Of a stretch of DNA of 64,000 bases, positions 1-64,000 are shown one piece after another. The position numbers and the translations under genes are program-made. Numbering within the stretch: position 1 is the first letter of the stretch; each line of letters starts with the position of its first letter. The notes under the pieces were generated by a model. It saw only the letters and a list, made by a program, of their open reading frames with translations, ran no database searches and had not been told where the DNA came from. The DNA lies in NCBI RefSeq assembly GCF_900215515.1, contig NZ_OBEI01000002.1, forward strand, positions 124,001-188,000. Direction: 5' to 3'. This DNA is from Persephonella hydrogeniphila (GTDB lineage: Bacteria; Aquificota; Aquificia; Aquificales; Hydrogenothermaceae).

Positions 1-170
1 CTTACTGTATAAATCGGTTCTATATAAATATAATCTTCATTTATGCCTGTAAGCATGCTCTGTCTTACTTTTTTGATAACCGGGATGCCGTTTTTTTCCG
101 ACAGGACAAGAAATTCTCCGGAAAAACTGAAAGAAAACAGCAGTAAAAAAACTACCAGAATACATCTCAT
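1..170 (-). CDS. N-terminal part of an exported protein of unknown function
   Basis: A reading frame opens at an ATG (168-170) three bases after the gspN stop and runs off the left window edge without a stop. The visible 56 residues begin with a charged Arg, a hydrophobic stretch and a Ser/Gly-rich segment, so a cleaved signal peptide around residues 1-18 is likely. Immediate coupling to gspN makes it the next gene of the secretion operon, where a secretin or a GspC-like protein would be expected, but the visible residues do not let me choose. Function is left open. Confidence 0.6.
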   Translation of the reverse strand, partial: MRCILVVFLLLFSFSFSGEFLVLSEKNGIPVIKKVRQSMLTGINEDYIYIEPIYTV

Positions 171-172
171 CT

Positions 173-805
173 TCAGAACCTGAAAAATATATTTTGTTTG
201 ACCTTTTTTTCTAACATTTCTCCTTTAAAAAACCCTTTTATGTATCCCTTTTTTATAGATACAGGAAGAAATAATTCTCCAGAAAAATCCCCCTGAACTA
301 TACTGCTTTTTATCTGGGCTTTTATTTTATTTTTTTTACCTTCTTTTATATCGTAGCTTATATGAATATCTTTTAGCATATACTCAGGGTAATTTTCAAT
401 ATAGATATCACCCTTACCTTTTACATATACATTATCTTCAACAAGCCTTAAATAATTCTCACCTGTTATCTTACCTTTTATACCTTTAACAGCTTTATCT
501 ATATCAAATCTGTCAAAAAGCAGATAAACAGATCTATTCAAAGGACTAAAAGAAGCTATTTTTTCCTTATCTATGTAAAACTCAATAAGTAACAGGAGGT
601 TCTTTATACTCAGACTGTTTATATAAACCTTTCCTATACTAAAATCAGTTATTTTTATACTGAAAATATCACCTTCAACATCTGTGTATCCTATATCAGC
701 TTTTTTCAGATAATAAGAAATAACCCTATCTGCAGGAAATGTGTAAATCAAACCTGAAAGAAAAGAAAACAAAAATAAAAAAATGTAAAAAATCTTTTTA
801 TTCAT
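173..805 (-). CDS. gspN: Type II secretion system protein N-like
   Basis: A 210-residue protein with one N-terminal membrane anchor (about residues 5-23) and a beta-rich periplasmic remainder. It overlaps gspM by four bases (ATGA) and follows the order G-I-J-K-L-M seen in type II secretion operons, where a GspN gene often closes the inner-membrane platform set. A Gly-Asp-Ile-Phe segment near residue 45 is in the place where GspN proteins carry their Gly-rich repeat start. Similarity is weak, so the name rests mainly on position, size and topology. GspN is accessory in the known systems. Confidence 0.6.
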   Translation of the reverse strand: MNKKIFYIFLFLFSFLSGLIYTFPADRVISYYLKKADIGYTDVEGDIFSIKITDFSIGKVYINSLSIKNLLLLIEFYIDKEKIASFSPLNRSVYLLFDRFDIDKAVKGIKGKITGENYLRLVEDNVYVKGKGDIYIENYPEYMLKDIHISYDIKEGKKNKIKAQIKSSIVQGDFSGELFLPVSIKKGYIKGFFKGEMLEKKVKQNIFFRF

Positions 806-1272
806 CTCCCACTCTCAATCACAGTCCGAACATTAAGTTTTTTATTACCTTTAGGATCATTTATACTGATAGAGCTTACAGAAAACCCTTTCTTCTTTAT
901 TTCTTTTAAAAAATCAAAAAGCTTTTCAGGTTCTGTTTTTTCCATAACAACCTCAATTCCTCTGTCTACAGGCTTAATAGAAACCACAAATTCCCTTACT
1001 CCTGATTTTCCGGCTATTTTATCTATAACAGATAAAGACAAGGTGTACCTTTCTTTAGGTTTTATATTTTTATACCTGTTTACAATTTTCTGAAGTTGAA
1101 TATACCTTTTTTCTTCAATCTTTATTCTTTTTTCTAAAGTCTCTATCTTTTTAAACAGATAACCTGCAGGTAAAACAAAGAAAACAACAACTATCACAAA
1201 ATATACACCTGTAATCAAAACAATCCTTTCTCTGTTTTCTAAAGATTCAAAAAACAGCAGTATCCTGTTCAT
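802..1272 (-). CDS. gspM: Type II secretion inner-membrane protein GspM
   Basis: A bitopic protein of 156 residues: a short cytoplasmic start, one membrane helix (about 19-40), a coiled-coil stretch (about 42-68) and a small ferredoxin-like periplasmic domain. This is the architecture of GspM, which binds GspL in the assembly platform that pushes the pseudopilus. It overlaps gspL upstream and gspN downstream by four bases each, so the three are translationally coupled. Sequence conservation in this family is low; the call relies on topology and gene order. Confidence 0.68.
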   Translation of the reverse strand: MNRILLFFESLENRERIVLITGVYFVIVVVFFVLPAGYLFKKIETLEKRIKIEEKRYIQLQKIVNRYKNIKPKERYTLSLSVIDKIAGKSGVREFVVSIKPVDRGIEVVMEKTEPEKLFDFLKEIKKKGFSVSSISINDPKGNKKLNVRTVIESGR

Positions 1273-2393
1273 AAACCTTCTCCAGATACAATAAAGCGTA
1301 TATCCCCTTCTGGTGTAGTAACTGTCTCTTCAATTTTTGCTTTAAATTTTTTTGAGAGAATGTTTTTAAACTTTTCAACATCAGATACAGTTTTAGCCAT
1401 ACCTTTTATTCTGAATTTTCCTTCGGTAATACTTATTGAGTATATTTTATACACCGAGGTATTTTTTACACTTCTTCCTATAAAATCAAGAAGCTCTACA
1501 GCATCATTCTGTGGATAACTTTCTTTTTCTATCATCAATATTTTGCTTTTTGCCTGTTCTAAAGGGTCAAAAACCTCACCTGTGTAGTTAAAAGCCTTTA
1601 TAAACAACTCTTTTTCTTTCTCTTTTATCTTTCTTAACTGGTCTTCAAGCGTATAGCTTCTGTAGAAAAGAGCACTGTTTAAAATAATTCCAGAAAGAAG
1701 AAGGTAAAATGCCCCCTTTAACAGGCTTTCTACATAGTTTTTACCGGAACTCCCAGAAAGATCAACACCCGCACCAAAAATACCCCTGAGCAACATACCG
1801 TAGCAGACATTAAGCTCTGTATCTATATTTTCCACTTTTAGCTTTCTGTAAGCAGAAAATTTTTGAGGAATTTTCCCTGAGAGGATAAAATCTTCAGGTA
1901 TATTGTCAATATCTGGCATGACCTTCACGTGGTCTATAAAACTATTTTTTATTGAAAGTTGGAGTACATACCCTTCAGAGAAATGAACAACATCACAGTT
2001 TTCTAACTGTAAAAACATACAGATTCTCAGAAGAGAAAACAGTTCGCTATCTATAACATCAGCATCTTTAATAGCAGCTATATCTTCCTTTTTTGCCACT
2101 ACACAAAAAACATCCACGCCATTTTTATCTGTTTTTGTATAGTAAGCATACTTAACAGTATCAATAGAAAAGGGAAGATCTAAACTGAGCTGTGTCTTTA
2201 CAGCTTTTTCTATCTTAGATCTGTCTTTAAAAGGAAATCTGTACTTTCTAAATGTTGATTTTACAGACGGGAAACTATAGAAAAGTTTATAATGTTTAGG
2301 CTCGTTTTCTAAGATTTTCACACTCTTTTTAAAAGGGTTTACCTCCCCTATAAGATATTTAGAAAGACCAAGGTCTATACCCTTTATTATCAA
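1269..2393 (-). CDS. gspL: Type II secretion platform protein GspL
   Basis: A protein of 374 residues with an actin-like cytoplasmic half that begins IIKGIDLGLS, one membrane helix near residues 226-246 and a periplasmic ferredoxin-like end, as in GspL/PilM-N type proteins. GspL links the secretion ATPase GspE to the pseudopilus platform. The start is TTG: a GAGGT sequence overlapping the gspK stop lies six bases upstream, and no ATG is near. It overlaps gspM by four bases. A perfect DnaA box (1510-1518) inside the gene looks incidental. Confidence 0.78.
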   Translation of the reverse strand: MIIKGIDLGLSKYLIGEVNPFKKSVKILENEPKHYKLFYSFPSVKSTFRKYRFPFKDRSKIEKAVKTQLSLDLPFSIDTVKYAYYTKTDKNGVDVFCVVAKKEDIAAIKDADVIDSELFSLLRICMFLQLENCDVVHFSEGYVLQLSIKNSFIDHVKVMPDIDNIPEDFILSGKIPQKFSAYRKLKVENIDTELNVCYGMLLRGIFGAGVDLSGSSGKNYVESLLKGAFYLLLSGIILNSALFYRSYTLEDQLRKIKEKEKELFIKAFNYTGEVFDPLEQAKSKILMIEKESYPQNDAVELLDFIGRSVKNTSVYKIYSISITEGKFRIKGMAKTVSDVEKFKNILSKKFKAKIEETVTTPEGDIRFIVSGEGL

Positions 2394-2402
2394 TAAATAA
2401 CC

Positions 2403-3293
2403 TCACTGAATTTTCTTCCAGACGACTTTCGTTTTATTCTTCCTGTTTAATAGTATAACAAGTTTGTATTTTCTACCCCCAAATGTTATACCTACATCAG
2501 CAAGAAAATTTTCGCTTTTTACATCGATATAAAGTCTTATTCTGTAGAGAATATCAGAGCTGAACCCATCTATTAGAACAAGTTCGTCAACATTTTTAAA
2601 AGGCTTTTCTTTCCTGTAAGAGATTATTTTTGAAGCTAAAGAGCTGTCTATCTCTTCATCTAACGCCATCAAAACCCATTTAGATGCTGTGTTTATATTT
2701 ACCTTTCCATTGGAGTAGGGAGATAAGACAGACTTAAGACCAGGAAAAAATCTACCATTTATGATCTTCCCATTAAAAACCTTACTGTCCACTCCATCAA
2801 TAAGCAAGAATTCCTCAACTGTATCTATGTAAGAATTTTTTGCTGGATACAGTCTGTAATCCTCTTTCCCTCCATTACTGAAGCTATCAGCATCTATCCA
2901 GTCTATTATATTGTAGAGAATCTGGTTATTTATCTGAACCGTATCAAACAACCTTTCAAGTATACCAAAAAATTTTTTATCTATTTTTTCCCCTGTTATA
3001 ACCCTGTTTGGGTTTAAAAATCTTTCTTGATCCACAATCTGAACTTCCACCTTTACATTTTCCAGTGCAAGAGGAATATTTTTAGACCAGAACTCTCCTA
3101 TGTAATCAACAGATTTATCATCCTTATTTAGAACTTTGATTAGAGCCTCAGAAATAGAGTCAGAAATAAGCAGTATCTGCTGTGTATTTACACTATCCTC
3201 AACATAATTTTCCAGCAGATACCTATCCTCAGTTGTATCTAAAACAGCTGTTCCTATTGAAGCGATAACAATAAAAACAAAAAGCAATATCAT
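2403..3293 (-). CDS. gspK: Minor pseudopilin GspK
   Basis: A 296-residue protein with a hydrophobic N-terminal helix, a large alpha domain and the helix-hairpin-helix-like segment KVNINTASKWVLMALDEEI typical of GspK, the tip pseudopilin that caps the type II pseudopilus with GspI and GspJ. It overlaps gspJ by four bases. Oddly, translation from the only available ATG gives MILLFVF, with no basic leader and no Gly before the hydrophobic helix, and an in-frame stop lies two codons upstream. The usual prepilin-peptidase site is therefore absent, or a frameshift hides it. Confidence 0.85.
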   Translation of the reverse strand: MILLFVFIVIASIGTAVLDTTEDRYLLENYVEDSVNTQQILLISDSISEALIKVLNKDDKSVDYIGEFWSKNIPLALENVKVEVQIVDQERFLNPNRVITGEKIDKKFFGILERLFDTVQINNQILYNIIDWIDADSFSNGGKEDYRLYPAKNSYIDTVEEFLLIDGVDSKVFNGKIINGRFFPGLKSVLSPYSNGKVNINTASKWVLMALDEEIDSSLASKIISYRKEKPFKNVDELVLIDGFSSDILYRIRLYIDVKSENFLADVGITFGGRKYKLVILLNRKNKTKVVWKKIQ

Positions 3294-3817
3294 AACTCAC
3301 TACCTGCAGGTATGTAAAAAGATTTACCATCGATCTTTAGCCTTATAATAGATGGAAAATTTTTGCCTCTATAATGCTGGAGAAATCTTCCTTTATAATA
3401 AGCCTCAAACTCTATATCATCAAAAACACCCAACAAAACCTTTTTTATACCATCACTACCTAACCTGCCATCCATATAGGGATACTCCATGTAAAAAAGC
3501 TTGCTTTTCTGACCTTCTTTTTCTACCCTGTACTCAGCTCTTACTGCCCCTGTAAAAAATAGAGGATAAACTGTGTAAAAGGATATCCCCCCATTCCCAA
3601 GGATAAAATTTTCCTTCCTTTTTTCCACTTTGCTAAACATCTGTTTCGCCAGCTGGTTTTTTACAGAGATGTAAGATATATATCTTTCTGTCAGATAGGA
3701 CAGCTCTGCAGAGCCTCTTATGTTTGATATAAAGGTATACCCTACAGTGCCAAAAACAAGAAGCAGTAAAGAAACAACAAGAAGAAGTTCAAGGAGTGTA
3801 AAACCTTTACTCTTCAT
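3290..3817 (-). CDS. gspJ: Minor pseudopilin GspJ
   Basis: A 175-residue prepilin. The class III signal KGFTLLELLLVV places a Gly before Phe and a Glu at position +5, the recognition pattern of prepilin peptidase, followed by the hydrophobic helix and a beta-rich globular domain. Order between gspI and gspK and its length identify it as GspJ, one of the three minor pseudopilins of the pilus tip. The start codon lies inside the end of gspI (11-base overlap) and its stop overlaps gspK, so the set is translationally coupled. Confidence 0.8.
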   Translation of the reverse strand: MKSKGFTLLELLLVVSLLLLVFGTVGYTFISNIRGSAELSYLTERYISYISVKNQLAKQMFSKVEKRKENFILGNGGISFYTVYPLFFTGAVRAEYRVEKEGQKSKLFYMEYPYMDGRLGSDGIKKVLLGVFDDIEFEAYYKGRFLQHYRGKNFPSIIRLKIDGKSFYIPAGSEL

Positions 3818-4127
3818 AAACTCTCAACTTTAAGATAGGTTTTCCTGTTTTTTTGTCTAAAACTGTATAATCTATCTCTTTCAGTCCAAAAACTGTATCC
3901 TTACTTTCCTGATGTATTGTAAACTCAGGATTTTCCTTTTTTATGTTATAGTAGCTTTCATTAAAAAAGTTTAAAGCTTTTGTCTTCTTTATGCTGTTAT
4001 ATATACCTGATATATTCTCAGACTGTATTTTTATAAGAACAGTAAAAGCTATACTGAAAATAACAATTCCCACCAGAACTTCAAGTAAAGTAAAGCCTTT
4101 ATTTGTCCCAGACTGAGATATCATCAT
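3807..4127 (-). CDS. gspI: Minor pseudopilin GspI
   Basis: A 106-residue prepilin with the leader motif KGFTLLEVLVGIVIFSIAF: Gly/Phe cleavage site and Glu at +5. The small size and the position right after gspG fit GspI, which nucleates the tip complex with GspJ and GspK. Two ATGs occur in tandem at the start (4127 and 4124); the reading frame overlaps the end of gspG by 29 bases. No gspH lies between gspG and gspI, which is common outside the Proteobacteria. Confidence 0.82.
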   Translation of the reverse strand: MMISQSGTNKGFTLLEVLVGIVIFSIAFTVLIKIQSENISGIYNSIKKTKALNFFNESYYNIKKENPEFTIHQESKDTVFGLKEIDYTVLDKKTGKPILKLRVYEE

Positions 4128-4506
4128 CAGTACCTAACTCTCCGTCAGGACCCTTTGATTTTAGTTCAAAGGGGTGTTTTTCCGATGGGTAAATATAAAT
4201 ATAATCATTACCCCACGGGTCTTTAGGTAAAGATTCCATATACTGCTTCCATTTTTTTGGCTCAGGTGGTATCTTTGGTTTTTCCACAAGGGCCTTTAAT
4301 CCCTGTTCAGTTGTAGGATAGTTCCCGTTATCCAATCTGTACATCTCTAATGCTCTTTTTATCTCTTTTAGCTGAACTTTTGTTGTTTTTATCTTTGCCT
4401 CTTCAGATCTCCCAATTATATTTGGAACTACAAGAGCTGCGAGTAAAGATAATATAACAAGTACAACAAGTAGTTCTAACAGTGTAAAACCTTTCCTATT
4501 TCTCAT
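4099..4506 (-). CDS. gspG: Major pseudopilin GspG
   Basis: A 135-residue protein and the first gene of the secretion operon. It shows the prepilin site KGFTLLELLVVLVIL, the helix end NIIGRSEEAK, the segment YRLDNGNYPTTEQGL and the calcium-loop ending GPDGELGTDDDISVWD, all standard for the major pseudopilin that polymerises into the periplasmic piston. A GGGAGG sequence lies a few bases before the ATG. Its upstream region is the DnaA-box array, so the operon promoter must sit inside or beside the proposed origin. Confidence 0.97.
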   Translation of the reverse strand: MRNRKGFTLLELLVVLVILSLLAALVVPNIIGRSEEAKIKTTKVQLKEIKRALEMYRLDNGNYPTTEQGLKALVEKPKIPPEPKKWKQYMESLPKDPWGNDYIYIYPSEKHPFELKSKGPDGELGTDDDISVWDK

Positions 4507-4569
4507 ACTTCCTCCCGGATTTTACTCAAATTTTTTCTTTTTTTCTTTTATATTTTTATCATAAATAAG

Positions 4570-4590
4570 TAATAATAAGAATAATAATAG
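4570..4590 (+). other. DnaA-trio-like triplet tract of the unwinding element
   Basis: Reading toward the first box, the bases form TAA TAA TAA GAA TAA TAA TAG, followed by GC and then the box at 4593. The bacterial basal unwinding system described for Bacillus consists of a DnaA box, a short GC-rich spacer and a run of trinucleotides of the form (T/A)A(G/A) on this strand. Six of the seven triplets fit; GAA is the exception. Single-strand loading of DnaA here is an inference from this match. Confidence 0.7.
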
Positions 4591-4741
4591 GCTGTGGATA
4601 TGTGGATAACTTAAAAAAATCTATAAATATTAATAACTTACAGGACGGCAGGGTTGTGGATAACTATGTGGATAATATGTGGATAACTCAAAAAATAAAA
4701 AGTTCTTATATTAGAACACTTACGGGTTCGTATTTACTAAC

Positions 4742-4784
4742 TTTCTATATTTATCAATGACTTATCCCTGTGGATAACTTTTCA
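4742..4784 (+). repeat. 43-bp direct repeat, copy 1 (contains a DnaA box)
   Basis: Identical to 4892-4934 except for one base (T at 4758, C at 4908). It contains TTATC, the half-box TTATCCCTG and a perfect DnaA box at 4769-4777. The two copies are exactly 150 bases apart and bracket the four phased boxes. Confidence 0.95.
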
Positions 4785-4891
4785 AAATAGATCAAGTTAT
4801 CCACAACTTTTTCCGAGTTATCCACAATTTTTGGTCAGTTATCCACAGAAAATTTTGAGTTATCCACAACCCCTGTGGATAACTTTTTAGT

Positions 4892-4934
4892 TTTCTATAT
4901 TTATCAACGACTTATCCCTGTGGATAACTTTTCA
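4892..4934 (+). repeat. 43-bp direct repeat, copy 2 (overlaps the folK 3' end)
   Basis: Second copy of the repeat at 4742-4784. From 4912 onward it is also coding sequence: the last folK codons (Ser-Tyr-Pro-Gln-Gly-stop) are the DnaA box and the half-box read on the minus strand. The origin therefore appears to have taken over the end of the gene, or the gene end was duplicated into the origin. Confidence 0.95.
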
Positions 4935-5406
4935 GACAGGATATAATTGTTCTGTCACGCAGATTAAAAAGGAGCTCTTTTACTGTTTTTTTCAGGACAG
5001 GATGAATAAACTCTGGTTCTATATCAAAAAGAGGCTGCAGTACAAAATCTCTTTCGTGGAGTCTTGGGTGAGGAATAACAAGATATTCTGTATCTAATAT
5101 CAGATTTCCATAAAACAGTATATCTATGTCTATCTCCCGTGGACCCCAGCGAAATCTTTCTACTCTTCCTAATTCTTTTTCTATATTTTTTGTCATCTTG
5201 AAAAGTTCAAATGGATCTAACTGGGTGAATCCTTTTATAACAGTGTTGTAAAAGTCAGGCTGGTCTTCAAAGCCAACAGCTTTTGATACGTATACAGGTG
5301 CTATCTGGATATCTTTGACAAATTCAGATAATTTATCTACAGCTTTTTTTATATAACTTTCTTTGTCACTTATATTTGAGCCAAGAGCTAAAAATACTTT
5401 TTCCAA
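4912..5406 (-). CDS. folK: 2-amino-4-hydroxy-6-hydroxymethyldihydropteridine pyrophosphokinase
   Basis: Transfers pyrophosphate from ATP to hydroxymethyl-dihydropterin in folate synthesis. The 164-residue chain matches the family length. It begins FLALGSNISDKESYI, has the substrate loop VGFEDQPDFYNTV and the family signature RWGPREIDIDILFYG, followed by IPHPRLHERDFVLQPL. The start is 30 bases from the divergent transpeptidase gene. Its last five codons and stop lie within a DnaA box of the proposed origin, so the C-terminal end may be dictated by origin sequence. Confidence 0.96.
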   Translation of the reverse strand: MEKVFLALGSNISDKESYIKKAVDKLSEFVKDIQIAPVYVSKAVGFEDQPDFYNTVIKGFTQLDPFELFKMTKNIEKELGRVERFRWGPREIDIDILFYGNLILDTEYLVIPHPRLHERDFVLQPLFDIEPEFIHPVLKKTVKELLFNLRDRTIISCLKSYPQG

Positions 5407-5435
5407 TGGTAGCCTTTAGATGCTAAAATTATTTT

Positions 5436-6707
5436 ATGGGAGTTATTTTAGCAGTTTTTTTGATTTTTTCTTATGCTTACTCATACGATTTAGATTCCCT
5501 TCTTGATGAGGCAATAAGAGAAGTAGAAAGTGAAAAATCAGAAAAGTATTACAATCTTGCTCTTAAGCTCTTTAATGAAGGTGTTTATAAGCTTGCGGTA
5601 AAAAATGGTGAGCTATTTATTGAAAAAAATAACTTTGACAGAAGAAAATTAGAAGATATGCTTCTTTTACTATCTGTTTCTTATTATAAGTTGAAAGAGA
5701 CCAAAAAACTGTTTGATCTTTATTTGAGATTTATAGGTTCTGGTATATCTAAGGATATAAAGCTGAAATTATTTGTTTATACAAATAATCTGCTGGTAAG
5801 AGAGAAAGAGTGGAAGAGGTTAAAAATTGTAAGGAAAAAATGGCATAGATATTTTAAAAATAAGAAAATAAGACCTAAATTGAAAGGAGTTTATTCAAGA
5901 TTTGAACCGGGAATCAATATATTTTCTTTAAAAGAAGGAAATATCATAGGAGATAATACAGTCTATATAGCAGATAAGAACCTTACATTGATAGAGATCG
6001 CTAAAAAAATAGATATGGGATATGATGAGCTAAAAATATCTAATCCTCATATAGATCCTTTTGATATTCTAAAAGGAGAAGCTGTATTTATCCCGAGAAG
6101 AAGATTGCTACCTGAACAGAATTTTGAGTTTGGTACTGTTTATATAAATCTTTCAGAAAAAAGACTTTATTATCCATTAATTATAGAAGGAGAGCCTTAT
6201 GTTATATCGTTTCCTGTAGGAATAGGTACAGATAACACAAAATCTCCTGTAGGGGAGTTTTTTATATCTCAGAAAAAAGAAAATCCAGAATGGATAGTCC
6301 CAAAGTCAATAAGAGAAGAAGATCCTTCCCTACCTCCAGTCGTCCCTCCAGGTCCAAATAATCCTCTTGGTGTGAGAGCAATGAGATTAGGAAACACAGA
6401 GTATCTTCTCCATGGGACAAGTAAAAGATTTGGTATAGGGATGAAAGTCAGTCATGGATGTATAAGGATGTATAACAGAGATGTAGTAAGGCTTTTTGAT
6501 ATAGTTAATAAAGGAACTAAGGTGGTTATAACAGATAAAAGATTTAAGATTTTTAAAAACAGATATATATATTTAGAGATTTTCGAACTTTCAGTAAAGG
6601 ATAAAATTGACATATTAAACCTTTTAAAAGAAAGGGGGGTTAAAATAACCCCTTATCTTATAGATTTTTACAATATAGAAAAGAGGGGATACTCAATTCC
6701 CCTCTAA
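5436..6707 (+). CDS. L,D-transpeptidase (YkuD domain) with LysM-like segment
   Basis: An exported peptidoglycan enzyme of 423 residues: signal peptide (about 1-17), a helical TPR-like region (about 40-130), a LysM-like segment (about 168-220) and a YkuD domain (about 225-370). The catalytic motif SHGCIRM is at 339-345 with Cys342 as nucleophile, preceded by LLHGTS. Such enzymes form 3-3 peptide cross-links or attach lipoproteins to the wall; the coiled-coil lipoprotein next door is a possible partner. The ATG has no Shine-Dalgarno sequence; a TAAAAT at 5424-5429 lies six bases upstream, so the mRNA may be leaderless. Confidence 0.9.
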   Translation: MGVILAVFLIFSYAYSYDLDSLLDEAIREVESEKSEKYYNLALKLFNEGVYKLAVKNGELFIEKNNFDRRKLEDMLLLLSVSYYKLKETKKLFDLYLRFIGSGISKDIKLKLFVYTNNLLVREKEWKRLKIVRKKWHRYFKNKKIRPKLKGVYSRFEPGINIFSLKEGNIIGDNTVYIADKNLTLIEIAKKIDMGYDELKISNPHIDPFDILKGEAVFIPRRRLLPEQNFEFGTVYINLSEKRLYYPLIIEGEPYVISFPVGIGTDNTKSPVGEFFISQKKENPEWIVPKSIREEDPSLPPVVPPGPNNPLGVRAMRLGNTEYLLHGTSKRFGIGMKVSHGCIRMYNRDVVRLFDIVNKGTKVVITDKRFKIFKNRYIYLEIFELSVKDKIDILNLLKERGVKITPYLIDFYNIEKRGYSIPL

Positions 6708-6710
6708 TAA

Positions 6711-7103
6711 TTATTTAGCGAGAGATTTTCTCATTACTCTTTCTATGTTCTCAGAAAGTCTGTCAAGTTTTGCTTCTATAGCTCCAACTCTATCTTCCAG
6801 ACCTCTTATAGCAGCTGCATTTTTCTCTGCTTTTTCATCAACAGCTTTGATCTGTTTTTTCAAATCTGCATGTTCAGCCTGAATATTGCCAACCTGAGTT
6901 TCAAGATCTTCGATTTTTCCTACAATCTTTGGATGTTCTTCTTTATGCATCTGTTCTATTTTTGTTACTTTACTTTCAATGGCGTTCAGTTTTTCTAATA
7001 TTTTAGCATCCTGCTCATCTACATAGCTTTTGGTAGCACATCCTGTAAGAACAACAGCAGAAAGACCTAAAACAGCACCTGCTTTTAAAAGTTTTTTAAA
7101 CAT
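6711..7103 (-). CDS. Coiled-coil outer-membrane lipoprotein (Lpp-like)
   Basis: A 130-residue lipoprotein. The signal peptide ends in the lipobox VVLTGC, so acylation at Cys22 is expected. The rest is almost entirely heptad-repeat helix (for example LEDRVGAIEAKLDRLSENIE), giving a long coiled coil, and it ends in Lys-Ser-Leu-Ala-Lys, reminiscent of the basic tail by which Lpp is joined to peptidoglycan. A GGAGG-type site lies before the ATG. The convergent neighbour is an L,D-transpeptidase, the enzyme class that attaches Lpp in enterobacteria; that functional link is an inference. Confidence 0.8.
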   Translation of the reverse strand: MFKKLLKAGAVLGLSAVVLTGCATKSYVDEQDAKILEKLNAIESKVTKIEQMHKEEHPKIVGKIEDLETQVGNIQAEHADLKKQIKAVDEKAEKNAAAIRGLEDRVGAIEAKLDRLSENIERVMRKSLAK

Positions 7104-7173
7104 CTCAAACCTCCATTTATTATTTATTTAATAAGTTTAGCATAAATTTAAGCTGTACATTTTTTATTCTAAT

Positions 7174-7203
7174 TTTGAATGTATTCAAATATTGTTATAC
7201 AAT
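7174..7203 (+). promoter_or_regulatory. Promoter of kdsC with overlapping 16-bp palindrome
   Basis: TTGAAT (7175-7180), a 17-base spacer and TACAAT (7198-7203) form a sigma-70 type promoter. The -35 hexamer is the left arm of the perfect palindrome TTTGAATGTATTCAAA (7174-7189), whose right arm gives a TTGAAT reading leftward toward the lipoprotein gene. A regulator or divergent promoters could share this site. Confidence 0.55.
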
Positions 7204-7246
7204 ATATATGGCTATCCTCCTGAAAATATTGACCGAACCTGCCACC

Positions 7247-7269
7247 TGAGGTACCTTATAGGTACCTCA
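7247..7269 (+). other. Perfect hairpin in the kdsC leader
   Basis: Nine base pairs (TGAGGTACC with GGTACCTCA) enclose the loop TTATA. It lies in the roughly 80-base leader between the kdsC promoter and its ATG, whose spacing shows no Shine-Dalgarno sequence. There is no U-tract, so it is not a simple terminator. The flanking GC-rich bases (7231-7247) and a weaker ATTC/GAAT hairpin after it suggest a structured RNA of unknown role. Confidence 0.5.
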
Positions 7270-7289
7270 ATTCTATTTCGGAATCAGCG

Positions 7290-7817
7290 ATGAAAAACAT
7301 TAAAGAAATAGCAGAAAGAATAAGATGGTTCATTATGGACGTTGATGGTGTTCTCACAGATGGAGGTATTATATACGATAGTGGTGGTAATGAGCTTAAA
7401 AAATTCTGTGTAAAGGATGGAATGGGAATAACCCTTCTCCATAATGCTGGAATAAAAACTGCTATTCTTACAAGTAGAAATTCCCCTATGGTACAGAAAA
7501 GAGCTGAAGAACTGAGAATATCAGAGGTTATTCAAGGTGCAAAGGATAAGTTGAATCTGTATGAGAATCTAAAGGCTAAACATAATCTTGCTGATGATGA
7601 AATTTTATATATAGGAGATGATTTTGTTGATCTACCTGTACTTAAAAGGGTTGGATTTCCTGTCTGTGTTAAAAATTCTCCTGATGAGCTTAAAGAGGTA
7701 TGTGTATATATAACAAAGAATGAAGGTGGGAAAGGAGCTGTAAGGGAAACTGCAGAGCTTTTATTAAAGATGAAAGGGCTTTACAGTAAAGCTATAGAAA
7801 AATATACCGGTGTATGA
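7290..7817 (+). CDS. kdsC: 3-deoxy-D-manno-octulosonate 8-phosphate phosphatase
   Basis: A HAD-superfamily phosphatase of 175 residues that releases KDO from KDO-8-phosphate for lipopolysaccharide inner-core synthesis. Motif I is MDVDGVLTDG (Asp17 and Asp19), motif II ILTSR, and the metal-binding motif IGDDFVDLPV follows; the lack of a cap domain and the length are typical of KdsC. It overlaps the next gene by four bases. kdsD, the preceding enzyme family in KDO synthesis, is at 31715-32686, so the window holds two steps of the pathway. Confidence 0.93.
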   Translation: MKNIKEIAERIRWFIMDVDGVLTDGGIIYDSGGNELKKFCVKDGMGITLLHNAGIKTAILTSRNSPMVQKRAEELRISEVIQGAKDKLNLYENLKAKHNLADDEILYIGDDFVDLPVLKRVGFPVCVKNSPDELKEVCVYITKNEGGKGAVRETAELLLKMKGLYSKAIEKYTGV

Positions 7818-8395
7818 TGGAAAAGGATAAAGAGAGATGGAATAAAAGATATACAGAAGAGGAATATCCCTGGAAAGAACCTTCAAAGATTGTCAGAGAA
7901 TTTTATAACCTGTCAAGAAAAGGAAAGGCATTAGATATTGCATCTGGTTTGGGAAGAAATGCAATATTCCTGTACGATAAAGGTTTTGATGTCGATGCTG
8001 TTGATATATCTGATGTGGCACTGGGCAGAATAAAAAAAGAAAGGCCTGAGATAAACACCATTCAGGCAGATCTTGATATTTACAATATACCTGAAAATAG
8101 TTACGACCTTATCATAAATATAAATTACCTCAATAGAAGACTTATTCCCCAGATAAAGGAGGGACTTAAAAAGGGAGGTGTTGTGATATTTGAAACCTTT
8201 ACACTAAAAAAAGGTAAAGAGTATATGCAACCTGAAAACAAGGATTATCTTCTCAGACCTAATGAGCTTTTACATCTTTTTATAGATATGTATATAGTTT
8301 TTTATCAGGAAAAGGATTATGTAAAACCTGACGGCCAGAGGGCTTTTATATCTTCTCTGGTAGCTATCAAAAATTGTGATTATTTTCCAAAATAG
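7814..8395 (+). CDS. Class I SAM-dependent methyltransferase (TehB-like)
   Basis: A 193-residue Rossmann-fold methyltransferase. Motif I reads ALDIASGLGRNAIFL (about 39-53), the acidic residue after beta-2 is in VDAVDISDVAL, and QADLDIYNIP follows. The N-terminal WNKRYTEEEYPW is shared with tellurite-resistance TehB-like enzymes. Its substrate cannot be deduced. It is translationally coupled to kdsC (ATGA overlap) and its end overlaps the convergent membrane-protein gene by 16 bases. Confidence 0.8.
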   Translation: MMEKDKERWNKRYTEEEYPWKEPSKIVREFYNLSRKGKALDIASGLGRNAIFLYDKGFDVDAVDISDVALGRIKKERPEINTIQADLDIYNIPENSYDLIININYLNRRLIPQIKEGLKKGGVVIFETFTLKKGKEYMQPENKDYLLRPNELLHLFIDMYIVFYQEKDYVKPDGQRAFISSLVAIKNCDYFPK

Positions 8396-9300
8396 AACTC
8401 AAAAAATACCTTTATAAATGGTGTTCCTTTGAATGCTCTTTCTTTTGTCCAGTCTACTCCTGTATAAACATTAAAAAAAGCCCATTTTTTCCATAAGTTT
8501 GCCCTTACCCTGTACTGGACAGTGTAAGAGTTTACACCACCGTTTATGATTCTTTTCTGCTGTATTCCACCGAGTATCTCTGTTGCGACAGGTCTTTTGT
8601 CAGGCTTATAGAATCTTACTGATGTTGTGTAGTTTACAACCTGATATGGATTGTTTGATGATTTGTACCTGTCTATATAAACTCTCCATACTGTTTTAGG
8701 AGCTATAAGTCTGTCTATATAAAGCTGTGTACTTTCTTCTAATCTGTATGTAGATATTTTTCTCTCTGCCCTGAATCTCTGGTAAACTGTAAACTCCCAT
8801 CTTTTGTAAACAATAGGGATGTTCCATATCTCATACTTTGCATATATCTTAGGAGAACTTGTCAGCCCTGTGGATAACCTGTGTTTTAGCAGTTTTCTCT
8901 GTACTGTTTTGTATTCAGCTCCTACAGATATCTCATTTTTTGTTTCCTCTGATATTTCTAAAGGTTCTTCTTCCTCTTTTTTTGATAATTTCTCTGTGTA
9001 GCTTTCAACAAACAGACCTATTCTTTTTTCTAATTTTGCAAGTCTTATTTTGAAATCTGCTCTCAGTATTTTTTTAAAGTCTGGAGTACTGTCGTACCTG
9101 AAGCCTGCTCTAAATCTTAAGTAGGCTTCTGTCTCTTCTTTTATTCTCGGGTCTGCAAAAAAGTTATCTAACTTTGCAACTGTTGAGTGAACAGCTTTAG
9201 ATATTTCTTTATGTAGTATATCAATAAAACTTTCCTGAGAATAAGCACCTGTAGAAAGGAGGACTATCAGTAATACAGCCCTCCTTATGTTTAGGTACAT
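8380..9300 (-). CDS. Predicted outer-membrane beta-barrel protein
   Basis: A 306-residue protein with a signal peptide ending near TGAYSQ, a helical segment (about 20-50) and then many alternating aromatic/hydrophobic strands, finishing FIKVFFEFYFGK. A terminal aromatic strand and repeated YxRxRxxxx strands are characteristic of outer-membrane barrels. No family is recognised. It begins seven bases after the alaS stop and is probably transcribed with it; its end overlaps the convergent methyltransferase. A perfect DnaA box inside the gene (8869-8877) is probably incidental. Confidence 0.65.
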   Translation of the reverse strand: MYLNIRRAVLLIVLLSTGAYSQESFIDILHKEISKAVHSTVAKLDNFFADPRIKEETEAYLRFRAGFRYDSTPDFKKILRADFKIRLAKLEKRIGLFVESYTEKLSKKEEEEPLEISEETKNEISVGAEYKTVQRKLLKHRLSTGLTSSPKIYAKYEIWNIPIVYKRWEFTVYQRFRAERKISTYRLEESTQLYIDRLIAPKTVWRVYIDRYKSSNNPYQVVNYTTSVRFYKPDKRPVATEILGGIQQKRIINGGVNSYTVQYRVRANLWKKWAFFNVYTGVDWTKERAFKGTPFIKVFFEFYFGK

Positions 9301-9307
9301 AACTCAT

Positions 9308-11971
<2,664 letters not shown>

Positions 11972-12010
11972 TTAATTATAAATCAAAAGAAGATATTTAT
12001 AAAAATACCG

Positions 12011-12039
12011 TTGAATGTGAAGCTATAAAGATTTATATT
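12011..12039 (+). promoter_or_regulatory. Promoter directly abutting an ATG (leaderless mRNA candidate)
   Basis: TTGAAT (12011-12016), 17-base spacer, TATATT (12034-12039). The ATG of the next gene starts at 12049, nine bases after the -10 element, and there is no Shine-Dalgarno sequence, so the transcript would start at or within a few bases of the start codon. Confidence 0.65.
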
Positions 12040-12048
12040 ATTCCTGCC

Positions 12049-12858
12049 ATGAAAATAGAAACAGTCATAGAAGATCAGCTTAATAAACTGCTTGAGATAG
12101 AAACAGAAGATAGATTTACTGTAGAGTCTGTCTATTATCGGGGAGATACTCTGTGTATATCTACACAGGTGGGTTGTCCTATCAGATGTAGTTTCTGTGC
12201 TTCTGGGAAAGAAGGGTTATTAAGAAATCTTACTGCGAAAGAGATCGTCTATCAGTATGAACTGGCAGTATCAGATGGTATGAATATAAAGAATATTGCC
12301 TTTGCAGGGATTGGAGAACCTCTTCTAAACTGGGAAAATGTAAAAAAAGCCTTCTACTATTTTAAAGAAAAAGGTTTAAGATCATCTTTTTACACAACAG
12401 GGTTTCCTGTAAAAAATTTTATAGAACTTTTAGAACTACCCCACAGTGGAGTGACTTTGTCTCTTCACGGAGTTAATGACAGGAAAAGAAGAGAGCTGAT
12501 ACCTAAAGGCGAAAAGATAGAGAATATTATCTCTGTCTTTAAAGAACATCTTTCAGGTCTATCCAAGAGGAAAAGGAAGCTATACAGCATAGCTTATCTT
12601 CTTATAAGTGGAGTTAACGATTCTAAAGAAGAACTGAAAGAGCTTGTCAGGATATCAAAGGAGTTAGGAATAGGAGTATCTCTCCTTAAATATAATGAGA
12701 TAGAAGGTATCCCCTATAGGACAACATCAGATGAAGAGTATGAGAAGGTATTTCTTTTTCTTAGAGAAAATGGTATAAAAGTAACTCTTTCCAACAGATA
12801 CAGAACAAGGAAGATAGGTGGCTGTGGAACCCTAATGGTAAACAGGCTGAAATCTTGA
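12049..12858 (+). CDS. Short RlmN-like radical SAM methyltransferase
   Basis: The chain of 269 residues carries the RlmN/Cfr features: iron-sulfur cysteines in GCPIRCSFCASG (Cys43, Cys47, Cys50), the additional Cys36 in TLCISTQVGC and Cys259 in GGCGTL that correspond to the two catalytic cysteines of E. coli RlmN, and the SAM motif AGIGEPLLN. RlmN methylates C2 of A2503 in 23S rRNA and A37 of some tRNAs. The usual N-terminal accessory domain (about 90-100 residues) is missing: only about 30 residues precede the cluster region. A distinct substrate or minimal form is possible. Two tRNA genes follow on the same strand. Confidence 0.85.
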   Translation: MKIETVIEDQLNKLLEIETEDRFTVESVYYRGDTLCISTQVGCPIRCSFCASGKEGLLRNLTAKEIVYQYELAVSDGMNIKNIAFAGIGEPLLNWENVKKAFYYFKEKGLRSSFYTTGFPVKNFIELLELPHSGVTLSLHGVNDRKRRELIPKGEKIENIISVFKEHLSGLSKRKRKLYSIAYLLISGVNDSKEELKELVRISKELGIGVSLLKYNEIEGIPYRTTSDEEYEKVFLFLRENGIKVTLSNRYRTRKIGGCGTLMVNRLKS

Positions 12859-12883
12859 CAAAGTAAAAAAAAGTTTATATTAT
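12855..12883 (+). promoter_or_regulatory. tRNA promoter
   Basis: Consensus TTGACA (12855-12860), spacer of 17, TATTAT (12878-12883), 13 bases before tRNA-Val. It overlaps the stop codon of the preceding gene. Confidence 0.85.
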
Positions 12884-12896
12884 ATTTGTCCTAATT

Positions 12897-12970
12897 GGGC
12901 GGTTAGCTCAGTTGGCCAGAGCACCTCCCTTACAAGGAGGGGGTCATAGGTTCGAATCCTATACCGCCCA
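12897..12970 (+). tRNA. tRNA-Val (anticodon TAC)
   Basis: Acceptor GGGCGGT pairs with ACCGCCC (discriminator A at 12970). Anticodon stem CCTCC/GGAGG closes the loop CTTACAA, anticodon TAC, and GGTTCGAATCC forms the T arm. The 3' CCA is not encoded (TTT follows), so it must be added by the CCA enzyme, unlike in the neighbouring tRNA. Confidence 0.97.
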
Positions 12971-12978
12971 TTTAAAGC

Positions 12979-13057
12979 GGAGCCGTAGTTCAGCTTGGCC
13001 CAGAACGCCGGCCTGTCACGCCGGAGGTCGCGGGTTCGAATCCCGTCGGCTCCGCCA
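12979..13057 (+). tRNA. tRNA-Asp (anticodon GTC)
   Basis: Acceptor GGAGCCG pairs with CGGCTCC, discriminator G, encoded CCA at 13055-13057. Anticodon stem CCGGC/GCCGG with loop CTGTCAC gives anticodon GTC. The D loop is long. The high G+C of both tRNAs against AT-rich surroundings fits a thermophile. It lies eight bases after tRNA-Val, so the two are cotranscribed. Confidence 0.97.
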
Positions 13058-13080
13058 TTAAAATATAATCGAGTTTTCAA

Positions 13081-13866
13081 ATGCATAGAAAAAGAAAAAA
13101 GAAAGAGTACATAGTTCACAACGTTGATCTCGCATTTGATATTCTTTTTTTTCTGGCACAAAATCCAAACTCAACATTTGAAAAAATTCTTGAACATATA
13201 GATTCTTCTTCTTATCAGATAGAAAAAATACTTGATGTTTTAACAGCAAGAGGATATATAAATTACAACCACAAGAAAAAAACTTACTCCCTCGGTATAA
13301 AAAATTTTGAAGTGGGCTACTCTTATCTATCCCATGTAGATATAAGAAATATAGCAAAACCTTATCTACAGTACCTTGGAGATAAGTTTCAGGAAAATGT
13401 ATATCTTGCGATAAGAAGTGGGTTTGAAGTTGTATATATAGATTCCTATGAAGTTAACCGTCCTGTCGTTGTAAAATCAAGGGTTGGGAGGCTTCTTCCC
13501 CTTTATGCTTCAGCATCAGGAAAGGTTCATCTTGCAGATATGGATGAGGATGAGCTTGAAGAGTTTTTTAGAGAAGAAAAGCTTATTCCGTACACTAAAA
13601 AAACAATAACAGACAAAGAAAAATTATTGAAGCATATACAGATGGTAAGAGAGCAAGGATATGCTATTGATGATGAAGAATGGGAAGAAGAAGTAAGATG
13701 TCTTTCTGTTCCTGTAAGAGACCATACTGGTAGAGTTGCAGCGGCTGTTACTTTATCTGCACCATCCTGGAGACTTCCTTCTGAAGTCCTAACAGGAGAG
13801 ATAAAAGATGAGTTTATAAAGAAAGCAAAAGAACTATCTGAAAGGCTCGGTTATACAGAAGAATGA
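13081..13866 (+). CDS. IclR-family transcriptional regulator
   Basis: Winged-helix DNA-binding half (about 13-75, with a typical recognition-helix region YQIEKILDVLTARGYINYN) and an IclR effector-binding half (about 90-255) containing YIDSYEVNRPVVVKSRVGR, ASASGKVHLA and GYAIDDEEWEEEVRCLSVPV. Length 261 is normal. Its stop overlaps the start of the peptidase gene, so the two are coupled; the regulator may control that gene, but the ligand is unknown. The ATG is 24 bases after the tRNA-Asp CCA, with no Shine-Dalgarno sequence. Confidence 0.92.
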   Translation: MHRKRKKKEYIVHNVDLAFDILFFLAQNPNSTFEKILEHIDSSSYQIEKILDVLTARGYINYNHKKKTYSLGIKNFEVGYSYLSHVDIRNIAKPYLQYLGDKFQENVYLAIRSGFEVVYIDSYEVNRPVVVKSRVGRLLPLYASASGKVHLADMDEDELEEFFREEKLIPYTKKTITDKEKLLKHIQMVREQGYAIDDEEWEEEVRCLSVPVRDHTGRVAAAVTLSAPSWRLPSEVLTGEIKDEFIKKAKELSERLGYTEE

Positions 13867-14924
13867 AAGATAGGCTTGTAGATTACCTGAAAACTCTTGT
13901 TGAGATACCATCTGTTATAGGAAATGAAAAAGAAATAGCCGATTTTGTTCATAGATTTTCTCAAAAATACTACCCTGAAGAAAACATAATAAGACATAAC
14001 AACTCTCTGATTATTTTTGATGATTTTGATAAATCAAAAAAAACATTGGCTCTTGTTGGTCATCTCGATACAGTTCCCGGAGAAAACGAGTATACAGGAA
14101 AAGTTATAGACGGAAAGCTGTACGGGCTTGGAGCCTCAGATATGAAAGGGGGACTTGCTGTAATGATGGGGCTGATGGATTATTTTTCAAGAGCCGAAAA
14201 AAGATTTAACCTCGTATATGTTTTTTATGAAAAGGAAGAAGGACCTTATATAGATAACGGTCTTGAACCTCTACTTTCGGACTTTGATATCATTCAGAGA
14301 GCAGACCTTGCTATAGCATTAGAACCTACAGATAACAAAGTTCAGGTAGGATGCCTTGGAACCCTACATGCTTCAATAATATTTGAAGGGAAAAGAGCTC
14401 ATTCTGCACGACCATGGCAAGGAGAAAATGCTATTCATAAAGCCGCTGATTTTCTGAAAAGGCTTGCAGATTTCGGTATCCATGAGTATGAGTTTGGGGG
14501 AATGAAATATCTTGAAGTAATGAATGCTACGATGGTTGAGTTCTCAGGGGGTAGAAATATTATCCCTGATAAATTTGTTATTAATGTAAACTACAGATTT
14601 GCACCTGGAAAGAGTATAGAACAGGCAAAGAAAGATGTTTTAGAACTTGTAAATGGTGAGGCAAAGGTAGAGTTTACAGATCTGTGTCCTTCAGGTAATG
14701 TCTGTCTGTATAATCCGGTACTTTCTGAGTTTATAGAAAAGTTCCAACTGCCTGTTGAAGCAAAACAGGCATGGACAGATGTGGCAAGATTGTCCCTTTA
14801 CGAAATTGATGCTGTAAATTTTGGTCCTGGTGATCCTGCACAGGCACATCAAAAGAATGAGTATATTCCTCTAAACAATCTTTTCAAAAATTTCGAGATT
14901 TTTCAAAGATTTATAGAAATATAA
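13863..14924 (+). CDS. dapE: M20 peptidase, succinyl-diaminopimelate desuccinylase-like
   Basis: A zinc amidohydrolase of 353 residues. Metal and catalytic residues are visible in LVGHLDTVPG (His, Asp), LGASDMKGG (Asp), YEKEEGP (catalytic Glu and metal Glu) and near the C terminus AHQKNEYI (His). The layout, with a lid domain between about 165 and 275, matches the DapE/ArgE group; GASDMKGGLAVMM is close to DapE of the Gram-positive type. DapE produces LL-diaminopimelate for lysine and peptidoglycan. Other M20 activities (for example LysK-like) are not excluded. Confidence 0.8.
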   Translation: MKDRLVDYLKTLVEIPSVIGNEKEIADFVHRFSQKYYPEENIIRHNNSLIIFDDFDKSKKTLALVGHLDTVPGENEYTGKVIDGKLYGLGASDMKGGLAVMMGLMDYFSRAEKRFNLVYVFYEKEEGPYIDNGLEPLLSDFDIIQRADLAIALEPTDNKVQVGCLGTLHASIIFEGKRAHSARPWQGENAIHKAADFLKRLADFGIHEYEFGGMKYLEVMNATMVEFSGGRNIIPDKFVINVNYRFAPGKSIEQAKKDVLELVNGEAKVEFTDLCPSGNVCLYNPVLSEFIEKFQLPVEAKQAWTDVARLSLYEIDAVNFGPGDPAQAHQKNEYIPLNNLFKNFEIFQRFIEI

Positions 14925-14941
14925 TTAGTATAATATTTCTT

Positions 14942-16600
14942 ATGAACTCCCCTGCATTTAAGAAGCTTACTTATACTATTGTTGCTGTAATTGCTCTTTC
15001 TTTTGTTATTCTTTTTTTGTACCAGCTTTATAATAACAAATATCTTATAAACAGAACTATTAGAACGAAGTATATAGAGAATAAAAACATCTTAAATGCT
15101 TTAAAGGCTTTAGAACAGGAAGTTTTGATGTCTGTAGCTGTTTCCCTTGGAGAGGATAAACAGTTAAAAGATATCTTGTCTAAGAAAGATAGAGAGACAG
15201 CCTTCAGCGTACTATCCGAGAAATGGAAAATCCTAAAAACAGACTTTAATCTAAGTGAGATACATATAGTGCTTCCAGATGGAAATTCTTTTGTAAATTT
15301 CATTGATTATGGTGGAAAAGAGATAAAAGAAAATAAGAAGTACTATCTTATTGATTTCAGAAAAGATATTGATAGTTCAATAAAATCAGGAAAACCTGTT
15401 TCTACACTTTTTATATGTAGATATTTTGTAGGATTTAGAGCGGTATATCCTGTGGTAAAAAATGGGAAACTTATAGCTGTTATTTCTGTAGGAAAAAGGA
15501 TAGAGAATGTTATTCCTGTGATAAAAGGAGAATTACATAAGAACAGTTATGCTCTTCTTAAAAAAGACAAACTCAGAGAATGTTTGAAAACAGATATTTT
15601 TAAAGAGGTTGAAAATAGAAGTACTCCTTTAGACGGCTACATATTGATAGGGATAACAGAAGTAGAAGATAGAGAATTTCTTTTTTCTTCTTTAGATAAA
15701 GGATTTGCTATTTACTCTAAAGGGGATAAAGAAATCCTGTTAAGTATGTATCCATTGAAAGATTTTACAGGGGTTAATGTTGGTTTTATAGTTTTAGAGG
15801 ATGATGTGAGTTATCTGTTATCTGGATTTAAGAGGGGAATGTATAACTTTTTGTTTGCTTATGGTGTTTTATTTGTAGGAGTTCTTGGCTCTGTTATCTT
15901 TTTTATAAGGTCGTTGGAAAGGCGCTTATCTCAGATAGAAGAACTGACAGAAAGGTTGTCAGGCAGAGATTTTGGTGTACTGAAAGAGGTGAAAGATGAT
16001 AAAGAGTATGTAGACGATATCCAGCGGTTAAAAAACAACATTATAAAAATGGGAAAGGAGCTACACAACTATATAATTGAGATGAACAAAAAGGTTTTAA
16101 AGCTGTCTGAAGAGGCATTTACAGATCCTATGCTGAATGTTTTAAATAGGAGAGCTTTCCTTGAAATTGGAAATTCTGAAGCGGAAAAAGTTAGAGTAAG
16201 AGGTATTCCTCTTTCTGTGATGGTTTTAGACTTAGATAATTTTAAGTATATCAATGATACTTACGGGCATGATGTTGGAGATATAGTATTAAAAGATTTT
16301 GTAAAAACTGTAAAAGGTATGATTTCAACCAGAGAATTATTTTTCAGGATAGGGGGAGAAGAGTTCGTTCTTATTCTTCCGGGAGCTGATATCAAAAAAG
16401 CTGTGGAGATAGCTGAAAAAATAAGAAAGGCTGTTGAACAGAGGGAGATAGATATAAATGGTAGGAAGATAAAATACACAGTCAGTATCGGTATAGCCCA
16501 GATAAAAGATAAAGATACAGATATATACTCTGTACTTCACAGGGCAGACAAAATGCTTTATGTAGCAAAAAGATCAGGTAAAAATAGGATAGTTTACTGA
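14942..16600 (+). CDS. Membrane diguanylate cyclase with extracellular Cache-like sensor
   Basis: The 552 residues form a membrane helix (about 9-30), an extracytoplasmic Cache-like domain (about 35-290), a second helix (about 297-320), a HAMP region (about 322-375) and a GGDEF domain. The active-site motif is intact as RIGGEEF near residue 471, and NRRAFLEIG and DLDNFKYINDTYGHDVGD are standard, so c-di-GMP synthesis is expected. The position of the RxxD inhibitory site reads RELF, so product inhibition is probably absent. TATAAT (14929-14934) lies seven bases before the ATG with no ribosome-binding site: another leaderless candidate. The end overlaps trpE by seven bases. Confidence 0.9.
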   Translation: MNSPAFKKLTYTIVAVIALSFVILFLYQLYNNKYLINRTIRTKYIENKNILNALKALEQEVLMSVAVSLGEDKQLKDILSKKDRETAFSVLSEKWKILKTDFNLSEIHIVLPDGNSFVNFIDYGGKEIKENKKYYLIDFRKDIDSSIKSGKPVSTLFICRYFVGFRAVYPVVKNGKLIAVISVGKRIENVIPVIKGELHKNSYALLKKDKLRECLKTDIFKEVENRSTPLDGYILIGITEVEDREFLFSSLDKGFAIYSKGDKEILLSMYPLKDFTGVNVGFIVLEDDVSYLLSGFKRGMYNFLFAYGVLFVGVLGSVIFFIRSLERRLSQIEELTERLSGRDFGVLKEVKDDKEYVDDIQRLKNNIIKMGKELHNYIIEMNKKVLKLSEEAFTDPMLNVLNRRAFLEIGNSEAEKVRVRGIPLSVMVLDLDNFKYINDTYGHDVGDIVLKDFVKTVKGMISTRELFFRIGGEEFVLILPGADIKKAVEIAEKIRKAVEQREIDINGRKIKYTVSIGIAQIKDKDTDIYSVLHRADKMLYVAKRSGKNRIVY

Positions 16601-18084
16601 GCGTTTTCTGCCATTTCTACAGCTTTCATCATCGCCTTAGCTTTATTTACTGTTTCTTCGTACTCTTTTTCAGGGATTGAGTCTGCGACGATTCCTGCTC
16701 CGGCCTGTATATATATATCGTCTTTTCTAACTATTGCTGTTCTTATAGCTATTGCAGTATCTATATTCCCATCAAAGGACACATACCCTACAGCTCCAGC
16801 ATAAGGACCTCTTTTTTCAGGTTCTAACTCTTCTATTATCTGCATAGCTCTTACTTTTGGAGCTCCACTTACTGTTCCTACAGGGAAAACGGATTTAAGA
16901 ACGTCAAGGGGATGCATCTCTTCCCTCAGAATACCGGAAACATCAGAGACAATATGCATAACATGGGAGTAGTTCTCTATGTACATAAATCTGTCAACTT
17001 TTACAGTTCCTGATTTTGCCACTTTACCTACATCATTTCTTGCAAGATCAACAAGCATAAGATGTTCTGCCCTTTCTTTTTCGTCTCTTAGAAGCTCAAG
17101 GGCAAGTTTTTCGTCTTCTTCCGGTGTTTTTCCCCTTGGTCTTGTTCCGGCTATAGGTTTTGTTAAAATCTTTCCATTTTTTACAGAAACCAGTATTTCT
17201 GGAGAAGAGCCTATAAGTTTAATATCCCTAAAATCAAGGTAAAACAGGTAAGGAGATGGATTTATAGATCTTACAGACCTGTATACGTTGATAGGATCTG
17301 TTTTAAGTTTTTTATGGAATCTCTGGGATATAACTACCTGTATGATGTCTCCCTCTTTTATATAAAACTTACACTTCTCAACAGCCTTTAAGAATTCTTC
17401 TTTTTTGAAATTTGATTTCCACTGGGATATCTTTACATCTTTTATATCTATAACAGGGATTCTGCTCAGTCTTATTTCCCTACACAGTTTTTCTTCTATC
17501 TGGTTTATCCTTCTGATTGTTTCGTTGTATTTTTCCTCAGTGTCGTCCTCTTTTTCAAGAACAGCACTTACTATTATTTTTATCGTCTTGTTTATGTTGT
17601 CAAAAGCTATCACTTCATCGCTTAAAAAGAAAAAGATATCAGGAAGTTTCAAAATATCAGGTTTACTGTCAGGTATCGGTTCATAGAAATGAACTACATC
17701 ATAAGCGACATAGCCTACAAATCCTCCCCAGAACGGTGGTAGATTTTCAAATTTTGCAGGCTTAAAGTTTTTCAAATGGTTTTTTAACTCATCTATAGGA
17801 TCTGATGTGTTTTTGCAAAGAATCTGTCCGTTGTTATAGAATTCAGCAAATCTTCCTTTAGTTTTTATATAAACAGGTAGGGAAGAACCTATAAATGAGT
17901 ATCTTCCTATATTATTTCCCTGTTCTACACTCTCAAATAAAAAACTGAATCTTTCTGGAGAGTATATTTTCTGGAACACAGATAAAGGAGTATCTATATC
18001 AGATAAGATCTCTTTGTATACAGGGATTACATTGTAATCTCTGGCTAATTTTTTAAATTCATCTAAAGATAGATTTACTGACAT
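16594..18084 (-). CDS. trpE: Anthranilate synthase component I
   Basis: Converts chorismate and ammonia (from TrpG) to anthranilate, the first step of tryptophan synthesis. It is 496 residues long, with the tryptophan-binding segment [20 protein letters not shown] at the N-terminal part and the catalytic signature [41 protein letters not shown] and [12 protein letters not shown]. The Ser of FES is the residue class tied to feedback inhibition. No trpG or leader attenuator adjoins it; a small hypothetical gene sits 30 bases upstream. Confidence 0.96.
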
Positions 18085-18114
18085 TCGTTTTACCTTCGTT
18101 TTTGAAATATTTTA

Positions 18115-18384
18115 TCAGGAAGGTATTACAGCAACAAGATCAAACTCATCAACAGAAACAATAACAATTTTGTCCCTGTTCTGGTCTTTCATAACCATGA
18201 CGTTTATCTTTTTTTTGCCTATCCCCCCTTCTACCGTTTCATTCAGTTCTTCAAGAATAAACTCCCAGTCCACATAGAGTTCTTCTTTTAGTTTTGAGAG
18301 AACAGCAGATGCTATAGGTATAGAACGAATAGACGGAATTTCAAAGGATATAAAGCTATCATCAATATTATGTATTATCACCAT
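18115..18384 (-). CDS. Hypothetical protein, 89 residues
   Basis: A small acidic protein without membrane helix or cysteine motif. Predicted beta strands with a central helix (about 25-50, ASAVLSKLKEELYVDWEFIL) are visible by eye. It lies between hsp20 and trpE on the same strand, 30 bases before trpE, and is bounded upstream by the hsp20 terminator. No family is recognised and I assign no function. Confidence 0.6.
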   Translation of the reverse strand: MVIIHNIDDSFISFEIPSIRSIPIASAVLSKLKEELYVDWEFILEELNETVEGGIGKKKINVMVMKDQNRDKIVIVSVDEFDLVAVIPS

Positions 18385-18409
18385 AAAGATAATTTTAGAA
18401 CAAAAAAGA

Positions 18410-18442
18410 AAGGAAAAAAAGAAAGAGGGCGATAAACCCTCT
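18410..18442 (-). terminator. Terminator of hsp20
   Basis: On the minus strand AGAGGG, loop TTTATCG, CCCTCT (18424-18442), followed by a T-rich run continuing to about 18410. It starts six bases after the hsp20 stop. Confidence 0.8.
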
Positions 18443-18448
18443 ATAAGA

Positions 18449-18901
18449 TTATTTAACTTCTATTTTTACTTCTTTTTCTTCAGATACTTTTGGTATCTCT
18501 ATTTTCAGGATACCATTTTCGAAGGTTGCTTTAGCTTCTTCTGTTTTTACTTCTACTGGAAGAGGAATTACCCTTTCAAATACTCCGTAAAATCTTTCAG
18601 ACCTGTAGTATGTTTTTTCTTTCTCTTCTTCTTCTCTTTTAACTTCTCCTTTGATGACGACAGCATTGTCTTTGATTTTTACTTCTACATCTTCTTTTTT
18701 AGCTCCGGGAATTTCTGCTTCAATGATTAGCTTGTTGTCTTTCTCATAGATATCTACCCTTGGATTCCATGTTGTTACTTCAGCAACTTCAGATTTTGGA
18801 GTAGGTACAAGCTCATTGAACACTTTATTTAATTCCTGTTCAATTCTGGCGAGCTCTCTGAATGGGTTCCACACAAATGTTGGTAAATTTCTTCTGTCCA
18901 T
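18449..18901 (-). CDS. Small heat shock protein (Hsp20, alpha-crystallin family)
   Basis: An ATP-independent holdase of 150 residues. The alpha-crystallin domain spans about 45-140 with PRVDIYEKDNKLIIEAEIPG, VFERVIPLPVEV and the signature ATFENGILKIEIPK; an IxV-type ending (KIEVK) can seat neighbouring subunits. I take ATG at 18899-18901 as start because GGAGGT lies seven bases upstream; the in-frame GTG at 18910 would overlap that site. It has its own strong promoter and terminator, so it is a single-gene unit. Confidence 0.95.
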   Translation of the reverse strand: MDRRNLPTFVWNPFRELARIEQELNKVFNELVPTPKSEVAEVTTWNPRVDIYEKDNKLIIEAEIPGAKKEDVEVKIKDNAVVIKGEVKREEEEKEKTYYRSERFYGVFERVIPLPVEVKTEEAKATFENGILKIEIPKVSEEKEVKIEVK

Positions 18902-18941
18902 TGTCCTCACCTCCGATTTTATAATTTTATTTATATAAAAT

Positions 18942-18969
18942 ATTATATAACTCCACTAAAATTTGTCAA
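18942..18969 (-). promoter_or_regulatory. Promoter of hsp20
   Basis: On the minus strand: TTGACA (18969-18964), 16-base spacer, TATAAT (18947-18942), both perfect consensus. No CIRCE repeat is visible, so heat control, if any, is not explained by this element. Confidence 0.85.
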
Positions 18970-19023
18970 TAGGAAATAGCTCTTCCTCTTTAAATTTGGA
19001 TTCAGATTTTCTATTTGTAAAGG

Positions 19024-19602
19024 TTATCTGTTAGATATAATCCTTTTATCTTTAGGGACGAACCTGTAAACAGGGATAAACAATCTGTTTCCTTCCCTTT
19101 CCTCGATTTTAAACTGGTTATGGTGAATACTGTATGCAGCAAACGAAGTGGCAATAGCTGTTATTTCCCGTTGAAGATAATCTTTTTCCTTTGAAAGAAT
19201 TTCATGTTTTACTATAATTCCTGCTTTTGGTAGGTTGTAAAGTCTTTGTTCTATACCTTCTCTTGTCTTTATAGATAAAAGATCTTTTTTTACCAGCTGT
19301 TTAAAAAATAGATCTGCATCTGTTTTTATTACTAATTTTTCTGTTCTATTTATAGATTCTTCCGCTTCTTCAAAGTCAAACAGTTCTACTAATTTAGATA
19401 TTACTTCGTATGCATTTTTGCTCTGGGTACTGTCAAACCACTCTGAAAAGTTAACAGAAACTATAGAAGGATTTGCATGATCTAAAAACCATAAAAGACC
19501 TTCTTTCCAGAAATTGCTTATTGATATTATATTTCTGTTCTGATCCATCTGGGAGACAGTAAAAGTCTTATCCCTGTTGCTTTGAATACCCAGAAAAATC
19601 AT
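19024..19602 (-). CDS. Hypothetical protein, possible RNase H-fold (DUF429-like)
   Basis: 192 residues with no signal peptide. The N terminus MIFLGIQSNRDKTFTVSQM looks like the first strand pair of an RNase H/actin-like fold, and the C-terminal EITAIATSFAAYSIHHNQF followed by RLFIPVYRF resembles the end of DUF429-type proteins. However, the expected acidic residues are replaced, so nuclease activity is doubtful. GGAG lies six bases before the ATG. It stands alone between hsp20 and the DUF190 gene. The fold is a guess from pattern only. Confidence 0.45.
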   Translation of the reverse strand: MIFLGIQSNRDKTFTVSQMDQNRNIISISNFWKEGLLWFLDHANPSIVSVNFSEWFDSTQSKNAYEVISKLVELFDFEEAEESINRTEKLVIKTDADLFFKQLVKKDLLSIKTREGIEQRLYNLPKAGIIVKHEILSKEKDYLQREITAIATSFAAYSIHHNQFKIEEREGNRLFIPVYRFVPKDKRIISNR

Positions 19603-19668
19603 CTAAATCTCCAAAAAATTTTTGTTAATTAACATGATACTTCTAAAAAATCTAAGTTGTATGATTAT

Positions 19669-19995
19669 TCACACGTATTTGATAACATGAACCTTTTCTA
19701 ATGTTATCAACCCCCTCGAGATAAAACCCTCGATTTTTGGAATGACGTTGTCTATTTTTTCTTTTCTGTCAACAGCCTCTATTACAATAGGCAGATCCCC
19801 TGAGAGCGTAAGTAATCCTGCTGAATGAATTCTTGAAGATGCCCCATACCCCATAATCCCTCTCAGTACAGTTGCTCCGGCTATATCGTTCTCTCTCAAA
19901 ATCTCAACAATCTTTTTATAGGCCAGTTTACCGTCTACACGGTCACTTTCCCCTAAAAATATCCTGAGAAGATATGCTTCCCCTTCTATTTTCAT
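19669..19995 (-). CDS. DUF190 protein
   Basis: A 108-residue ferredoxin-like protein with AYKKIVEILRENDIAGATVLRGIMGYG and the ending VHVIKYV that are diagnostic of DUF190, a family distantly like PII. DUF190 genes commonly sit beside crcB fluoride channels, exactly as here: it follows crcB by ten bases with a clear GGAG site. A role in fluoride tolerance or in tuning the channel is an inference from that association. Confidence 0.88.
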   Translation of the reverse strand: MKIEGEAYLLRIFLGESDRVDGKLAYKKIVEILRENDIAGATVLRGIMGYGASSRIHSAGLLTLSGDLPIVIEAVDRKEKIDNVIPKIEGFISRGLITLEKVHVIKYV

Positions 19996-20005
19996 CGTTA
20001 ATCTC

Positions 20006-20380
20006 CTAAATTACAGTTCTTGCTAATAACAGCCCCCCAATTCCTGCTGTTATAGACAAAAAATTATTCAGTACTATGTTTGTAATAGCTTTAAGATACT
20101 CTCCATCCTGAAAGAGGGCGATTGTTTCGTAGGAAAATGTTGAAAAGGTAGTAAAAGCTCCGAGGAAACCTACTGCAAAGAACATTCTCCATACAGGGTC
20201 TAACGACAGTTTTTCTATAGATAAAACAGTGAAAAATACCAGAACAAAAGAGCCTATCACATTAACCGTTAAAGTTCCTGCCGGAAATGAGATGCCGGCG
20301 TATTTATTTACAGCAGTTGAAACCAAAAATCTAAATAAAGCTCCAAAAGCACCTCCAAGCATCACAGCTATGTAATTCAT
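20006..20380 (-). CDS. crcB: Fluoride channel CrcB/Fluc
   Basis: A small membrane protein of 124 residues and four helices that works as a dual-topology dimer to export fluoride. Visible signatures: GGAFGALFRFLVS in the first helix, GTLTVNVIGSF with the conserved Asn, and FTTFSTFSYE, the Phe/Thr-rich break that lines the pore. It overlaps the fbp stop by four bases. I see no fluoride riboswitch upstream; it seems to be expressed from the fba-fbp operon. Confidence 0.93.
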   Translation of the reverse strand: MNYIAVMLGGAFGALFRFLVSTAVNKYAGISFPAGTLTVNVIGSFVLVFFTVLSIEKLSLDPVWRMFFAVGFLGAFTTFSTFSYETIALFQDGEYLKAITNIVLNNFLSITAGIGGLLLARTVI

Positions 20381-21342
20381 TTTATAAACTCAAGAAGCTG
20401 ATTGATTTCCTTTTTGCTTCCAAGGAAAACAGGGGTTCTTTGATGAATATCTGTAGGCTTTATCTGGAGAATGTCTATATTTCCATCTGTTGCCTTTCCT
20501 CCTGCCTGTTCAATTATAAATGCCATAGGGGAAGCTTCATAAAGCAATCTCAGTTTTCCGTTTTGGTTTTTTCTGTCAGCAGGATATCCAAAAACACCCC
20601 CTTTAATGAGGGTTCTGTGAACGTCTGCAACCATTGAACCTATATATCTGGTAGTGTATCCTTCTTCTTTTAAAGTTTCTATGTAGTTTATCAATTCAGG
20701 TTGTATCCATTTTTTTGCGTTAGCTTCATTTATAGAATAGATCTTTCCTTTCTCAGGGATTTTCATATCAGGGTGCGATAGCAAAAACATACCTACAGAA
20801 GGATCAAGGGTAAAGCCATTAACCCCATTTCCTGTGGTCAAAACAAACATAGTTGAAGAACCGTAAATGATATAGCCAGCAGCAACCTGCTTGTATCCTT
20901 CCTGCAAAAAGTCTTCATCAGTACCGGTTATCCTCCTGTGTATGGAAAATATTGTTCCAATACTGACATTTACATCTATATTTGATGAACCGTCTAAAGG
21001 GTCAAAGGCTATGACGTACTTTCCATCTACACCTTTGGGAGGGTAAATAGGCTCATCAAGTTCTTCAGAAGCAAGGGCATAAAACTGCCCGCAGTCTGAC
21101 AGATGTTTTATTAAAATCTCATTGGAAAGCTCATCAAGTTTCTGGACTTCTTCTCCCTGAATATTTGTTTTTCCAGCTTTTCCCAGTATGTCAGCAAGTC
21201 CTGCCATTCTGACATGGGATGCTATTATTTTTCCGGCTGATTCTATAGCGGTTAAAGCTATCGATAAAGATCCTGTTGCTTCAGGGTATTTCCTTTCTTC
21301 TTCTAAGATAAATCGATTAAGGTCAATCCCTATATTTGCCAT
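20377..21342 (-). CDS. fbp: Fructose-1,6-bisphosphatase, class I
   Basis: Hydrolyses fructose-1,6-bisphosphate in gluconeogenesis. The chain has 321 residues and shows the metal-binding core FDPLDGSSNIDVNVSIGT, the upstream ASEELDEP motif, GSMVADVHRTL and the C-terminal FIIEQAGGKATDG. The start is placed at ATG 21342 with GAGG six bases upstream, rather than at GTG 21348. It follows a small hypothetical gene and the aldolase gene, and overlaps crcB, so carbon storage flux and fluoride export are read together. Confidence 0.97.
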   Translation of the reverse strand: MANIGIDLNRFILEEERKYPEATGSLSIALTAIESAGKIIASHVRMAGLADILGKAGKTNIQGEEVQKLDELSNEILIKHLSDCGQFYALASEELDEPIYPPKGVDGKYVIAFDPLDGSSNIDVNVSIGTIFSIHRRITGTDEDFLQEGYKQVAAGYIIYGSSTMFVLTTGNGVNGFTLDPSVGMFLLSHPDMKIPEKGKIYSINEANAKKWIQPELINYIETLKEEGYTTRYIGSMVADVHRTLIKGGVFGYPADRKNQNGKLRLLYEASPMAFIIEQAGGKATDGNIDILQIKPTDIHQRTPVFLGSKKEINQLLEFIK

Positions 21343-21353
21343 TTTCACCCTCG

Positions 21354-21866
21354 TTAGTTAATTGCTTCTCTTCTGTACTGTTTAAATTTTACAACGGACT
21401 GCTTATTTTTTAAATTCTGGAATATGTAATGGAAATCTAAAGCAGGCTCATAGCTTTTGATCAGCATTTTTATCAATTCGCACACGGTTTCATCGCCGGC
21501 TACACACTCATTCATCATATCTATAAGCAGGTCTTCAAGAGAAACAACATTTATTATAAAATCGTCGACTTCTATCTGGTTAAATGTACCTGTGGGAATC
21601 ATCTCAAACTTTTTACTAATCTCTACAACTATATCTCCCCGTGTCCAGAAATCTCCCATCTGGGTGTATCCTAACTCCTTCAAAATTTTTGTCAAAAGCT
21701 GAATATCAGGATATAAAAAAGATATTATGTTTGCAGGATACATACCCTGAGTGTAAACTGTTAAGGCGAACTTTCCTACGATAACAGGTTGTATACGAGC
21801 TTTTGATTTTTCAATCTCTCTGTATATCTCTTTTATAGCTTTTATCTGATTTTCTAATTGGGACAA
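21354..21866 (-). CDS. Hypothetical protein, possible nucleotidyltransferase-like fold
   Basis: A 170-residue soluble protein starting with an amphipathic helix (MSQLENQIKAIKEIYREIEK) and then IQPVIVGKFALTVYTQGMYP and the segment DFWTRGDIVVEIS, a pattern resembling the substrate-free nucleotidyltransferase fold of DUF6036-type proteins; the acidic catalytic pair is not clear. The start is TTG with GGAG eight bases upstream. It lies between aldolase and fbp in the same operon, 11 bases before fbp. I assign no function. Confidence 0.6.
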   Translation of the reverse strand: MSQLENQIKAIKEIYREIEKSKARIQPVIVGKFALTVYTQGMYPANIISFLYPDIQLLTKILKELGYTQMGDFWTRGDIVVEISKKFEMIPTGTFNQIEVDDFIINVVSLEDLLIDMMNECVAGDETVCELIKMLIKSYEPALDFHYIFQNLKNKQSVVKFKQYRREAIN

Positions 21867-21904
21867 TTTCTATTCTCCGGTTGGGAGTTTTAGTTTAAAT
21901 ATAT

Positions 21905-21924
21905 GGCAGGGGATTTCCCCCGCC
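21905..21924 (-). terminator. Hairpin after the aldolase gene (attenuator or weak terminator)
   Basis: On the minus strand an eight-pair stem GGCGGGGG/CCCCTGCC with an AAAT loop begins six bases after the aldolase stop. Only a weak, broken T run follows, so readthrough into the next genes or mRNA-end protection is likely. Confidence 0.6.
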
Positions 21925-21930
21925 AATACT

Positions 21931-23307
21931 TTATTTTCTGATGGCACCGTAAGGAAGTTTAACAGGCTTTATATATTTTTCAACAACTTCTTTTGTGTTA
22001 AAAACATTTAACTTTCCAAACAGGAATTCAAACTTTTTGTAAAGTGTATCAAGAATTTTATCCTTATACTCTTTATCAAGAGTCCACCATTGATATTTAA
22101 ATGGTCCAAATCCCTTTTTCCTTGTTTTATAAATGAACTGTTCTTCTGTCCAGCCTTCTTTCCATTCGTTTTTCAGATTTTCTTTTATCCAGTTGTATAT
22201 CTCATTTTTGAAATCCTCCGGTATCAGGTCATACATTATATTCTGGAAACCTGTAGCCAGATGTATCTCACAGCAGTTGTTTTCAGGGAATTTATCAAAA
22301 AGTTCATCAGGAAGTGTTGAGGCACCGTGCTGGACGGTTCCTCCAAGACCGTATTTATCTCTTGCTACTTTTCCGATGTCCCTTAGAACATTAAAATCTA
22401 ATTTCACCTCTGCAACTCTTCCATCAGGCAGAGGAATTCCTCCATGCTCTGTTCCTGTCTGGACAGATATTTTGGATATTCCTGCCATATCTTCAGGGAG
22501 ATTTTCGAGGTATCCCTCCATAAATGCTTCAAACTCTTCAACTGTTGAGTTTTTCCCACCTATATGTCCAATTTCTCCACCTACGGATACAGTAACACCT
22601 TCCGGTTCTATTTCTCTTATGAACTGTGTCATCTTTGCTGTGCATATATAGTTGTGGTACTGCTGCTCTTTGAGTGTAGGTTTTGAGTAATCGACGAGTG
22701 TTGATGGGTCTATATCAATGTTGTAAAAACCAGCTTTTACTGCTTCTTCAGTCAGATCTTTTATTGCTTGAAGCTCTTTTTCTGGGTTTTCTGCATATTT
22801 TTTTGCATTAAACTGGAAGTGGTCTCCCTGTATGAATACAGGTCCTTTATATTCTTCTTTTATTGCCGCTGCAAGGACACAGGCTGCATATTCTGAAGGT
22901 CTCTGATATGTATATCCAATCTCAGATTTTGCTATCTCAAAGATGAAAGCACCTACATTGTGGTTGTTTGCTACTTTGAATATCTGTCTTGCTACGTCAT
23001 AGGTCATTCCTCTGATATTTACAGCAGGAGTCGTTATCTTATCAACTTCACCTCTTCCCATTGCCATATAGAAATCGTGTATAGATGCTGGGATAGCCCC
23101 GAACTCATTAGCAATCTTTCTTATAAGTTTTTTTGCTTTTTCTTTTAGGTTTTCGTCTTCAGAGAATACAGCTGTATAGATAAGATCATCAATAACTGTA
23201 TCTCTCAGTTTTTTTTCGTCTTTGATTGATATATTTTCTCCATCGCACTCAACGGCTTGATGGGCTATATTTTTTAGCTGTTCTTCTGTCTTTGCAATAT
23301 TAGGCAT
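21931..23307 (-). CDS. Class II fructose-bisphosphate aldolase, long form
   Basis: 458 residues, longer than the usual 280-360. Zinc-enzyme features are visible: PVFIQGDHFQFN with the metal His, SVGGEIGHIGG, and GGTVQHGAST with a second His. The first 90 residues are a helical extension absent from standard FbaA, and about 50 residues near the C terminus are Trp/Lys-rich. Start is ATG 23307, with GGGGGTG six bases upstream. Together with fbp downstream it makes fructose-6-phosphate from triose phosphates. A related ketose-bisphosphate aldolase specificity is possible. Confidence 0.85.
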   Translation of the reverse strand: MPNIAKTEEQLKNIAHQAVECDGENISIKDEKKLRDTVIDDLIYTAVFSEDENLKEKAKKLIRKIANEFGAIPASIHDFYMAMGRGEVDKITTPAVNIRGMTYDVARQIFKVANNHNVGAFIFEIAKSEIGYTYQRPSEYAACVLAAAIKEEYKGPVFIQGDHFQFNAKKYAENPEKELQAIKDLTEEAVKAGFYNIDIDPSTLVDYSKPTLKEQQYHNYICTAKMTQFIREIEPEGVTVSVGGEIGHIGGKNSTVEEFEAFMEGYLENLPEDMAGISKISVQTGTEHGGIPLPDGRVAEVKLDFNVLRDIGKVARDKYGLGGTVQHGASTLPDELFDKFPENNCCEIHLATGFQNIMYDLIPEDFKNEIYNWIKENLKNEWKEGWTEEQFIYKTRKKGFGPFKYQWWTLDKEYKDKILDTLYKKFEFLFGKLNVFNTKEVVEKYIKPVKLPYGAIRK

Positions 23308-23528
23308 AGATAACACCCCCAATATGTATTATTTGAAGATAATAAATTATAACATTTATTCCAAAAAGAGAGCTTAAGGCAGTCTTAAAACAAAAAGATC
23401 GTGAAAGAGTGTAAAAAGTTGTAGAAGATATTTAAAATCTTGAAAAACTTGATCTTTCTTCAAAAGAAGAATCTTTCTAAGAGCATAAGGAACAAGGCTA
23501 TAGATATTAGGCTAATGCAGGGTTTCGT
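23308..23528. other. Intergenic stretch on the distal side of the CRISPR array
   Basis: Contains a TATAAT reading leftward (23351-23346) about 39 bases before the aldolase ATG, likely its -10 element, without a good -35. The rest (23375-23528) shows no convincing gene and no degenerate CRISPR repeat. It would be the trailer side of the array. Confidence 0.5.
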
Positions 23529-23827
23529 GTTTCAATTCCTCATAGGCACTCTAAAAACAGGAGCAAGGTCAACAGTTACAGTTGAGAAGTCCAGTTTCAA
23601 TTCCTCATAGGCACTCTAAAAACAAAAAATTTCCTATCAAAATATCTTTGAGCCTCATCTAGTTTCAATTCCTCATAGGCACTCTAAAAACGCTTATTTG
23701 TTTTATGTAGCTGTTAGATTGTTCGGATTTCGTTTCAATTCCTCATAGGCACTCTAAAAACTAGCAGAAGGACAAAGGCTTATTGTCGTAGATACATGTT
23801 TCAATTCCTCATAGGCACTCTAAAAAC
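23529..23827 (-). CRISPR. CRISPR array: five 30-bp repeats, four spacers
   Basis: Identical 30-base repeats at 23529-23558, 23594-23623, 23662-23691, 23732-23761 and 23798-23827. On the plus strand each starts GTTTCAATTCC and ends CTCTAAAAAC. Spacers are 35, 38, 40 and 36 bases. Read on the minus strand the repeat ends ATTGAAAC, the usual 5' handle of type I and III crRNAs, which sets transcription right to left. No repeat is degenerate. No cas gene is in the window, so processing must use a distant locus. The spacers do not match anything else I noticed in the window. Confidence 0.97.
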
Positions 23828-24151
23828 CCTTCAACTGCTTTCTTATTCTGTTCCCAAGAAACCATTGATATATCTTGTTGATTTTAAATATAAAGAAAAA
23901 ACGGAAAGCTGTCAAATTAAGTTAATTTTCAGTCGACCTCTAATCCTGCAAAAACTCCCGGGGATCGGCAAACTGTTGAAGCTCTAAGCTTGGATAGAAA
24001 AAACAGGCAAAATCTCAATGAGAATGAGTCCAGAAAAAGCCTCATTTTTTGAGATCGACAAATATTTGATATATCTATTTATTTTCTAAGAGTGAATAAA
24101 AGTTGTGCAAAATTTTGTCTCATTTGAGCAATTAAACTAATGCTAAAAATC
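23828..24151 (-). other. CRISPR leader and trmFO downstream region
   Basis: No gene fits in these 324 bases. A promoter (23887-23915) points into the array. Farther right are a short GC-rich patch (about 23931-23997) and three dyads of the form CTCA-n-TGAG at 24015-24022, 24041-24053 and 24119-24128. The dyad followed by GCTTTTT on the minus strand may help terminate trmFO transcripts. Confidence 0.65.
23887..23915 (-). promoter_or_regulatory. CRISPR leader promoter
   Basis: On the minus strand TTGACA (23915-23910), spacer of 17, TATATT (23892-23887). Transcription would start near 23880, about 50 bases before the first repeat, agreeing with the repeat-handle orientation. Confidence 0.75.
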
Positions 24152-25465
24152 TCATTTATTTTTCCATTCAGAAGCAAAATTTTCCATATCTTTTAATGCT
24201 CTCTGGGCTTTCAGGAGTTTTCTTTTCCTTTTATCTTTTATTTTATTGTCTAAATCAGGAAGAAGTGCAAAATTTGGATTCATAGGCTGAAGTTCATCTT
24301 TCGGTTCTGTTATATATCTTACAAGACCTCCGAGCATTGTTGTTTCTGGAGGTACGACAGGCTCTTTCCCCTGAAGCATTCTTACAACATTAATTCCTGC
24401 GAGTATTCCGGTGGCTGCAGAAGCTGCGTATCCTTCGACTCCAGTTATCTGTCCGGCAAAAAATATTTTGTGGTTTTTTTTCATCTGAAGTGTAGGCTTT
24501 AAAACTTTTTGGGATTGTATAAAAGTATTCCTGTGAATAGAACCGAGTCTTACAAAAGTTGCGTTTTTCAAGGCAGGTATAAGTCTGAAAATTCTTTTTT
24601 GTTCCGGGTATTTTAGTTTTGTCTGAAATCCTACCATTGATAGCAAAGTTCCCTCTCTGTTTTCTTTCCTGAGCTGGACTACAGCAAAAGGCTGTTTTCC
24701 TGTTTTTGGGTCAATAAGTCCAACAGGTTTCATAGGTCCAAAAAGTAAAGTCTGTTTACCTCTTCTCGCTATCTCCTCTACTGGAAGACAACCCTCAAAA
24801 AATACAGCCCTTTCAAAATCTTTTAGTGGAACTTGTTCTCCTTTCATAAGCTCATTGTAAAAAATCTCATACTCTTCCTCATTTAAAACACAATTAAAAT
24901 AGTCTCCTTCCCCTTTTCCGTATCTATCTCCCCAGAAACCTTTTGAGAAATCCACTGTTTCTGCATCAACTGTAGGTGCTATAGCATCATAAAAGTACAG
25001 ATATTCTGCTCCTGTTAATTTTTGGATCTCTTTTGATAAATTTTCAGATGTTAATGGACCTGTTGCTATAATCACAAAGTCATATTCTTCAGGAATTTTT
25101 GTGATCTCTTTTCTTATAACTTTTATATTAGGATGCTTTTCAAGTATCTCTGTTATTTTTTGGGAAAATTTTTCCCTGTCAACAGCAAGGGCTCCACCTG
25201 CAGGCACACTGAATTCTTCAGCTACAGGAATTATCAGAGAACCAAGCAGTTTCATCTCTTCTTTCAGCAAGCCTGCTCCTGTTGTAATTTCCTTTCCTCC
25301 AAGGGAGTTTGAACACACAAGCTCTGCAAATTTTTCTGTTTTGTGGGCAGGTGTTTTCTTCTCAGGTCTCATCTCGTATAAATCTACATTAAATCCTTCA
25401 TTTGCTATTTTGTAAGCTGCTTCGCTTCCTGCTAAACCTGCCCCGATTACTGCTACTTTTTTCAT
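24152..25465 (-). CDS. trmFO: tRNA (uracil-5-)-methyltransferase TrmFO, folate-dependent
   Basis: Methylates U54 in the T loop of tRNA using methylenetetrahydrofolate and FADH2. The chain has 437 residues: FAD-binding start [33 protein letters not shown], the catalytic-cysteine motif [20 protein letters not shown] and the C-terminal [17 protein letters not shown]. Last gene of the minus-strand operon ygfZ-aspC-trx-moaE-antiporter-trmFO, and the nearest gene upstream of the CRISPR leader on the same strand. Confidence 0.97.
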
Positions 25466-25509
25466 TTTTACCTTTTAATCTGTTTTTGCCTAAAAAATAT
25501 AAAATGTTT

Positions 25510-26724
25510 TTATTTTTTCAATCGTTCCTCTTCTATTTTAAACAGGTACTTCATAATGAAAGGAGGAACCAGTGTTGTAAGAACAACAACAAAAACAACT
25601 ACAGAGTAGATCTCGTTTGTAAAAACTTTTGCAGTTCTCCCTAACTCTGCAAATATAAGACCCACTTCACCCCTTGGAACCATTGAAGTTCCTATGATCA
25701 GTTTTTTCAGACCATCCATATTTCTTATCATGTATGCTCCACCTATTTTACCTATAACGGCAACAATAAGGAGAATGGCTGCAAGCAACCAGAATGTTGG
25801 TGATGAGTAATCTATTTCTTTCAAATTCATAGATAATCCTACTGTAACGAAAAATATAGGGGTAAAAAGGTATATAAGAGGTTTCATCTGAGATTCTAAT
25901 TTTTCGATGAAATGGGGATCCGATTTAAATGCTATCCCAAATGGGAGGAAAAATCTTTTCGAAAGGGCTATACCAGCAGCAAAAGCACCTATTATCTCCG
26001 GAGCTCCAAATAGATGTGCTACATAGGCAAAAAATAGTATCAGTGATACGATTATTGTCGGTATGAATCCGGGAAGCCTTCTGTATCTGAGGTCATACAT
26101 ATGAATAAACTTTGACATTCCGGCAGCAAGAACAGGAGCTGTTGCAAAGAAAAAAGCAACAAGGAGAATAATTCTTATTGTGTTTTCAAGGTTAACCTGA
26201 CCTGTAAGTGCAAAATCAGCGAGAATAACAAGGAGAATTACTCCAATAATATCGTCTAGAACAGCAGCTCCCACAACAATCTGGGAAGCTGTGGTTTTTT
26301 CCTTTCCAAGATCTTTAAGAACTCTTATTGTTATCCCGATACTCGTTGCTGTAAGTGTTCCACCTATGAACAAAGATGTTACAAGTGGGAGATTGAACAT
26401 ATAGTAGCTGATAACAAAACCACCGGCAAAAGGAACTACCGCTCCAAATATAGCAACAATAACAGATTTACTCCCTTCTTTCTGTAGTTTCTTCAGGTCT
26501 GTTTCTAGTCCTACCTCAAAAAGTAGAAGTATTATCCCTATCTCTGCAAGTATTTTTATTATTTCATTTACTTCAACAATACCAAGAACACTGGGACCTA
26601 TAAGAATACCTGCAAAAACCTCCCCTAATACAGGCGGGATTTTAAGATAAGAAAAAATCTCTGCAAATACCCTCGCAGACACAAGTATAAGAAGCAGGGC
26701 AAGTATAAACTCATGCATTTCCAT
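25510..26724 (-). CDS. Cation:proton antiporter, CPA2 family
   Basis: An integral membrane protein of 404 residues with about 12 helices. LGEVFAGILIGPSVLG, LLLFEVGLETDL and the ion-binding AAVLDDIIGVILL (adjacent Asp pair, about residue 160) are family hallmarks; the Asp-Asp pair is associated with electrogenic Na+/H+ exchange as in NapA. No C-terminal TrkA-N regulatory domain is present. It lies between moaE and trmFO. The ion (Na+ or K+) cannot be told from sequence alone. Confidence 0.9.
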   Translation of the reverse strand: MEMHEFILALLLILVSARVFAEIFSYLKIPPVLGEVFAGILIGPSVLGIVEVNEIIKILAEIGIILLLFEVGLETDLKKLQKEGSKSVIVAIFGAVVPFAGGFVISYYMFNLPLVTSLFIGGTLTATSIGITIRVLKDLGKEKTTASQIVVGAAVLDDIIGVILLVILADFALTGQVNLENTIRIILLVAFFFATAPVLAAGMSKFIHMYDLRYRRLPGFIPTIIVSLILFFAYVAHLFGAPEIIGAFAAGIALSKRFFLPFGIAFKSDPHFIEKLESQMKPLIYLFTPIFFVTVGLSMNLKEIDYSSPTFWLLAAILLIVAVIGKIGGAYMIRNMDGLKKLIIGTSMVPRGEVGLIFAELGRTAKVFTNEIYSVVVFVVVLTTLVPPFIMKYLFKIEEERLKK

Positions 26725-26775
26725 ATTTTTGGTTCACCTCGTAGATTTTTGTATGACTGGAATACTGGAAGAGAA

Positions 26776-27189
26776 TTACTTCCAGTTTTCCTCCCCTGTT
26801 TTGAAGACTTCTTTTTTCCAGATAGGAGCTCTTGCCTTTGTTTCGTCAACTATATACCTGCAGGCTTCAAATGCCTCCTGTCTGTGACCTGCCCACACTG
26901 CTACAAGAAAAGAAGGAACAAGGACAGGAACTACACCTGTTCTGTGATGCACTACAGCATATTTAATACCGAATTTTTCTTTTGCTTCTTTTATTATTTC
27001 TGTTATGACTTTTTCTGCCATAGAAACGTAAGCTTCATAGTGAAGCTCTTTTACATCGCCATCTTCAGGGGCAGATCTGGGAATTCCTAAAAATATATCT
27101 ATAGCTCCGCATGTCTCATCCTTATAGCTGTTTATTATGTCGTTTATATCAAACCAGTTTTCTCCTATATAAACCTGAGGGATGCTCAT
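26776..27189 (-). CDS. moaE: Molybdopterin synthase catalytic subunit
   Basis: MoaE inserts the dithiolene sulfurs of molybdopterin using thiocarboxylated MoaD. The length of 137 residues and the motifs GAIDIFLGIPR, ELHYEAYVSMAE, VVHHRTGVVPV and APIWKKEVF (the two catalytic lysines lie in this region) are typical. No moaD adjoins it. The stop codon sits in a perfect seven-pair hairpin (26762-26782) that has no T run. It follows the thioredoxin-like gene by ten bases. Confidence 0.94.
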   Translation of the reverse strand: MSIPQVYIGENWFDINDIINSYKDETCGAIDIFLGIPRSAPEDGDVKELHYEAYVSMAEKVITEIIKEAKEKFGIKYAVVHHRTGVVPVLVPSFLVAVWAGHRQEAFEACRYIVDETKARAPIWKKEVFKTGEENWK

Positions 27190-27199
27190 TTTGTTACCT

Positions 27200-27715
27200 C
27201 TAACATTTTTTTCCGTTATTTACGTACTGATCAAACTTCACCTTCTCGTAGCATCCAGAGCCAAGGTAATCAAGAATATCCATAAAATCTTTTTTTGGTA
27301 TAAATCCCGGTTGGAAAAACAGAACTTTAAAATCTTTTTTTGGATCAAAAACAATTATTGTTGGATAACCAGTAACTCTATAGGCAACAGCAAGTGCAGA
27401 CTCTTCCATTTTTGCTTTTGTTTCTGGGTCTATAACCATTCTGTTTCCATTGACATCTATAATAGCTATATCTATGTTGTTTTTTATTTTCTTTTCTATG
27501 AAGTCTGGCTGGCTGAGAACTTCTCTGTGCAGTTTTTCACAGTATTGACAGGTTTCAGACTCAAAAATCAGAATAAGTATTTTTTTATTTTTTATAGCAT
27601 CCTCTATTATAGGATTTGGATCTACAGCAAACTTATTTGATTTTTTTTCAGACTTTTCACAGCCTGTGTAGATAAATGCTATCAGTATTAGTAAAAATGC
27701 TGTTAATCTTTTCAT
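27200..27715 (-). CDS. Thioredoxin-fold lipoprotein
   Basis: A 171-residue envelope protein with lipobox IYTGC (Cys19) and a thioredoxin-like domain carrying the active-site pair ETCQYC (Cys56, Cys59) and the cis-proline segment TGYPTIIVFD. The form resembles SoxW/DsbE-like reductases of the periplasm. Two further cysteines sit near and at the end (GSGC and the terminal residue), a possible second redox pair. Placed between aspC and moaE; no substrate can be deduced. Confidence 0.82.
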   Translation of the reverse strand: MKRLTAFLLILIAFIYTGCEKSEKKSNKFAVDPNPIIEDAIKNKKILILIFESETCQYCEKLHREVLSQPDFIEKKIKNNIDIAIIDVNGNRMVIDPETKAKMEESALAVAYRVTGYPTIIVFDPKKDFKVLFFQPGFIPKKDFMDILDYLGSGCYEKVKFDQYVNNGKKC

Positions 27716-27726
27716 TTTATCCCTCT

Positions 27727-28899
27727 TTACAGATTTTTTAGGGCTTCTTTTATTCTTTTCATTCCTTCTTTTATATTTTCCATTGATGTTGCATAGGAAA
27801 GCCTGATATAACCTTCTTTACCAAATGCAGAACCGGGAACGACAGCGACTTTTGCCTCCTCGAGAAGATAGGAGCTGAAATCAATATCGTTTTTTATATC
27901 TCCTTTTATATAGGCAGAAATATTTGGAAATACATAAAATGCACCCTTTGGTACAGGGCATGTAATCCCTTCTATAGATAGGAACTCATTTACTATGTAG
28001 TCTCTTCTTTTCCTGAACTCCTCTTTCATCATTGCCGGAAATTTGCCTTTGTCTTCAAGGGCAGCGAGGGCACCATACTGGGCAAAAGATGTTGGATTTG
28101 ATATTGTTTGGGACTGTACTACGGTGATTTTTTTGATATATTCTTCTGGGGCGGCAACCCATCCGAGTCTCCATCCCGTCATAGAGTAAGATTTCGAAAA
28201 AGCATTTACAGTAAAAGTTATATCTCTTATCTCAGGAGAAATTGAAGCTATGCTAACATGCTCACCTTCGTAGCAAAACTCCTCATAGCATTCATCAGAT
28301 ATTATCATCACATTATTTTTCAGACAGATTTCTGCTATCTGTTCCAGTTCTTTTTTTGGTATAACGGCTCCTGTAGGGTTGGAAGGTGTATTTATAACAA
28401 CAGCTTTTGTTTTTTCTGTTATAGCATTTTCTATAAGGTCTGCAGTTAAAACAAAATCATTTTCTTCGGAGATCTCAACTATGACCGGTTTTCCATCACA
28501 CAGTTTTACCTGTTCTGTGTAAGAAACCCAGTAAGGAGCAGGAATTATAACCTCATCTCCCGGATTAAGAATAACGGCAAAAATTTCGTAAAGTCCCATT
28601 TTTGCTCCAGGGGTGACTATAACTTCAGAGGGTTTGTAATCTATACTGTTTTTCTCTTTTAGTCTTTGTGCTATTCCTTCCCTAAGTTCAGGTATTCCAG
28701 CAGCAGGAGTGTATTTTGTTTTTCCCTCTTTTAATGCTTTTATGGCTGCCTCTTTAACAAAATCAGGAGTATCAAAGTCAGGTTCTCCTGCACCAAAACC
28801 TATTATATCTATACCCTGTTTTCGCATCTGTGCAGCTTTTGCTGTAATAGCAAGTGTCTGGGAAGGTTTTACCCTGAGTACCCTGTCAGAAAAATTCAT
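27727..28899 (-). CDS. aspC: Aspartate aminotransferase, class I fold
   Basis: A PLP enzyme of 390 residues. FGAGEPDFDTPDFV, the substrate-loop KYTPAAGIPELREG, NTPSNPTGAV, SDECYEEFCY and the PLP lysine in NAFSKSYSMTGWRLGW match the Ib subgroup aspartate transaminases of thermophiles, which sometimes also accept prephenate. It follows ygfZ by 38 bases and precedes the thioredoxin-like gene by 11. Confidence 0.93.
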   Translation of the reverse strand: MNFSDRVLRVKPSQTLAITAKAAQMRKQGIDIIGFGAGEPDFDTPDFVKEAAIKALKEGKTKYTPAAGIPELREGIAQRLKEKNSIDYKPSEVIVTPGAKMGLYEIFAVILNPGDEVIIPAPYWVSYTEQVKLCDGKPVIVEISEENDFVLTADLIENAITEKTKAVVINTPSNPTGAVIPKKELEQIAEICLKNNVMIISDECYEEFCYEGEHVSIASISPEIRDITFTVNAFSKSYSMTGWRLGWVAAPEEYIKKITVVQSQTISNPTSFAQYGALAALEDKGKFPAMMKEEFRKRRDYIVNEFLSIEGITCPVPKGAFYVFPNISAYIKGDIKNDIDFSSYLLEEAKVAVVPGSAFGKEGYIRLSYATSMENIKEGMKRIKEALKNL

Positions 28900-28936
28900 C
28901 GCATCCTCCCGGTTATTTATACCTATATATTTTATC

Positions 28937-29761
28937 CTAAAATTTGAATAAACATTCTTTTAATATAATTATTTTGCCGTTTTCTGTATTAAACTCTTTG
29001 TTTTCTTCAGCAAAGTTTCGGAGAATATATCCGAGACCATGTTTTTTGTCTGGGCTCACAGACGTGACTGTACCGATAAGCTTTCCATCTGTTATAATTT
29101 TCTCATTTTCCTGAACATCGCCCTCTATTTTGAAAGAAACAAGAGTTCTCGGAGTTCTGCCTCTAAAATAAACCCTTGCGATAGCCTCCTGTCCAACATA
29201 ACATCCTTTTTCGAAGCTAAAAGCATGGAGAATATTGGCTTCCAGTGGGTGAAACCCTTTTCTTAACTCTTTTCCTATTTTCGGGATGCAGTTTTTTATT
29301 CTTACATCTTCTAAATCTTTTTCTGTCAGTTTTTTTCCTTTTGGAGTCTTTAAGTTTTTATCGAAAATATCTACTCCCTTTACCCCGAATCTTAAAGGAT
29401 TTCCGGCTTTATAGGTATTATCTTTTTTTACAAAGCTGAATGGTGGAACTGTTTCTTCCCCAAAGACAAAGATATGGCGGTAATCGAGCCTTTCAAAGTT
29501 AACCTTAAGTGAGAGCTTCAGTTTTTTGAATTCAGTTAACAGTTCTTCAGGATCTTTTTCTGTATCTACAATGAAAAAATCTTCCTCTCTGTATACAAAG
29601 AAATCCTCCAATGGCTCACCATTTCCTGTAAGACGGAGGTTGTAATTAAACTGGTAAGGTTTTAGACCTTTTATATCATTTGTGAGAAGGTTGTGTAGAA
29701 ATAGAGAGCTTTCCTTTCCGTATACTTTTATTTTGTGTCTTTTCAATTCTGCCCAGTACAT
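28937..29761 (-). CDS. ygfZ: Folate-binding iron-sulfur maintenance protein YgfZ
   Basis: A GcvT-related protein of about 274 residues that supports Fe-S enzymes such as MiaB in a folate-dependent way. The signature KGCYVGQEAIARVYFRGR with its conserved Cys is intact. Start is set at ATG 29761 (MYWAELKRHK), with GGAGG five bases upstream; a longer frame to 29803 lacks a site. It heads the operon reading through aspC toward trmFO. Confidence 0.9.
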   Translation of the reverse strand: MYWAELKRHKIKVYGKESSLFLHNLLTNDIKGLKPYQFNYNLRLTGNGEPLEDFFVYREEDFFIVDTEKDPEELLTEFKKLKLSLKVNFERLDYRHIFVFGEETVPPFSFVKKDNTYKAGNPLRFGVKGVDIFDKNLKTPKGKKLTEKDLEDVRIKNCIPKIGKELRKGFHPLEANILHAFSFEKGCYVGQEAIARVYFRGRTPRTLVSFKIEGDVQENEKIITDGKLIGTVTSVSPDKKHGLGYILRNFAEENKEFNTENGKIIILKECLFKF

Positions 29762-29835
29762 ATTTTCCTCCTTGAAAATTTCCTGATATATTCTATTTTT
29801 CAACTGGAAAAACTTTTATGAGAAAAATCTGAAAA

Positions 29836-30651
29836 GTGGCAAAAAAAGAAAGGTTAGATAAGCTTCTTGTTGATAGGTCGCTTGTTGAGAGCAGAGAAAA
29901 AGCACAGAGACTTATTATGAGTGGAGTTGTTTTTGTAAATGGGGAAAGGATTGATAAGCCGGGAACAAAGGTAAAAACAGACAGTATTATATTTATAAAA
30001 GAAAAAGAAAAGTATGTCTCAAGGGGAGGTTATAAGCTTGAGAAGGGAATAAAGGTATTTAAACCAGATATTAAAAATAAGATATGTATAGATATAGGAT
30101 CTTCAACAGGAGGATTTACAGACTGTCTTTTGCAACATGGAGCAAAAAAAGTGTATGCCGTTGATGTCGGCACATATCAGTTGCATGAGAAACTGAGAAA
30201 TGACCCGAGAGTTGTAGTTCTTGAAAAAACAAATGCAAGGTATCTGACAGAAAAGGAGATACCTGAAAAAATTGAGTTTTTTGTTTCTGATGTTTCGTTC
30301 ATTTCTATTCTAAAGATACTCCCAAATATATGCGATCTTATAAAAGATAAAGCAGAGGGAATTATTCTTATAAAACCCCAGTTTGAGCTTTCAAAAGGAG
30401 AGGTTAAAGGGGGGGTTGTAAAGGATCCTGAACTCCACAAAAAAGCTATCAAAAAAGTTATAAAAGGTTTAGAAGAGAGCTGTTACAGTATAAAAGATCT
30501 GTCTTTCTCTGAGACTTGGGGACCAGAGGGAAATATAGAGTTTCTGGCATACGTATCAAAGGACAGTACCAGTAAACAAAAAAACAAGATATCTGATGAA
30601 AAACTTGAAAAAGTTGTAGAAGAGGCTCATCTTAAGTTTAACCAAAGATGA
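29836..30651 (+). CDS. tlyA: TlyA-family rRNA methyltransferase
   Basis: The chain of 271 residues begins with an S4 RNA-binding domain (about 3-62, ERLDKLLVDRSLVESREKAQ) followed by an FtsJ-like methyltransferase domain with CIDIGSSTGGFTDCLL and KPQFELSKGEVKGGVV. TlyA proteins 2'-O-methylate 16S and, in longer forms, 23S rRNA and affect capreomycin sensitivity. The start is GTG with no clear Shine-Dalgarno sequence. It is divergent from ygfZ. Confidence 0.9.
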   Translation: MAKKERLDKLLVDRSLVESREKAQRLIMSGVVFVNGERIDKPGTKVKTDSIIFIKEKEKYVSRGGYKLEKGIKVFKPDIKNKICIDIGSSTGGFTDCLLQHGAKKVYAVDVGTYQLHEKLRNDPRVVVLEKTNARYLTEKEIPEKIEFFVSDVSFISILKILPNICDLIKDKAEGIILIKPQFELSKGEVKGGVVKDPELHKKAIKKVIKGLEESCYSIKDLSFSETWGPEGNIEFLAYVSKDSTSKQKNKISDEKLEKVVEEAHLKFNQR

Positions 30652-30722
30652 TAATACTCATAGAAAATTACTACAGTATGTAGAGATATTAAAATAAAAT
30701 TAAAAATAGGAAAGGGCAGAAA

Positions 30723-31607
30723 ATGGAAGTTCTTGATTATCACAAACTAAAAATATTCAAAACTGTAGCTGATACCAGAAGTTTCTCTAAAGCTGCAGAA
30801 CTTCTCTTTCTATCTCAGCCTACGGTGACTTTACAGATAAAAAAGATAGAAAACTATCTCGGTATAACTCTCTTTCGAAGAGATAAAAAGGGGGTTATTC
30901 TTACTGAAGAAGGAAAGATTTTGTATGAGTATGCATCGAAGATACTTGATGATTACAATCTTTTAGAAGAAGGTCTGTCAAATCTCAGAGAAAATCTTCA
31001 GAAAAGCCTTAGGATAGGTGCAAGTACAACTATAGGTGATTTTCTTCTTCCTGACATCCTCCCGTCATTTTTGAAAGACAAAGAAGGAGTTAAGGTGAAC
31101 CTTTTTGTTGGGAACTCTAAAGAGATAGAAGAAGGTATACTTTCTAAAACTTTTTATATTGGTCTTATAGAAGATGAAGTTCACTCTAACAAGTATGAGC
31201 AGTTTGAGTTTTTCTCAGATGAGATCATTCTTATCGCTTCAAAAAATACAGATATTCCTGATGTTGTTGCTCCAAAAGACCTGCAGAACTACAGGTTTGT
31301 CTTCAGAGAGCAGGGTTCAGGGACAAGGAATATAGTGGAAAAGAGACTTGAGAAGGAAGGAGTTAAGATAAAAGCTGATATGGAGATCAGCAGTAGTAAA
31401 GCTATAGCAAGGCTTGTTGCAAATTCAGACTACCTTTCTTTTGTCTCAAGGCTTGTTGTAAAAAATCTTCTCGGAATACACCTGAAAGAAGTTAAGATTA
31501 AGGGGATAAAGTTTACAAGAAAGTTCTACTGTATCACACAAAAGAATATAAGGCTTCCTAAGATAGACAGAGAGTTTGTTAATTATCTGATAAATATAGA
31601 AAAATAG
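30723..31607 (+). CDS. LysR-family transcriptional regulator
   Basis: A 294-residue regulator: helix-turn-helix at 1-62 (YHKLKIFKTVADTRSFSKAAELLFLSQPTVTLQIKK broken across the motif) and a substrate-binding domain with LRIGASTTIGDFLLP and REQGSGTRNIVEKRL, the latter typical of the CysB/CbbR/YeiE branch. Target genes are unknown: LysR regulators often sit divergent to their target, but here the upstream neighbour tlyA is on the same strand. It is followed by the candidate small RNA and terminator. Confidence 0.92.
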   Translation: MEVLDYHKLKIFKTVADTRSFSKAAELLFLSQPTVTLQIKKIENYLGITLFRRDKKGVILTEEGKILYEYASKILDDYNLLEEGLSNLRENLQKSLRIGASTTIGDFLLPDILPSFLKDKEGVKVNLFVGNSKEIEEGILSKTFYIGLIEDEVHSNKYEQFEFFSDEIILIASKNTDIPDVVAPKDLQNYRFVFREQGSGTRNIVEKRLEKEGVKIKADMEISSSKAIARLVANSDYLSFVSRLVVKNLLGIHLKEVKIKGIKFTRKFYCITQKNIRLPKIDREFVNYLINIEK

Positions 31608-31645
31608 AAATCACCCTTGACTTTTTATAATATCTTATTAATAAT

Positions 31646-31717
31646 AAATACTATTACTGGTGTCGTTCACCACCACTCTCCCCCTTTCCTATTGGACCCG
31701 CACGGGTCCTTTTTTTA
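31646..31717 (+). ncRNA. Candidate small RNA with C-rich linker
   Basis: Between the LysR stop and a strong terminator lies a hairpin GGTG/CACC with loop TCGTT (31659-31671), a C-rich unpaired linker CCACTCTCCCCCTTTCC (about 31672-31689) and the terminator hairpin. A TTGACT (31617-31622) with AT-rich -10-like sequence 17-19 bases later could drive it. Two hairpins joined by a pyrimidine linker that complements GGAG-type ribosome-binding sites resemble regulatory RNAs. It may instead be the 3' untranslated region of the LysR mRNA. Confidence 0.4.
31694..31717 (+). terminator. Intrinsic terminator after the LysR gene/small RNA
   Basis: GGACCC-GCAC-GGGTCC (31694-31709) followed by seven T. The convergent kdsD gene ends within the T run. 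Confidence 0.92.
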
Positions 31718-32686
31718 TATAACGCCGCTTTTTAAGATGTCATGCATATGGACAAGACCTATAGGTTTGTCCTCTTTTATAACGGGTAAAACAGTTATAT
31801 TGTATCTTTCCATTATTTCAAGAGCCTCTATGACGAGCATATCTTCTCTTACAGCTTTTGGTTTTTTTGTCATTGCATCTTCTGTTTTACTTTTGTCTAT
31901 GCTGCCTCCTTTTTTGATAAATCTCCTCAGATCTCCGTCTGTTATTATTCCTGAAAGGTGGTTCTTATTTTCAACAACAAGTGCTGCACCAAAGCCTTTT
32001 TCTGACATTACTATGACTGTTTCTTTAAGGGGCGTGTCTGGTTTTACCAGCGGCAGTTCTTCCCCTGTATGCATTATCTCTGAAACTTTCATCAGTTTTT
32101 TTCCTAATGAACCACCAGGGTGGAATCTTGCAAAATCTTCTGCTGTAAATCCCCTTAGCTCGAGAAGTGCTACTGCAAGAGCATCTCCCAGAGCAAGCGT
32201 AGAGGTTGATGAAGATGTAGGGGCAAGGTTAAGGGGACAGGCTTCCTTCTTGACATTTAGGTAGAGATGAACGTCGCTTTCCTTTGCCAGTGTTGAGTTT
32301 GGATTGTTTGTTATAGATATTACCCTGTATCCCCACCTTTTTATTGTAGGGATTATTGCAAGAAGTTCAGGGGTTTCTCCGCTGTTAGATATAGCGAGTA
32401 CAATATCCCCTTTTGATATCATACCTAAATCTCCGTGTATCGCTTCAGCAGGGTGGAGAAAGAATGCAGGGGTTCCTGTTGATGCAAGAGTGGCTGCTAT
32501 TTTCTGTCCTATATGTCCTGATTTCCCCATTCCTGTTACGATAACTTTGCCTTCTGTATTAAGTATCATCTGAACAGCCTTTTCAAAATTTTCGTCAATA
32601 GCAGATATAAGATCTCCTATAGCTTTCTTTTCTTCTTCTAAAACCCTTTTCCCTATCTCAACAGCTTTAAGCTCCTTCAGATTCAA
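31715..32686 (-). CDS. kdsD: Arabinose-5-phosphate isomerase
   Basis: Makes arabinose-5-phosphate for KDO synthesis. It has an N-terminal SIS domain with VTGMGKSGHIGQKIAATLAS, HPAEAIHGDLGM and LAISNSGET, then FHPGGSLGK and two CBS domains (about 200-320), as in KdsD/KpsF. Start choice is difficult: TTG 32686 has GGAGG 11 bases upstream, whereas GTG 32698 overlaps that site. Either way it begins inside ricT. Together with kdsC it supports an LPS outer membrane. Confidence 0.95.
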   Translation of the reverse strand: MNLKELKAVEIGKRVLEEEKKAIGDLISAIDENFEKAVQMILNTEGKVIVTGMGKSGHIGQKIAATLASTGTPAFFLHPAEAIHGDLGMISKGDIVLAISNSGETPELLAIIPTIKRWGYRVISITNNPNSTLAKESDVHLYLNVKKEACPLNLAPTSSSTSTLALGDALAVALLELRGFTAEDFARFHPGGSLGKKLMKVSEIMHTGEELPLVKPDTPLKETVIVMSEKGFGAALVVENKNHLSGIITDGDLRRFIKKGGSIDKSKTEDAMTKKPKAVREDMLVIEALEIMERYNITVLPVIKEDKPIGLVHMHDILKSGVI

Positions 32687-33542
32687 TTCCTGTACCACCT
32701 CCGTTTTTCATACTGCATCCTTCACAGGGAGATTTTCTTTTTATTCCTATATTGTCAAGCTCATCAAAGCTAAAAGATAAAGTTTCTCCTATATCTGATA
32801 CAAGAATGATTTTCTCTTTTATAAAATCGTACTCTTTTACCCTGTACATTTCACCATTTATCTCTACCTCTGAGTCTATTTCTGGAAGGTCTTTTCTTAT
32901 CGAATAGTTTTCTATCTCAAATGCAAGGCAGCACATAAGTCTTCCACATATACCTGTGAATTTTGAGGGAGTTGGTGGAAGGTTCTGCTCTTCTAACATT
33001 TCTACATTTACGGTATCAAATTTGTCTATAAAAAGAGAGCAACAGCACTGGTTTCCGCATACACCTATCGCACCGGCCATCTGTACTCCGTCTCTTACGC
33101 CGACCTGTCTCATCTCTATTCTCATCTTCAGCTTTTTGGCAAGTTCCTTTACAAGCTGCCTGAAATCCACTCTTCCTTCTGATACATAGTAAAAAAGGAT
33201 CTTAGATCTGTTCAGAGGTATATAAGCTTTTAGCAGGTTCATTTTTAGCCCTAAGTTCTCAGCCAGTTTTTTACACAAATTCAGGGCTTTTTCTGCTTCT
33301 TTTTCGTGTTTATCAAATATATTTACATCTTTTTTTGTTGCTTTTCTTAAGAATTTGTATGTTGAAGGATTTTCCCTATCTGGAATAGACCTTCCAACAA
33401 CAAGAACAAGCTCTTCACCTTTTTCTGTTTCTACTACTATAAAGTCCCCTTTTTTTATATTTTCAGGGACATCATCAACATCTGCAAATTTATGGGTATC
33501 AAGAAATCTAATCCTTGCAGTTTTTGTATCTATAGTAATCAT
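32667..33542 (-). CDS. ricT: PSP1-domain protein RicT (YaaT)
   Basis: 291 residues with the PSP1 cysteine motifs: VCGNQCCCSLF, CGRLMCCLAFE and an extra C-terminal CEGCSMKNGG. In Bacillus the RicAFT complex carries iron-sulfur clusters and steers RNase Y cleavage. The gene order tmk-holB-ricT is conserved across distant bacteria and is present here. The end overlaps kdsD. Confidence 0.92.
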   Translation of the reverse strand: MITIDTKTARIRFLDTHKFADVDDVPENIKKGDFIVVETEKGEELVLVVGRSIPDRENPSTYKFLRKATKKDVNIFDKHEKEAEKALNLCKKLAENLGLKMNLLKAYIPLNRSKILFYYVSEGRVDFRQLVKELAKKLKMRIEMRQVGVRDGVQMAGAIGVCGNQCCCSLFIDKFDTVNVEMLEEQNLPPTPSKFTGICGRLMCCLAFEIENYSIRKDLPEIDSEVEINGEMYRVKEYDFIKEKIILVSDIGETLSFSFDELDNIGIKRKSPCEGCSMKNGGGTGIESEGA

Positions 33543-33553
33543 CGATAATCCTC

Positions 33554-34471
33554 CTATGTTTTCAGATTAAAATACATCCCTTCAATTGCCAATTTCTTTT
33601 TTACTCCTTTGGAGATGGCGTTTTTTAGTTCTTGGTTTTCCCTAATAAATCTATCGTAAAAATCCGGATTTATTTCACCTTTCAGCATTTTTTTGTACAG
33701 AATTTTTTCAACAATATCAAGTACTTCTTTTACTTCTTCTACTTCTAATCTGTCAAGAATCTCACCAAGGGATATTATCCCTTCAGGATGAAGTTCATCT
33801 ATAGACAGTACAGTAAACAGATCTTTTGCGTATTTGAAAAGATTTGGTCTGTTCAGAATTATTTCAGGAATACACATGCTGCCGTCAGATAGGGCTATAG
33901 CTGTTTTGATATTTTTTTCTTCGACTCCTTTCAGTGAAAGGATTTGTTGGATCTCTTCTTTTTTAAGCGGTTTGAACCGGATTTTTTTGCATCTGGAGAT
34001 GATTGTTGGCAGTAAAGCGTTCAGGTTTGATGTAGTCAGGATTATCATAGAGTTTTCTGGAGGTTCCTCTAAAGTTTTCAGAAGAGCATTTGATGCTTCT
34101 ACATTCATTTTTTCAGCTTTTTCTATAATTGCAACCTTTTTGCCTTTTAGTTTTAGGAAGTCTGTTATTTTCCTTATCTGGTCTATCTTTATCTCTCTGT
34201 CAGGTGATATAACAAGGATATCAGGATGTGGGTTTAGCTCTGTTTTCTGGTATATGTTTGATATAGTATTATCTGATAGCCGGCAGCTATCACATTCTCC
34301 ACACCCAAAACCATAGTTTTTTTCACACAGAAATGCCTTTGCAGTAAGCAGCGCTACTAATTTTTTTCCTATGCAATCTTTTCCTTCAAATAGAAAAGAG
34401 TAAGAGCTGTAGTTTTTATCTAAAAAAAGCCTTATTATTTTTTTGGTATCTTCGTGACCTATTATTTTCAT
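33554..34471 (-). CDS. holB: DNA polymerase III delta' subunit
   Basis: Clamp-loader subunit of 305 residues. The zinc-binding CGECDSC, the degenerate P-loop FEGKDCIGKKL expected for the non-hydrolysing delta', EKAEKMNVEASNALLKTLEEPP and the SRC motif in TIISRCKKIRF are visible. It lies between tmk and ricT, six bases from tmk, in the conserved cluster. Confidence 0.93.
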   Translation of the reverse strand: MKIIGHEDTKKIIRLFLDKNYSSYSFLFEGKDCIGKKLVALLTAKAFLCEKNYGFGCGECDSCRLSDNTISNIYQKTELNPHPDILVISPDREIKIDQIRKITDFLKLKGKKVAIIEKAEKMNVEASNALLKTLEEPPENSMIILTTSNLNALLPTIISRCKKIRFKPLKKEEIQQILSLKGVEEKNIKTAIALSDGSMCIPEIILNRPNLFKYAKDLFTVLSIDELHPEGIISLGEILDRLEVEEVKEVLDIVEKILYKKMLKGEINPDFYDRFIRENQELKNAISKGVKKKLAIEGMYFNLKT

Positions 34472-34476
34472 AACTT

Positions 34477-35100
34477 TTAGATTATATTCCTGTTTTTTAA
34501 AATCTCTACAATTTTTTGGAAGATTACTTCCGGTTTTTCAGTGCCATCAAGAACGACTATTCTGTTTTTTTCTTCCTCTGCTATTTTTAAGAATCCTTCC
34601 CTTATTTTTCTGTGGAAATGTAATTCTTCATTTTCTATTCTGTCTTTTTCTCTTTCTTTAGATATCCTTTTGAGCCCTTCTTCTACCGGAATATCAATCA
34701 AGAACGTTATATCAGGTTTTATTCCCTCTGTTGCGATACTGTTCATCTCTTTAACTTTGTTTATATCAAGTCCCCGTGCATATCCCTGATACGCAAGGGT
34801 TGAATCTGTAAATCTATCGCATATTACATAAAATCCTTCCTTTAGCTTCGGTTTAATCAGATTGTTTATATGTATACTCCTGTCAGCCTCGTAAAGAAAA
34901 AGTTCTGCCAGAGGGGGAAATATCTCTTCTGTGTGGGAAAGCAATATCTCTCTGATTTTTTTTCCTGTTTTTGTTCCTCCCGGTTCTCTGGTAAGCACTA
35001 CTTTTTTGTTATTCTGCAGTAGGTGGTTGTGAAGCATAACAGACTGGGTGGATTTCCCGGCTCCTTCGATACCTTCAAATGTTATGAAATATCCTTTCAT
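34477..35100 (-). CDS. tmk: Thymidylate kinase
   Basis: Phosphorylates dTMP to dTDP. The 207 residues carry the P-loop FEGIEGAGKST, TREPGGTKTGKKIRE and the CDRFTDSTLAYQGYARGL substrate motif; a Lys/Arg-containing lid follows (EREKDRIENEE). First gene of the tmk-holB-ricT-kdsD unit, divergent from the NifU-domain gene. Confidence 0.97.
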   Translation of the reverse strand: MKGYFITFEGIEGAGKSTQSVMLHNHLLQNNKKVVLTREPGGTKTGKKIREILLSHTEEIFPPLAELFLYEADRSIHINNLIKPKLKEGFYVICDRFTDSTLAYQGYARGLDINKVKEMNSIATEGIKPDITFLIDIPVEEGLKRISKEREKDRIENEELHFHRKIREGFLKIAEEEKNRIVVLDGTEKPEVIFQKIVEILKNRNII

Positions 35101-35217
35101 CCCTTTTCCTGTAGATTTTTTAACAGATTATACATTAAATAATTGAGGAAAATCATACATACAGTTATTTATTGGGATATAATTAAGGGCAAAATAATTA
35201 AGATGGAGGTATTTGTA

Positions 35218-35499
35218 ATGACTAACGAACAAAAAGAGAAGGTTGTGATAGATAGAGCAAAAGTAGAGGAAGTACTTGAGAAGATCAGACCTGCTTTAAG
35301 GTTTGATGGTGGTGATGTTGAGCTTGTCGATATCGGAGAGGACGGAACTGTTTATGTTAGATTGATGGGAGCATGCCACGGATGTGCGATGTCCCTTGTA
35401 ACACTTAAAGGTGGAATAGAGATGAAACTGAAAGAAGAGATTCCTGAAGTAAAAGAGGTTGTTGCTGTAAATCTTGATCAGGGATTTGGTGGATTTTAA
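35218..35499 (+). CDS. NifU C-terminal domain iron-sulfur carrier
   Basis: A 93-residue protein, almost entirely one Nfu domain, with the cluster-binding CHGCAMS and RFDGGDVELVDI. Such proteins hand [4Fe-4S] clusters to apo-enzymes. Start is ATG 35218 because GGAGGT lies seven bases upstream; the frame extends farther without a site. A TATAAT at 35178-35183 is a plausible -10 element. Several Fe-S enzymes and YgfZ are in this window. Confidence 0.93.
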   Translation: MTNEQKEKVVIDRAKVEEVLEKIRPALRFDGGDVELVDIGEDGTVYVRLMGACHGCAMSLVTLKGGIEMKLKEEIPEVKEVVAVNLDQGFGGF

Positions 35500-35504
35500 T
35501 AAAA

Positions 35505-35522
35505 GTAGGGGGCTTTAGCCCC
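35505..35522 (-). terminator. Hairpin terminator at the glnE end
   Basis: GGGGC/GCCCC (35509-35513 with 35518-35522) encloses the glnE stop codon; the minus strand continues into ACTTTTATT. The same GGGGCTTTAGCCCC core ends the atpD operon. It may stop the convergent NifU-domain transcript as well. Confidence 0.65.
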
Positions 35523-38244
35523 TCTCCCTCAGAATTTTGATTTCTCTGAGAAATATATTTCTTATCTCTTTCTTTGTTTCGATTAATCTTTCCCACAGCT
35601 CGTCTGGTTCTATCCCGAAGGAATGGGAGATTCTGTATAAAAATGGAGAATTTCGGTATATTTTAGATAGACCTACACCTTTTATCATCCTCAATCTTGC
35701 CTCTACTTCCCTGAGGAAAAGGTAATCATCTATCAGATTTTCTTTAAAGATTTCCACTCCTTCAAGTATATTTGTAATTCTTTTTTTGTTTTTCAGTATA
35801 TAGATCTGAACTAAAAACTCTATATCTGTTATTCCTCCCTTTCCCAGCTTTATATCCATCTCTTCAGGTGTTTCCCTCGCAAGTCCTTCAAGTTTAAATC
35901 TCATATCGACAGCTTCGTTTATGAATTTTCTGTCTATAGGAGAACCAAAGAGAAACTCCTCAATTATTTTTTCCATACTGTCCTTTACATTTTTGTCTCC
36001 TGTTATAAATCTTGCCTTTGTCCATGCGAGTCTTTCCCAGACTCTTGCTTCCTTCTGAAAGTAGTTCTTATAAAAGGAGAGTGATGGGGACAGTTCTCCT
36101 CCTTTCCCAAAAGGCCTCAGTCTGAGGTCTATATTGTACAGAATGCCCTCTCCTGAATAGGATGTAAGAGCTTTAACAATACTGACGGGGATTTTTATTA
36201 ATCTATTTTTGCTTTCTTCGTCTTTGAAAACAAATATCAGATCAAGATCTGAGCCTATATTCATCTCTCTGCTTCCTAATTTTCCCAGAGAGTATATCGC
36301 AAAATCTTCTCCTCTGTAGTACAGGTACAGCTGTTCAAGAATAAAGTCTGCCAGATTTGATAAAGAGTAGTTTATATCTCTTAATCTTTCTTCTGGATTG
36401 TCTGTATGAATTTTTGATAAATACTGAAGGGAAACGAGGACTTCTACAATTTTTTTCAGTTTTTTCAGCCTGTCTATGGAATCAATGTTCTGGGGTATGA
36501 CCGATAGCTCTTTCTCGAAATCTTTTTTCTCTCTGGGAACATCTTCTATGCCAAAAGCCCAGTCTAAAAGCTCTCTGTCTTTTGACATAAGGTCTGATAT
36601 GTAATCAGAAAATTTGGCTATATTAAGCATAAACTCAACAAGATTAGGGTTTTGTTCAAGAGCAGAAACAAAAACCCACAGCATTCCCCCATCTATCATC
36701 ATTTTTCTGAAATTCAAAAGAAAGTCTTCCCTATCTTCAAACTCCTTCAGTTTGTTCTCAAAAGTAGGGATGAAACTGAATAGAACTTCTTTTGAGTTTT
36801 CAGAAAGCTCTATGTACAACTTGCTGAAAAATATATCTTTGAACATATTAAGAGCCCATTCTGGATTTTTAAAACCTAAGCTTTTAAGGTAGTTCTGAGC
36901 TTCCTCCTCGTAATGTTTTGTAAGTATAAAACTCTGGAGGGGAGTTAGTTTTATATCTATATCAGGAGATATACCTTCAAAGATACTTTTTACTTCTTTT
37001 CTTAAAGAGTTTAGTTTTTTAAGAAATTCCTCTTTTGAGGTAAACCCCATCTTTCTGGCATACTCTTCAGCATCTTTTATATGAAAAGTCTGGGTCTGAA
37101 TACAGTTTTTTATCTGGATTATATGCTCAAGATTTCTCAGAAAGTAATAGGCTTCTTTTAAAAGCTTTCCCTGATTTTCGCTGAGAATTTTGTGTTTTAC
37201 AAGTTTTTCAAGGACTTTTACTGTTCTTCTTTCCTGTAGTTCCGGGATTTTTCCTCCGTACATAAGCTGAAACACCTGTACTGTAAACTCTATCTCCCTT
37301 ATACATCCTTCGCTTCTTTTGATATCTATTGCATCTTTTATTTTTTTTCTGGCTTCCTCTTCTATAAGTCTTTTCATTTCAACAATTTCTTCAAAAACCT
37401 CTATACCTGCATGTTTTCTGTAAACAAAAGGTTTTACGATTCTCATAAATTCTTTTGAAACATCTTTGTTTCCTGCAGAATGTCTTGCCTTTATGAGCAT
37501 ATGTCTTTCCCACGTTCTCCCGTGACTCCAGTAGTAAAACTCGATAGCCGGCAGAGAGTAAGCTATAAAACCTTTTTTCCCTTCTGGTCTTAAATCAAGG
37601 TCTACAACCCACGGCTGTCCCTCTATATTCCTTTTTGTCATAAGCATTGTTACATTCTTAAAAACCTCTATGAAAAACTCTCTATTTGATATCCCTTTGT
37701 CTGTTTTTCCTTCATTTGAGTATACATACATGACATCAACATCTGAGTAGTAATTAAGGTCAAGTCCTCCTAACTTTCCAAGGGCAATGATAGAACCTTC
37801 TGCCTCTTTGCCAGTTTCCTGATCAATAGGAGTTCCGTATCTTTTTTTCACCTTTTCTATCGCCTTTCTGTAACATGCCTCAAAAGAAGCATCAGCAAGA
37901 TAAGAGTATTCTTCTGTAAGGTCTAACAGATCATGTTTTTTGTATATATCTTTTGCCACTATTCTTGAAAAATGCTTCAGCTTAAAAAATGTCAGTTTCT
38001 GGGCGAATAAGTTTGTGTCGTTAATATCCTGTAGTTCTTTTATTTCTTCAATAAGTTTGTCTCTACCTAATAACGGTCTGTCAATGTTATCGTGTATGTA
38101 ATCAAGTTGGTCTGGATGTCTAAATATAAAGTCGGCGATACAGGAGGAGTAATCTGCAAGTCTTTCTAGGAGGGTGTATTTTTCAGGGGATAATGACTGG
38201 AGGAAATCTTTTTTTAATGTCTCAAATTTAGTTAATTTTGCCAT
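35515..38244 (-). CDS. glnE: Bifunctional glutamine synthetase adenylyltransferase/adenylyl-removing enzyme
   Basis: 909 residues, full length, with two nucleotidyltransferase domains: adenylyl-removing in the N half (GGLDLNYYSDVDVMYVYS) and adenylyl-transferring in the C half (GSREMNIGSDLDLIFVF), each followed by a GlnD-type helical domain. It controls glutamine synthetase by reversible AMP addition under PII signals. CGGAG lies six bases before the ATG. The presence of GlnE implies an adenylylation-controlled glutamine synthetase. Confidence 0.96.
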   Translation of the reverse strand: MAKLTKFETLKKDFLQSLSPEKYTLLERLADYSSCIADFIFRHPDQLDYIHDNIDRPLLGRDKLIEEIKELQDINDTNLFAQKLTFFKLKHFSRIVAKDIYKKHDLLDLTEEYSYLADASFEACYRKAIEKVKKRYGTPIDQETGKEAEGSIIALGKLGGLDLNYYSDVDVMYVYSNEGKTDKGISNREFFIEVFKNVTMLMTKRNIEGQPWVVDLDLRPEGKKGFIAYSLPAIEFYYWSHGRTWERHMLIKARHSAGNKDVSKEFMRIVKPFVYRKHAGIEVFEEIVEMKRLIEEEARKKIKDAIDIKRSEGCIREIEFTVQVFQLMYGGKIPELQERRTVKVLEKLVKHKILSENQGKLLKEAYYFLRNLEHIIQIKNCIQTQTFHIKDAEEYARKMGFTSKEEFLKKLNSLRKEVKSIFEGISPDIDIKLTPLQSFILTKHYEEEAQNYLKSLGFKNPEWALNMFKDIFFSKLYIELSENSKEVLFSFIPTFENKLKEFEDREDFLLNFRKMMIDGGMLWVFVSALEQNPNLVEFMLNIAKFSDYISDLMSKDRELLDWAFGIEDVPREKKDFEKELSVIPQNIDSIDRLKKLKKIVEVLVSLQYLSKIHTDNPEERLRDINYSLSNLADFILEQLYLYYRGEDFAIYSLGKLGSREMNIGSDLDLIFVFKDEESKNRLIKIPVSIVKALTSYSGEGILYNIDLRLRPFGKGGELSPSLSFYKNYFQKEARVWERLAWTKARFITGDKNVKDSMEKIIEEFLFGSPIDRKFINEAVDMRFKLEGLARETPEEMDIKLGKGGITDIEFLVQIYILKNKKRITNILEGVEIFKENLIDDYLFLREVEARLRMIKGVGLSKIYRNSPFLYRISHSFGIEPDELWERLIETKKEIRNIFLREIKILRERG

Positions 38245-38301
38245 AATAAACTCCGGTTGGTGTTATAATTTGTTATTAACAGGATAATACAGAGGGAGTT
38301 T

Positions 38302-39384
38302 ATGCATCGCTTTATACCATTAATACTTATTTTTGCTTTTATTATAACAGCCTGTGAAAATAAGGAAAGTGAGAAACCCAAAATAGTAAAGATATCCCAG
38401 AAAGTACCGGATCCTGTAAAAGCTTTACAGAATAAAATAGCTTCTGCAATTAGTAAAATAAAACCTTCTGTAGTGACAATACTTTCAAAATCAGGTGGTG
38501 GAAAAACACCTATTATTTTTAGATTTAGTGATGAAATTCCTCCTGTAGAAAACGAATCCTTAGGTTCAGGCTTTGTTTTGAAAAAAGATAATAAGTATCT
38601 GTATATAGTTACAAACAGCCATGTTATAGAAAAGGCTAAGTTTATAACAATAAGATTTTCAAATAATTACAAGACAGAAGCGAAAATAGTTGGAAAAGAT
38701 GCTAAAAGTGATATCGCCCTATTAAAAGTAGAGATCAGCAAAGAGGTATCCCATATAAATCCTGTAAAGATAGGAGATCCAAAGAAATTAAAACTTGGTT
38801 ATTTTGTTATATCAGGGGGAAGTCCCTATAATCTCGGCTTGTCCTTTACTATAGGAATTATTTCTGCACTTAACAGGAATCTGGGAATATCTGCTTATGA
38901 AAATTACATACAGACAGATGCAGCTATAAATCCAGGAGATTCAGGGGGACCTCTTTTTAATATTGATGGAGAAGTAGTAGGGATGAACACAGCTATAATA
39001 CAGACAGGTCAGGGTCTGAGTTTTGCGCTTCCTATAAGTACAGTTGTAGAAATTGCAGATCAACTTTTAAAATACGGTAAAGTCAGAAGAGGATGGCTCG
39101 GTATTCTTGTACAGGATTTACCTGAATCGGTAAGAAAAAAATACAGGTTGAAGTATGGCGTTCAGGTAATAAAGGTGTTTAAAAATAGTCCTGCTTATAC
39201 TGCTGGAATAAAGTCTGGAGATATAGTACTGTCTATAAAGGGTAAAAAAATATCATCTCCTTCCGAACTTAAATATATAGTTTCACAGCTAAAACCTGAG
39301 GAAAATGTTATCGTAGAATTAATAAGGAAAGGACAAAAGCATAAAATAGAAGTAAAAATAAAAGAACTTGTAGACAAAAAATAA
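38302..39384 (+). CDS. HtrA/Deg-type serine protease, lipoprotein
   Basis: The 360 residues begin with a lipobox FIITAC (Cys18), followed by a trypsin-like domain with triad segments VTNSHV (His), KSDIALLKV (Asp) and NPGDSGGPL (Ser), and one PDZ domain (about 265-350). Membrane anchoring by a lipid, rather than a free periplasmic form, sets it apart from DegP. It probably removes damaged envelope proteins. A sigma factor gene follows 48 bases downstream. Confidence 0.93.
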   Translation: MHRFIPLILIFAFIITACENKESEKPKIVKISQKVPDPVKALQNKIASAISKIKPSVVTILSKSGGGKTPIIFRFSDEIPPVENESLGSGFVLKKDNKYLYIVTNSHVIEKAKFITIRFSNNYKTEAKIVGKDAKSDIALLKVEISKEVSHINPVKIGDPKKLKLGYFVISGGSPYNLGLSFTIGIISALNRNLGISAYENYIQTDAAINPGDSGGPLFNIDGEVVGMNTAIIQTGQGLSFALPISTVVEIADQLLKYGKVRRGWLGILVQDLPESVRKKYRLKYGVQVIKVFKNSPAYTAGIKSGDIVLSIKGKKISSPSELKYIVSQLKPEENVIVELIRKGQKHKIEVKIKELVDKK

Positions 39385-39432
39385 AGGAATATAGTAAAAT
39401 CTCCACCAATTTTAACGGAGAGTGGTAAGAAT

Positions 39433-40290
39433 ATGAGAAAATTCACCTATGAAGAAGGGATTACTTATTATCTAAAATCTATCTCAAAAATCCCTCTCCT
39501 GACACCAGAAGAAGAAAAAGAAGTGGCAAAAAAAGCAAAAGAGGGGGATAAAAAAGCCCTTGAGAAACTGATACAGTCAAATCTCCGGTTTGTGGTTAAT
39601 GTAGCGAAGAACTATTCCGGCTATGGTATACCATTTCAGGAACTGATATCCGCCGGAAATATAGGTCTGATAGAAGCTGCCAAAAGATTTGATCCTGATA
39701 GGGGAGTTAGATTTATATCCTATGCTATATGGTGGATAAAACAGTCTATTCTACAAACTATACAGAATCAGAAAGATGTTATAAAGATCCCCCAAAAAAC
39801 ACAGAATCTCTCTATAAAAATCGATACTGCATATTTAGAACTGAAAGAAAAACTGAACAGGGAACCTAAATACTCAGAAATAAAGAGATATCTCGAAGAT
39901 AAAGAAGATATAAAAATAGATGAAGAGACAATAGAAAGCTACCTTCTTATAAAAAGACATTCTGTCTCTCTGGATACACCTGTTGATATGGAAGAGGGAA
40001 CATTTTTTATAGATCTTATATCAAAGCACAGTACAAAAGAGATAGAGGAGGATGTTGTAAAAGAATCGATAGAAAAAGAAATAAACTATATTCTTTCCCA
40101 TCTTAGCGAAAGGGAAAGATATATCATAATCCACAGGTTTGGTCTTAACGGAGAAGAACCGAAAACCCTCAGGGAAATAGGTAAAGCCCTTGGAGTTTCA
40201 AGGGAAAGGGTAAGACAGATAGAAATAAGAACTTTGAAAAAAATCAGAGCCCTTGCAACGAAAAGACATCTAAAAGATCTGCTCAGTTAG
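39433..40290 (+). CDS. Sigma-70 family RNA polymerase sigma factor (group 2)
   Basis: 285 residues with regions 1.2 to 4.2 and no region 1.1. Region 2 is highly conserved (AISYAIWW-type helix: RFISYAIWWIKQSILQTI), and region 4.2 reads TLREIGKALGVSRERVRQIE. It is closest to primary-type sigma factors but too short to be the housekeeping RpoD, so it is probably an alternative one of the RpoS/SigB-like group. The end overlaps the convergent small cysteine gene by eight bases. No anti-sigma gene is adjacent. Confidence 0.9.
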   Translation: MRKFTYEEGITYYLKSISKIPLLTPEEEKEVAKKAKEGDKKALEKLIQSNLRFVVNVAKNYSGYGIPFQELISAGNIGLIEAAKRFDPDRGVRFISYAIWWIKQSILQTIQNQKDVIKIPQKTQNLSIKIDTAYLELKEKLNREPKYSEIKRYLEDKEDIKIDEETIESYLLIKRHSVSLDTPVDMEEGTFFIDLISKHSTKEIEEDVVKESIEKEINYILSHLSERERYIIIHRFGLNGEEPKTLREIGKALGVSRERVRQIEIRTLKKIRALATKRHLKDLLS

Positions 40291-40456
40291 ATTTTGGTTT
40301 AAATGCAAGGCAGGTTTTTTTAGAGGCCTTTTTGACTTCAATAGAGGGGATTAGGCGGCTTTTAAATCCAAAATATTTACATCCATAGGGAAAATTTTTG
40401 TCCCATGTTATATAAAAGTATTCACACTTATAGCAGTTTACAGATTTCCTATCCAT
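40283..40456 (-). CDS. Small cysteine-rich protein, 57 residues
   Basis: An ATG inside the end of the DedA gene opens a 57-residue frame that fills the space to the sigma factor gene. It starts MDRKSVNCYKCEYFYITWD and has four cysteines at 8, 11, 26 and 49, a CxxC plus two singles that could bind zinc or iron; it is rich in Lys and aromatic residues. The 19-base overlap with the DedA gene suggests translational coupling, as no Shine-Dalgarno sequence is present. I have the impression that such short cysteine proteins recur in related genomes but cannot confirm it. Confidence 0.72.
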   Translation of the reverse strand: MDRKSVNCYKCEYFYITWDKNFPYGCKYFGFKSRLIPSIEVKKASKKTCLAFKPKSN

Positions 40457-40908
40457 TGCCCGAAAAATGCCATAAATAAAAATCTTGGAAGTCTTCCGAC
40501 AAAAGCAGCCAATAAAAATCCTAAAACAGGCATCTCAAAAATCCCTGCCATCCAGCAGATAACCTTAAAGGGAACAGGTGTTATAGCTGCTATTATAACA
40601 GCCCATATTCCGTATTTTCTGAAAAGTATTTCTCCCTTTTCATAATGTTTTTCACTGATAATTTTTTTTAGAATAGGTTCTCCTAAAAATTTCCCAAGGA
40701 AATAGCCTACAAGACCACCTAAAACACTTCCGATTGTTGCCGTTAAGGCAGCATTTAACGGAACAAGACCAAAAGCTGTTCCTCCTGTTATAAACGGGTC
40801 AGGTGGAACTGGCTGAATTATACTTTCTGTAAAGGAAACAATGAAAATTCCCCAGTATCCGTAATCTGCTACAACTTCCTCAGCCCACTGTTTTAACCCT
40901 TCAAACAT
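40438..40908 (-). CDS. DedA/VTT-domain membrane protein
   Basis: 156 residues with several hydrophobic segments. The re-entrant motif ESIIQPVPPDPFITGG and the matching ITPVPFKVICWMAG are typical of the YqaA branch of DedA/SNARE-associated proteins, which flip undecaprenyl phosphate or phospholipids. It starts inside the end of the Uma2 gene (eight bases) and continues into the small cysteine gene, so three genes form one unit. Confidence 0.88.
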   Translation of the reverse strand: MFEGLKQWAEEVVADYGYWGIFIVSFTESIIQPVPPDPFITGGTAFGLVPLNAALTATIGSVLGGLVGYFLGKFLGEPILKKIISEKHYEKGEILFRKYGIWAVIIAAITPVPFKVICWMAGIFEMPVLGFLLAAFVGRLPRFLFMAFFGQWIGNL

Positions 40909-41521
40909 TTAATATATCCTTTACATTTATTTCTTTTCCAAAAACTTTTATTTTCTTGTCTAACGGGTAAATCTCTATGTTCAGGTACTCTTTTTTGTAA
41001 GGATTTGTATAAACTTCAATCTGATTGCTGTTCAAATCAACAATCCATACCTGCTTTATCTTCTTTTTTGCATATAAAGGTATTTTTATATATCTGTCTT
41101 TTTCAAGGGTTGTGTCGGCCACCTCAATAAGAAGCTCTATATATTTTGGTTTTGGATGCTGTTTTTCCTTTCTGAACTCTTTATCTACAAGTGCTATATC
41201 TGGTTCTGGTAGGTTCTCAGGAGATATGTAAATAGGATTTTGAACTCTCAGACTGTACTTTTCTTTTAGCTCTTTTTGTAATTGTAAAAGTTCACTGAAA
41301 ATCTCAACTAAATTATCCACAACTAATGCATGTTTTAAACCTATTGGACTCAACTTGATAACCTCACCGTTTATTAGCTCAACCTTCTCATCGGGCTTGA
41401 AAATTCCCGCTTCATACATCTTTTCAAGGTCTTTTACTTTGAACTTGTATCTAAAACTTTCAGGTTTTCTTGGTTTTAAAACCTGCTTTTTTTCTTTTTT
41501 TTCTACAGTAGAAACAGCCAT
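40901..41521 (-). CDS. Uma2-family (DUF820) putative restriction-endonuclease-fold protein
   Basis: 206 residues: a basic N-terminal tail (about 1-22), then the Uma2 fold with KVELINGEVIKLSP, EPDIALVDKEF and LIEVADTTLEKD, giving a PD-(D/E)xK-like set (Asp in PDIALV, Glu in IEVAD). The biological role of the family is unsettled; many copies occur in cyanobacteria and some thermophiles, often without a methyltransferase partner, as here. It contains an isolated perfect DnaA box (41313-41321). Confidence 0.85.
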   Translation of the reverse strand: MAVSTVEKKEKKQVLKPRKPESFRYKFKVKDLEKMYEAGIFKPDEKVELINGEVIKLSPIGLKHALVVDNLVEIFSELLQLQKELKEKYSLRVQNPIYISPENLPEPDIALVDKEFRKEKQHPKPKYIELLIEVADTTLEKDRYIKIPLYAKKKIKQVWIVDLNSNQIEVYTNPYKKEYLNIEIYPLDKKIKVFGKEINVKDILNV

Positions 41522-41625
41522 AATTAATCACCTTTTTGTTTCCTTTTAGAGATTATATTACAGAAGAAATTTTGAAATTTCATTCGTTTGACCGGTAGAT
41601 TTATAAGAAAGAGAAGTTTTAATGT

Positions 41626-41652
41626 TTGAAAAACGAGGGGCTAATGCCCCTT
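41626..41652 (-). terminator. Terminator of tyrS
   Basis: On the minus strand GGGGC-ATTA-GCCCC (41650-41637), then TCGTTTTTC. The stem begins four bases after the tyrS stop. Confidence 0.8.
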
Positions 41653-41653
41653 C

Positions 41654-42898
41654 TTAGATTTCTGCTTTTATATTTTCAGGTTTTATCCTTGCAAATTTTC
41701 TTTTTCCTACCTGAAGGACAAACTCTTCTGATAAATCCACCTCAAAATATGGGTCTGTGAATTTATTTCCGTCTATTTTTACAGCTCCTCCTTTTATAAG
41801 CCTTCTTGCTTCAGATTTTGACGGAGCAAACCCTAATTTGTAAACAAGTTCATACAGAGGAATTTTTTTCTCCTCTGTTGATATGACAACTTCAGGTTCA
41901 GGAATATCTTCCGGAAGTTCTCTTTTAGAGTGAACTTTTTCAAAATGTTCTTTTGCTTTTATCGCAGCGTCTTCATCATGGAACCTTGTAACTATATACA
42001 TCGCGAGCTGTTTTTTAACTTCCATTGGGTGAAGAACTCCAGATTCAACATCTTTTTTCATCTTTTCAATCTCTTCTACTGTTAAATCTGTGAGAAGTTC
42101 CCAGTAATCCCACATTAGCTCGTCAGGAATAGACATAATTTTTCCGAACATCTCCTCAGGAGGCTCTGTTATTCCTATGTAGTTTCCATAGGATTTACTC
42201 ATCTTTCTAACGCCGTCTGTTCCAACAAGGAGAGGTAGCAAGATAGCAACCTGTGGTTTTTCTATTCCGTATTCCTTTTGAATATCCCTACCAATTAATA
42301 GGTTGAACCTCTGATCTGAGCCTCCAAGCTCAACATCTGCCTTTATGGCAACAGAATCGTAAGCCTGAAGAAGCGGATATATAAACTCATGGATAGCTAT
42401 TGGTTTATTCTCCTTAAATCTCTTTTTGAAATCGTCCCTTTCTAACATCCTTGCTACTGTGTATTTTGCTGTTAGCCTTATCAGGTCTTCGGCTGTCATA
42501 TCCCCGAGCCATTCGCTGTTGAAAACGACAACCGTTTTTTCAGGGTCTAAGACTTTAAAAACCTGCTCTTTGTATGTTTTTGCATTTTCTAAAACCTGCT
42601 GTTTTGTCAGAGGAGGTCTTGTTTTATCCCTTCCTGAAGGGTCTCCAATCATAGCTGTAAAATCACCGATTATAAAATAAACTGTATGTCCAAGCTGCTG
42701 AAATGTTCTTAGTTTTTGTAGAAGAACTGTATGACCAAGGTGAAGGTCTGGGGCTGTTGGGTCAAAACCTGCTTTTACTATAAGAGGTCTTCCCTCTTTC
42801 AGCTTTTCTAAAAGTTCTTCTTCGTTTATTATCTCAATAACCCCTTTTTTTATCAGTTTTAGCTGCTCTTCCGGTGAAAGTCCATGAAAATCTATCAA
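41654..42898 (-). CDS. tyrS: Tyrosyl-tRNA synthetase
   Basis: Charges tRNA-Tyr. The chain is 414 residues, class I, with [15 protein letters not shown] (HIGH motif as HLGH), [20 protein letters not shown] and the KMSKS loop in [13 protein letters not shown]; an S4 domain closes the chain ([16 protein letters not shown]). This is the TyrRS-Z type common in thermophiles. Single-gene unit with its own terminator; no T-box leader was seen. Confidence 0.98.
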
Positions 42899-42950
42899 AT
42901 TCTTCCTCCTATTTGTTTTTAGAATAGATATTATATGAAAAATTGAGACT

Positions 42951-45023
42951 TCATTTATATTTTTCCGATTTTTTATATGAAGAAATAACGGATTTATTTT
43001 CTTTCTTTTTTACTTTTCTTGAAGCATCAATCTCATATATTTCAATACTTTTTAATCCATATAAGCTCCTCTTTCTTCCTCTGATTTCTTCAATCAGATA
43101 CTTACCGTAGCATATGAAATCTCTCGGATTCCTTTTATAATCGATTACAACTGTATCGACTAACCTATTTTCCCTTACAGAGTAAACTGGGATAAGTATT
43201 TTTTCAACGTTTGATATTCTCTGTGAGTATATCTCTTTGTAGAAAAGGATATAGTTATCTACAACACATATAGGAAAAGACTCAATTTTTCTGTGCTTTA
43301 TAAACGGTTCATTTCCTGTATAAAAATCAATAATACTCCTAATAGTTGAATTTCTTCCTTTGCATACTGCCAGTGTATTATATGTATCACAGTTATCAAA
43401 CGTTATAAACTTCTTTAAGAAAATATTAAAAGCAATCTTCTTTTTACCTGTATTAAAGAGAATAAGATAAGGAGCTTTTTCAGGGAAAGTGGTAGATATT
43501 TTATCAATCTGCGTATCAAATTTATAAAGTTCTTCTGTGTTTCCTTCAGGAGTAGCCATATATAACTTCCTGTCTTTGTGAGATATATAGAAAACACCAA
43601 ATGGAAATGACCTGATGGTTCTTAATACTTTATCTTTCTTACTCAGTTTTTTACTAAATAAGACATCTTTCTTGTCATTTAAGATATATATGAAACCATC
43701 AAATTTTTTATATTTTGAACATTCTCCCTGAAAAGATGGTCTAACACAGTACTCTCCCGGATAAACAACTACAAAATAGCGATTTGGAATAACTGTAGGT
43801 GAAATATCTATAGTTTGATCTTTGTAAAATATCATTTTAAAAAATTCATTTTCCGGATAACGTTGGTAACAAAGAATTTTTTTAACTGTATCCTCTTTTA
43901 AAGAATACCTGTATATACAGTCTCCCTCTACTGTACACCATTTATAACTTTTGCATTTTTCTGTTATTCCAATTGGTTCAAACTTTTTTATAAAGATAGA
44001 ACTTTCAATTAACCATTTTTCAGTGAAACCTGAAATTTCTAAAGATATTTCCTTTAATAGATTTCCATTTATATCAAAAACTCTTATATTTTCCCCCTTG
44101 ACATAGTAAGGAATCTGTTTTCCATCAATTTCAAAAAATATTTCTTTCCCGGTTTTATCTACACTGTCTATTAAGATGTACTTCAGTTCCCTTTGGGGAT
44201 AAATCTTGGCTTTTGTATTTCTGCTTAGGTTTTTAATAGAAGCTATTTTTTTAATTACAGGTTTTTCAGCTTTAAAAATGTATTCAGTAAGTTCTTCATA
44301 AGTTTTATCCCATGTTAAAAATCTCAAACCTTGTTTATTTACAAGAATCTTATCATCAATACATGCATAAAAATCAACCTTTTCTTCAAAGGGAAATGTC
44401 AATTTTCTCTTAATTTTTCCGGTATTAATATCTATTAAGAAAAAAATTGTTGAGTTTCTAAGCTTAAAAATGCCTAACAGGTTACCTTCACAATAGTGAA
44501 AGTTCAGTACGCTTATACTGTAGTAATCTGGGATATCTAACTCTACAAAGGTTAATTCACTGCTGTTATTGCCTTTAATAAGTTTTTTTTCTTTAATATA
44601 TATTTCCTTTCCGTCAATAACTATCAGATTATTTTTGTATACCCTTTTAAAGAAATCTGCCTCAACTTTATTTTCTTTTAAGATTTTGCCATTTGATAGT
44701 TGGAATGTATAAAAGTTGTATCTGTCGTAAAAGAATACCTGTCTATCAGATATCTTTACGGGGACACCTTTAACCTTATCAAATATTTTTCCATCTTTAA
44801 GTATAAAGCTGATTTCTTTAAATCTTGAATCATTACTTTCAATAGAAATTACACTCATGGAGATTACTTCTAAGTTATTTAGCTCTTTATAGGTTATAAG
44901 CTTACCAACAGGATATAAACCCTCAGAAAGAACCGAGTTGACTTTTTTATCCAGAGAAGTTGCGATAGAAAGCTTAAAAGAAAAAAAGATTATTAACACC
45001 ATTATAAAGAAATGTATCCTCAT
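42951..45023 (-). CDS. Exported protein of unknown function, 690 residues
   Basis: Signal peptide (about 1-22), then a long beta-rich chain with repeated short strands (patterns such as [15 protein letters not shown] and [11 protein letters not shown]) that look like a beta-propeller or stacked blades. Ten or more cysteines lie in the C-terminal two thirds, so disulfides are likely. The tail is Lys/Ser-rich. No lipobox and no terminal aromatic strand, so it is probably periplasmic or secreted. Bases seem even more AT-rich than in the neighbours. No family is recognised; the type II secretion system is a possible exporter. Confidence 0.75.
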
Positions 45024-45137
45024 TTCCTAACCCTCTTTAGTAAGTTTTGTATCCATATAACTAATAAAGACCAAGGATTTTGTTATTTTTTCTTCGAAAA
45101 TGTAGTATAAAATTAGATTAAAAACGGAGATTAAGGA

Positions 45138-46310
45138 ATGGAAGAGTTTATTTCTGAAGGTGAAAAATATCTGATCGGAAATTATGCGAGATATCCTGTT
45201 TCTTTTGAGAAAGGAGAAGGGGTTTATCTGTACGATAGTAATGGAAAAAGATATATTGATATGCTTGCTGGTATAGCCGTTAACACTCTCGGCTATTCAC
45301 ATCCTGAGCTAACAAAGGCTATATGTGAACAGGCCTCAAAAATCCTCCATGTATCTAACCTTTTTTACATACAGCCTCAGATAGAAGTTGCAAAAATACT
45401 TGTTGAGAATACATGTCTTGACAGAGTTTTTTTCTGTAATTCAGGTGCTGAGGCAAATGAGGCAGCTATTAAGCTTGTTAGAAAATACTTTTATGACAGA
45501 GGTAAACCAGAAAAATTTGAGATAATAACATTTACCGGTGGTTTTCACGGGAGAACGATTGGATCATTGACAGCGACAGCACAGCCCAAATATCACGAAG
45601 GTTTTAAGCCTCTCCTGCAGGGAATAAGATATGCAGAGTTTAACAACGTAGAAAGTTTCAGAAAAGCTGTAAATGAGAATACGGCAGCAGTTATGTTTGA
45701 GTTTATTCAGGGAGAAGGAGGTATAAACCCTATAGATGAAGAGTTCTTAGAAGAAATAAAAAATATATCTATAGAAAAGGAACTCCTGATTGTAGTTGAT
45801 GAAGTCCAGACAGGAATCGGGAGAACAGGGAAGCTTTTTGCTTATCAGCATTACAACATATGTCCAGATATTGTAACGGTTGCAAAAGGTCTCGGAGGAG
45901 GTGTTCCTATCGGTGCTGTGATTGCAAAGGAAGAAATAGCGAAATCTTTTACTCCCGGAACCCACGGCTCAACATTTGGAGGAAATTATCTGTCTACCAC
46001 AGCTGCAAAGGTTGTATTAAAAAATGTCCTTTCAGATGGTTTTCTCAAAGAAGTAGAAAGAAAAGGGAAAATTCTCGAGGAAGAACTGAGAGATATCGGG
46101 CTGAAACCACGGGGAAAAGGTTTAATGATAGGAACTCCTTTACCTGAAGGTATAAAAGCTCAGGATATCGCAAAAGAATGTCTAAGAAGAGGGCTTGTTA
46201 TAGGTACTGCCGGAGGAAATACTCTCAGATTTGTGCCTCCGCTTATAATTACAGAATCTCAGATAAAGGAAGGAATAGAAATACTTAAAGAAGTTGTTAA
46301 AGGTTTGTAG
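45138..46310 (+). CDS. argD: Acetylornithine aminotransferase
   Basis: A PLP enzyme of 390 residues (class III aminotransferase) in arginine synthesis that often doubles as the diaminopimelate pathway aminotransferase. NSGAEANEAAIKL, FTGGFHGRTIGSLTAT, IVVDEVQTGIGRTGKLFAYQ and the PLP lysine in VAKGLGGGVPIGA are all present. GGAG lies before the ATG, eight bases away. It stands next to rnr with a 41-base gap on the same strand. Confidence 0.95.
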   Translation: MEEFISEGEKYLIGNYARYPVSFEKGEGVYLYDSNGKRYIDMLAGIAVNTLGYSHPELTKAICEQASKILHVSNLFYIQPQIEVAKILVENTCLDRVFFCNSGAEANEAAIKLVRKYFYDRGKPEKFEIITFTGGFHGRTIGSLTATAQPKYHEGFKPLLQGIRYAEFNNVESFRKAVNENTAAVMFEFIQGEGGINPIDEEFLEEIKNISIEKELLIVVDEVQTGIGRTGKLFAYQHYNICPDIVTVAKGLGGGVPIGAVIAKEEIAKSFTPGTHGSTFGGNYLSTTAAKVVLKNVLSDGFLKEVERKGKILEEELRDIGLKPRGKGLMIGTPLPEGIKAQDIAKECLRRGLVIGTAGGNTLRFVPPLIITESQIKEGIEILKEVVKGL

Positions 46311-46351
46311 CTGTATTAATATTAAAGAATAAGTAAAGATAAGGGTACTGA

Positions 46352-48451
46352 ATGGAAATAACAGAAAAAGATATTATTAATTTTTTGAAGCATAGAGGGA
46401 AACCTGTATATTTCAAGATGCTCCAGCGAAAGCTAGGAGTACCTAAATCTGAAAAAAAAGTCTTGAGGAAAATACTGAAAAAATTACAGAAAAAGCGAAT
46501 AATCAGGTATGAAAAAGGTAAATATCTGTTAACAGAATGGAAACAAAAAGAAGAAGGTCTTATAGAAGGTAGAGTTGAAGCCCACCCCAGTGGATATGGC
46601 TTTCTTATTATAGGAGACGAAGTTGAGGATCTTTTTATTCCTCCTCCAGAAATGAGATATCTATTCGATGGAGATATAGTTTTAGCCAGAGCTGTAAAAA
46701 GAAGAAAAAAAGATGAAGCAAAGATTGTAAAAGTATTGGAAAGGGCTATAAAAACAGCTGTTGGAAGATACTACAAAGACAAAACAGGACATTACGTACT
46801 GCTGTCAGATACTGTTATTCCCCACAAAATATATATCAATAAAAAAGAAGCAAAAAAGTATAGACTTGAGCCAGAGACTTACGTAGTTGTAGAGATCACC
46901 CAGTATCCTGCTCCCAAAGTTAGAGGAAGAGGAAGAATACTGAAAGTCTTAGGAAAAACAAAAAACACACTTACCGTTGCCGAGATTATAGCAAGGAAGT
47001 ACAATCTTCCGACAGAGCATTCAAAAGAAGCGATTGAAGAAGCAGAGAAACTACCCTCTACTGTCCGGATAACAAAAAACAGAAAAGATCTGACAGATCA
47101 GATTTGTTTTACTATAGACCCTGAATCTGCAAGAGACCATGATGATGCTGTTGCGATAGAAAAAGAAGGGGACAAATACAGACTCTACGTTCATATAGCA
47201 GATGTTTCCCATTATGTGAAAGAAGGTTCTGCAATAGATAAAGAAGCATTTGAAAGGGGGAACACATACTACTTGCCTGAAAGAGCTTTACATATGCTTC
47301 CTGAAAGACTGGCAGCAGAGCTTTGCAGTTTAAGACCTAACGAGAAAAAATACGCTTTTACCTGTGAGATGCTGATTAATAAAACAGGAAAGGTTGTAGA
47401 TTTTGATATATATGAAAGTGTGATTGTAAGTAAAGCAAAGCTCAGTTATGACGAAGCTCTCAGGTTAATTGTTGGAGATCCTGCCCTTGAGGAAAAATAC
47501 CCTTATGTTGTGAAACCACTCAGATATATGGAAGAACTTGCAAAGATACTGATGAAAGCAAAAGAAAAAAGGGGAAGCATTGATTTTGATATGCCTGAGA
47601 GCCAGATACTGTTTACTGAAACAGGCGATCCTTACGATGTTGTTCCTTATGAGAGACATCTTGCCCACAGGATAATTGAGGAATTTATGATAATAGCAAA
47701 TGAGACTGTCGCAAGATTTATGTTTGAGAAAAACTACCCATTTATATACAGAACCCACGAAGAGCCGGATCTTGACAAGGTTATAAAATTTGTTGACCTT
47801 GTTGCAGGGCTTGGTTATGAGGTATCTTATCCAGAAAAAATAACCCCGAAGTTTATCCAGAAAATACTCGAAAAGGTTGCCGGAACACCTGAAGAAACCC
47901 TTGTAAGATTTATGGCACTTAGAACGATGAAACAGGCAAAATACACAGTTGAAAATATAGGACATTTTGGACTTGCTTCAGACTGTTACACTCATTTCAC
48001 TTCTCCAATTAGAAGATATGCAGATATAAATGTCCACAGAATGCTCAAAAAGGCAATAAAAGGTAAATTTACAAAGAATGATCTCCAGAGATTGCCGGAA
48101 AAACTTGATCTAATAGCTAAACAGTGTTCAAAAATGGAAAGGGTGGCAGATGATGCAGAGAGGGATGCCTTAGATATGCTAAAACTCAGGATACTTTCAA
48201 ACCATATAGGTGAAGAGTTTGAAGGAATAATAACTGGAGTAGTATCCTTCGGAATGTTTGTAGAGCTCCAGAGATATCTGATAGAAGGGCTGGTTCCTAT
48301 AAATACTCTTCCTTATCATTTTAAGTACGATGAGATAAACCAGAGACTTATAAGCGATAAGAAAATTTTCAGGTTGGGAGATAGAATAAAAGTCAGAATA
48401 GAAAGGGTTGATGAAGACCTTAAAAAATTAGACCTTTCATATGTGGAATAG
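46352..48451 (+). CDS. rnr: Ribonuclease R
   Basis: A 3'-5' exoribonuclease of 699 residues: N-terminal winged helix (about 1-65), cold-shock-like RNA-binding domains (about 70-225), RNB catalytic domain with the metal Asp cluster CFTIDPESARDHDDAVAI and LASDCYTHFTSPIRRYADI, and a C-terminal S1 domain (about 620-699). It degrades structured RNA and helps with rRNA and tmRNA-linked mRNA decay. The ATP synthase promoter overlaps the space just after it. Confidence 0.96.
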   Translation: MEITEKDIINFLKHRGKPVYFKMLQRKLGVPKSEKKVLRKILKKLQKKRIIRYEKGKYLLTEWKQKEEGLIEGRVEAHPSGYGFLIIGDEVEDLFIPPPEMRYLFDGDIVLARAVKRRKKDEAKIVKVLERAIKTAVGRYYKDKTGHYVLLSDTVIPHKIYINKKEAKKYRLEPETYVVVEITQYPAPKVRGRGRILKVLGKTKNTLTVAEIIARKYNLPTEHSKEAIEEAEKLPSTVRITKNRKDLTDQICFTIDPESARDHDDAVAIEKEGDKYRLYVHIADVSHYVKEGSAIDKEAFERGNTYYLPERALHMLPERLAAELCSLRPNEKKYAFTCEMLINKTGKVVDFDIYESVIVSKAKLSYDEALRLIVGDPALEEKYPYVVKPLRYMEELAKILMKAKEKRGSIDFDMPESQILFTETGDPYDVVPYERHLAHRIIEEFMIIANETVARFMFEKNYPFIYRTHEEPDLDKVIKFVDLVAGLGYEVSYPEKITPKFIQKILEKVAGTPEETLVRFMALRTMKQAKYTVENIGHFGLASDCYTHFTSPIRRYADINVHRMLKKAIKGKFTKNDLQRLPEKLDLIAKQCSKMERVADDAERDALDMLKLRILSNHIGEEFEGIITGVVSFGMFVELQRYLIEGLVPINTLPYHFKYDEINQRLISDKKIFRLGDRIKVRIERVDEDLKKLDLSYVE

Positions 48452-48469
48452 GCATTCTCCTAAAAGTCT

Positions 48470-48499
48470 TTGAACTATATATCAATCTTATGATATGAT
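48470..48499 (+). promoter_or_regulatory. Promoter of the ATP synthase operon
   Basis: TTGAAC (48470-48475), 18-base spacer, TATGAT (48494-48499); about 39 bases before the ATG of the first subunit gene. The 18-base spacing and imperfect hexamers make it a reasonable but not certain call. Confidence 0.55.
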
Positions 48500-48537
48500 A
48501 ATTAAGATTGAAATTACTCTGTGGAGGATTTAGGAGA

Positions 48538-48981
48538 ATGCCTGAGGTTCACGTAATACCAGATATTACTCTGTTTGTTCAGCTGGGAATATTCCTTGTG
48601 TTCATGTTTATTATGAAAAAAGTTTATTTTGATCCCTATCTTGAGGCATTTGATGAAAGGGAAAAAACGGTTGAAAAACTTTTAGAAGAAGCTGAAATAA
48701 ACAATAAAAAAGCAAATGAAATTCTTGAGGAAGTAGAAAAAATACTTGCCCAGACAAGGGAAGAATCAAAAAAAATCATGGAATCGTACCATAAAGAAAC
48801 AACAGAAATGGTTAACAACATTCTCAGAAAAGCACAGGAAGAGGCAGAAAAAGAGATAGAAGATGCTAAGAAAGAAGTTGCAATGACTGTTGAGATAGAA
48901 AAGAAAACCATGGACAAGATAATTGAAAAGATGGCTGAAGAGATAGCTGAAAAACTACTTCTTAAGGAGAAAGCAGCATGA
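48538..48981 (+). CDS. atpF': ATP synthase F0 subunit b'
   Basis: 147 residues with one N-terminal membrane helix (about 10-28) and a long coiled coil, as expected for a peripheral-stalk subunit. The b' identity follows from its pairing with a second b gene directly after it (four-base overlap) and from the lack of a signal peptide. Start at ATG 48538; GGAGG lies ten bases upstream. A b/b' heterodimer is known from photosynthetic bacteria and Aquificota. Confidence 0.87.
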   Translation: MPEVHVIPDITLFVQLGIFLVFMFIMKKVYFDPYLEAFDEREKTVEKLLEEAEINNKKANEILEEVEKILAQTREESKKIMESYHKETTEMVNNILRKAQEEAEKEIEDAKKEVAMTVEIEKKTMDKIIEKMAEEIAEKLLLKEKAA

Positions 48982-49505
48982 AAAACATCCTGTTACTGAC
49001 TCTGGGAATCTTTTCCATCTCTTTTGCTTCTGAATCTGTAGAAGGCCTTATGACATGGAAGATACTGAATACTCTTATTTTATTAGCTCTTCTGGCGTGG
49101 ATTATAAAAAAATGGGGGGTTTCTTTTTTCGAGAACAGAAGAAGATCTATAGCGTCTATGGTTGAAGAAGCCCAAAAAGCTCAAGAAGAAAGCAGAAAAG
49201 CCCTCGAAGAAGCTCAGGCAAAACTTGAAGATGCAAAGATGAAATTCAATGAATCCCTAAAAATAGCTGAAGAAACAGCAAAAAAAGAAAGGGAAGTGGC
49301 ACTAAAGGAAGCTGAAGAGATAGCAAGCAGAATAAAAGCGCAGGCTAAAGAAGCAATAATGGTTGAGATAAAAAGAGGGGAAAACGAGCTTAGGAAGTAT
49401 GCGGTTCATAAAGCTATAGAGATATCAGAAAAGATAGTTAAAGAAAAAATCAATCCTGAAGTAGAAAAAGAGATAATACTTAAAACCTTAAAAAGTATTT
49501 CATAA
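48978..49505 (+). CDS. atpF: ATP synthase F0 subunit b
   Basis: 175 residues: a signal-peptide-like start (KNILLLTLGIFSISFASES), one membrane helix (about 28-46) and a heptad-rich stalk reaching the end. A cleavable presequence on b subunits is recorded in Aquifex. It bridges the membrane a subunit and the F1 delta subunit as half of the b/b' stalk. Overlaps the b' gene. Confidence 0.9.
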   Translation: MKNILLLTLGIFSISFASESVEGLMTWKILNTLILLALLAWIIKKWGVSFFENRRRSIASMVEEAQKAQEESRKALEEAQAKLEDAKMKFNESLKIAEETAKKEREVALKEAEEIASRIKAQAKEAIMVEIKRGENELRKYAVHKAIEISEKIVKEKINPEVEKEIILKTLKSIS

Positions 49506-49517
49506 ACGGAGGGTTTA

Positions 49518-50066
49518 ATGAAAATAGACAAGAAGGTTCTCAAAAGAGTTGTTAAAGTCCTTTTAAACAAAATTCCCAGGGAAGAAGCAGCTCTTATAAA
49601 AGTATCAGATGATTTATCCCTTGTGCAGGAACTTTACAGAAAAGATAAATCTTTCAGAAATTTTGTTTTAAACCCGCAGTTGTCTTTTGAAGATAAAGAA
49701 AAAGTTATAGAGATTCTATCAGAAAAAGCAAAACTCGATAAAAATGTTGTAGAAGCCATCAAATATCTTGTAAAGATTAATAAAGGGAATGTGTTAAGGG
49801 AGATATCAGACCAGTTTAGATTTGAGGTTGAAAAGTTCTTTGCAACAGTTAAAGGAGAGGTCATAACAGCATATCCTATAGATGAAGAGCTTCTTAATAA
49901 TATCAAGAAAGCTGTTGAAGATAAGTTAGGTAAAAAGGTTGAGTTTGAGGTGAAGCAGGACAGCTCAATAATAGGTGGAGTAGTAGTAAAAGCAGGAAGT
50001 TATGTTCTCGATTCATCTGTCAGAACATATCTGAGAAAATTAGAGCAACAACTTACATCATACTAA
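49518..50066 (+). CDS. atpH: ATP synthase F1 subunit delta
   Basis: 182 residues: N-terminal six-helix domain that binds alpha, and the C-terminal signature DSSIIGGVVVKAGSYVLDSSVRT characteristic of delta/OSCP. It holds the peripheral stalk to the catalytic head. GGAGG-type site (CGGAGGG) is eight bases before the ATG. Confidence 0.93.
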   Translation: MKIDKKVLKRVVKVLLNKIPREEAALIKVSDDLSLVQELYRKDKSFRNFVLNPQLSFEDKEKVIEILSEKAKLDKNVVEAIKYLVKINKGNVLREISDQFRFEVEKFFATVKGEVITAYPIDEELLNNIKKAVEDKLGKKVEFEVKQDSSIIGGVVVKAGSYVLDSSVRTYLRKLEQQLTSY

Positions 50067-50102
50067 AGAATAAAAAATTTAAAAGATAAAAGGAGGTTTT
50101 AG

Positions 50103-51617
50103 ATGTCTGCAATAAGAGCTGAAGAGATAGCAGAAAGCCTGAAAAAGCAGCTTGAAGAGTTTGAAGCAAAAGCAAATCTTGAAGAAGTTGGAACAGTCCT
50201 TCAGGTAGGGGACGGTGTTGCAAGGGTATTCGGTCTTGAAAAAGCAATGTACGGAGAGATGGTGGAATTCGAAAACGGAACCCTTGGAGTTGCATTTAAC
50301 CTTGAAGAAGATAACGTAGGTATTATTCTCCTTGGAACAGAGGAAGGTATTGAAGAAGGAACAATAGTTAAAAGAACAGGTAAAATCCTTGAAATACCTG
50401 TAGGTAAAGGGCTTGTTGGAAGGGTTGTTGACGGAACAGGAAAACCAATAGACGGAAAAGGCCCTATAGAAGATATAGCTTACTACTCACCTGTTGAAAA
50501 AATAGCTCCGGGAGTTGTAACAAGAAAATCTGTTCACGAACCTCTCCAGACAGGTATTAAAGCTATTGATGCGATGATTCCTATAGGTAGAGGACAGAGG
50601 GAGCTTATTATCGGTGATAGAGCCACAGGTAAGACAACAATTGCTATAGATACAATCCTCAATCAGAAAGGAGAGGATGTTTACTGCGTATATGTTGCTA
50701 TAGGGCAGAAAAGGGCTGTTGTAAGACAGATTGTTGAGACACTCCAGAAACATGGAGCTATGGAATATACTACTGTCGTTGCTGCTACAGCTTCAGATCC
50801 TGCAACAATGCAGTATATAGCGCCATTTGTAGGATGTACAATAGCTGAGTATTTTAGAGATAACGGAATGCACGCTCTTATTATATACGATGACCTTACG
50901 AAGCATGCTTATGCTTACAGACAGCTATCACTGCTTCTCAGAAGACCTCCAGGTAGGGAGGCATACCCTGGAGATGTTTTCTACCTCCACTCAAGACTTC
51001 TTGAAAGGGCGGCTAAGCTAAATGATGAGCTTGGTGCAGGTTCACTGACAGCACTCCCTATTATCGAAACACAGGCAGGAGATGTTGCAGCTTATATTCC
51101 AACAAACGTTATATCTATTACAGACGGTCAGATATTCCTTGAGACAGACCTTTTCCATAAAGGTGTAAGACCTGCTATCAATGTTGGTCTTTCTGTATCA
51201 AGGGTTGGTGGTGCTGCACAGATTAAAGCCATGAAGCAGGTTGCCGGAACACTTAGACTTGAGCTTGCCCAGTTCAGAGAGCTTGAAGCTTTTGTCCAGT
51301 TTGCATCAGAACTTGATAAAGCAACTCAGGCTCAGATTGCAAGAGGTCAGAGACTTGTTGAGATACTTAAGCAACCTCCAAACAAACCTGTTCCTGTTGA
51401 AAAACAGATAGCGATTATATATGCAGGGACAAAAGGGTATCTTGATGATGTTCCTGTAGGAGCTATACAGAAATTTGAGCAGGAGTTCTATACATTCCTT
51501 GATACAGAAAAACCTGATCTGTTAGAGATGATAAGAGCAGAGAAAAAACTGACTGATGAGATAGAAACAAAACTGAAAGAGGCTATAGAAGAATTCAAAA
51601 AGAAAGTTGCTTTTTAA
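50103..51617 (+). CDS. atpA: ATP synthase F1 subunit alpha
   Basis: 504 residues. The nucleotide-binding [13 protein letters not shown] (P-loop), [20 protein letters not shown] and the alpha signature [21 protein letters not shown] are visible, and the catalytic Arg of the finger is in the latter. AAAGGAGGT precedes the ATG by about six bases. Full length, no anomalies. Confidence 0.98.
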
Positions 51618-51632
51618 GTGAGGTAGAGGAGA

Positions 51633-52508
51633 ATGGCAAAGCTCTCACCAAGGGATATTAAAAGGAAGATACAGGGTATAAAAAATACACAGCGTATAAC
51701 AAAGGCAATGAAGGCGGTTTCTGCCGCCAAGCTTAATAAAGCAAGAGCTATGCTTAATGCTACACGTCCTTATTCAGAAAGGCTGTACGATCTTATAAAT
51801 GATCTTGCAATGTTTGTAGACAGGGATATACATCCCCTTTTGAAAATCAGAGAAGAACGTAAAATAGACTATATAGTGATAACTGCAGATAGAGGTCTTG
51901 CAGGTGCTTTTAACTCCTATGTGATTAAAAGAACACTATCAGATGTAAAAAAATTTCAGGAAGAAGGAAAAGAGGTAAATCTTATTCTGATAGGGAGAAA
52001 AGCTGTTCAATTCTTTAAAAACAAAGGCTTCAATATAATAGAGGAGTATGAAGATATCTATAGAGATCATCTCAATCTTGCATTTACATCAAAGGTAGGT
52101 GGAATTATAGCAGAAAGATACGAAAACGAAAAAACAGATGCTGTTTATCTCATAAATAATGAACTTATAACAACAGCAACTTATGAAACAAAGGTAAGAA
52201 AGCTGTTCCCTATAGAACCTGAGCTTGATTTTAATAAACTCTCAGAGCTGTCAAGGTATAATATAGAGCCTTCTGCTGAAGAGGTATTAGAAGAACTGCT
52301 TAAGAGATATATAAATTTTCAGCTTTATAGAGCCCTTGTTGAATCTTCAACAGCAGAACATGCAGCGAGAATGCTTGCGATGGATAATGCCACAAGAAAT
52401 GCAGGTGAAGCAATTAAAAGATGGACAATTATATTTAACAAAGCAAGACAGGAAGCTATCACAACTGAGCTTATAGATATTATTAATGCAGCAAATGCTA
52501 TCGAATAA
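51633..52508 (+). CDS. atpG: ATP synthase F1 subunit gamma
   Basis: 291 residues: N- and C-terminal helices form the rotating shaft (LSPRDIKRKIQGIKNTQRIT at the start and RNAGEAIKRWTIIFNKARQE near the end, which carries the family signature). The GADRGLAGAFNS-like motif is present as TADRGLAGAFNSYV. Placed between alpha and beta as usual. Confidence 0.96.
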   Translation: MAKLSPRDIKRKIQGIKNTQRITKAMKAVSAAKLNKARAMLNATRPYSERLYDLINDLAMFVDRDIHPLLKIREERKIDYIVITADRGLAGAFNSYVIKRTLSDVKKFQEEGKEVNLILIGRKAVQFFKNKGFNIIEEYEDIYRDHLNLAFTSKVGGIIAERYENEKTDAVYLINNELITTATYETKVRKLFPIEPELDFNKLSELSRYNIEPSAEEVLEELLKRYINFQLYRALVESSTAEHAARMLAMDNATRNAGEAIKRWTIIFNKARQEAITTELIDIINAANAIE

Positions 52509-52530
52509 AAGAAAGTTTAGGAGGATATAA

Positions 52531-53967
<1,437 letters not shown>

Positions 53968-53977
53968 GATATAATCA

Positions 53978-54002
53978 GGGGCTTTAGCCCCTTCTTTTTT
54001 TC
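53978..54002 (+). terminator. Terminator of the ATP synthase operon
   Basis: GGGGC-TTTA-GCCCC (53978-53991) and TTCTTTTTTTT directly after, 11 bases beyond the atpD stop. Confidence 0.95.
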
Positions 54003-54052
54003 AGATCTATCTCCTATTATTAATTATAGATATCAGTGAAATCGCAGGGTGG

Positions 54053-56029
54053 GTGTTGAAATACTCTGTTATAGAGCCCCAGCTTAAAAATATATTTCAA
54101 AAATTTTACGAAGATGTTCTTTCAGATCAGTTTCTCAGAACATTCTTCGAATCAGAAGAGCAGATAAAAAATCTTATAGAGAAACAGATACAGAATTTTA
54201 AAGATACACTTAGAGAAGATGAAAAACAGATAGAGATAAGGTACTACAATCTGGGAGTTCTCCATTACGATCTTAAAATACCTTTTATTAATCTGATGTC
54301 AGGTGTTGATTTTATAAAAAATGAGATTTACAGGTATCTTTACGATAAGAAACTTTTAGATGAGTACTTTTTTGATATCAGCTCTCTATTTGAAAAAATA
54401 AAAAATAGTCTTGCAAAAGCCTATCTTGATAAAGCCCTTGATGATATAGTTGTAGGATTTAATCCTGAATATACCCGGTATAAATTTTTTGAGTACCATC
54501 TACAATGGCTGGAAAAACTAAAAGATGTTGCAAAATCTTTTGATAAGAACAGGATACCTGAACTGAACAGTAAGTACTGTAATTTGGGAAGATGGTTAAA
54601 CTCAAGAGAGTTTGAGCTTGTATGTGGAGATAGTAAGAAATGTCATCTGATAAATGAACTTCATGAGATAATACACAATACAGGAAAGAGTCTTGTTTAT
54701 TATATTTTCCACAAAAAGTATGTTGAAGCCTATCTGCTTTTTAAAACGTTAAACGGACTCTCTTTAAAAATAATGAATGAGCTTTACGAGGTATACCTTA
54801 ACTATCTGAATAACAAAGAAGAAAGATTTCTGTACTATCTTTCAAGAGAGATAGAAAAAATAAAAAACGGATTTCTGATAGTTGTAAATATAAGAAGACT
54901 TAAGGCTATTAATGAGATTTATGGAAAGAAAGCTGGAGATTATATATTAGAAACGGTTGAAAAACTTATAAAAGACGGATTTATAAAAGATGATATCCTG
55001 ATAAAAGGTATATCCGGTGAGTTTTTTATATTCTCCGAAGATGATAAGAAAAATCTGAAAAAAAGATTAAAAGAGCTAAAAAAAAGTATAGAGGGTTATA
55101 AAAAATTTCCGATAAATATAAAGGTTGTAATTGGGACGGCGCAGATTCCTGAAGGCCTTAATCTGTCCCCTGAGGAGATAAGGAAAGTTTTAGGTATAGT
55201 AAGGGACAAAGCTAAGTCTGGAGATGGTTTTTATTTTGCTGATTCGAAAGAGGTAGAAAAAGAAATAATTCCTCAGATAAATATCCAGTTAAAGGATTTA
55301 GAGTTTTTAAACAGGGCTATATCAGAAAAAAAAGTTGAGCTGTTTTTCCAGCCAGTTGTGAACCTGAAGTTAGGAGATACTTATGGTTTTGAAGCTTTAG
55401 TCAGAATAAAAAAAGGTAGTGGTTATATATCGGCAGGCTCTTTTATAGATATTGTGCACAGATTAGGGTTAAGTGTAGATCTGGATAAGGTAGTGTTAGA
55501 AAAGATAACAGAGTATGCAGATAAAATAGGGAAAATAACAGATGTAGTTTTTGTAAATGTTAATCCAGAATCCTTAAAATCAGAAAGTTTTATAAATATT
55601 TTAATAAAAAGTATGAAGGCATTGAAAAGGAAAAATGTAAAGCTTATTGTTGAACTTACAGAACAGTCTTTTCTCAAAAATATAGATATTATCAAATTTC
55701 TGCATGATGAGTTCGGTGTATCTTTTGCAGTTGATGATTTTGGGACAGGGTATTCTTCTCTCAAAACAGTTATAGATCTTGCAGATTCAGGTTTGATAGA
55801 GATACTGAAAATTGATGGAACACTTATTAAAGGAATGGAGTATTCTGGGAAAAACAGAAAGATAGTCAGACTGATATCTTCTATGTCAAAAAATCTGAAG
55901 ATGAAAACTGTAGCGGAATTTATAGAAAACAGGGAGCTGATAAACAGTGTAAGGGAGATGGGTATAACACTTGGACAGGGCTATGCCCTCGGGAAACCGC
56001 AACCTATTGACAATTTTATTTCTGATTAA
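54053..56029 (+). CDS. Globin-CZB-GGDEF(degenerate)-EAL c-di-GMP phosphodiesterase
   Basis: The 658 residues fall into four parts. An N-terminal globin-sensor-like domain (about 1-135) has the likely haem-ligating His in NLGVLHYDLKIP. A zinc-binding CZB domain (about 145-225) has the His of FEYHLQW, the Cys of KYCNLGRWL and two His in INELHEIIH. The GGDEF domain (about 275-400) has lost its motif (GISGEFF in place of GGDEF). The EAL domain (about 420-658) keeps GFEALVRI, VNVNPESL, VELTEQ, DDFGTGYSSL and LKIDGTL, so hydrolysis is expected. The start is GTG 54053 or TTG 54056; the site upstream is weak. Confidence 0.85.
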   Translation: MLKYSVIEPQLKNIFQKFYEDVLSDQFLRTFFESEEQIKNLIEKQIQNFKDTLREDEKQIEIRYYNLGVLHYDLKIPFINLMSGVDFIKNEIYRYLYDKKLLDEYFFDISSLFEKIKNSLAKAYLDKALDDIVVGFNPEYTRYKFFEYHLQWLEKLKDVAKSFDKNRIPELNSKYCNLGRWLNSREFELVCGDSKKCHLINELHEIIHNTGKSLVYYIFHKKYVEAYLLFKTLNGLSLKIMNELYEVYLNYLNNKEERFLYYLSREIEKIKNGFLIVVNIRRLKAINEIYGKKAGDYILETVEKLIKDGFIKDDILIKGISGEFFIFSEDDKKNLKKRLKELKKSIEGYKKFPINIKVVIGTAQIPEGLNLSPEEIRKVLGIVRDKAKSGDGFYFADSKEVEKEIIPQINIQLKDLEFLNRAISEKKVELFFQPVVNLKLGDTYGFEALVRIKKGSGYISAGSFIDIVHRLGLSVDLDKVVLEKITEYADKIGKITDVVFVNVNPESLKSESFINILIKSMKALKRKNVKLIVELTEQSFLKNIDIIKFLHDEFGVSFAVDDFGTGYSSLKTVIDLADSGLIEILKIDGTLIKGMEYSGKNRKIVRLISSMSKNLKMKTVAEFIENRELINSVREMGITLGQGYALGKPQPIDNFISD

Positions 56030-57038
56030 TGTACTGTACAAATCTGTCAAGTCTCAGCCGTGCTTTTCCTTCAAAATCGTATCCTATAGTAGTTCCCTTT
56101 TCTTTAAGTCTCCTGTATCCGGTATAGGCTATCATAGCTGCATTGTCTGTGCATAGATACAGTGGAGGAAAATGGACAGAGAAGTTTTTTCTCTTTCCTT
56201 CTTTAAGAAATTTTTCCCTCAATCTTGAGTTCGCAGACACACCGCCGGCTACAACAACATTTTTTATACCAAATTCTTCCACTGCATCTACTGTCTTTCC
56301 TACAAGAACATCAACAACAGCTTCCTGAAAAGAGCGTGCTATATCTTCTTTTCTGTAGATTTTTTTCTCTATCTCTCTCATAACGGCACTTTTTAGACCT
56401 GAAAAAGAAAAATTAAATCTATTTTTTCCTTTTTCTCCTAATAGAGGTCTGGGGAACTTTATAACTTCTTTTCCTTCCTTTGCAAGTTTGTCTATTATAG
56501 GTCCTCCGGGATATCCAAGACCAAGCATCCTTGCAACTTTGTCATAAGCTTCTCCTGCTGCATCATCAAGGGTTCCTCCAAGGTACAAATAATCCTCAAA
56601 CCCCTTGATAATATAGAGTTCTGTATGTCCTCCTGAAACAACAAGGGCTACAAATGGAAACTCAACTTCTTCAGACAGAAAGATAGCAAATATATGTGCT
56701 TCAATATGGTGTACCGGAATTAAAGGCTTTTTCAAACTCCATTTTAAAGCTTTTGCTGCTGATATTCCTATAACAAGAGAAACAATAAGACCTGGAGCTA
56801 CTGTAACAGCTATCCCATCAATATCTAAAAGGTCAATGCCAGCTTCTTTTAGCGCATTGTCAAGAACAGGAATGATATTTTTTGTGTGCTCTCTTGCTGC
56901 AAGATCTGGATAAACTCCTCCCCACTGGGCATGTAATTTTACCTGTGAGGAAACAACATTTGATAAAATTCCTTTCTCAGAGTGAAAAACAGAAACCCCT
57001 GTGTCATCACAGGAGGTCTCTATTCCGAGTATTATCAT
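56016..57038 (-). CDS. tsaD: tRNA N6-adenosine threonylcarbamoyltransferase TsaD
   Basis: Forms t6A37 on ANN-reading tRNAs with TsaB and TsaE. 340 residues: IILGIETSCDDTGVSV, metal-binding HHIEAHIFAI, SGGHTELY, and VVAGGVSANSRLREK. It overlaps the CtpA gene upstream by four bases and the 3' end of the convergent EAL gene by 14. Confidence 0.97.
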   Translation of the reverse strand: MIILGIETSCDDTGVSVFHSEKGILSNVVSSQVKLHAQWGGVYPDLAAREHTKNIIPVLDNALKEAGIDLLDIDGIAVTVAPGLIVSLVIGISAAKALKWSLKKPLIPVHHIEAHIFAIFLSEEVEFPFVALVVSGGHTELYIIKGFEDYLYLGGTLDDAAGEAYDKVARMLGLGYPGGPIIDKLAKEGKEVIKFPRPLLGEKGKNRFNFSFSGLKSAVMREIEKKIYRKEDIARSFQEAVVDVLVGKTVDAVEEFGIKNVVVAGGVSANSRLREKFLKEGKRKNFSVHFPPLYLCTDNAAMIAYTGYRRLKEKGTTIGYDFEGKARLRLDRFVQYINQK

Positions 57039-58261
57039 CTTTCGGCTTTTCTTGCAAAATTCAGTATCTTTATTGCATTTATAGCTGTGTCAAGCTGAGG
57101 GTCTTTTATCTTTACTTTTTTACCGTGTATTTTTGCCTCTCTTTCTGCTTTCAGTCTTTCCATTTCTTCTTTTTCTGTAACATGGACAACAATATCCGGT
57201 GTTATTCCTTTATTCATTATCAACTTTCCGCTTGGTGTGTAGTAATGAGCTGTTGTGAGTTTTATTCCTGAGCCATCAGGGAGGGGGATTAATGTCTGTA
57301 CAGATGCTTTTCCAAATGTTTTATCTCCTACAGCGATAGCTCTGTTATTATCCTTTAGAGCCCCTGTAAGAATTTCAGAGGCACTTGCAGAACCTTTATT
57401 TACTATAACAACAATCGGGATATCTAAAGGAATCACAGGATCATTTTTGGAGAAATACTCCTCATTAGATCTTGGAGTTCTTCCCTTTGTGTAAACTATC
57501 ATATCACCTTTTTTCAGAAGCATATCTGCGATCATAACAGCAGTAGAAAGCAGACCTCCCGGGTTGTTTCTGAGGTCTATAATAATTCCCTCTTTGTTTT
57601 TAAATTTTAGCAGGGCTTTTTTGAAGTCTTCTGTAGAATTTTCCTGAAACTGGGTAAGTCTTATATAACCTATCTTCCCTTTTTCTAACTCTTTTGTTTT
57701 TACACTTTTTATCTTTATAATAGCCCTTGTTATCGTCACCTTAAATGGTTTCTCTAATCCTTTTCTCCATATTGTCAGAGTTACTTTTGTTCCCGGTTTT
57801 CCCCTCATTTTTTTGACAGCTTCCATGAGGGACATCTTATCTGTAGGTTCTCCATCAATCTCTATTATGATATCTCCGGGTTTCAGTCCTGCCTTCCATG
57901 CAGGTGTATCCTCTATAGGGGCAACAATGATTAGTTTATGGTTCTCCATCGTTATCTCTATTCCGAGTCCCCCAAACTCTCCGTGGGTTTCTGTTGTGAA
58001 CTCTTTAAACTCGTCAGGGGCAAAAAATGTTGAATATGGATCAAGAGAGCTCATCATTCCCCTTAACGAGCCGTATATCAGTTTTTTAGTTTCAACAGGT
58101 TCTACATAAAGTTCTTTAACTATCTTTAAAACATCTGTATAGATATTTAAAAGCTCTAAATCCTGTTTAAGCTTGTCTTCTGTTTTTGCATTAATGCCAA
58201 AACTGAGACCTGCTATGAATATAAGTAAGATACCTGCAACAAGAGACAGTCTGCTTTTCAT
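57035..58261 (-). CDS. ctpA: C-terminal processing peptidase (S41 family)
   Basis: The 408 residues begin with a signal peptide (about 1-23) followed by a PDZ domain (about 85-170) and a tail-specific protease domain with IIIDLRNNPGG, the catalytic Ser in KGSASASEILTGAL and the catalytic Lys in VGDKTFGKASVQ. It processes or removes periplasmic proteins from their C termini. Overlaps tsaD by ATGA, so the pair is coupled. Confidence 0.96.
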   Translation of the reverse strand: MKSRLSLVAGILLIFIAGLSFGINAKTEDKLKQDLELLNIYTDVLKIVKELYVEPVETKKLIYGSLRGMMSSLDPYSTFFAPDEFKEFTTETHGEFGGLGIEITMENHKLIIVAPIEDTPAWKAGLKPGDIIIEIDGEPTDKMSLMEAVKKMRGKPGTKVTLTIWRKGLEKPFKVTITRAIIKIKSVKTKELEKGKIGYIRLTQFQENSTEDFKKALLKFKNKEGIIIDLRNNPGGLLSTAVMIADMLLKKGDMIVYTKGRTPRSNEEYFSKNDPVIPLDIPIVVIVNKGSASASEILTGALKDNNRAIAVGDKTFGKASVQTLIPLPDGSGIKLTTAHYYTPSGKLIMNKGITPDIVVHVTEKEEMERLKAEREAKIHGKKVKIKDPQLDTAINAIKILNFARKAER

Positions 58262-58376
58262 TACCTTTTCTCCCGATAGAATATTATTTACAATTCATTA
58301 TCTCAAAGAACAGTTTTTATTTCAAAAATATATAATCTGTTCTGCTAAAATATAAACAAAAAAGCAAGGAGCATTA

Positions 58377-59552
58377 ATGGGAAGATTAAGATTTTTGAAT
58401 GCCGGAGAATCCCACGGACCAGCCCTTACTGCAATAATAGAAGGTATACCTTCAAATCTGAAAGTTTCTTCTGAGTATATAAATAAAGAGCTTCTTAGAA
58501 GACAGTCAGGCTACGGCCGTGGGGGAAGAATGAAAATTGAAAAAGACAGAGTTGAAATACTGTCAGGGGTACGTTTTGGTTATACCCTTGGTTCTCCTAT
58601 AACACTGATGGTAAAAAATAAAGACTGGGAAAACTGGAAAGATATTATGGCTGTGGAAGGACAGCCTGTAGAAAAGAGAGAAATATTTAATCCAAGACCG
58701 GGACATGCAGATCTGTCTGGAGGAATAAAGTACGGTTTCTATGACCTGAGGAATGTTCTTGAGAGAGCATCAGCAAGAGAAACGACGACGAGAGTTGCTG
58801 TTGGAGCTGTGTGTAAACAGCTATTAGAAGATGTAGGTATAAAAATCGGGAGCTATGTTGTTTCCATAGGAGATATCTCTGTTAGAGATGAGATAGAAGG
58901 TATTCCTTTAGAGGAAAGGTTTGAAAGGGCAGAAAAATCAGAAGTAAGAACTCCTTTCCCTGAAGAGGATGAAAAATTCAAAAAACTTATTGATCTGGCA
59001 AGGGAAGAGGGAGAGAGCCTTGGAGGTATATTTGAAGTTTTTGCCACAGGTGTTCCTGTGGGCTTAGGCAGTTATGTTCAGTGGGATAGAAGATTAGATG
59101 GAAGAATCGCTCAGGCGATGATGAGTATCCAGGCTATGAAAGGGGTTGAGATAGGGGAAGGTTTTAAACTTGCTGAAAAATTTGGTTCTCAGGCTCATGA
59201 TGAGATTTTTTATGATCCAAAGAAAGGTTTTTATCACAAGACAAACAGGGCAGGTGGAATAGAAGGGGGAATGACAAACGGGGAACCTATTATAGTTAGA
59301 GTAGCTATGAAACCTATACCTACTTTGATGAAGAAAAAATCATTAAAGTCGGTAAATATAAAAACTAAAGAGCCTTTCCTTGCGGCAAAAGAAAGATCTG
59401 ATGTGACTGCTGTTCCTGCAGCTGCTGTTGTAGGGGAAGCTATGCTTGCATTTGTTTTAACAGATGCTATTCTGGAAAAGTTTGGAAATGATAACTGGTT
59501 GGAAATAAAAGAGAGGATAAAAAAATACAGAGAGTATACACGGCAGTTTTAG
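58377..59552 (+). CDS. aroC: Chorismate synthase
   Basis: Last step of the shikimate pathway; needs reduced FMN. 391 residues, with NAGESHGPALTAII at the start, RRQSGYGRGGRMKIE, RPGHADLSGGIKYG, and RASARETTTRVAVGAV, all family signatures. AAGGAG lies seven bases before the ATG. Chorismate feeds trpE in the same window, though the two are not cotranscribed. Confidence 0.98.
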   Translation: MGRLRFLNAGESHGPALTAIIEGIPSNLKVSSEYINKELLRRQSGYGRGGRMKIEKDRVEILSGVRFGYTLGSPITLMVKNKDWENWKDIMAVEGQPVEKREIFNPRPGHADLSGGIKYGFYDLRNVLERASARETTTRVAVGAVCKQLLEDVGIKIGSYVVSIGDISVRDEIEGIPLEERFERAEKSEVRTPFPEEDEKFKKLIDLAREEGESLGGIFEVFATGVPVGLGSYVQWDRRLDGRIAQAMMSIQAMKGVEIGEGFKLAEKFGSQAHDEIFYDPKKGFYHKTNRAGGIEGGMTNGEPIIVRVAMKPIPTLMKKKSLKSVNIKTKEPFLAAKERSDVTAVPAAAVVGEAMLAFVLTDAILEKFGNDNWLEIKERIKKYREYTRQF

Positions 59553-59582
59553 TTTACACCAGATATAAAATTCTGATATAAT
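59553..59582 (+). promoter_or_regulatory. Promoter of the second ATP synthase locus
   Basis: TTTACA (59553-59558), 18-base spacer, TATAAT (59577-59582), starting right after the aroC stop and 44 bases before the atpB TTG. Confidence 0.7.
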
Positions 59583-59626
59583 AATCAGAGTTTGTGAAAT
59601 CCGAATACTCTTAAACGGAGGCTGCT

Positions 59627-60262
59627 TTGGAAGGGCTTTACATCCACCATATACTTTATGCTGTAGTTGCTTTGGTTTTTGTACCTTTACTGTTTGCTGT
59701 ATTTGCAAAAAAACCTTCTTTGATCCCTACACCTGTGCAGAATTTATTTGAAATGTATATAGAGTTTGTCGACAATATGCTAAAAGAACAGATGGGTAAA
59801 GAAGGGAGAAAGTTCTTTCCACTTGTTGCAGGCCTAGGTCTTTTTATATTCACAGGAAACCTTATGGGGATGATACCTGGATTTGAGTCTTATACTGCAA
59901 ATATAAACACAACTCTTGCACTTGCTCTTATGGTATTTTTCCTTTATAACTATCTTGGATTTAAGAAACACGGAATATCCTACATAAAGCATTTTATGGG
60001 ACCTATACCTGCTGCAGCACCGATATTCTTTATTATAGAAGTGATTTCCCATATAAGCAGACCTATAACACTTGCTCTCCGTCTTTTTGCTAATATGACA
60101 GGAGGAGAGCTTATAACTGTTGTTCTTATAATGCTTATTCCCCTTCTTGTACCTTTACCTATTATGGTTGTCCACCTGATTGCTGTTTTTCTCCAGACAT
60201 ACGTATTTATGATTCTTACTACAGTTTATATAGCCGGAGCTCTAACTGAGGAAGCCCATTAA
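59627..60262 (+). CDS. atpB: ATP synthase F0 subunit a
   Basis: A membrane channel subunit of 211 residues and five or six helices. The essential Arg lies in ITLALRLFANMTGGEL; GNLMGMIPGF marks the first conserved helix. The start is TTG with ACGGAGG five bases upstream, and no nearby ATG. It is separated from the main ATP synthase operon by four genes and followed by a universal stress protein gene and atpE. Confidence 0.94.
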   Translation: MEGLYIHHILYAVVALVFVPLLFAVFAKKPSLIPTPVQNLFEMYIEFVDNMLKEQMGKEGRKFFPLVAGLGLFIFTGNLMGMIPGFESYTANINTTLALALMVFFLYNYLGFKKHGISYIKHFMGPIPAAAPIFFIIEVISHISRPITLALRLFANMTGGELITVVLIMLIPLLVPLPIMVVHLIAVFLQTYVFMILTTVYIAGALTEEAH

Positions 60263-60274
60263 GGAGATTGATTG

Positions 60275-60670
60275 ATGGAAATAAAGAAAATAGTTGTTTG
60301 TGTAGATCTAACGCCTCTTTCATTAAAAGCCCTTGAGTGGGCAAAATCTCTAAGTGAAAAATACGGAGCTGAACTTGTTGTTTTTCACGAGATGGAAGAT
60401 GTGTACACAATGATAAACACTTCAGCATCCTTTGGTATGCCTGCATCTCCAGATCTGAAAGAGCAGGCTGAAAAAAATGTTGTTGATAAGCTAACTCCCC
60501 TGTTAAAGGATATAGAAGGTAAATATAGACTGCTTATAGAGGCAAAGGGTAAAACAGTAGACAGACTTGTTGATGTTGTCAGAGAGGAAAATCCTGATCT
60601 GACTGTAATAACTATTGATTACGAAAGGGATGTACCTAAGCTGGACTCTCAAATTTTAGTAATAAAATAA
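60275..60670 (+). CDS. Universal stress protein family (UspA-like)
   Basis: 131 residues with the UspA alpha/beta fold: KKIVVCVDLTPLSLKALEWA at the start and VDVVREENPDLTVITIDYE. The usual C-terminal ATP-binding motif (GxxG-9x-GS) is missing, so it probably does not hold ATP in the standard way. It lies between atpB (12 bases) and atpE (24 bases) in one transcription unit, so it may be an assembly or stress partner of the F0 complex. Start at ATG 60275 with AAGGAG eight bases upstream. Confidence 0.85.
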   Translation: MEIKKIVVCVDLTPLSLKALEWAKSLSEKYGAELVVFHEMEDVYTMINTSASFGMPASPDLKEQAEKNVVDKLTPLLKDIEGKYRLLIEAKGKTVDRLVDVVREENPDLTVITIDYERDVPKLDSQILVIK

Positions 60671-60694
60671 AAACAGAAGGAGGTTTTTACAGTA

Positions 60695-61048
60695 ATGAAG
60701 AAATACTCTACAGTCTTCTTGATGCTCTTTATGGTTGCAGGAGCTCTCTCAGCTGCTTTCGCAGGTGATGGTTCAGACATGCTTGCAAAAGCAGTATTCT
60801 ACGGCGGAGTTGCTATAGGTGCTGGAGTTGCTATAGGTGCTGCTGCTGGAGGTGGTGCTGCTGGACTGGGTAATGCAATCAGGGGAGTTCTTGAAGGAAT
60901 GGCAAGAAACCCTAATATGGGTGGTAAGCTCCTTACAACTATGTTTATCGGTATGGCGCTTATAGAAACATTTGTTCTTTATGGGCTGCTTATAGCTATT
61001 ATCTTCATCTTTACAGGTATATTTGACGCTAAATTCCTTGGACACTAA
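60695..61048 (+). CDS. atpE: ATP synthase F0 subunit c
   Basis: 117 residues, longer than usual because of a signal-peptide-like N-terminal extension (KKYSTVFLMLFMVAGALSAA, up to about residue 23). Two helices follow, joined by the Arg-Asn-Pro loop (GMARNPNMGG), with the ion-binding Glu in MALIETFVLYG. At the position of the Na+-coordinating Gln the sequence has Ala, so proton coupling is more likely. A comparable presequence is known for the Aquifex c subunit. AGGAGGT lies before the ATG. Confidence 0.95.
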   Translation: MKKYSTVFLMLFMVAGALSAAFAGDGSDMLAKAVFYGGVAIGAGVAIGAAAGGGAAGLGNAIRGVLEGMARNPNMGGKLLTTMFIGMALIETFVLYGLLIAIIFIFTGIFDAKFLGH

Positions 61049-61078
61049 TAAAGTTTTATAGGAGATTTAAATAATTGG

Positions 61079-61113
61079 GAGCGTGCATACTTTATGTACG
61101 CTCTTTTATTTTT
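61079..61113 (+). terminator. Terminator of atpB-usp-atpE
   Basis: An 11-pair stem (GAGCGTGCATA with TATGTACGCTC, one G-U pair, loop CTT, 61079-61103) followed by TTTTATTTTTT. It separates atpE from rpmH. Confidence 0.95.
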
Positions 61114-61128
61114 TAAGGAGGTAAGACA

Positions 61129-61269
61129 ATGCCAGAAAAAATAAAAAACAGGCTTTCAAATAAAAAAAGGAAAAGAACATCTGGATTTTTAGCAAGGAAA
61201 AGGACTAAATCAGGTAGAAAAATCCTTGCAAGAAGAAGGGCTAAAGGCAGAAAAAGATTAGCTGCCTGA
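61129..61269 (+). CDS. rpmH: Large ribosomal subunit protein bL34
   Basis: 46 residues, nearly half Lys/Arg, with [18 protein letters not shown] and [13 protein letters not shown] characteristic of bL34. AAGGAGGT lies eight bases before the ATG. The first nine residues (MPEKIKNRL) replace the usual KRTYQP start, so the N terminus is unusual. It heads the conserved rpmH-rnpA-yidD-yidC cluster and has its stop three bases before rnpA. Confidence 0.95.
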
Positions 61270-61272
61270 TCT

Positions 61273-61617
61273 ATGGAAACTTTAAAGAGTCCTTATATTA
61301 GAAGCCTTCTGAAAGAAGGCCGTCTTATAAAAACAGACTATATGATAGCTCTTTTCAGAAAAAATAATCTGGGGAGACCCAGATTTGCCTTTATTATCTC
61401 AAGGAAGTTTTCAAAGAAGGCTGTAGACAGAAATCGGACTAAAAGGATAATAAAAGAAGCTTTAAGGCTGTATGGTGAAACTTTAAAAAATATGGGATAT
61501 GATATAGCTTTGATTCCCAAAAAAAATATTTTAGGAAAGAAAACTCAAGATCTGTACAGAGATATAAAACTTATAGAAAAAAAACTGGAAGAAGATGCTG
61601 AAAAAATTGCTGATTAA
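61273..61617 (+). CDS. rnpA: Ribonuclease P protein component
   Basis: 114 residues, with the RNR signature in [23 protein letters not shown] and the expected length. It assists the RNase P RNA in tRNA 5' maturation. Aquifex aeolicus is known to lack both rnpA and rnpB, whereas Hydrogenothermaceae retain RNase P; the gene here supports that family placement. It overlaps yidD by 23 bases. Confidence 0.95.
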
Positions 61618-61804
61618 GGCTTTGAAATTGTATCAGAAAATCATTTCTCCACTTTATCCTGCAAGCTGTAGGTATTACCCTTCCTGTTCCCAGTACAGCA
61701 TAGAAGCTGTTGAAAAATACGGTATAGTAAAAGGGAGTATTAAGGCATTATGGCGGATCTTACGATGCAATCCCTTTTCCAGAGGTGGTATTGATAAACC
61801 ATAA
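61595..61804 (+). CDS. yidD: Membrane protein insertion efficiency factor YidD
   Basis: 69 residues with the diagnostic [32 protein letters not shown], split here for length: three cysteines in the [10 protein letters not shown] region and [13 protein letters not shown] at the end. A small amphipathic membrane-associated protein that aids YidC-dependent insertion. It begins inside rnpA and ends 12 bases before yidC. Confidence 0.96.
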
Positions 61805-61816
61805 GAGAGGTAACAT

Positions 61817-63433
61817 ATGAATCAGGAAAATGATCTTCAGAAAAGAATGTTAATATTTTTTGTTGTTGTTGCTGTTTTAATGATAGGATTTTCGGCAGTA
61901 AGTTCGTTCTTTTTTACAGGTGAAAACAAAGCCACCGTAAAACAGGAAGTAGCTGAGAAAACGCAAACTGCTGAAAAAACCGAATCTCCAAAAAACACCG
62001 ATGTTAAAAATCAGGAAAAAACTCCTCAGGTACTGTACAGTACAGGAGGAAGCTATAATCTACTGCTTGGTAGTAGAAGAGTAAATGCTGATAATCTACA
62101 GGATCTGGTCTCGGTAAAAACAGATTTTGGAGAGGTAAAAATATCTAAGGTTGGAGGAAGAATTGTATCTATCTATATAGACAGATACAAAATCGATATA
62201 ATCAGTGATTTTTCAAAAAGAAACAGGATTTTTCCCACTGAAATTATAACTACTGATCCTCAGATGACAGAGTTTGTTAATTTTAGCAGGTATGATTTCA
62301 GAAAAGATGGAAATAGGCTTATCTTTACTCTCAAAAAAAATGGAATAAGGGTAGAAAAAGAGTTTATTATAGATGGTTCAATATTCCTGTTGAATATAAA
62401 AACTGAAGGACTTGAAAAACTTGGACTCTCGGTTGTAAATGGAATTACACTTGAAGAAGCAGGGAAGGTTTTTGGACATTCCGGTGCTGTTATCAAAACA
62501 GATAAAGAACTTATAAAAATTGATCAGGATATAGAAAGGGAGCAAATAATAAGAGGAAATATTCTCTGGGCTGGAGAGGAAAACAAGTATTTTATACAGA
62601 TGCTTGCAACAAAAACAGGTTTTACAGCGACACATATTATTCCTGTAGCTAAGGAAAAAACTGTTGTTCTGTCTGAAATACCTCCGAGTATAAACGGATT
62701 TTTCTTTGGAGGACCAAAACTTTACTCTTTACTTGAAAATTTAACAGATAAGTACAAAAAAGAATGGGGTAAAGATCTATCCCTGCAGGACACAGTAGAT
62801 TTTGGTATTTTCGGTATACTTGGAAAACCTCTTTTTATAGTCCTCCATTTCTTCTACAACTACACGCATAACTGGGGAGTGGCAATAATTCTGCTTACAG
62901 TTCTGATAAGAATAATCTTTTTCCCTCTGAACCATAAAAGTTTAAAAGCTATGAAAAAAATGGCAGATCTTGCCCCAGAGATCAAAAAACTTCAGAAAAA
63001 ATACAAAGATGATCCTCAGAAATTACAGCAGGAGATGATGAAACTGTACGCTGAGCATGGGGCAAATCCTATGTCTGGCTGTCTCCCTATAATTGTTCAG
63101 ATTCCTGTGTTTATAGCACTTTATAATGTGCTTATGGTTACTGTTGAACTGAAAAATGCACCTTTTATGCTGTGGATAACAGATCTGTCATCAAAAGATC
63201 CTTACTACATACTTCCTATACTTATGGGACTTTCAATGGTTGCCCAGCAGTGGATAACCCCTTCTTCCGATAAAAACCAGAAAATGATTATGTATATCAT
63301 GGCTGCAGTATTTACATTTATGTTTATGAACTTTCCGTCGGGACTTGTTTTGTACTGGTTAACGAATAATATATTAGGACTACTACAGAGCTATTTCATA
63401 AACAAAAAAATAGGTAGATATGAGAAAAAATAG
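61817..63433 (+). CDS. yidC: Membrane protein insertase YidC
   Basis: 538 residues of the Gram-negative type: first membrane helix (about 9-29), a low-complexity linker (about 32-65), a large periplasmic beta domain (about 70-320) and five conserved helices in the C-terminal half, with NHKSLKAMKKMADLAPE (the conserved cytoplasmic loop) and MSGCLPIIVQIPVFIALYNVL. It inserts proteins such as the c subunit of ATP synthase, whose gene is close by. Confidence 0.97.
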   Translation: MNQENDLQKRMLIFFVVVAVLMIGFSAVSSFFFTGENKATVKQEVAEKTQTAEKTESPKNTDVKNQEKTPQVLYSTGGSYNLLLGSRRVNADNLQDLVSVKTDFGEVKISKVGGRIVSIYIDRYKIDIISDFSKRNRIFPTEIITTDPQMTEFVNFSRYDFRKDGNRLIFTLKKNGIRVEKEFIIDGSIFLLNIKTEGLEKLGLSVVNGITLEEAGKVFGHSGAVIKTDKELIKIDQDIEREQIIRGNILWAGEENKYFIQMLATKTGFTATHIIPVAKEKTVVLSEIPPSINGFFFGGPKLYSLLENLTDKYKKEWGKDLSLQDTVDFGIFGILGKPLFIVLHFFYNYTHNWGVAIILLTVLIRIIFFPLNHKSLKAMKKMADLAPEIKKLQKKYKDDPQKLQQEMMKLYAEHGANPMSGCLPIIVQIPVFIALYNVLMVTVELKNAPFMLWITDLSSKDPYYILPILMGLSMVAQQWITPSSDKNQKMIMYIMAAVFTFMFMNFPSGLVLYWLTNNILGLLQSYFINKKIGRYEKK

Positions 63434-63436
63434 TAG

Positions 63437-64000
63437 ATGTACAAAAAAGATACAATAGTTGCCAATGCTACACCGCTTATCCCTTCTGCTGTTGGCATTG
63501 TCAGGATAAGCGGTGAGGAAGCTCTTTCAATAGGAAAAAAACTGTTCTCCCTTCCTGAAAAAATCACAGAAAGAAAAGCTTATTTTGGAAAGATTTTAGA
63601 TAGGGAAGGGAATGTGATAGATGAGGGGCTGTTTCTGTTTTTTAAAGCTCCAAAAAGCTTTACAGGGGAAGATGTTGTAGAGATTTATCCCCATGGTAGT
63701 GTTCCTGTTATCAAAAAGATAATACAGGAAGCGATAGCTCTTGGTGCAAGGATAGCTGAACCGGGAGAGTTTACAAAAAGGGCATTTTTAAATGGAAAAA
63801 TTGACTTAACACAGGCTGAAGCAATAGCAGATCTTATAGAGGCAAAAACAGAGAAAGCCTCTAAAGCAGCGGTAAACCTTCTTGAAGGAAAACTGTCAGA
63901 AAAAGTCAAAAAACTGAGAGAAACAGTTATTGACCTGATTTCATTAATAGAGGCAGAGATAAATTTCCCAGAAGATGTAGAAGAAATAGAACCGTCTGTT
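63437..64000 (+). CDS. mnmE: tRNA modification GTPase MnmE (5' part)
   Basis: The first 188 residues are in the window; the frame is open at the right edge. DTIVANATPLIPSAVGIVRISG is the folate-binding N-terminal domain start, and PGEFTKRAFLNGKIDLTQAEA is the family signature. With MnmG it makes the cmnm5 group at wobble U34. The ATG is three bases after the yidC stop, in the ancient rpmH-rnpA-yidD-yidC-mnmE order. Confidence 0.97.
   Translation, partial: MYKKDTIVANATPLIPSAVGIVRISGEEALSIGKKLFSLPEKITERKAYFGKILDREGNVIDEGLFLFFKAPKSFTGEDVVEIYPHGSVPVIKKIIQEAIALGARIAEPGEFTKRAFLNGKIDLTQAEAIADLIEAKTEKASKAAVNLLEGKLSEKVKKLRETVIDLISLIEAEINFPEDVEEIEPSV

Follow-up and report, generated by a model that had tools for sequence, protein, structure and literature searches.

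Is the dense array of DnaA boxes that lies between gspG and folK, away from dnaA, the chromosomal replication origin (oriC) of this bacterium? The array is near the start of the window, the 64-kb stretch of DNA analyzed here, which comprises bases 124001-188000 of contig 2 (382 kb) in a 2.0-Mb, 19-contig draft genome. A preliminary description had read the site as a probable oriC located next to neither dnaA, rpmH nor gidA, and had counted eleven perfect boxes with one near match in the array against four isolated perfect boxes elsewhere in the 64 kb. That reading is supported by a switch in fourfold-site skew, a basal unwinding system (BUS) at the gspG-side edge and conservation across genera.

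A single cluster of DnaA boxes in the genome

The window contains 15 perfect matches to the DnaA box TTATCCACA on both strands, 11 of which lie at 4601-4927. The chance expectation is 0.54 per 64 kb, and 100 shuffles gave five at most. Addition of a one-mismatch box at 4593 brings the array to 12 boxes in 335 bp (4593-4927). The four remaining perfect boxes are isolated (1510, 8869, 41313, and 63171), and no 400-bp stretch of the window outside the array has more than two boxes when up to one mismatch is allowed. The whole genome has 38 perfect TTATCCACA boxes and also 38 copies of a reversed control word, and the 27 boxes outside the array are at chance level. A second cluster of perfect boxes was found nowhere in the 2.0-Mb draft genome, which leaves this cluster unique, as expected of an oriC.

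These counts match the preliminary description, and so does the location. The left neighbor is gspG (type II secretion protein G, PF08334; 4099-4506, minus strand), and the right neighbor is folK (HPPK, PF01288; 4912-5406, minus strand). The last perfect box (4919-4927, minus strand) is within the 3' end of folK because the gene covers 4912-5406.

A basal unwinding system at the gspG-side edge

The BUS was defined in Bacillus subtilis and is present in 85% of predicted origins from 2070 species (PMC8287927). A site counts as a BUS when three or more correctly oriented DnaA-trios lie no more than 16 bp from a DnaA box (PMC8287927). The gspG-side edge of the array has this sequence arrangement. 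Nine NAN trios, six of which are TAA or TAG, form the plus-strand array AATAAGTAATAATAAGAATAATAATAG at 4564-4590, followed by a GC spacer at 4591-4592 (plus strand) that is 2 bases long in most relatives. The spacer leads into an overlapping pair of boxes on the minus strand (4593-4609) that consists of ATATCCACA at 4593-4601 and TTATCCACA at 4601-4609. On the other side of the trios is an AT-rich stretch (4521-4563), a candidate duplex-unwinding element that doubles as the region upstream of gspG, which is read leftward. The A+T content is 88-90% in 40-base windows at 4521-4580, and the counterpart of 4521-4563 is T/A-rich in all aligned relatives. In composition, then, an AT-rich element adjoins the boxes, and its opening is predicted.

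The specificity of this module was assessed with 30 of the genome's 38 perfect boxes: 11 from the array and 19 isolated. A trio run of this kind adjoins the outermost array box alone, with six TAA/TAG trios versus no more than two beside any of the 19 isolated boxes. The full combination of trios, GC spacer and box pair occurs once, next to the array, and was absent from all 19 isolated boxes. Trios and a box pair are located at one edge of the array in ~20 relatives. The trio array at 4564-4590 and the repeated IHF-like element described below are parts of the site that the first reading missed.

The array is conserved as a unit

Three perfect boxes spaced 11-12 bp apart follow the pair on the minus strand (4655-4686, beginning at 4655, 4667, and 4678), and their offsets of +62, +73-74, and +84-85 from the first box are kept in relatives. 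The next perfect box (4769-4777, minus strand) comes after a spacer kept at ~91 bp in relatives. A conserved hairpin was considered for this spacer and rejected, as no consistent inverted repeat was present across relatives. Four perfect plus-strand boxes (4797-4868, beginning at 4797, 4818, 4839, and 4860) are exactly 21 bp apart and face the opposite way to the trio-side boxes; a period of 21-22 bp is kept in relatives. An exact TTATCCACA match on the minus strand at 4874-4882 precedes the box in folK.

Paired perfect boxes were found in 29 of the 41 genomes of the family. Box offsets of 0/8, 62/73/84, 174-176, and 202-204/223-226/244-247 are common to genera g1 and g7 and are nearly matched in g3, g4, and g5, whose neighboring genes differ. 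Six further genomes of the genus also have folK next to the array, and gspG adjoins it in the window's genome only. Other genera have quite different neighbors, identified by eye from translated ends: pyrG (g4), ubiD (G016), polA (G040), and secA plus an aminotransferase (G001). In one sub-group of the genus, inspection by eye placed a toxin-antitoxin-like pair beside the origin in two genomes (L047 and L051, right flank) and a type I restriction-like gene there in a third (L054, right flank). Several genera share the trio, boxes and spacings over ~280 bp but not the flanking genes, so the array has been conserved as a unit through rearrangements of the surrounding chromosome. A search for trio-plus-box-pattern origins in several f2 genera matched 4 of 13 genomes, which is not above the control.

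This conservation, which lies outside mobile elements, extends across genera and families of the phylum and bears on whether the array could be the origin of an integrated plasmid or phage. Plasmid origins are known with box-plus-iteron layouts, but the flanks here are housekeeping genes (the gsp operon, folK, L,D-transpeptidase, and alaS) and no replication-initiator gene was seen near the array. The probability of a plasmid or phage origin is negligible.

Strand composition switches within the array

Raw cumulative GC skew on contig 2 was uninformative and tracked gene direction; the switch is hidden because gene strand dominates raw GC skew. Raw GC skew is reported to fail in the same way for Aquificae generally (PMC4070872). 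Skew was measured at fourfold-degenerate third codon positions over ~380 kb of contig 2, using a gene-level changepoint corrected for gene strand. The GC skew changepoint fell at C2:128738 (window 4738), within the array (C2:128593-128927), with values of -0.128 to the left and +0.095 to the right (permutation p ≤ 0.002) and a 2-unit support interval of C2 127558-138381 (window 3558-14381). The AT skew changepoint agrees (131222 on contig 2), and the cumulative fourfold-skew minimum is at gspG, the gene ending at 128521. The preliminary description had proposed a cumulative GC skew minimum at this position as a check. The strand-corrected minimum on contig 2 does lie on the array, and the same check on raw GC skew would have failed.

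The same test gave a weaker result in two relatives. In G018, AT skew switches 1.6 kb from its own array (p = 0.07) and the GC changepoint is 135 kb off, and the local skew test in G016 was weaker than in the window's genome. In 14 alternate 20-kb stretches sampled from contig 1, fourfold skew changed from plus to minus near 270 kb, which is terminus-like, and more weakly from minus to plus near 470 kb, where there is no box cluster.

The skew switch and the trios also bear on a role in regulating initiation from another origin. A DnaA-titrating or -reactivating locus would be rich in high-affinity boxes, as the array is, and an IHF site accompanies the DnaA-box cluster of datA as well (PMC8407004). 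However, datA- and DARS-like loci are without an unwinding module or a skew switch, and the array has both. Moreover, the genome has no other box cluster to serve as the origin that such a locus would control. A datA- or DARS-like function is very unlikely. The region 4521-4934 is very probably the chromosomal oriC of this heat-loving, Persephonella-like Aquificota bacterium, working by the model of DnaA array, BUS and IHF/HU bends proposed below.

The array is not linked to dnaA

The genes dnaA and dnaN are on contigs 6 and 1, respectively, and the array on contig 2 adjoins neither, in contrast to a classical dnaA-linked oriC. The preliminary description was correct in placing the site away from dnaA, and neither rpmH nor gidA is an immediate neighbor. 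An oriC unlinked from dnaA is not rare among bacteria. Bacterial origins nevertheless usually adjoin dnaA, which raises the alternative that the true origin is at dnaA on contig 6 (70.8 kb) and that the array is accessory. The 18 kb around dnaA contain 0 perfect boxes and only scattered one-mismatch boxes, and fourfold skew is -0.077 to the left and -0.027 to the right of the gene, with no clear switch. An origin at dnaA is thus highly improbable.

The sister family f5 has the linked arrangement, with the array at the classical oriC location between dnaA and dnaN in the ten genomes sampled. For example, G107 has the dnaA domain at 1418-1900, the array at 2476-2619 and dnaN at 2736-3086. Among the genomes checked in f1 and f2, dnaA and dnaN are either on contigs other than that of the array or separated from it by tens of kb or more. 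Given the position of the array in f5, the lineage of the window probably lost the linkage.

An IHF-type element is repeated between the boxes

Alignment of 18 origins revealed a repeated non-box motif, WWTCAATNACTTA, that fits the IHF consensus WATCARNNNNTTR (PMC8407004). The WATCARNNNNTTR sites between boxes are mostly of the form TATCAATNACTTA. The window has two exact WATCARNNNNTTR matches on the plus strand, TATCAATGACTTA at 4752-4764 and TATCAACGACTTA at 4902-4914, and two degenerate plus-strand copies. These are TATTAATAACTTA at 4628-4640, recognized from the alignment of relatives, and the weak ATTAGAACACTTACG at 4710-4724, whose position is conserved in relatives. Some relatives have 4-5 exact sites. 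Ten origins, one per genus, contain 21 exact WATCARNNNNTTR sites compared to a mean of 1.9 expected and a maximum of 7 from 300 dinucleotide shuffles. Sites between DnaA boxes are thus above chance, as expected of an IHF-assisted origin of the E. coli type. Only two exact WATCARNNNNTTR sites were present in ten f5 origins.

A near-identical segment of ~45 bases (TTTCTATATTTATCAAyGACTTATCCCTGTGGATAACTTTTCA) occurs twice, 149 bases apart, at 4742-4786 and 4891-4935. Because the second copy runs into the 3' end of folK, origin sequence encodes part of the FolK C-terminus.

A motif matrix was trained without the genomes tested. Its training data included close relatives, and part of its result therefore reflects shared ancestry. 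The top four matches in 400 kb of G018 were all in its origin, as were 2 of the top 3 in G016 and 3 of the top 6 in the window's contig. Independent support for the putative element is that it occurs in multiple copies and also in other genera. Seven exact copies of TCAATAACTTA lie within 563 bp in G040, of 13 genome-wide (L060 1390-1958), and three of the seven in G047 lie within 242 bp (L186 1310-1555). The origins of these two genomes, which represent two other genera, have many TCAATAACTTA copies, up to ~10 in 560 bp, and relatively few DnaA boxes. Genus g13, whose sampled genomes are without TTATCCACA pairs, has 4-6 motif copies per 500 bp in three species, and we infer that these clusters may be origins. 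One genus lacks TTATCCACA arrays, and three of its genomes share a cluster of TCAATRACTTATGA in both orientations (L218, L219, and L235, ~1200-1800); in L219 the cluster adjoins repeated TTTCACAT words. These clusters are candidate origins of that genus. A single TATCAATAACTTA is located in the dnaA upstream region of G014 (L237 ~1498-1510), which suggests that the same factor could possibly control dnaA there.

The window's genome has five HU/IHF-family genes, and the two f5 genomes checked have one and two. Two of its own HU/IHF proteins were scanned and matched the IHF-alpha model best, with scores below the NCBI cut-offs. A literature search for 'TCAATAACTT' with oriC returned no relevant paper. 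We tentatively suggest an evolutionary path for the TATCAATNACTTA element, one that we regard as possible rather than probable. In this order, the origin would have moved away from the dnaA-dnaN locus and acquired repeats of an IHF-type site, most of them in one orientation and with additional fixed bases. One of the expanded HU/IHF paralogs would read this site. The element would by now help to define the origin: it would have outlived the TTATCCACA array in one genus, and it would reach up to ~10 copies where DnaA boxes are few.

Proposed mechanism and significance

The sequence itself shows conserved boxes and trios, a switch in skew and an excess of IHF-type sites; from these, DnaA binding, IHF binding and bending, unwinding and origin firing are predicted. 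DnaA would bind all twelve boxes, and the pair at 4593-4609 would seed an ATP-DnaA filament onto the single-stranded DnaA-trios at 4564-4590. The filament would open the AT-rich stretch towards gspG, where the helicase would be loaded. The distal boxes may concentrate DnaA at the unwinding site; B. subtilis genetics led to the proposal that looping by distal boxes raises local DnaA (PMC6669920). The array would be folded by IHF/HU-type bends that lie between its box groups, at 4752 and 4902 with 4628 and 4710 as further possible sites, and this folding would bring the distal boxes to the trios.

Aquifex aeolicus DnaA is the structural model for origin opening. No description of an Aquificota or Aquificales oriC was found in the literature searched, and homologous sites in Persephonella are likely to have been predicted earlier. 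The site provides a concrete oriC candidate with a conserved unwinding module in a phylum where raw skew reveals none (PMC4070872). It also allows dnaA-linked and unlinked origins to be compared within one class, and it specifically predicts HU/IHF-type bending as an integral part of the unlinked form.

Comparison with known origins

The site is a well-supported case of a known origin type with an uncommon multi-site bending layout. The f5 dnaA-oriC-dnaN origins of the same class (G100-G116) likewise have an inverted array of perfect TTATCCACA boxes, but dnaA and dnaN flank those arrays, which have almost no IHF-type sites. The gspG-side edge resembles the BUS of B. subtilis incC (PMC6669920, PMC8287927), in which two adjacent DnaA boxes are followed by a short GC spacer, 3'-[G/A]AT-5' trios and AT-rich DNA in the same order and orientation, with distal boxes beyond. 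It differs from the B. subtilis system in its location outside the dnaA-dnaN region and in its distal boxes, which form a 21-bp-period array together with IHF-type sites. Like the array, the Escherichia coli oriC is not next to dnaA, has oppositely oriented box groups and contains IHF-consensus sites (PMC8407004). In E. coli oriC, most boxes are weak and a single IHF site predominates, whereas this array has two exact and two degenerate IHF-type sites and eleven perfect boxes.
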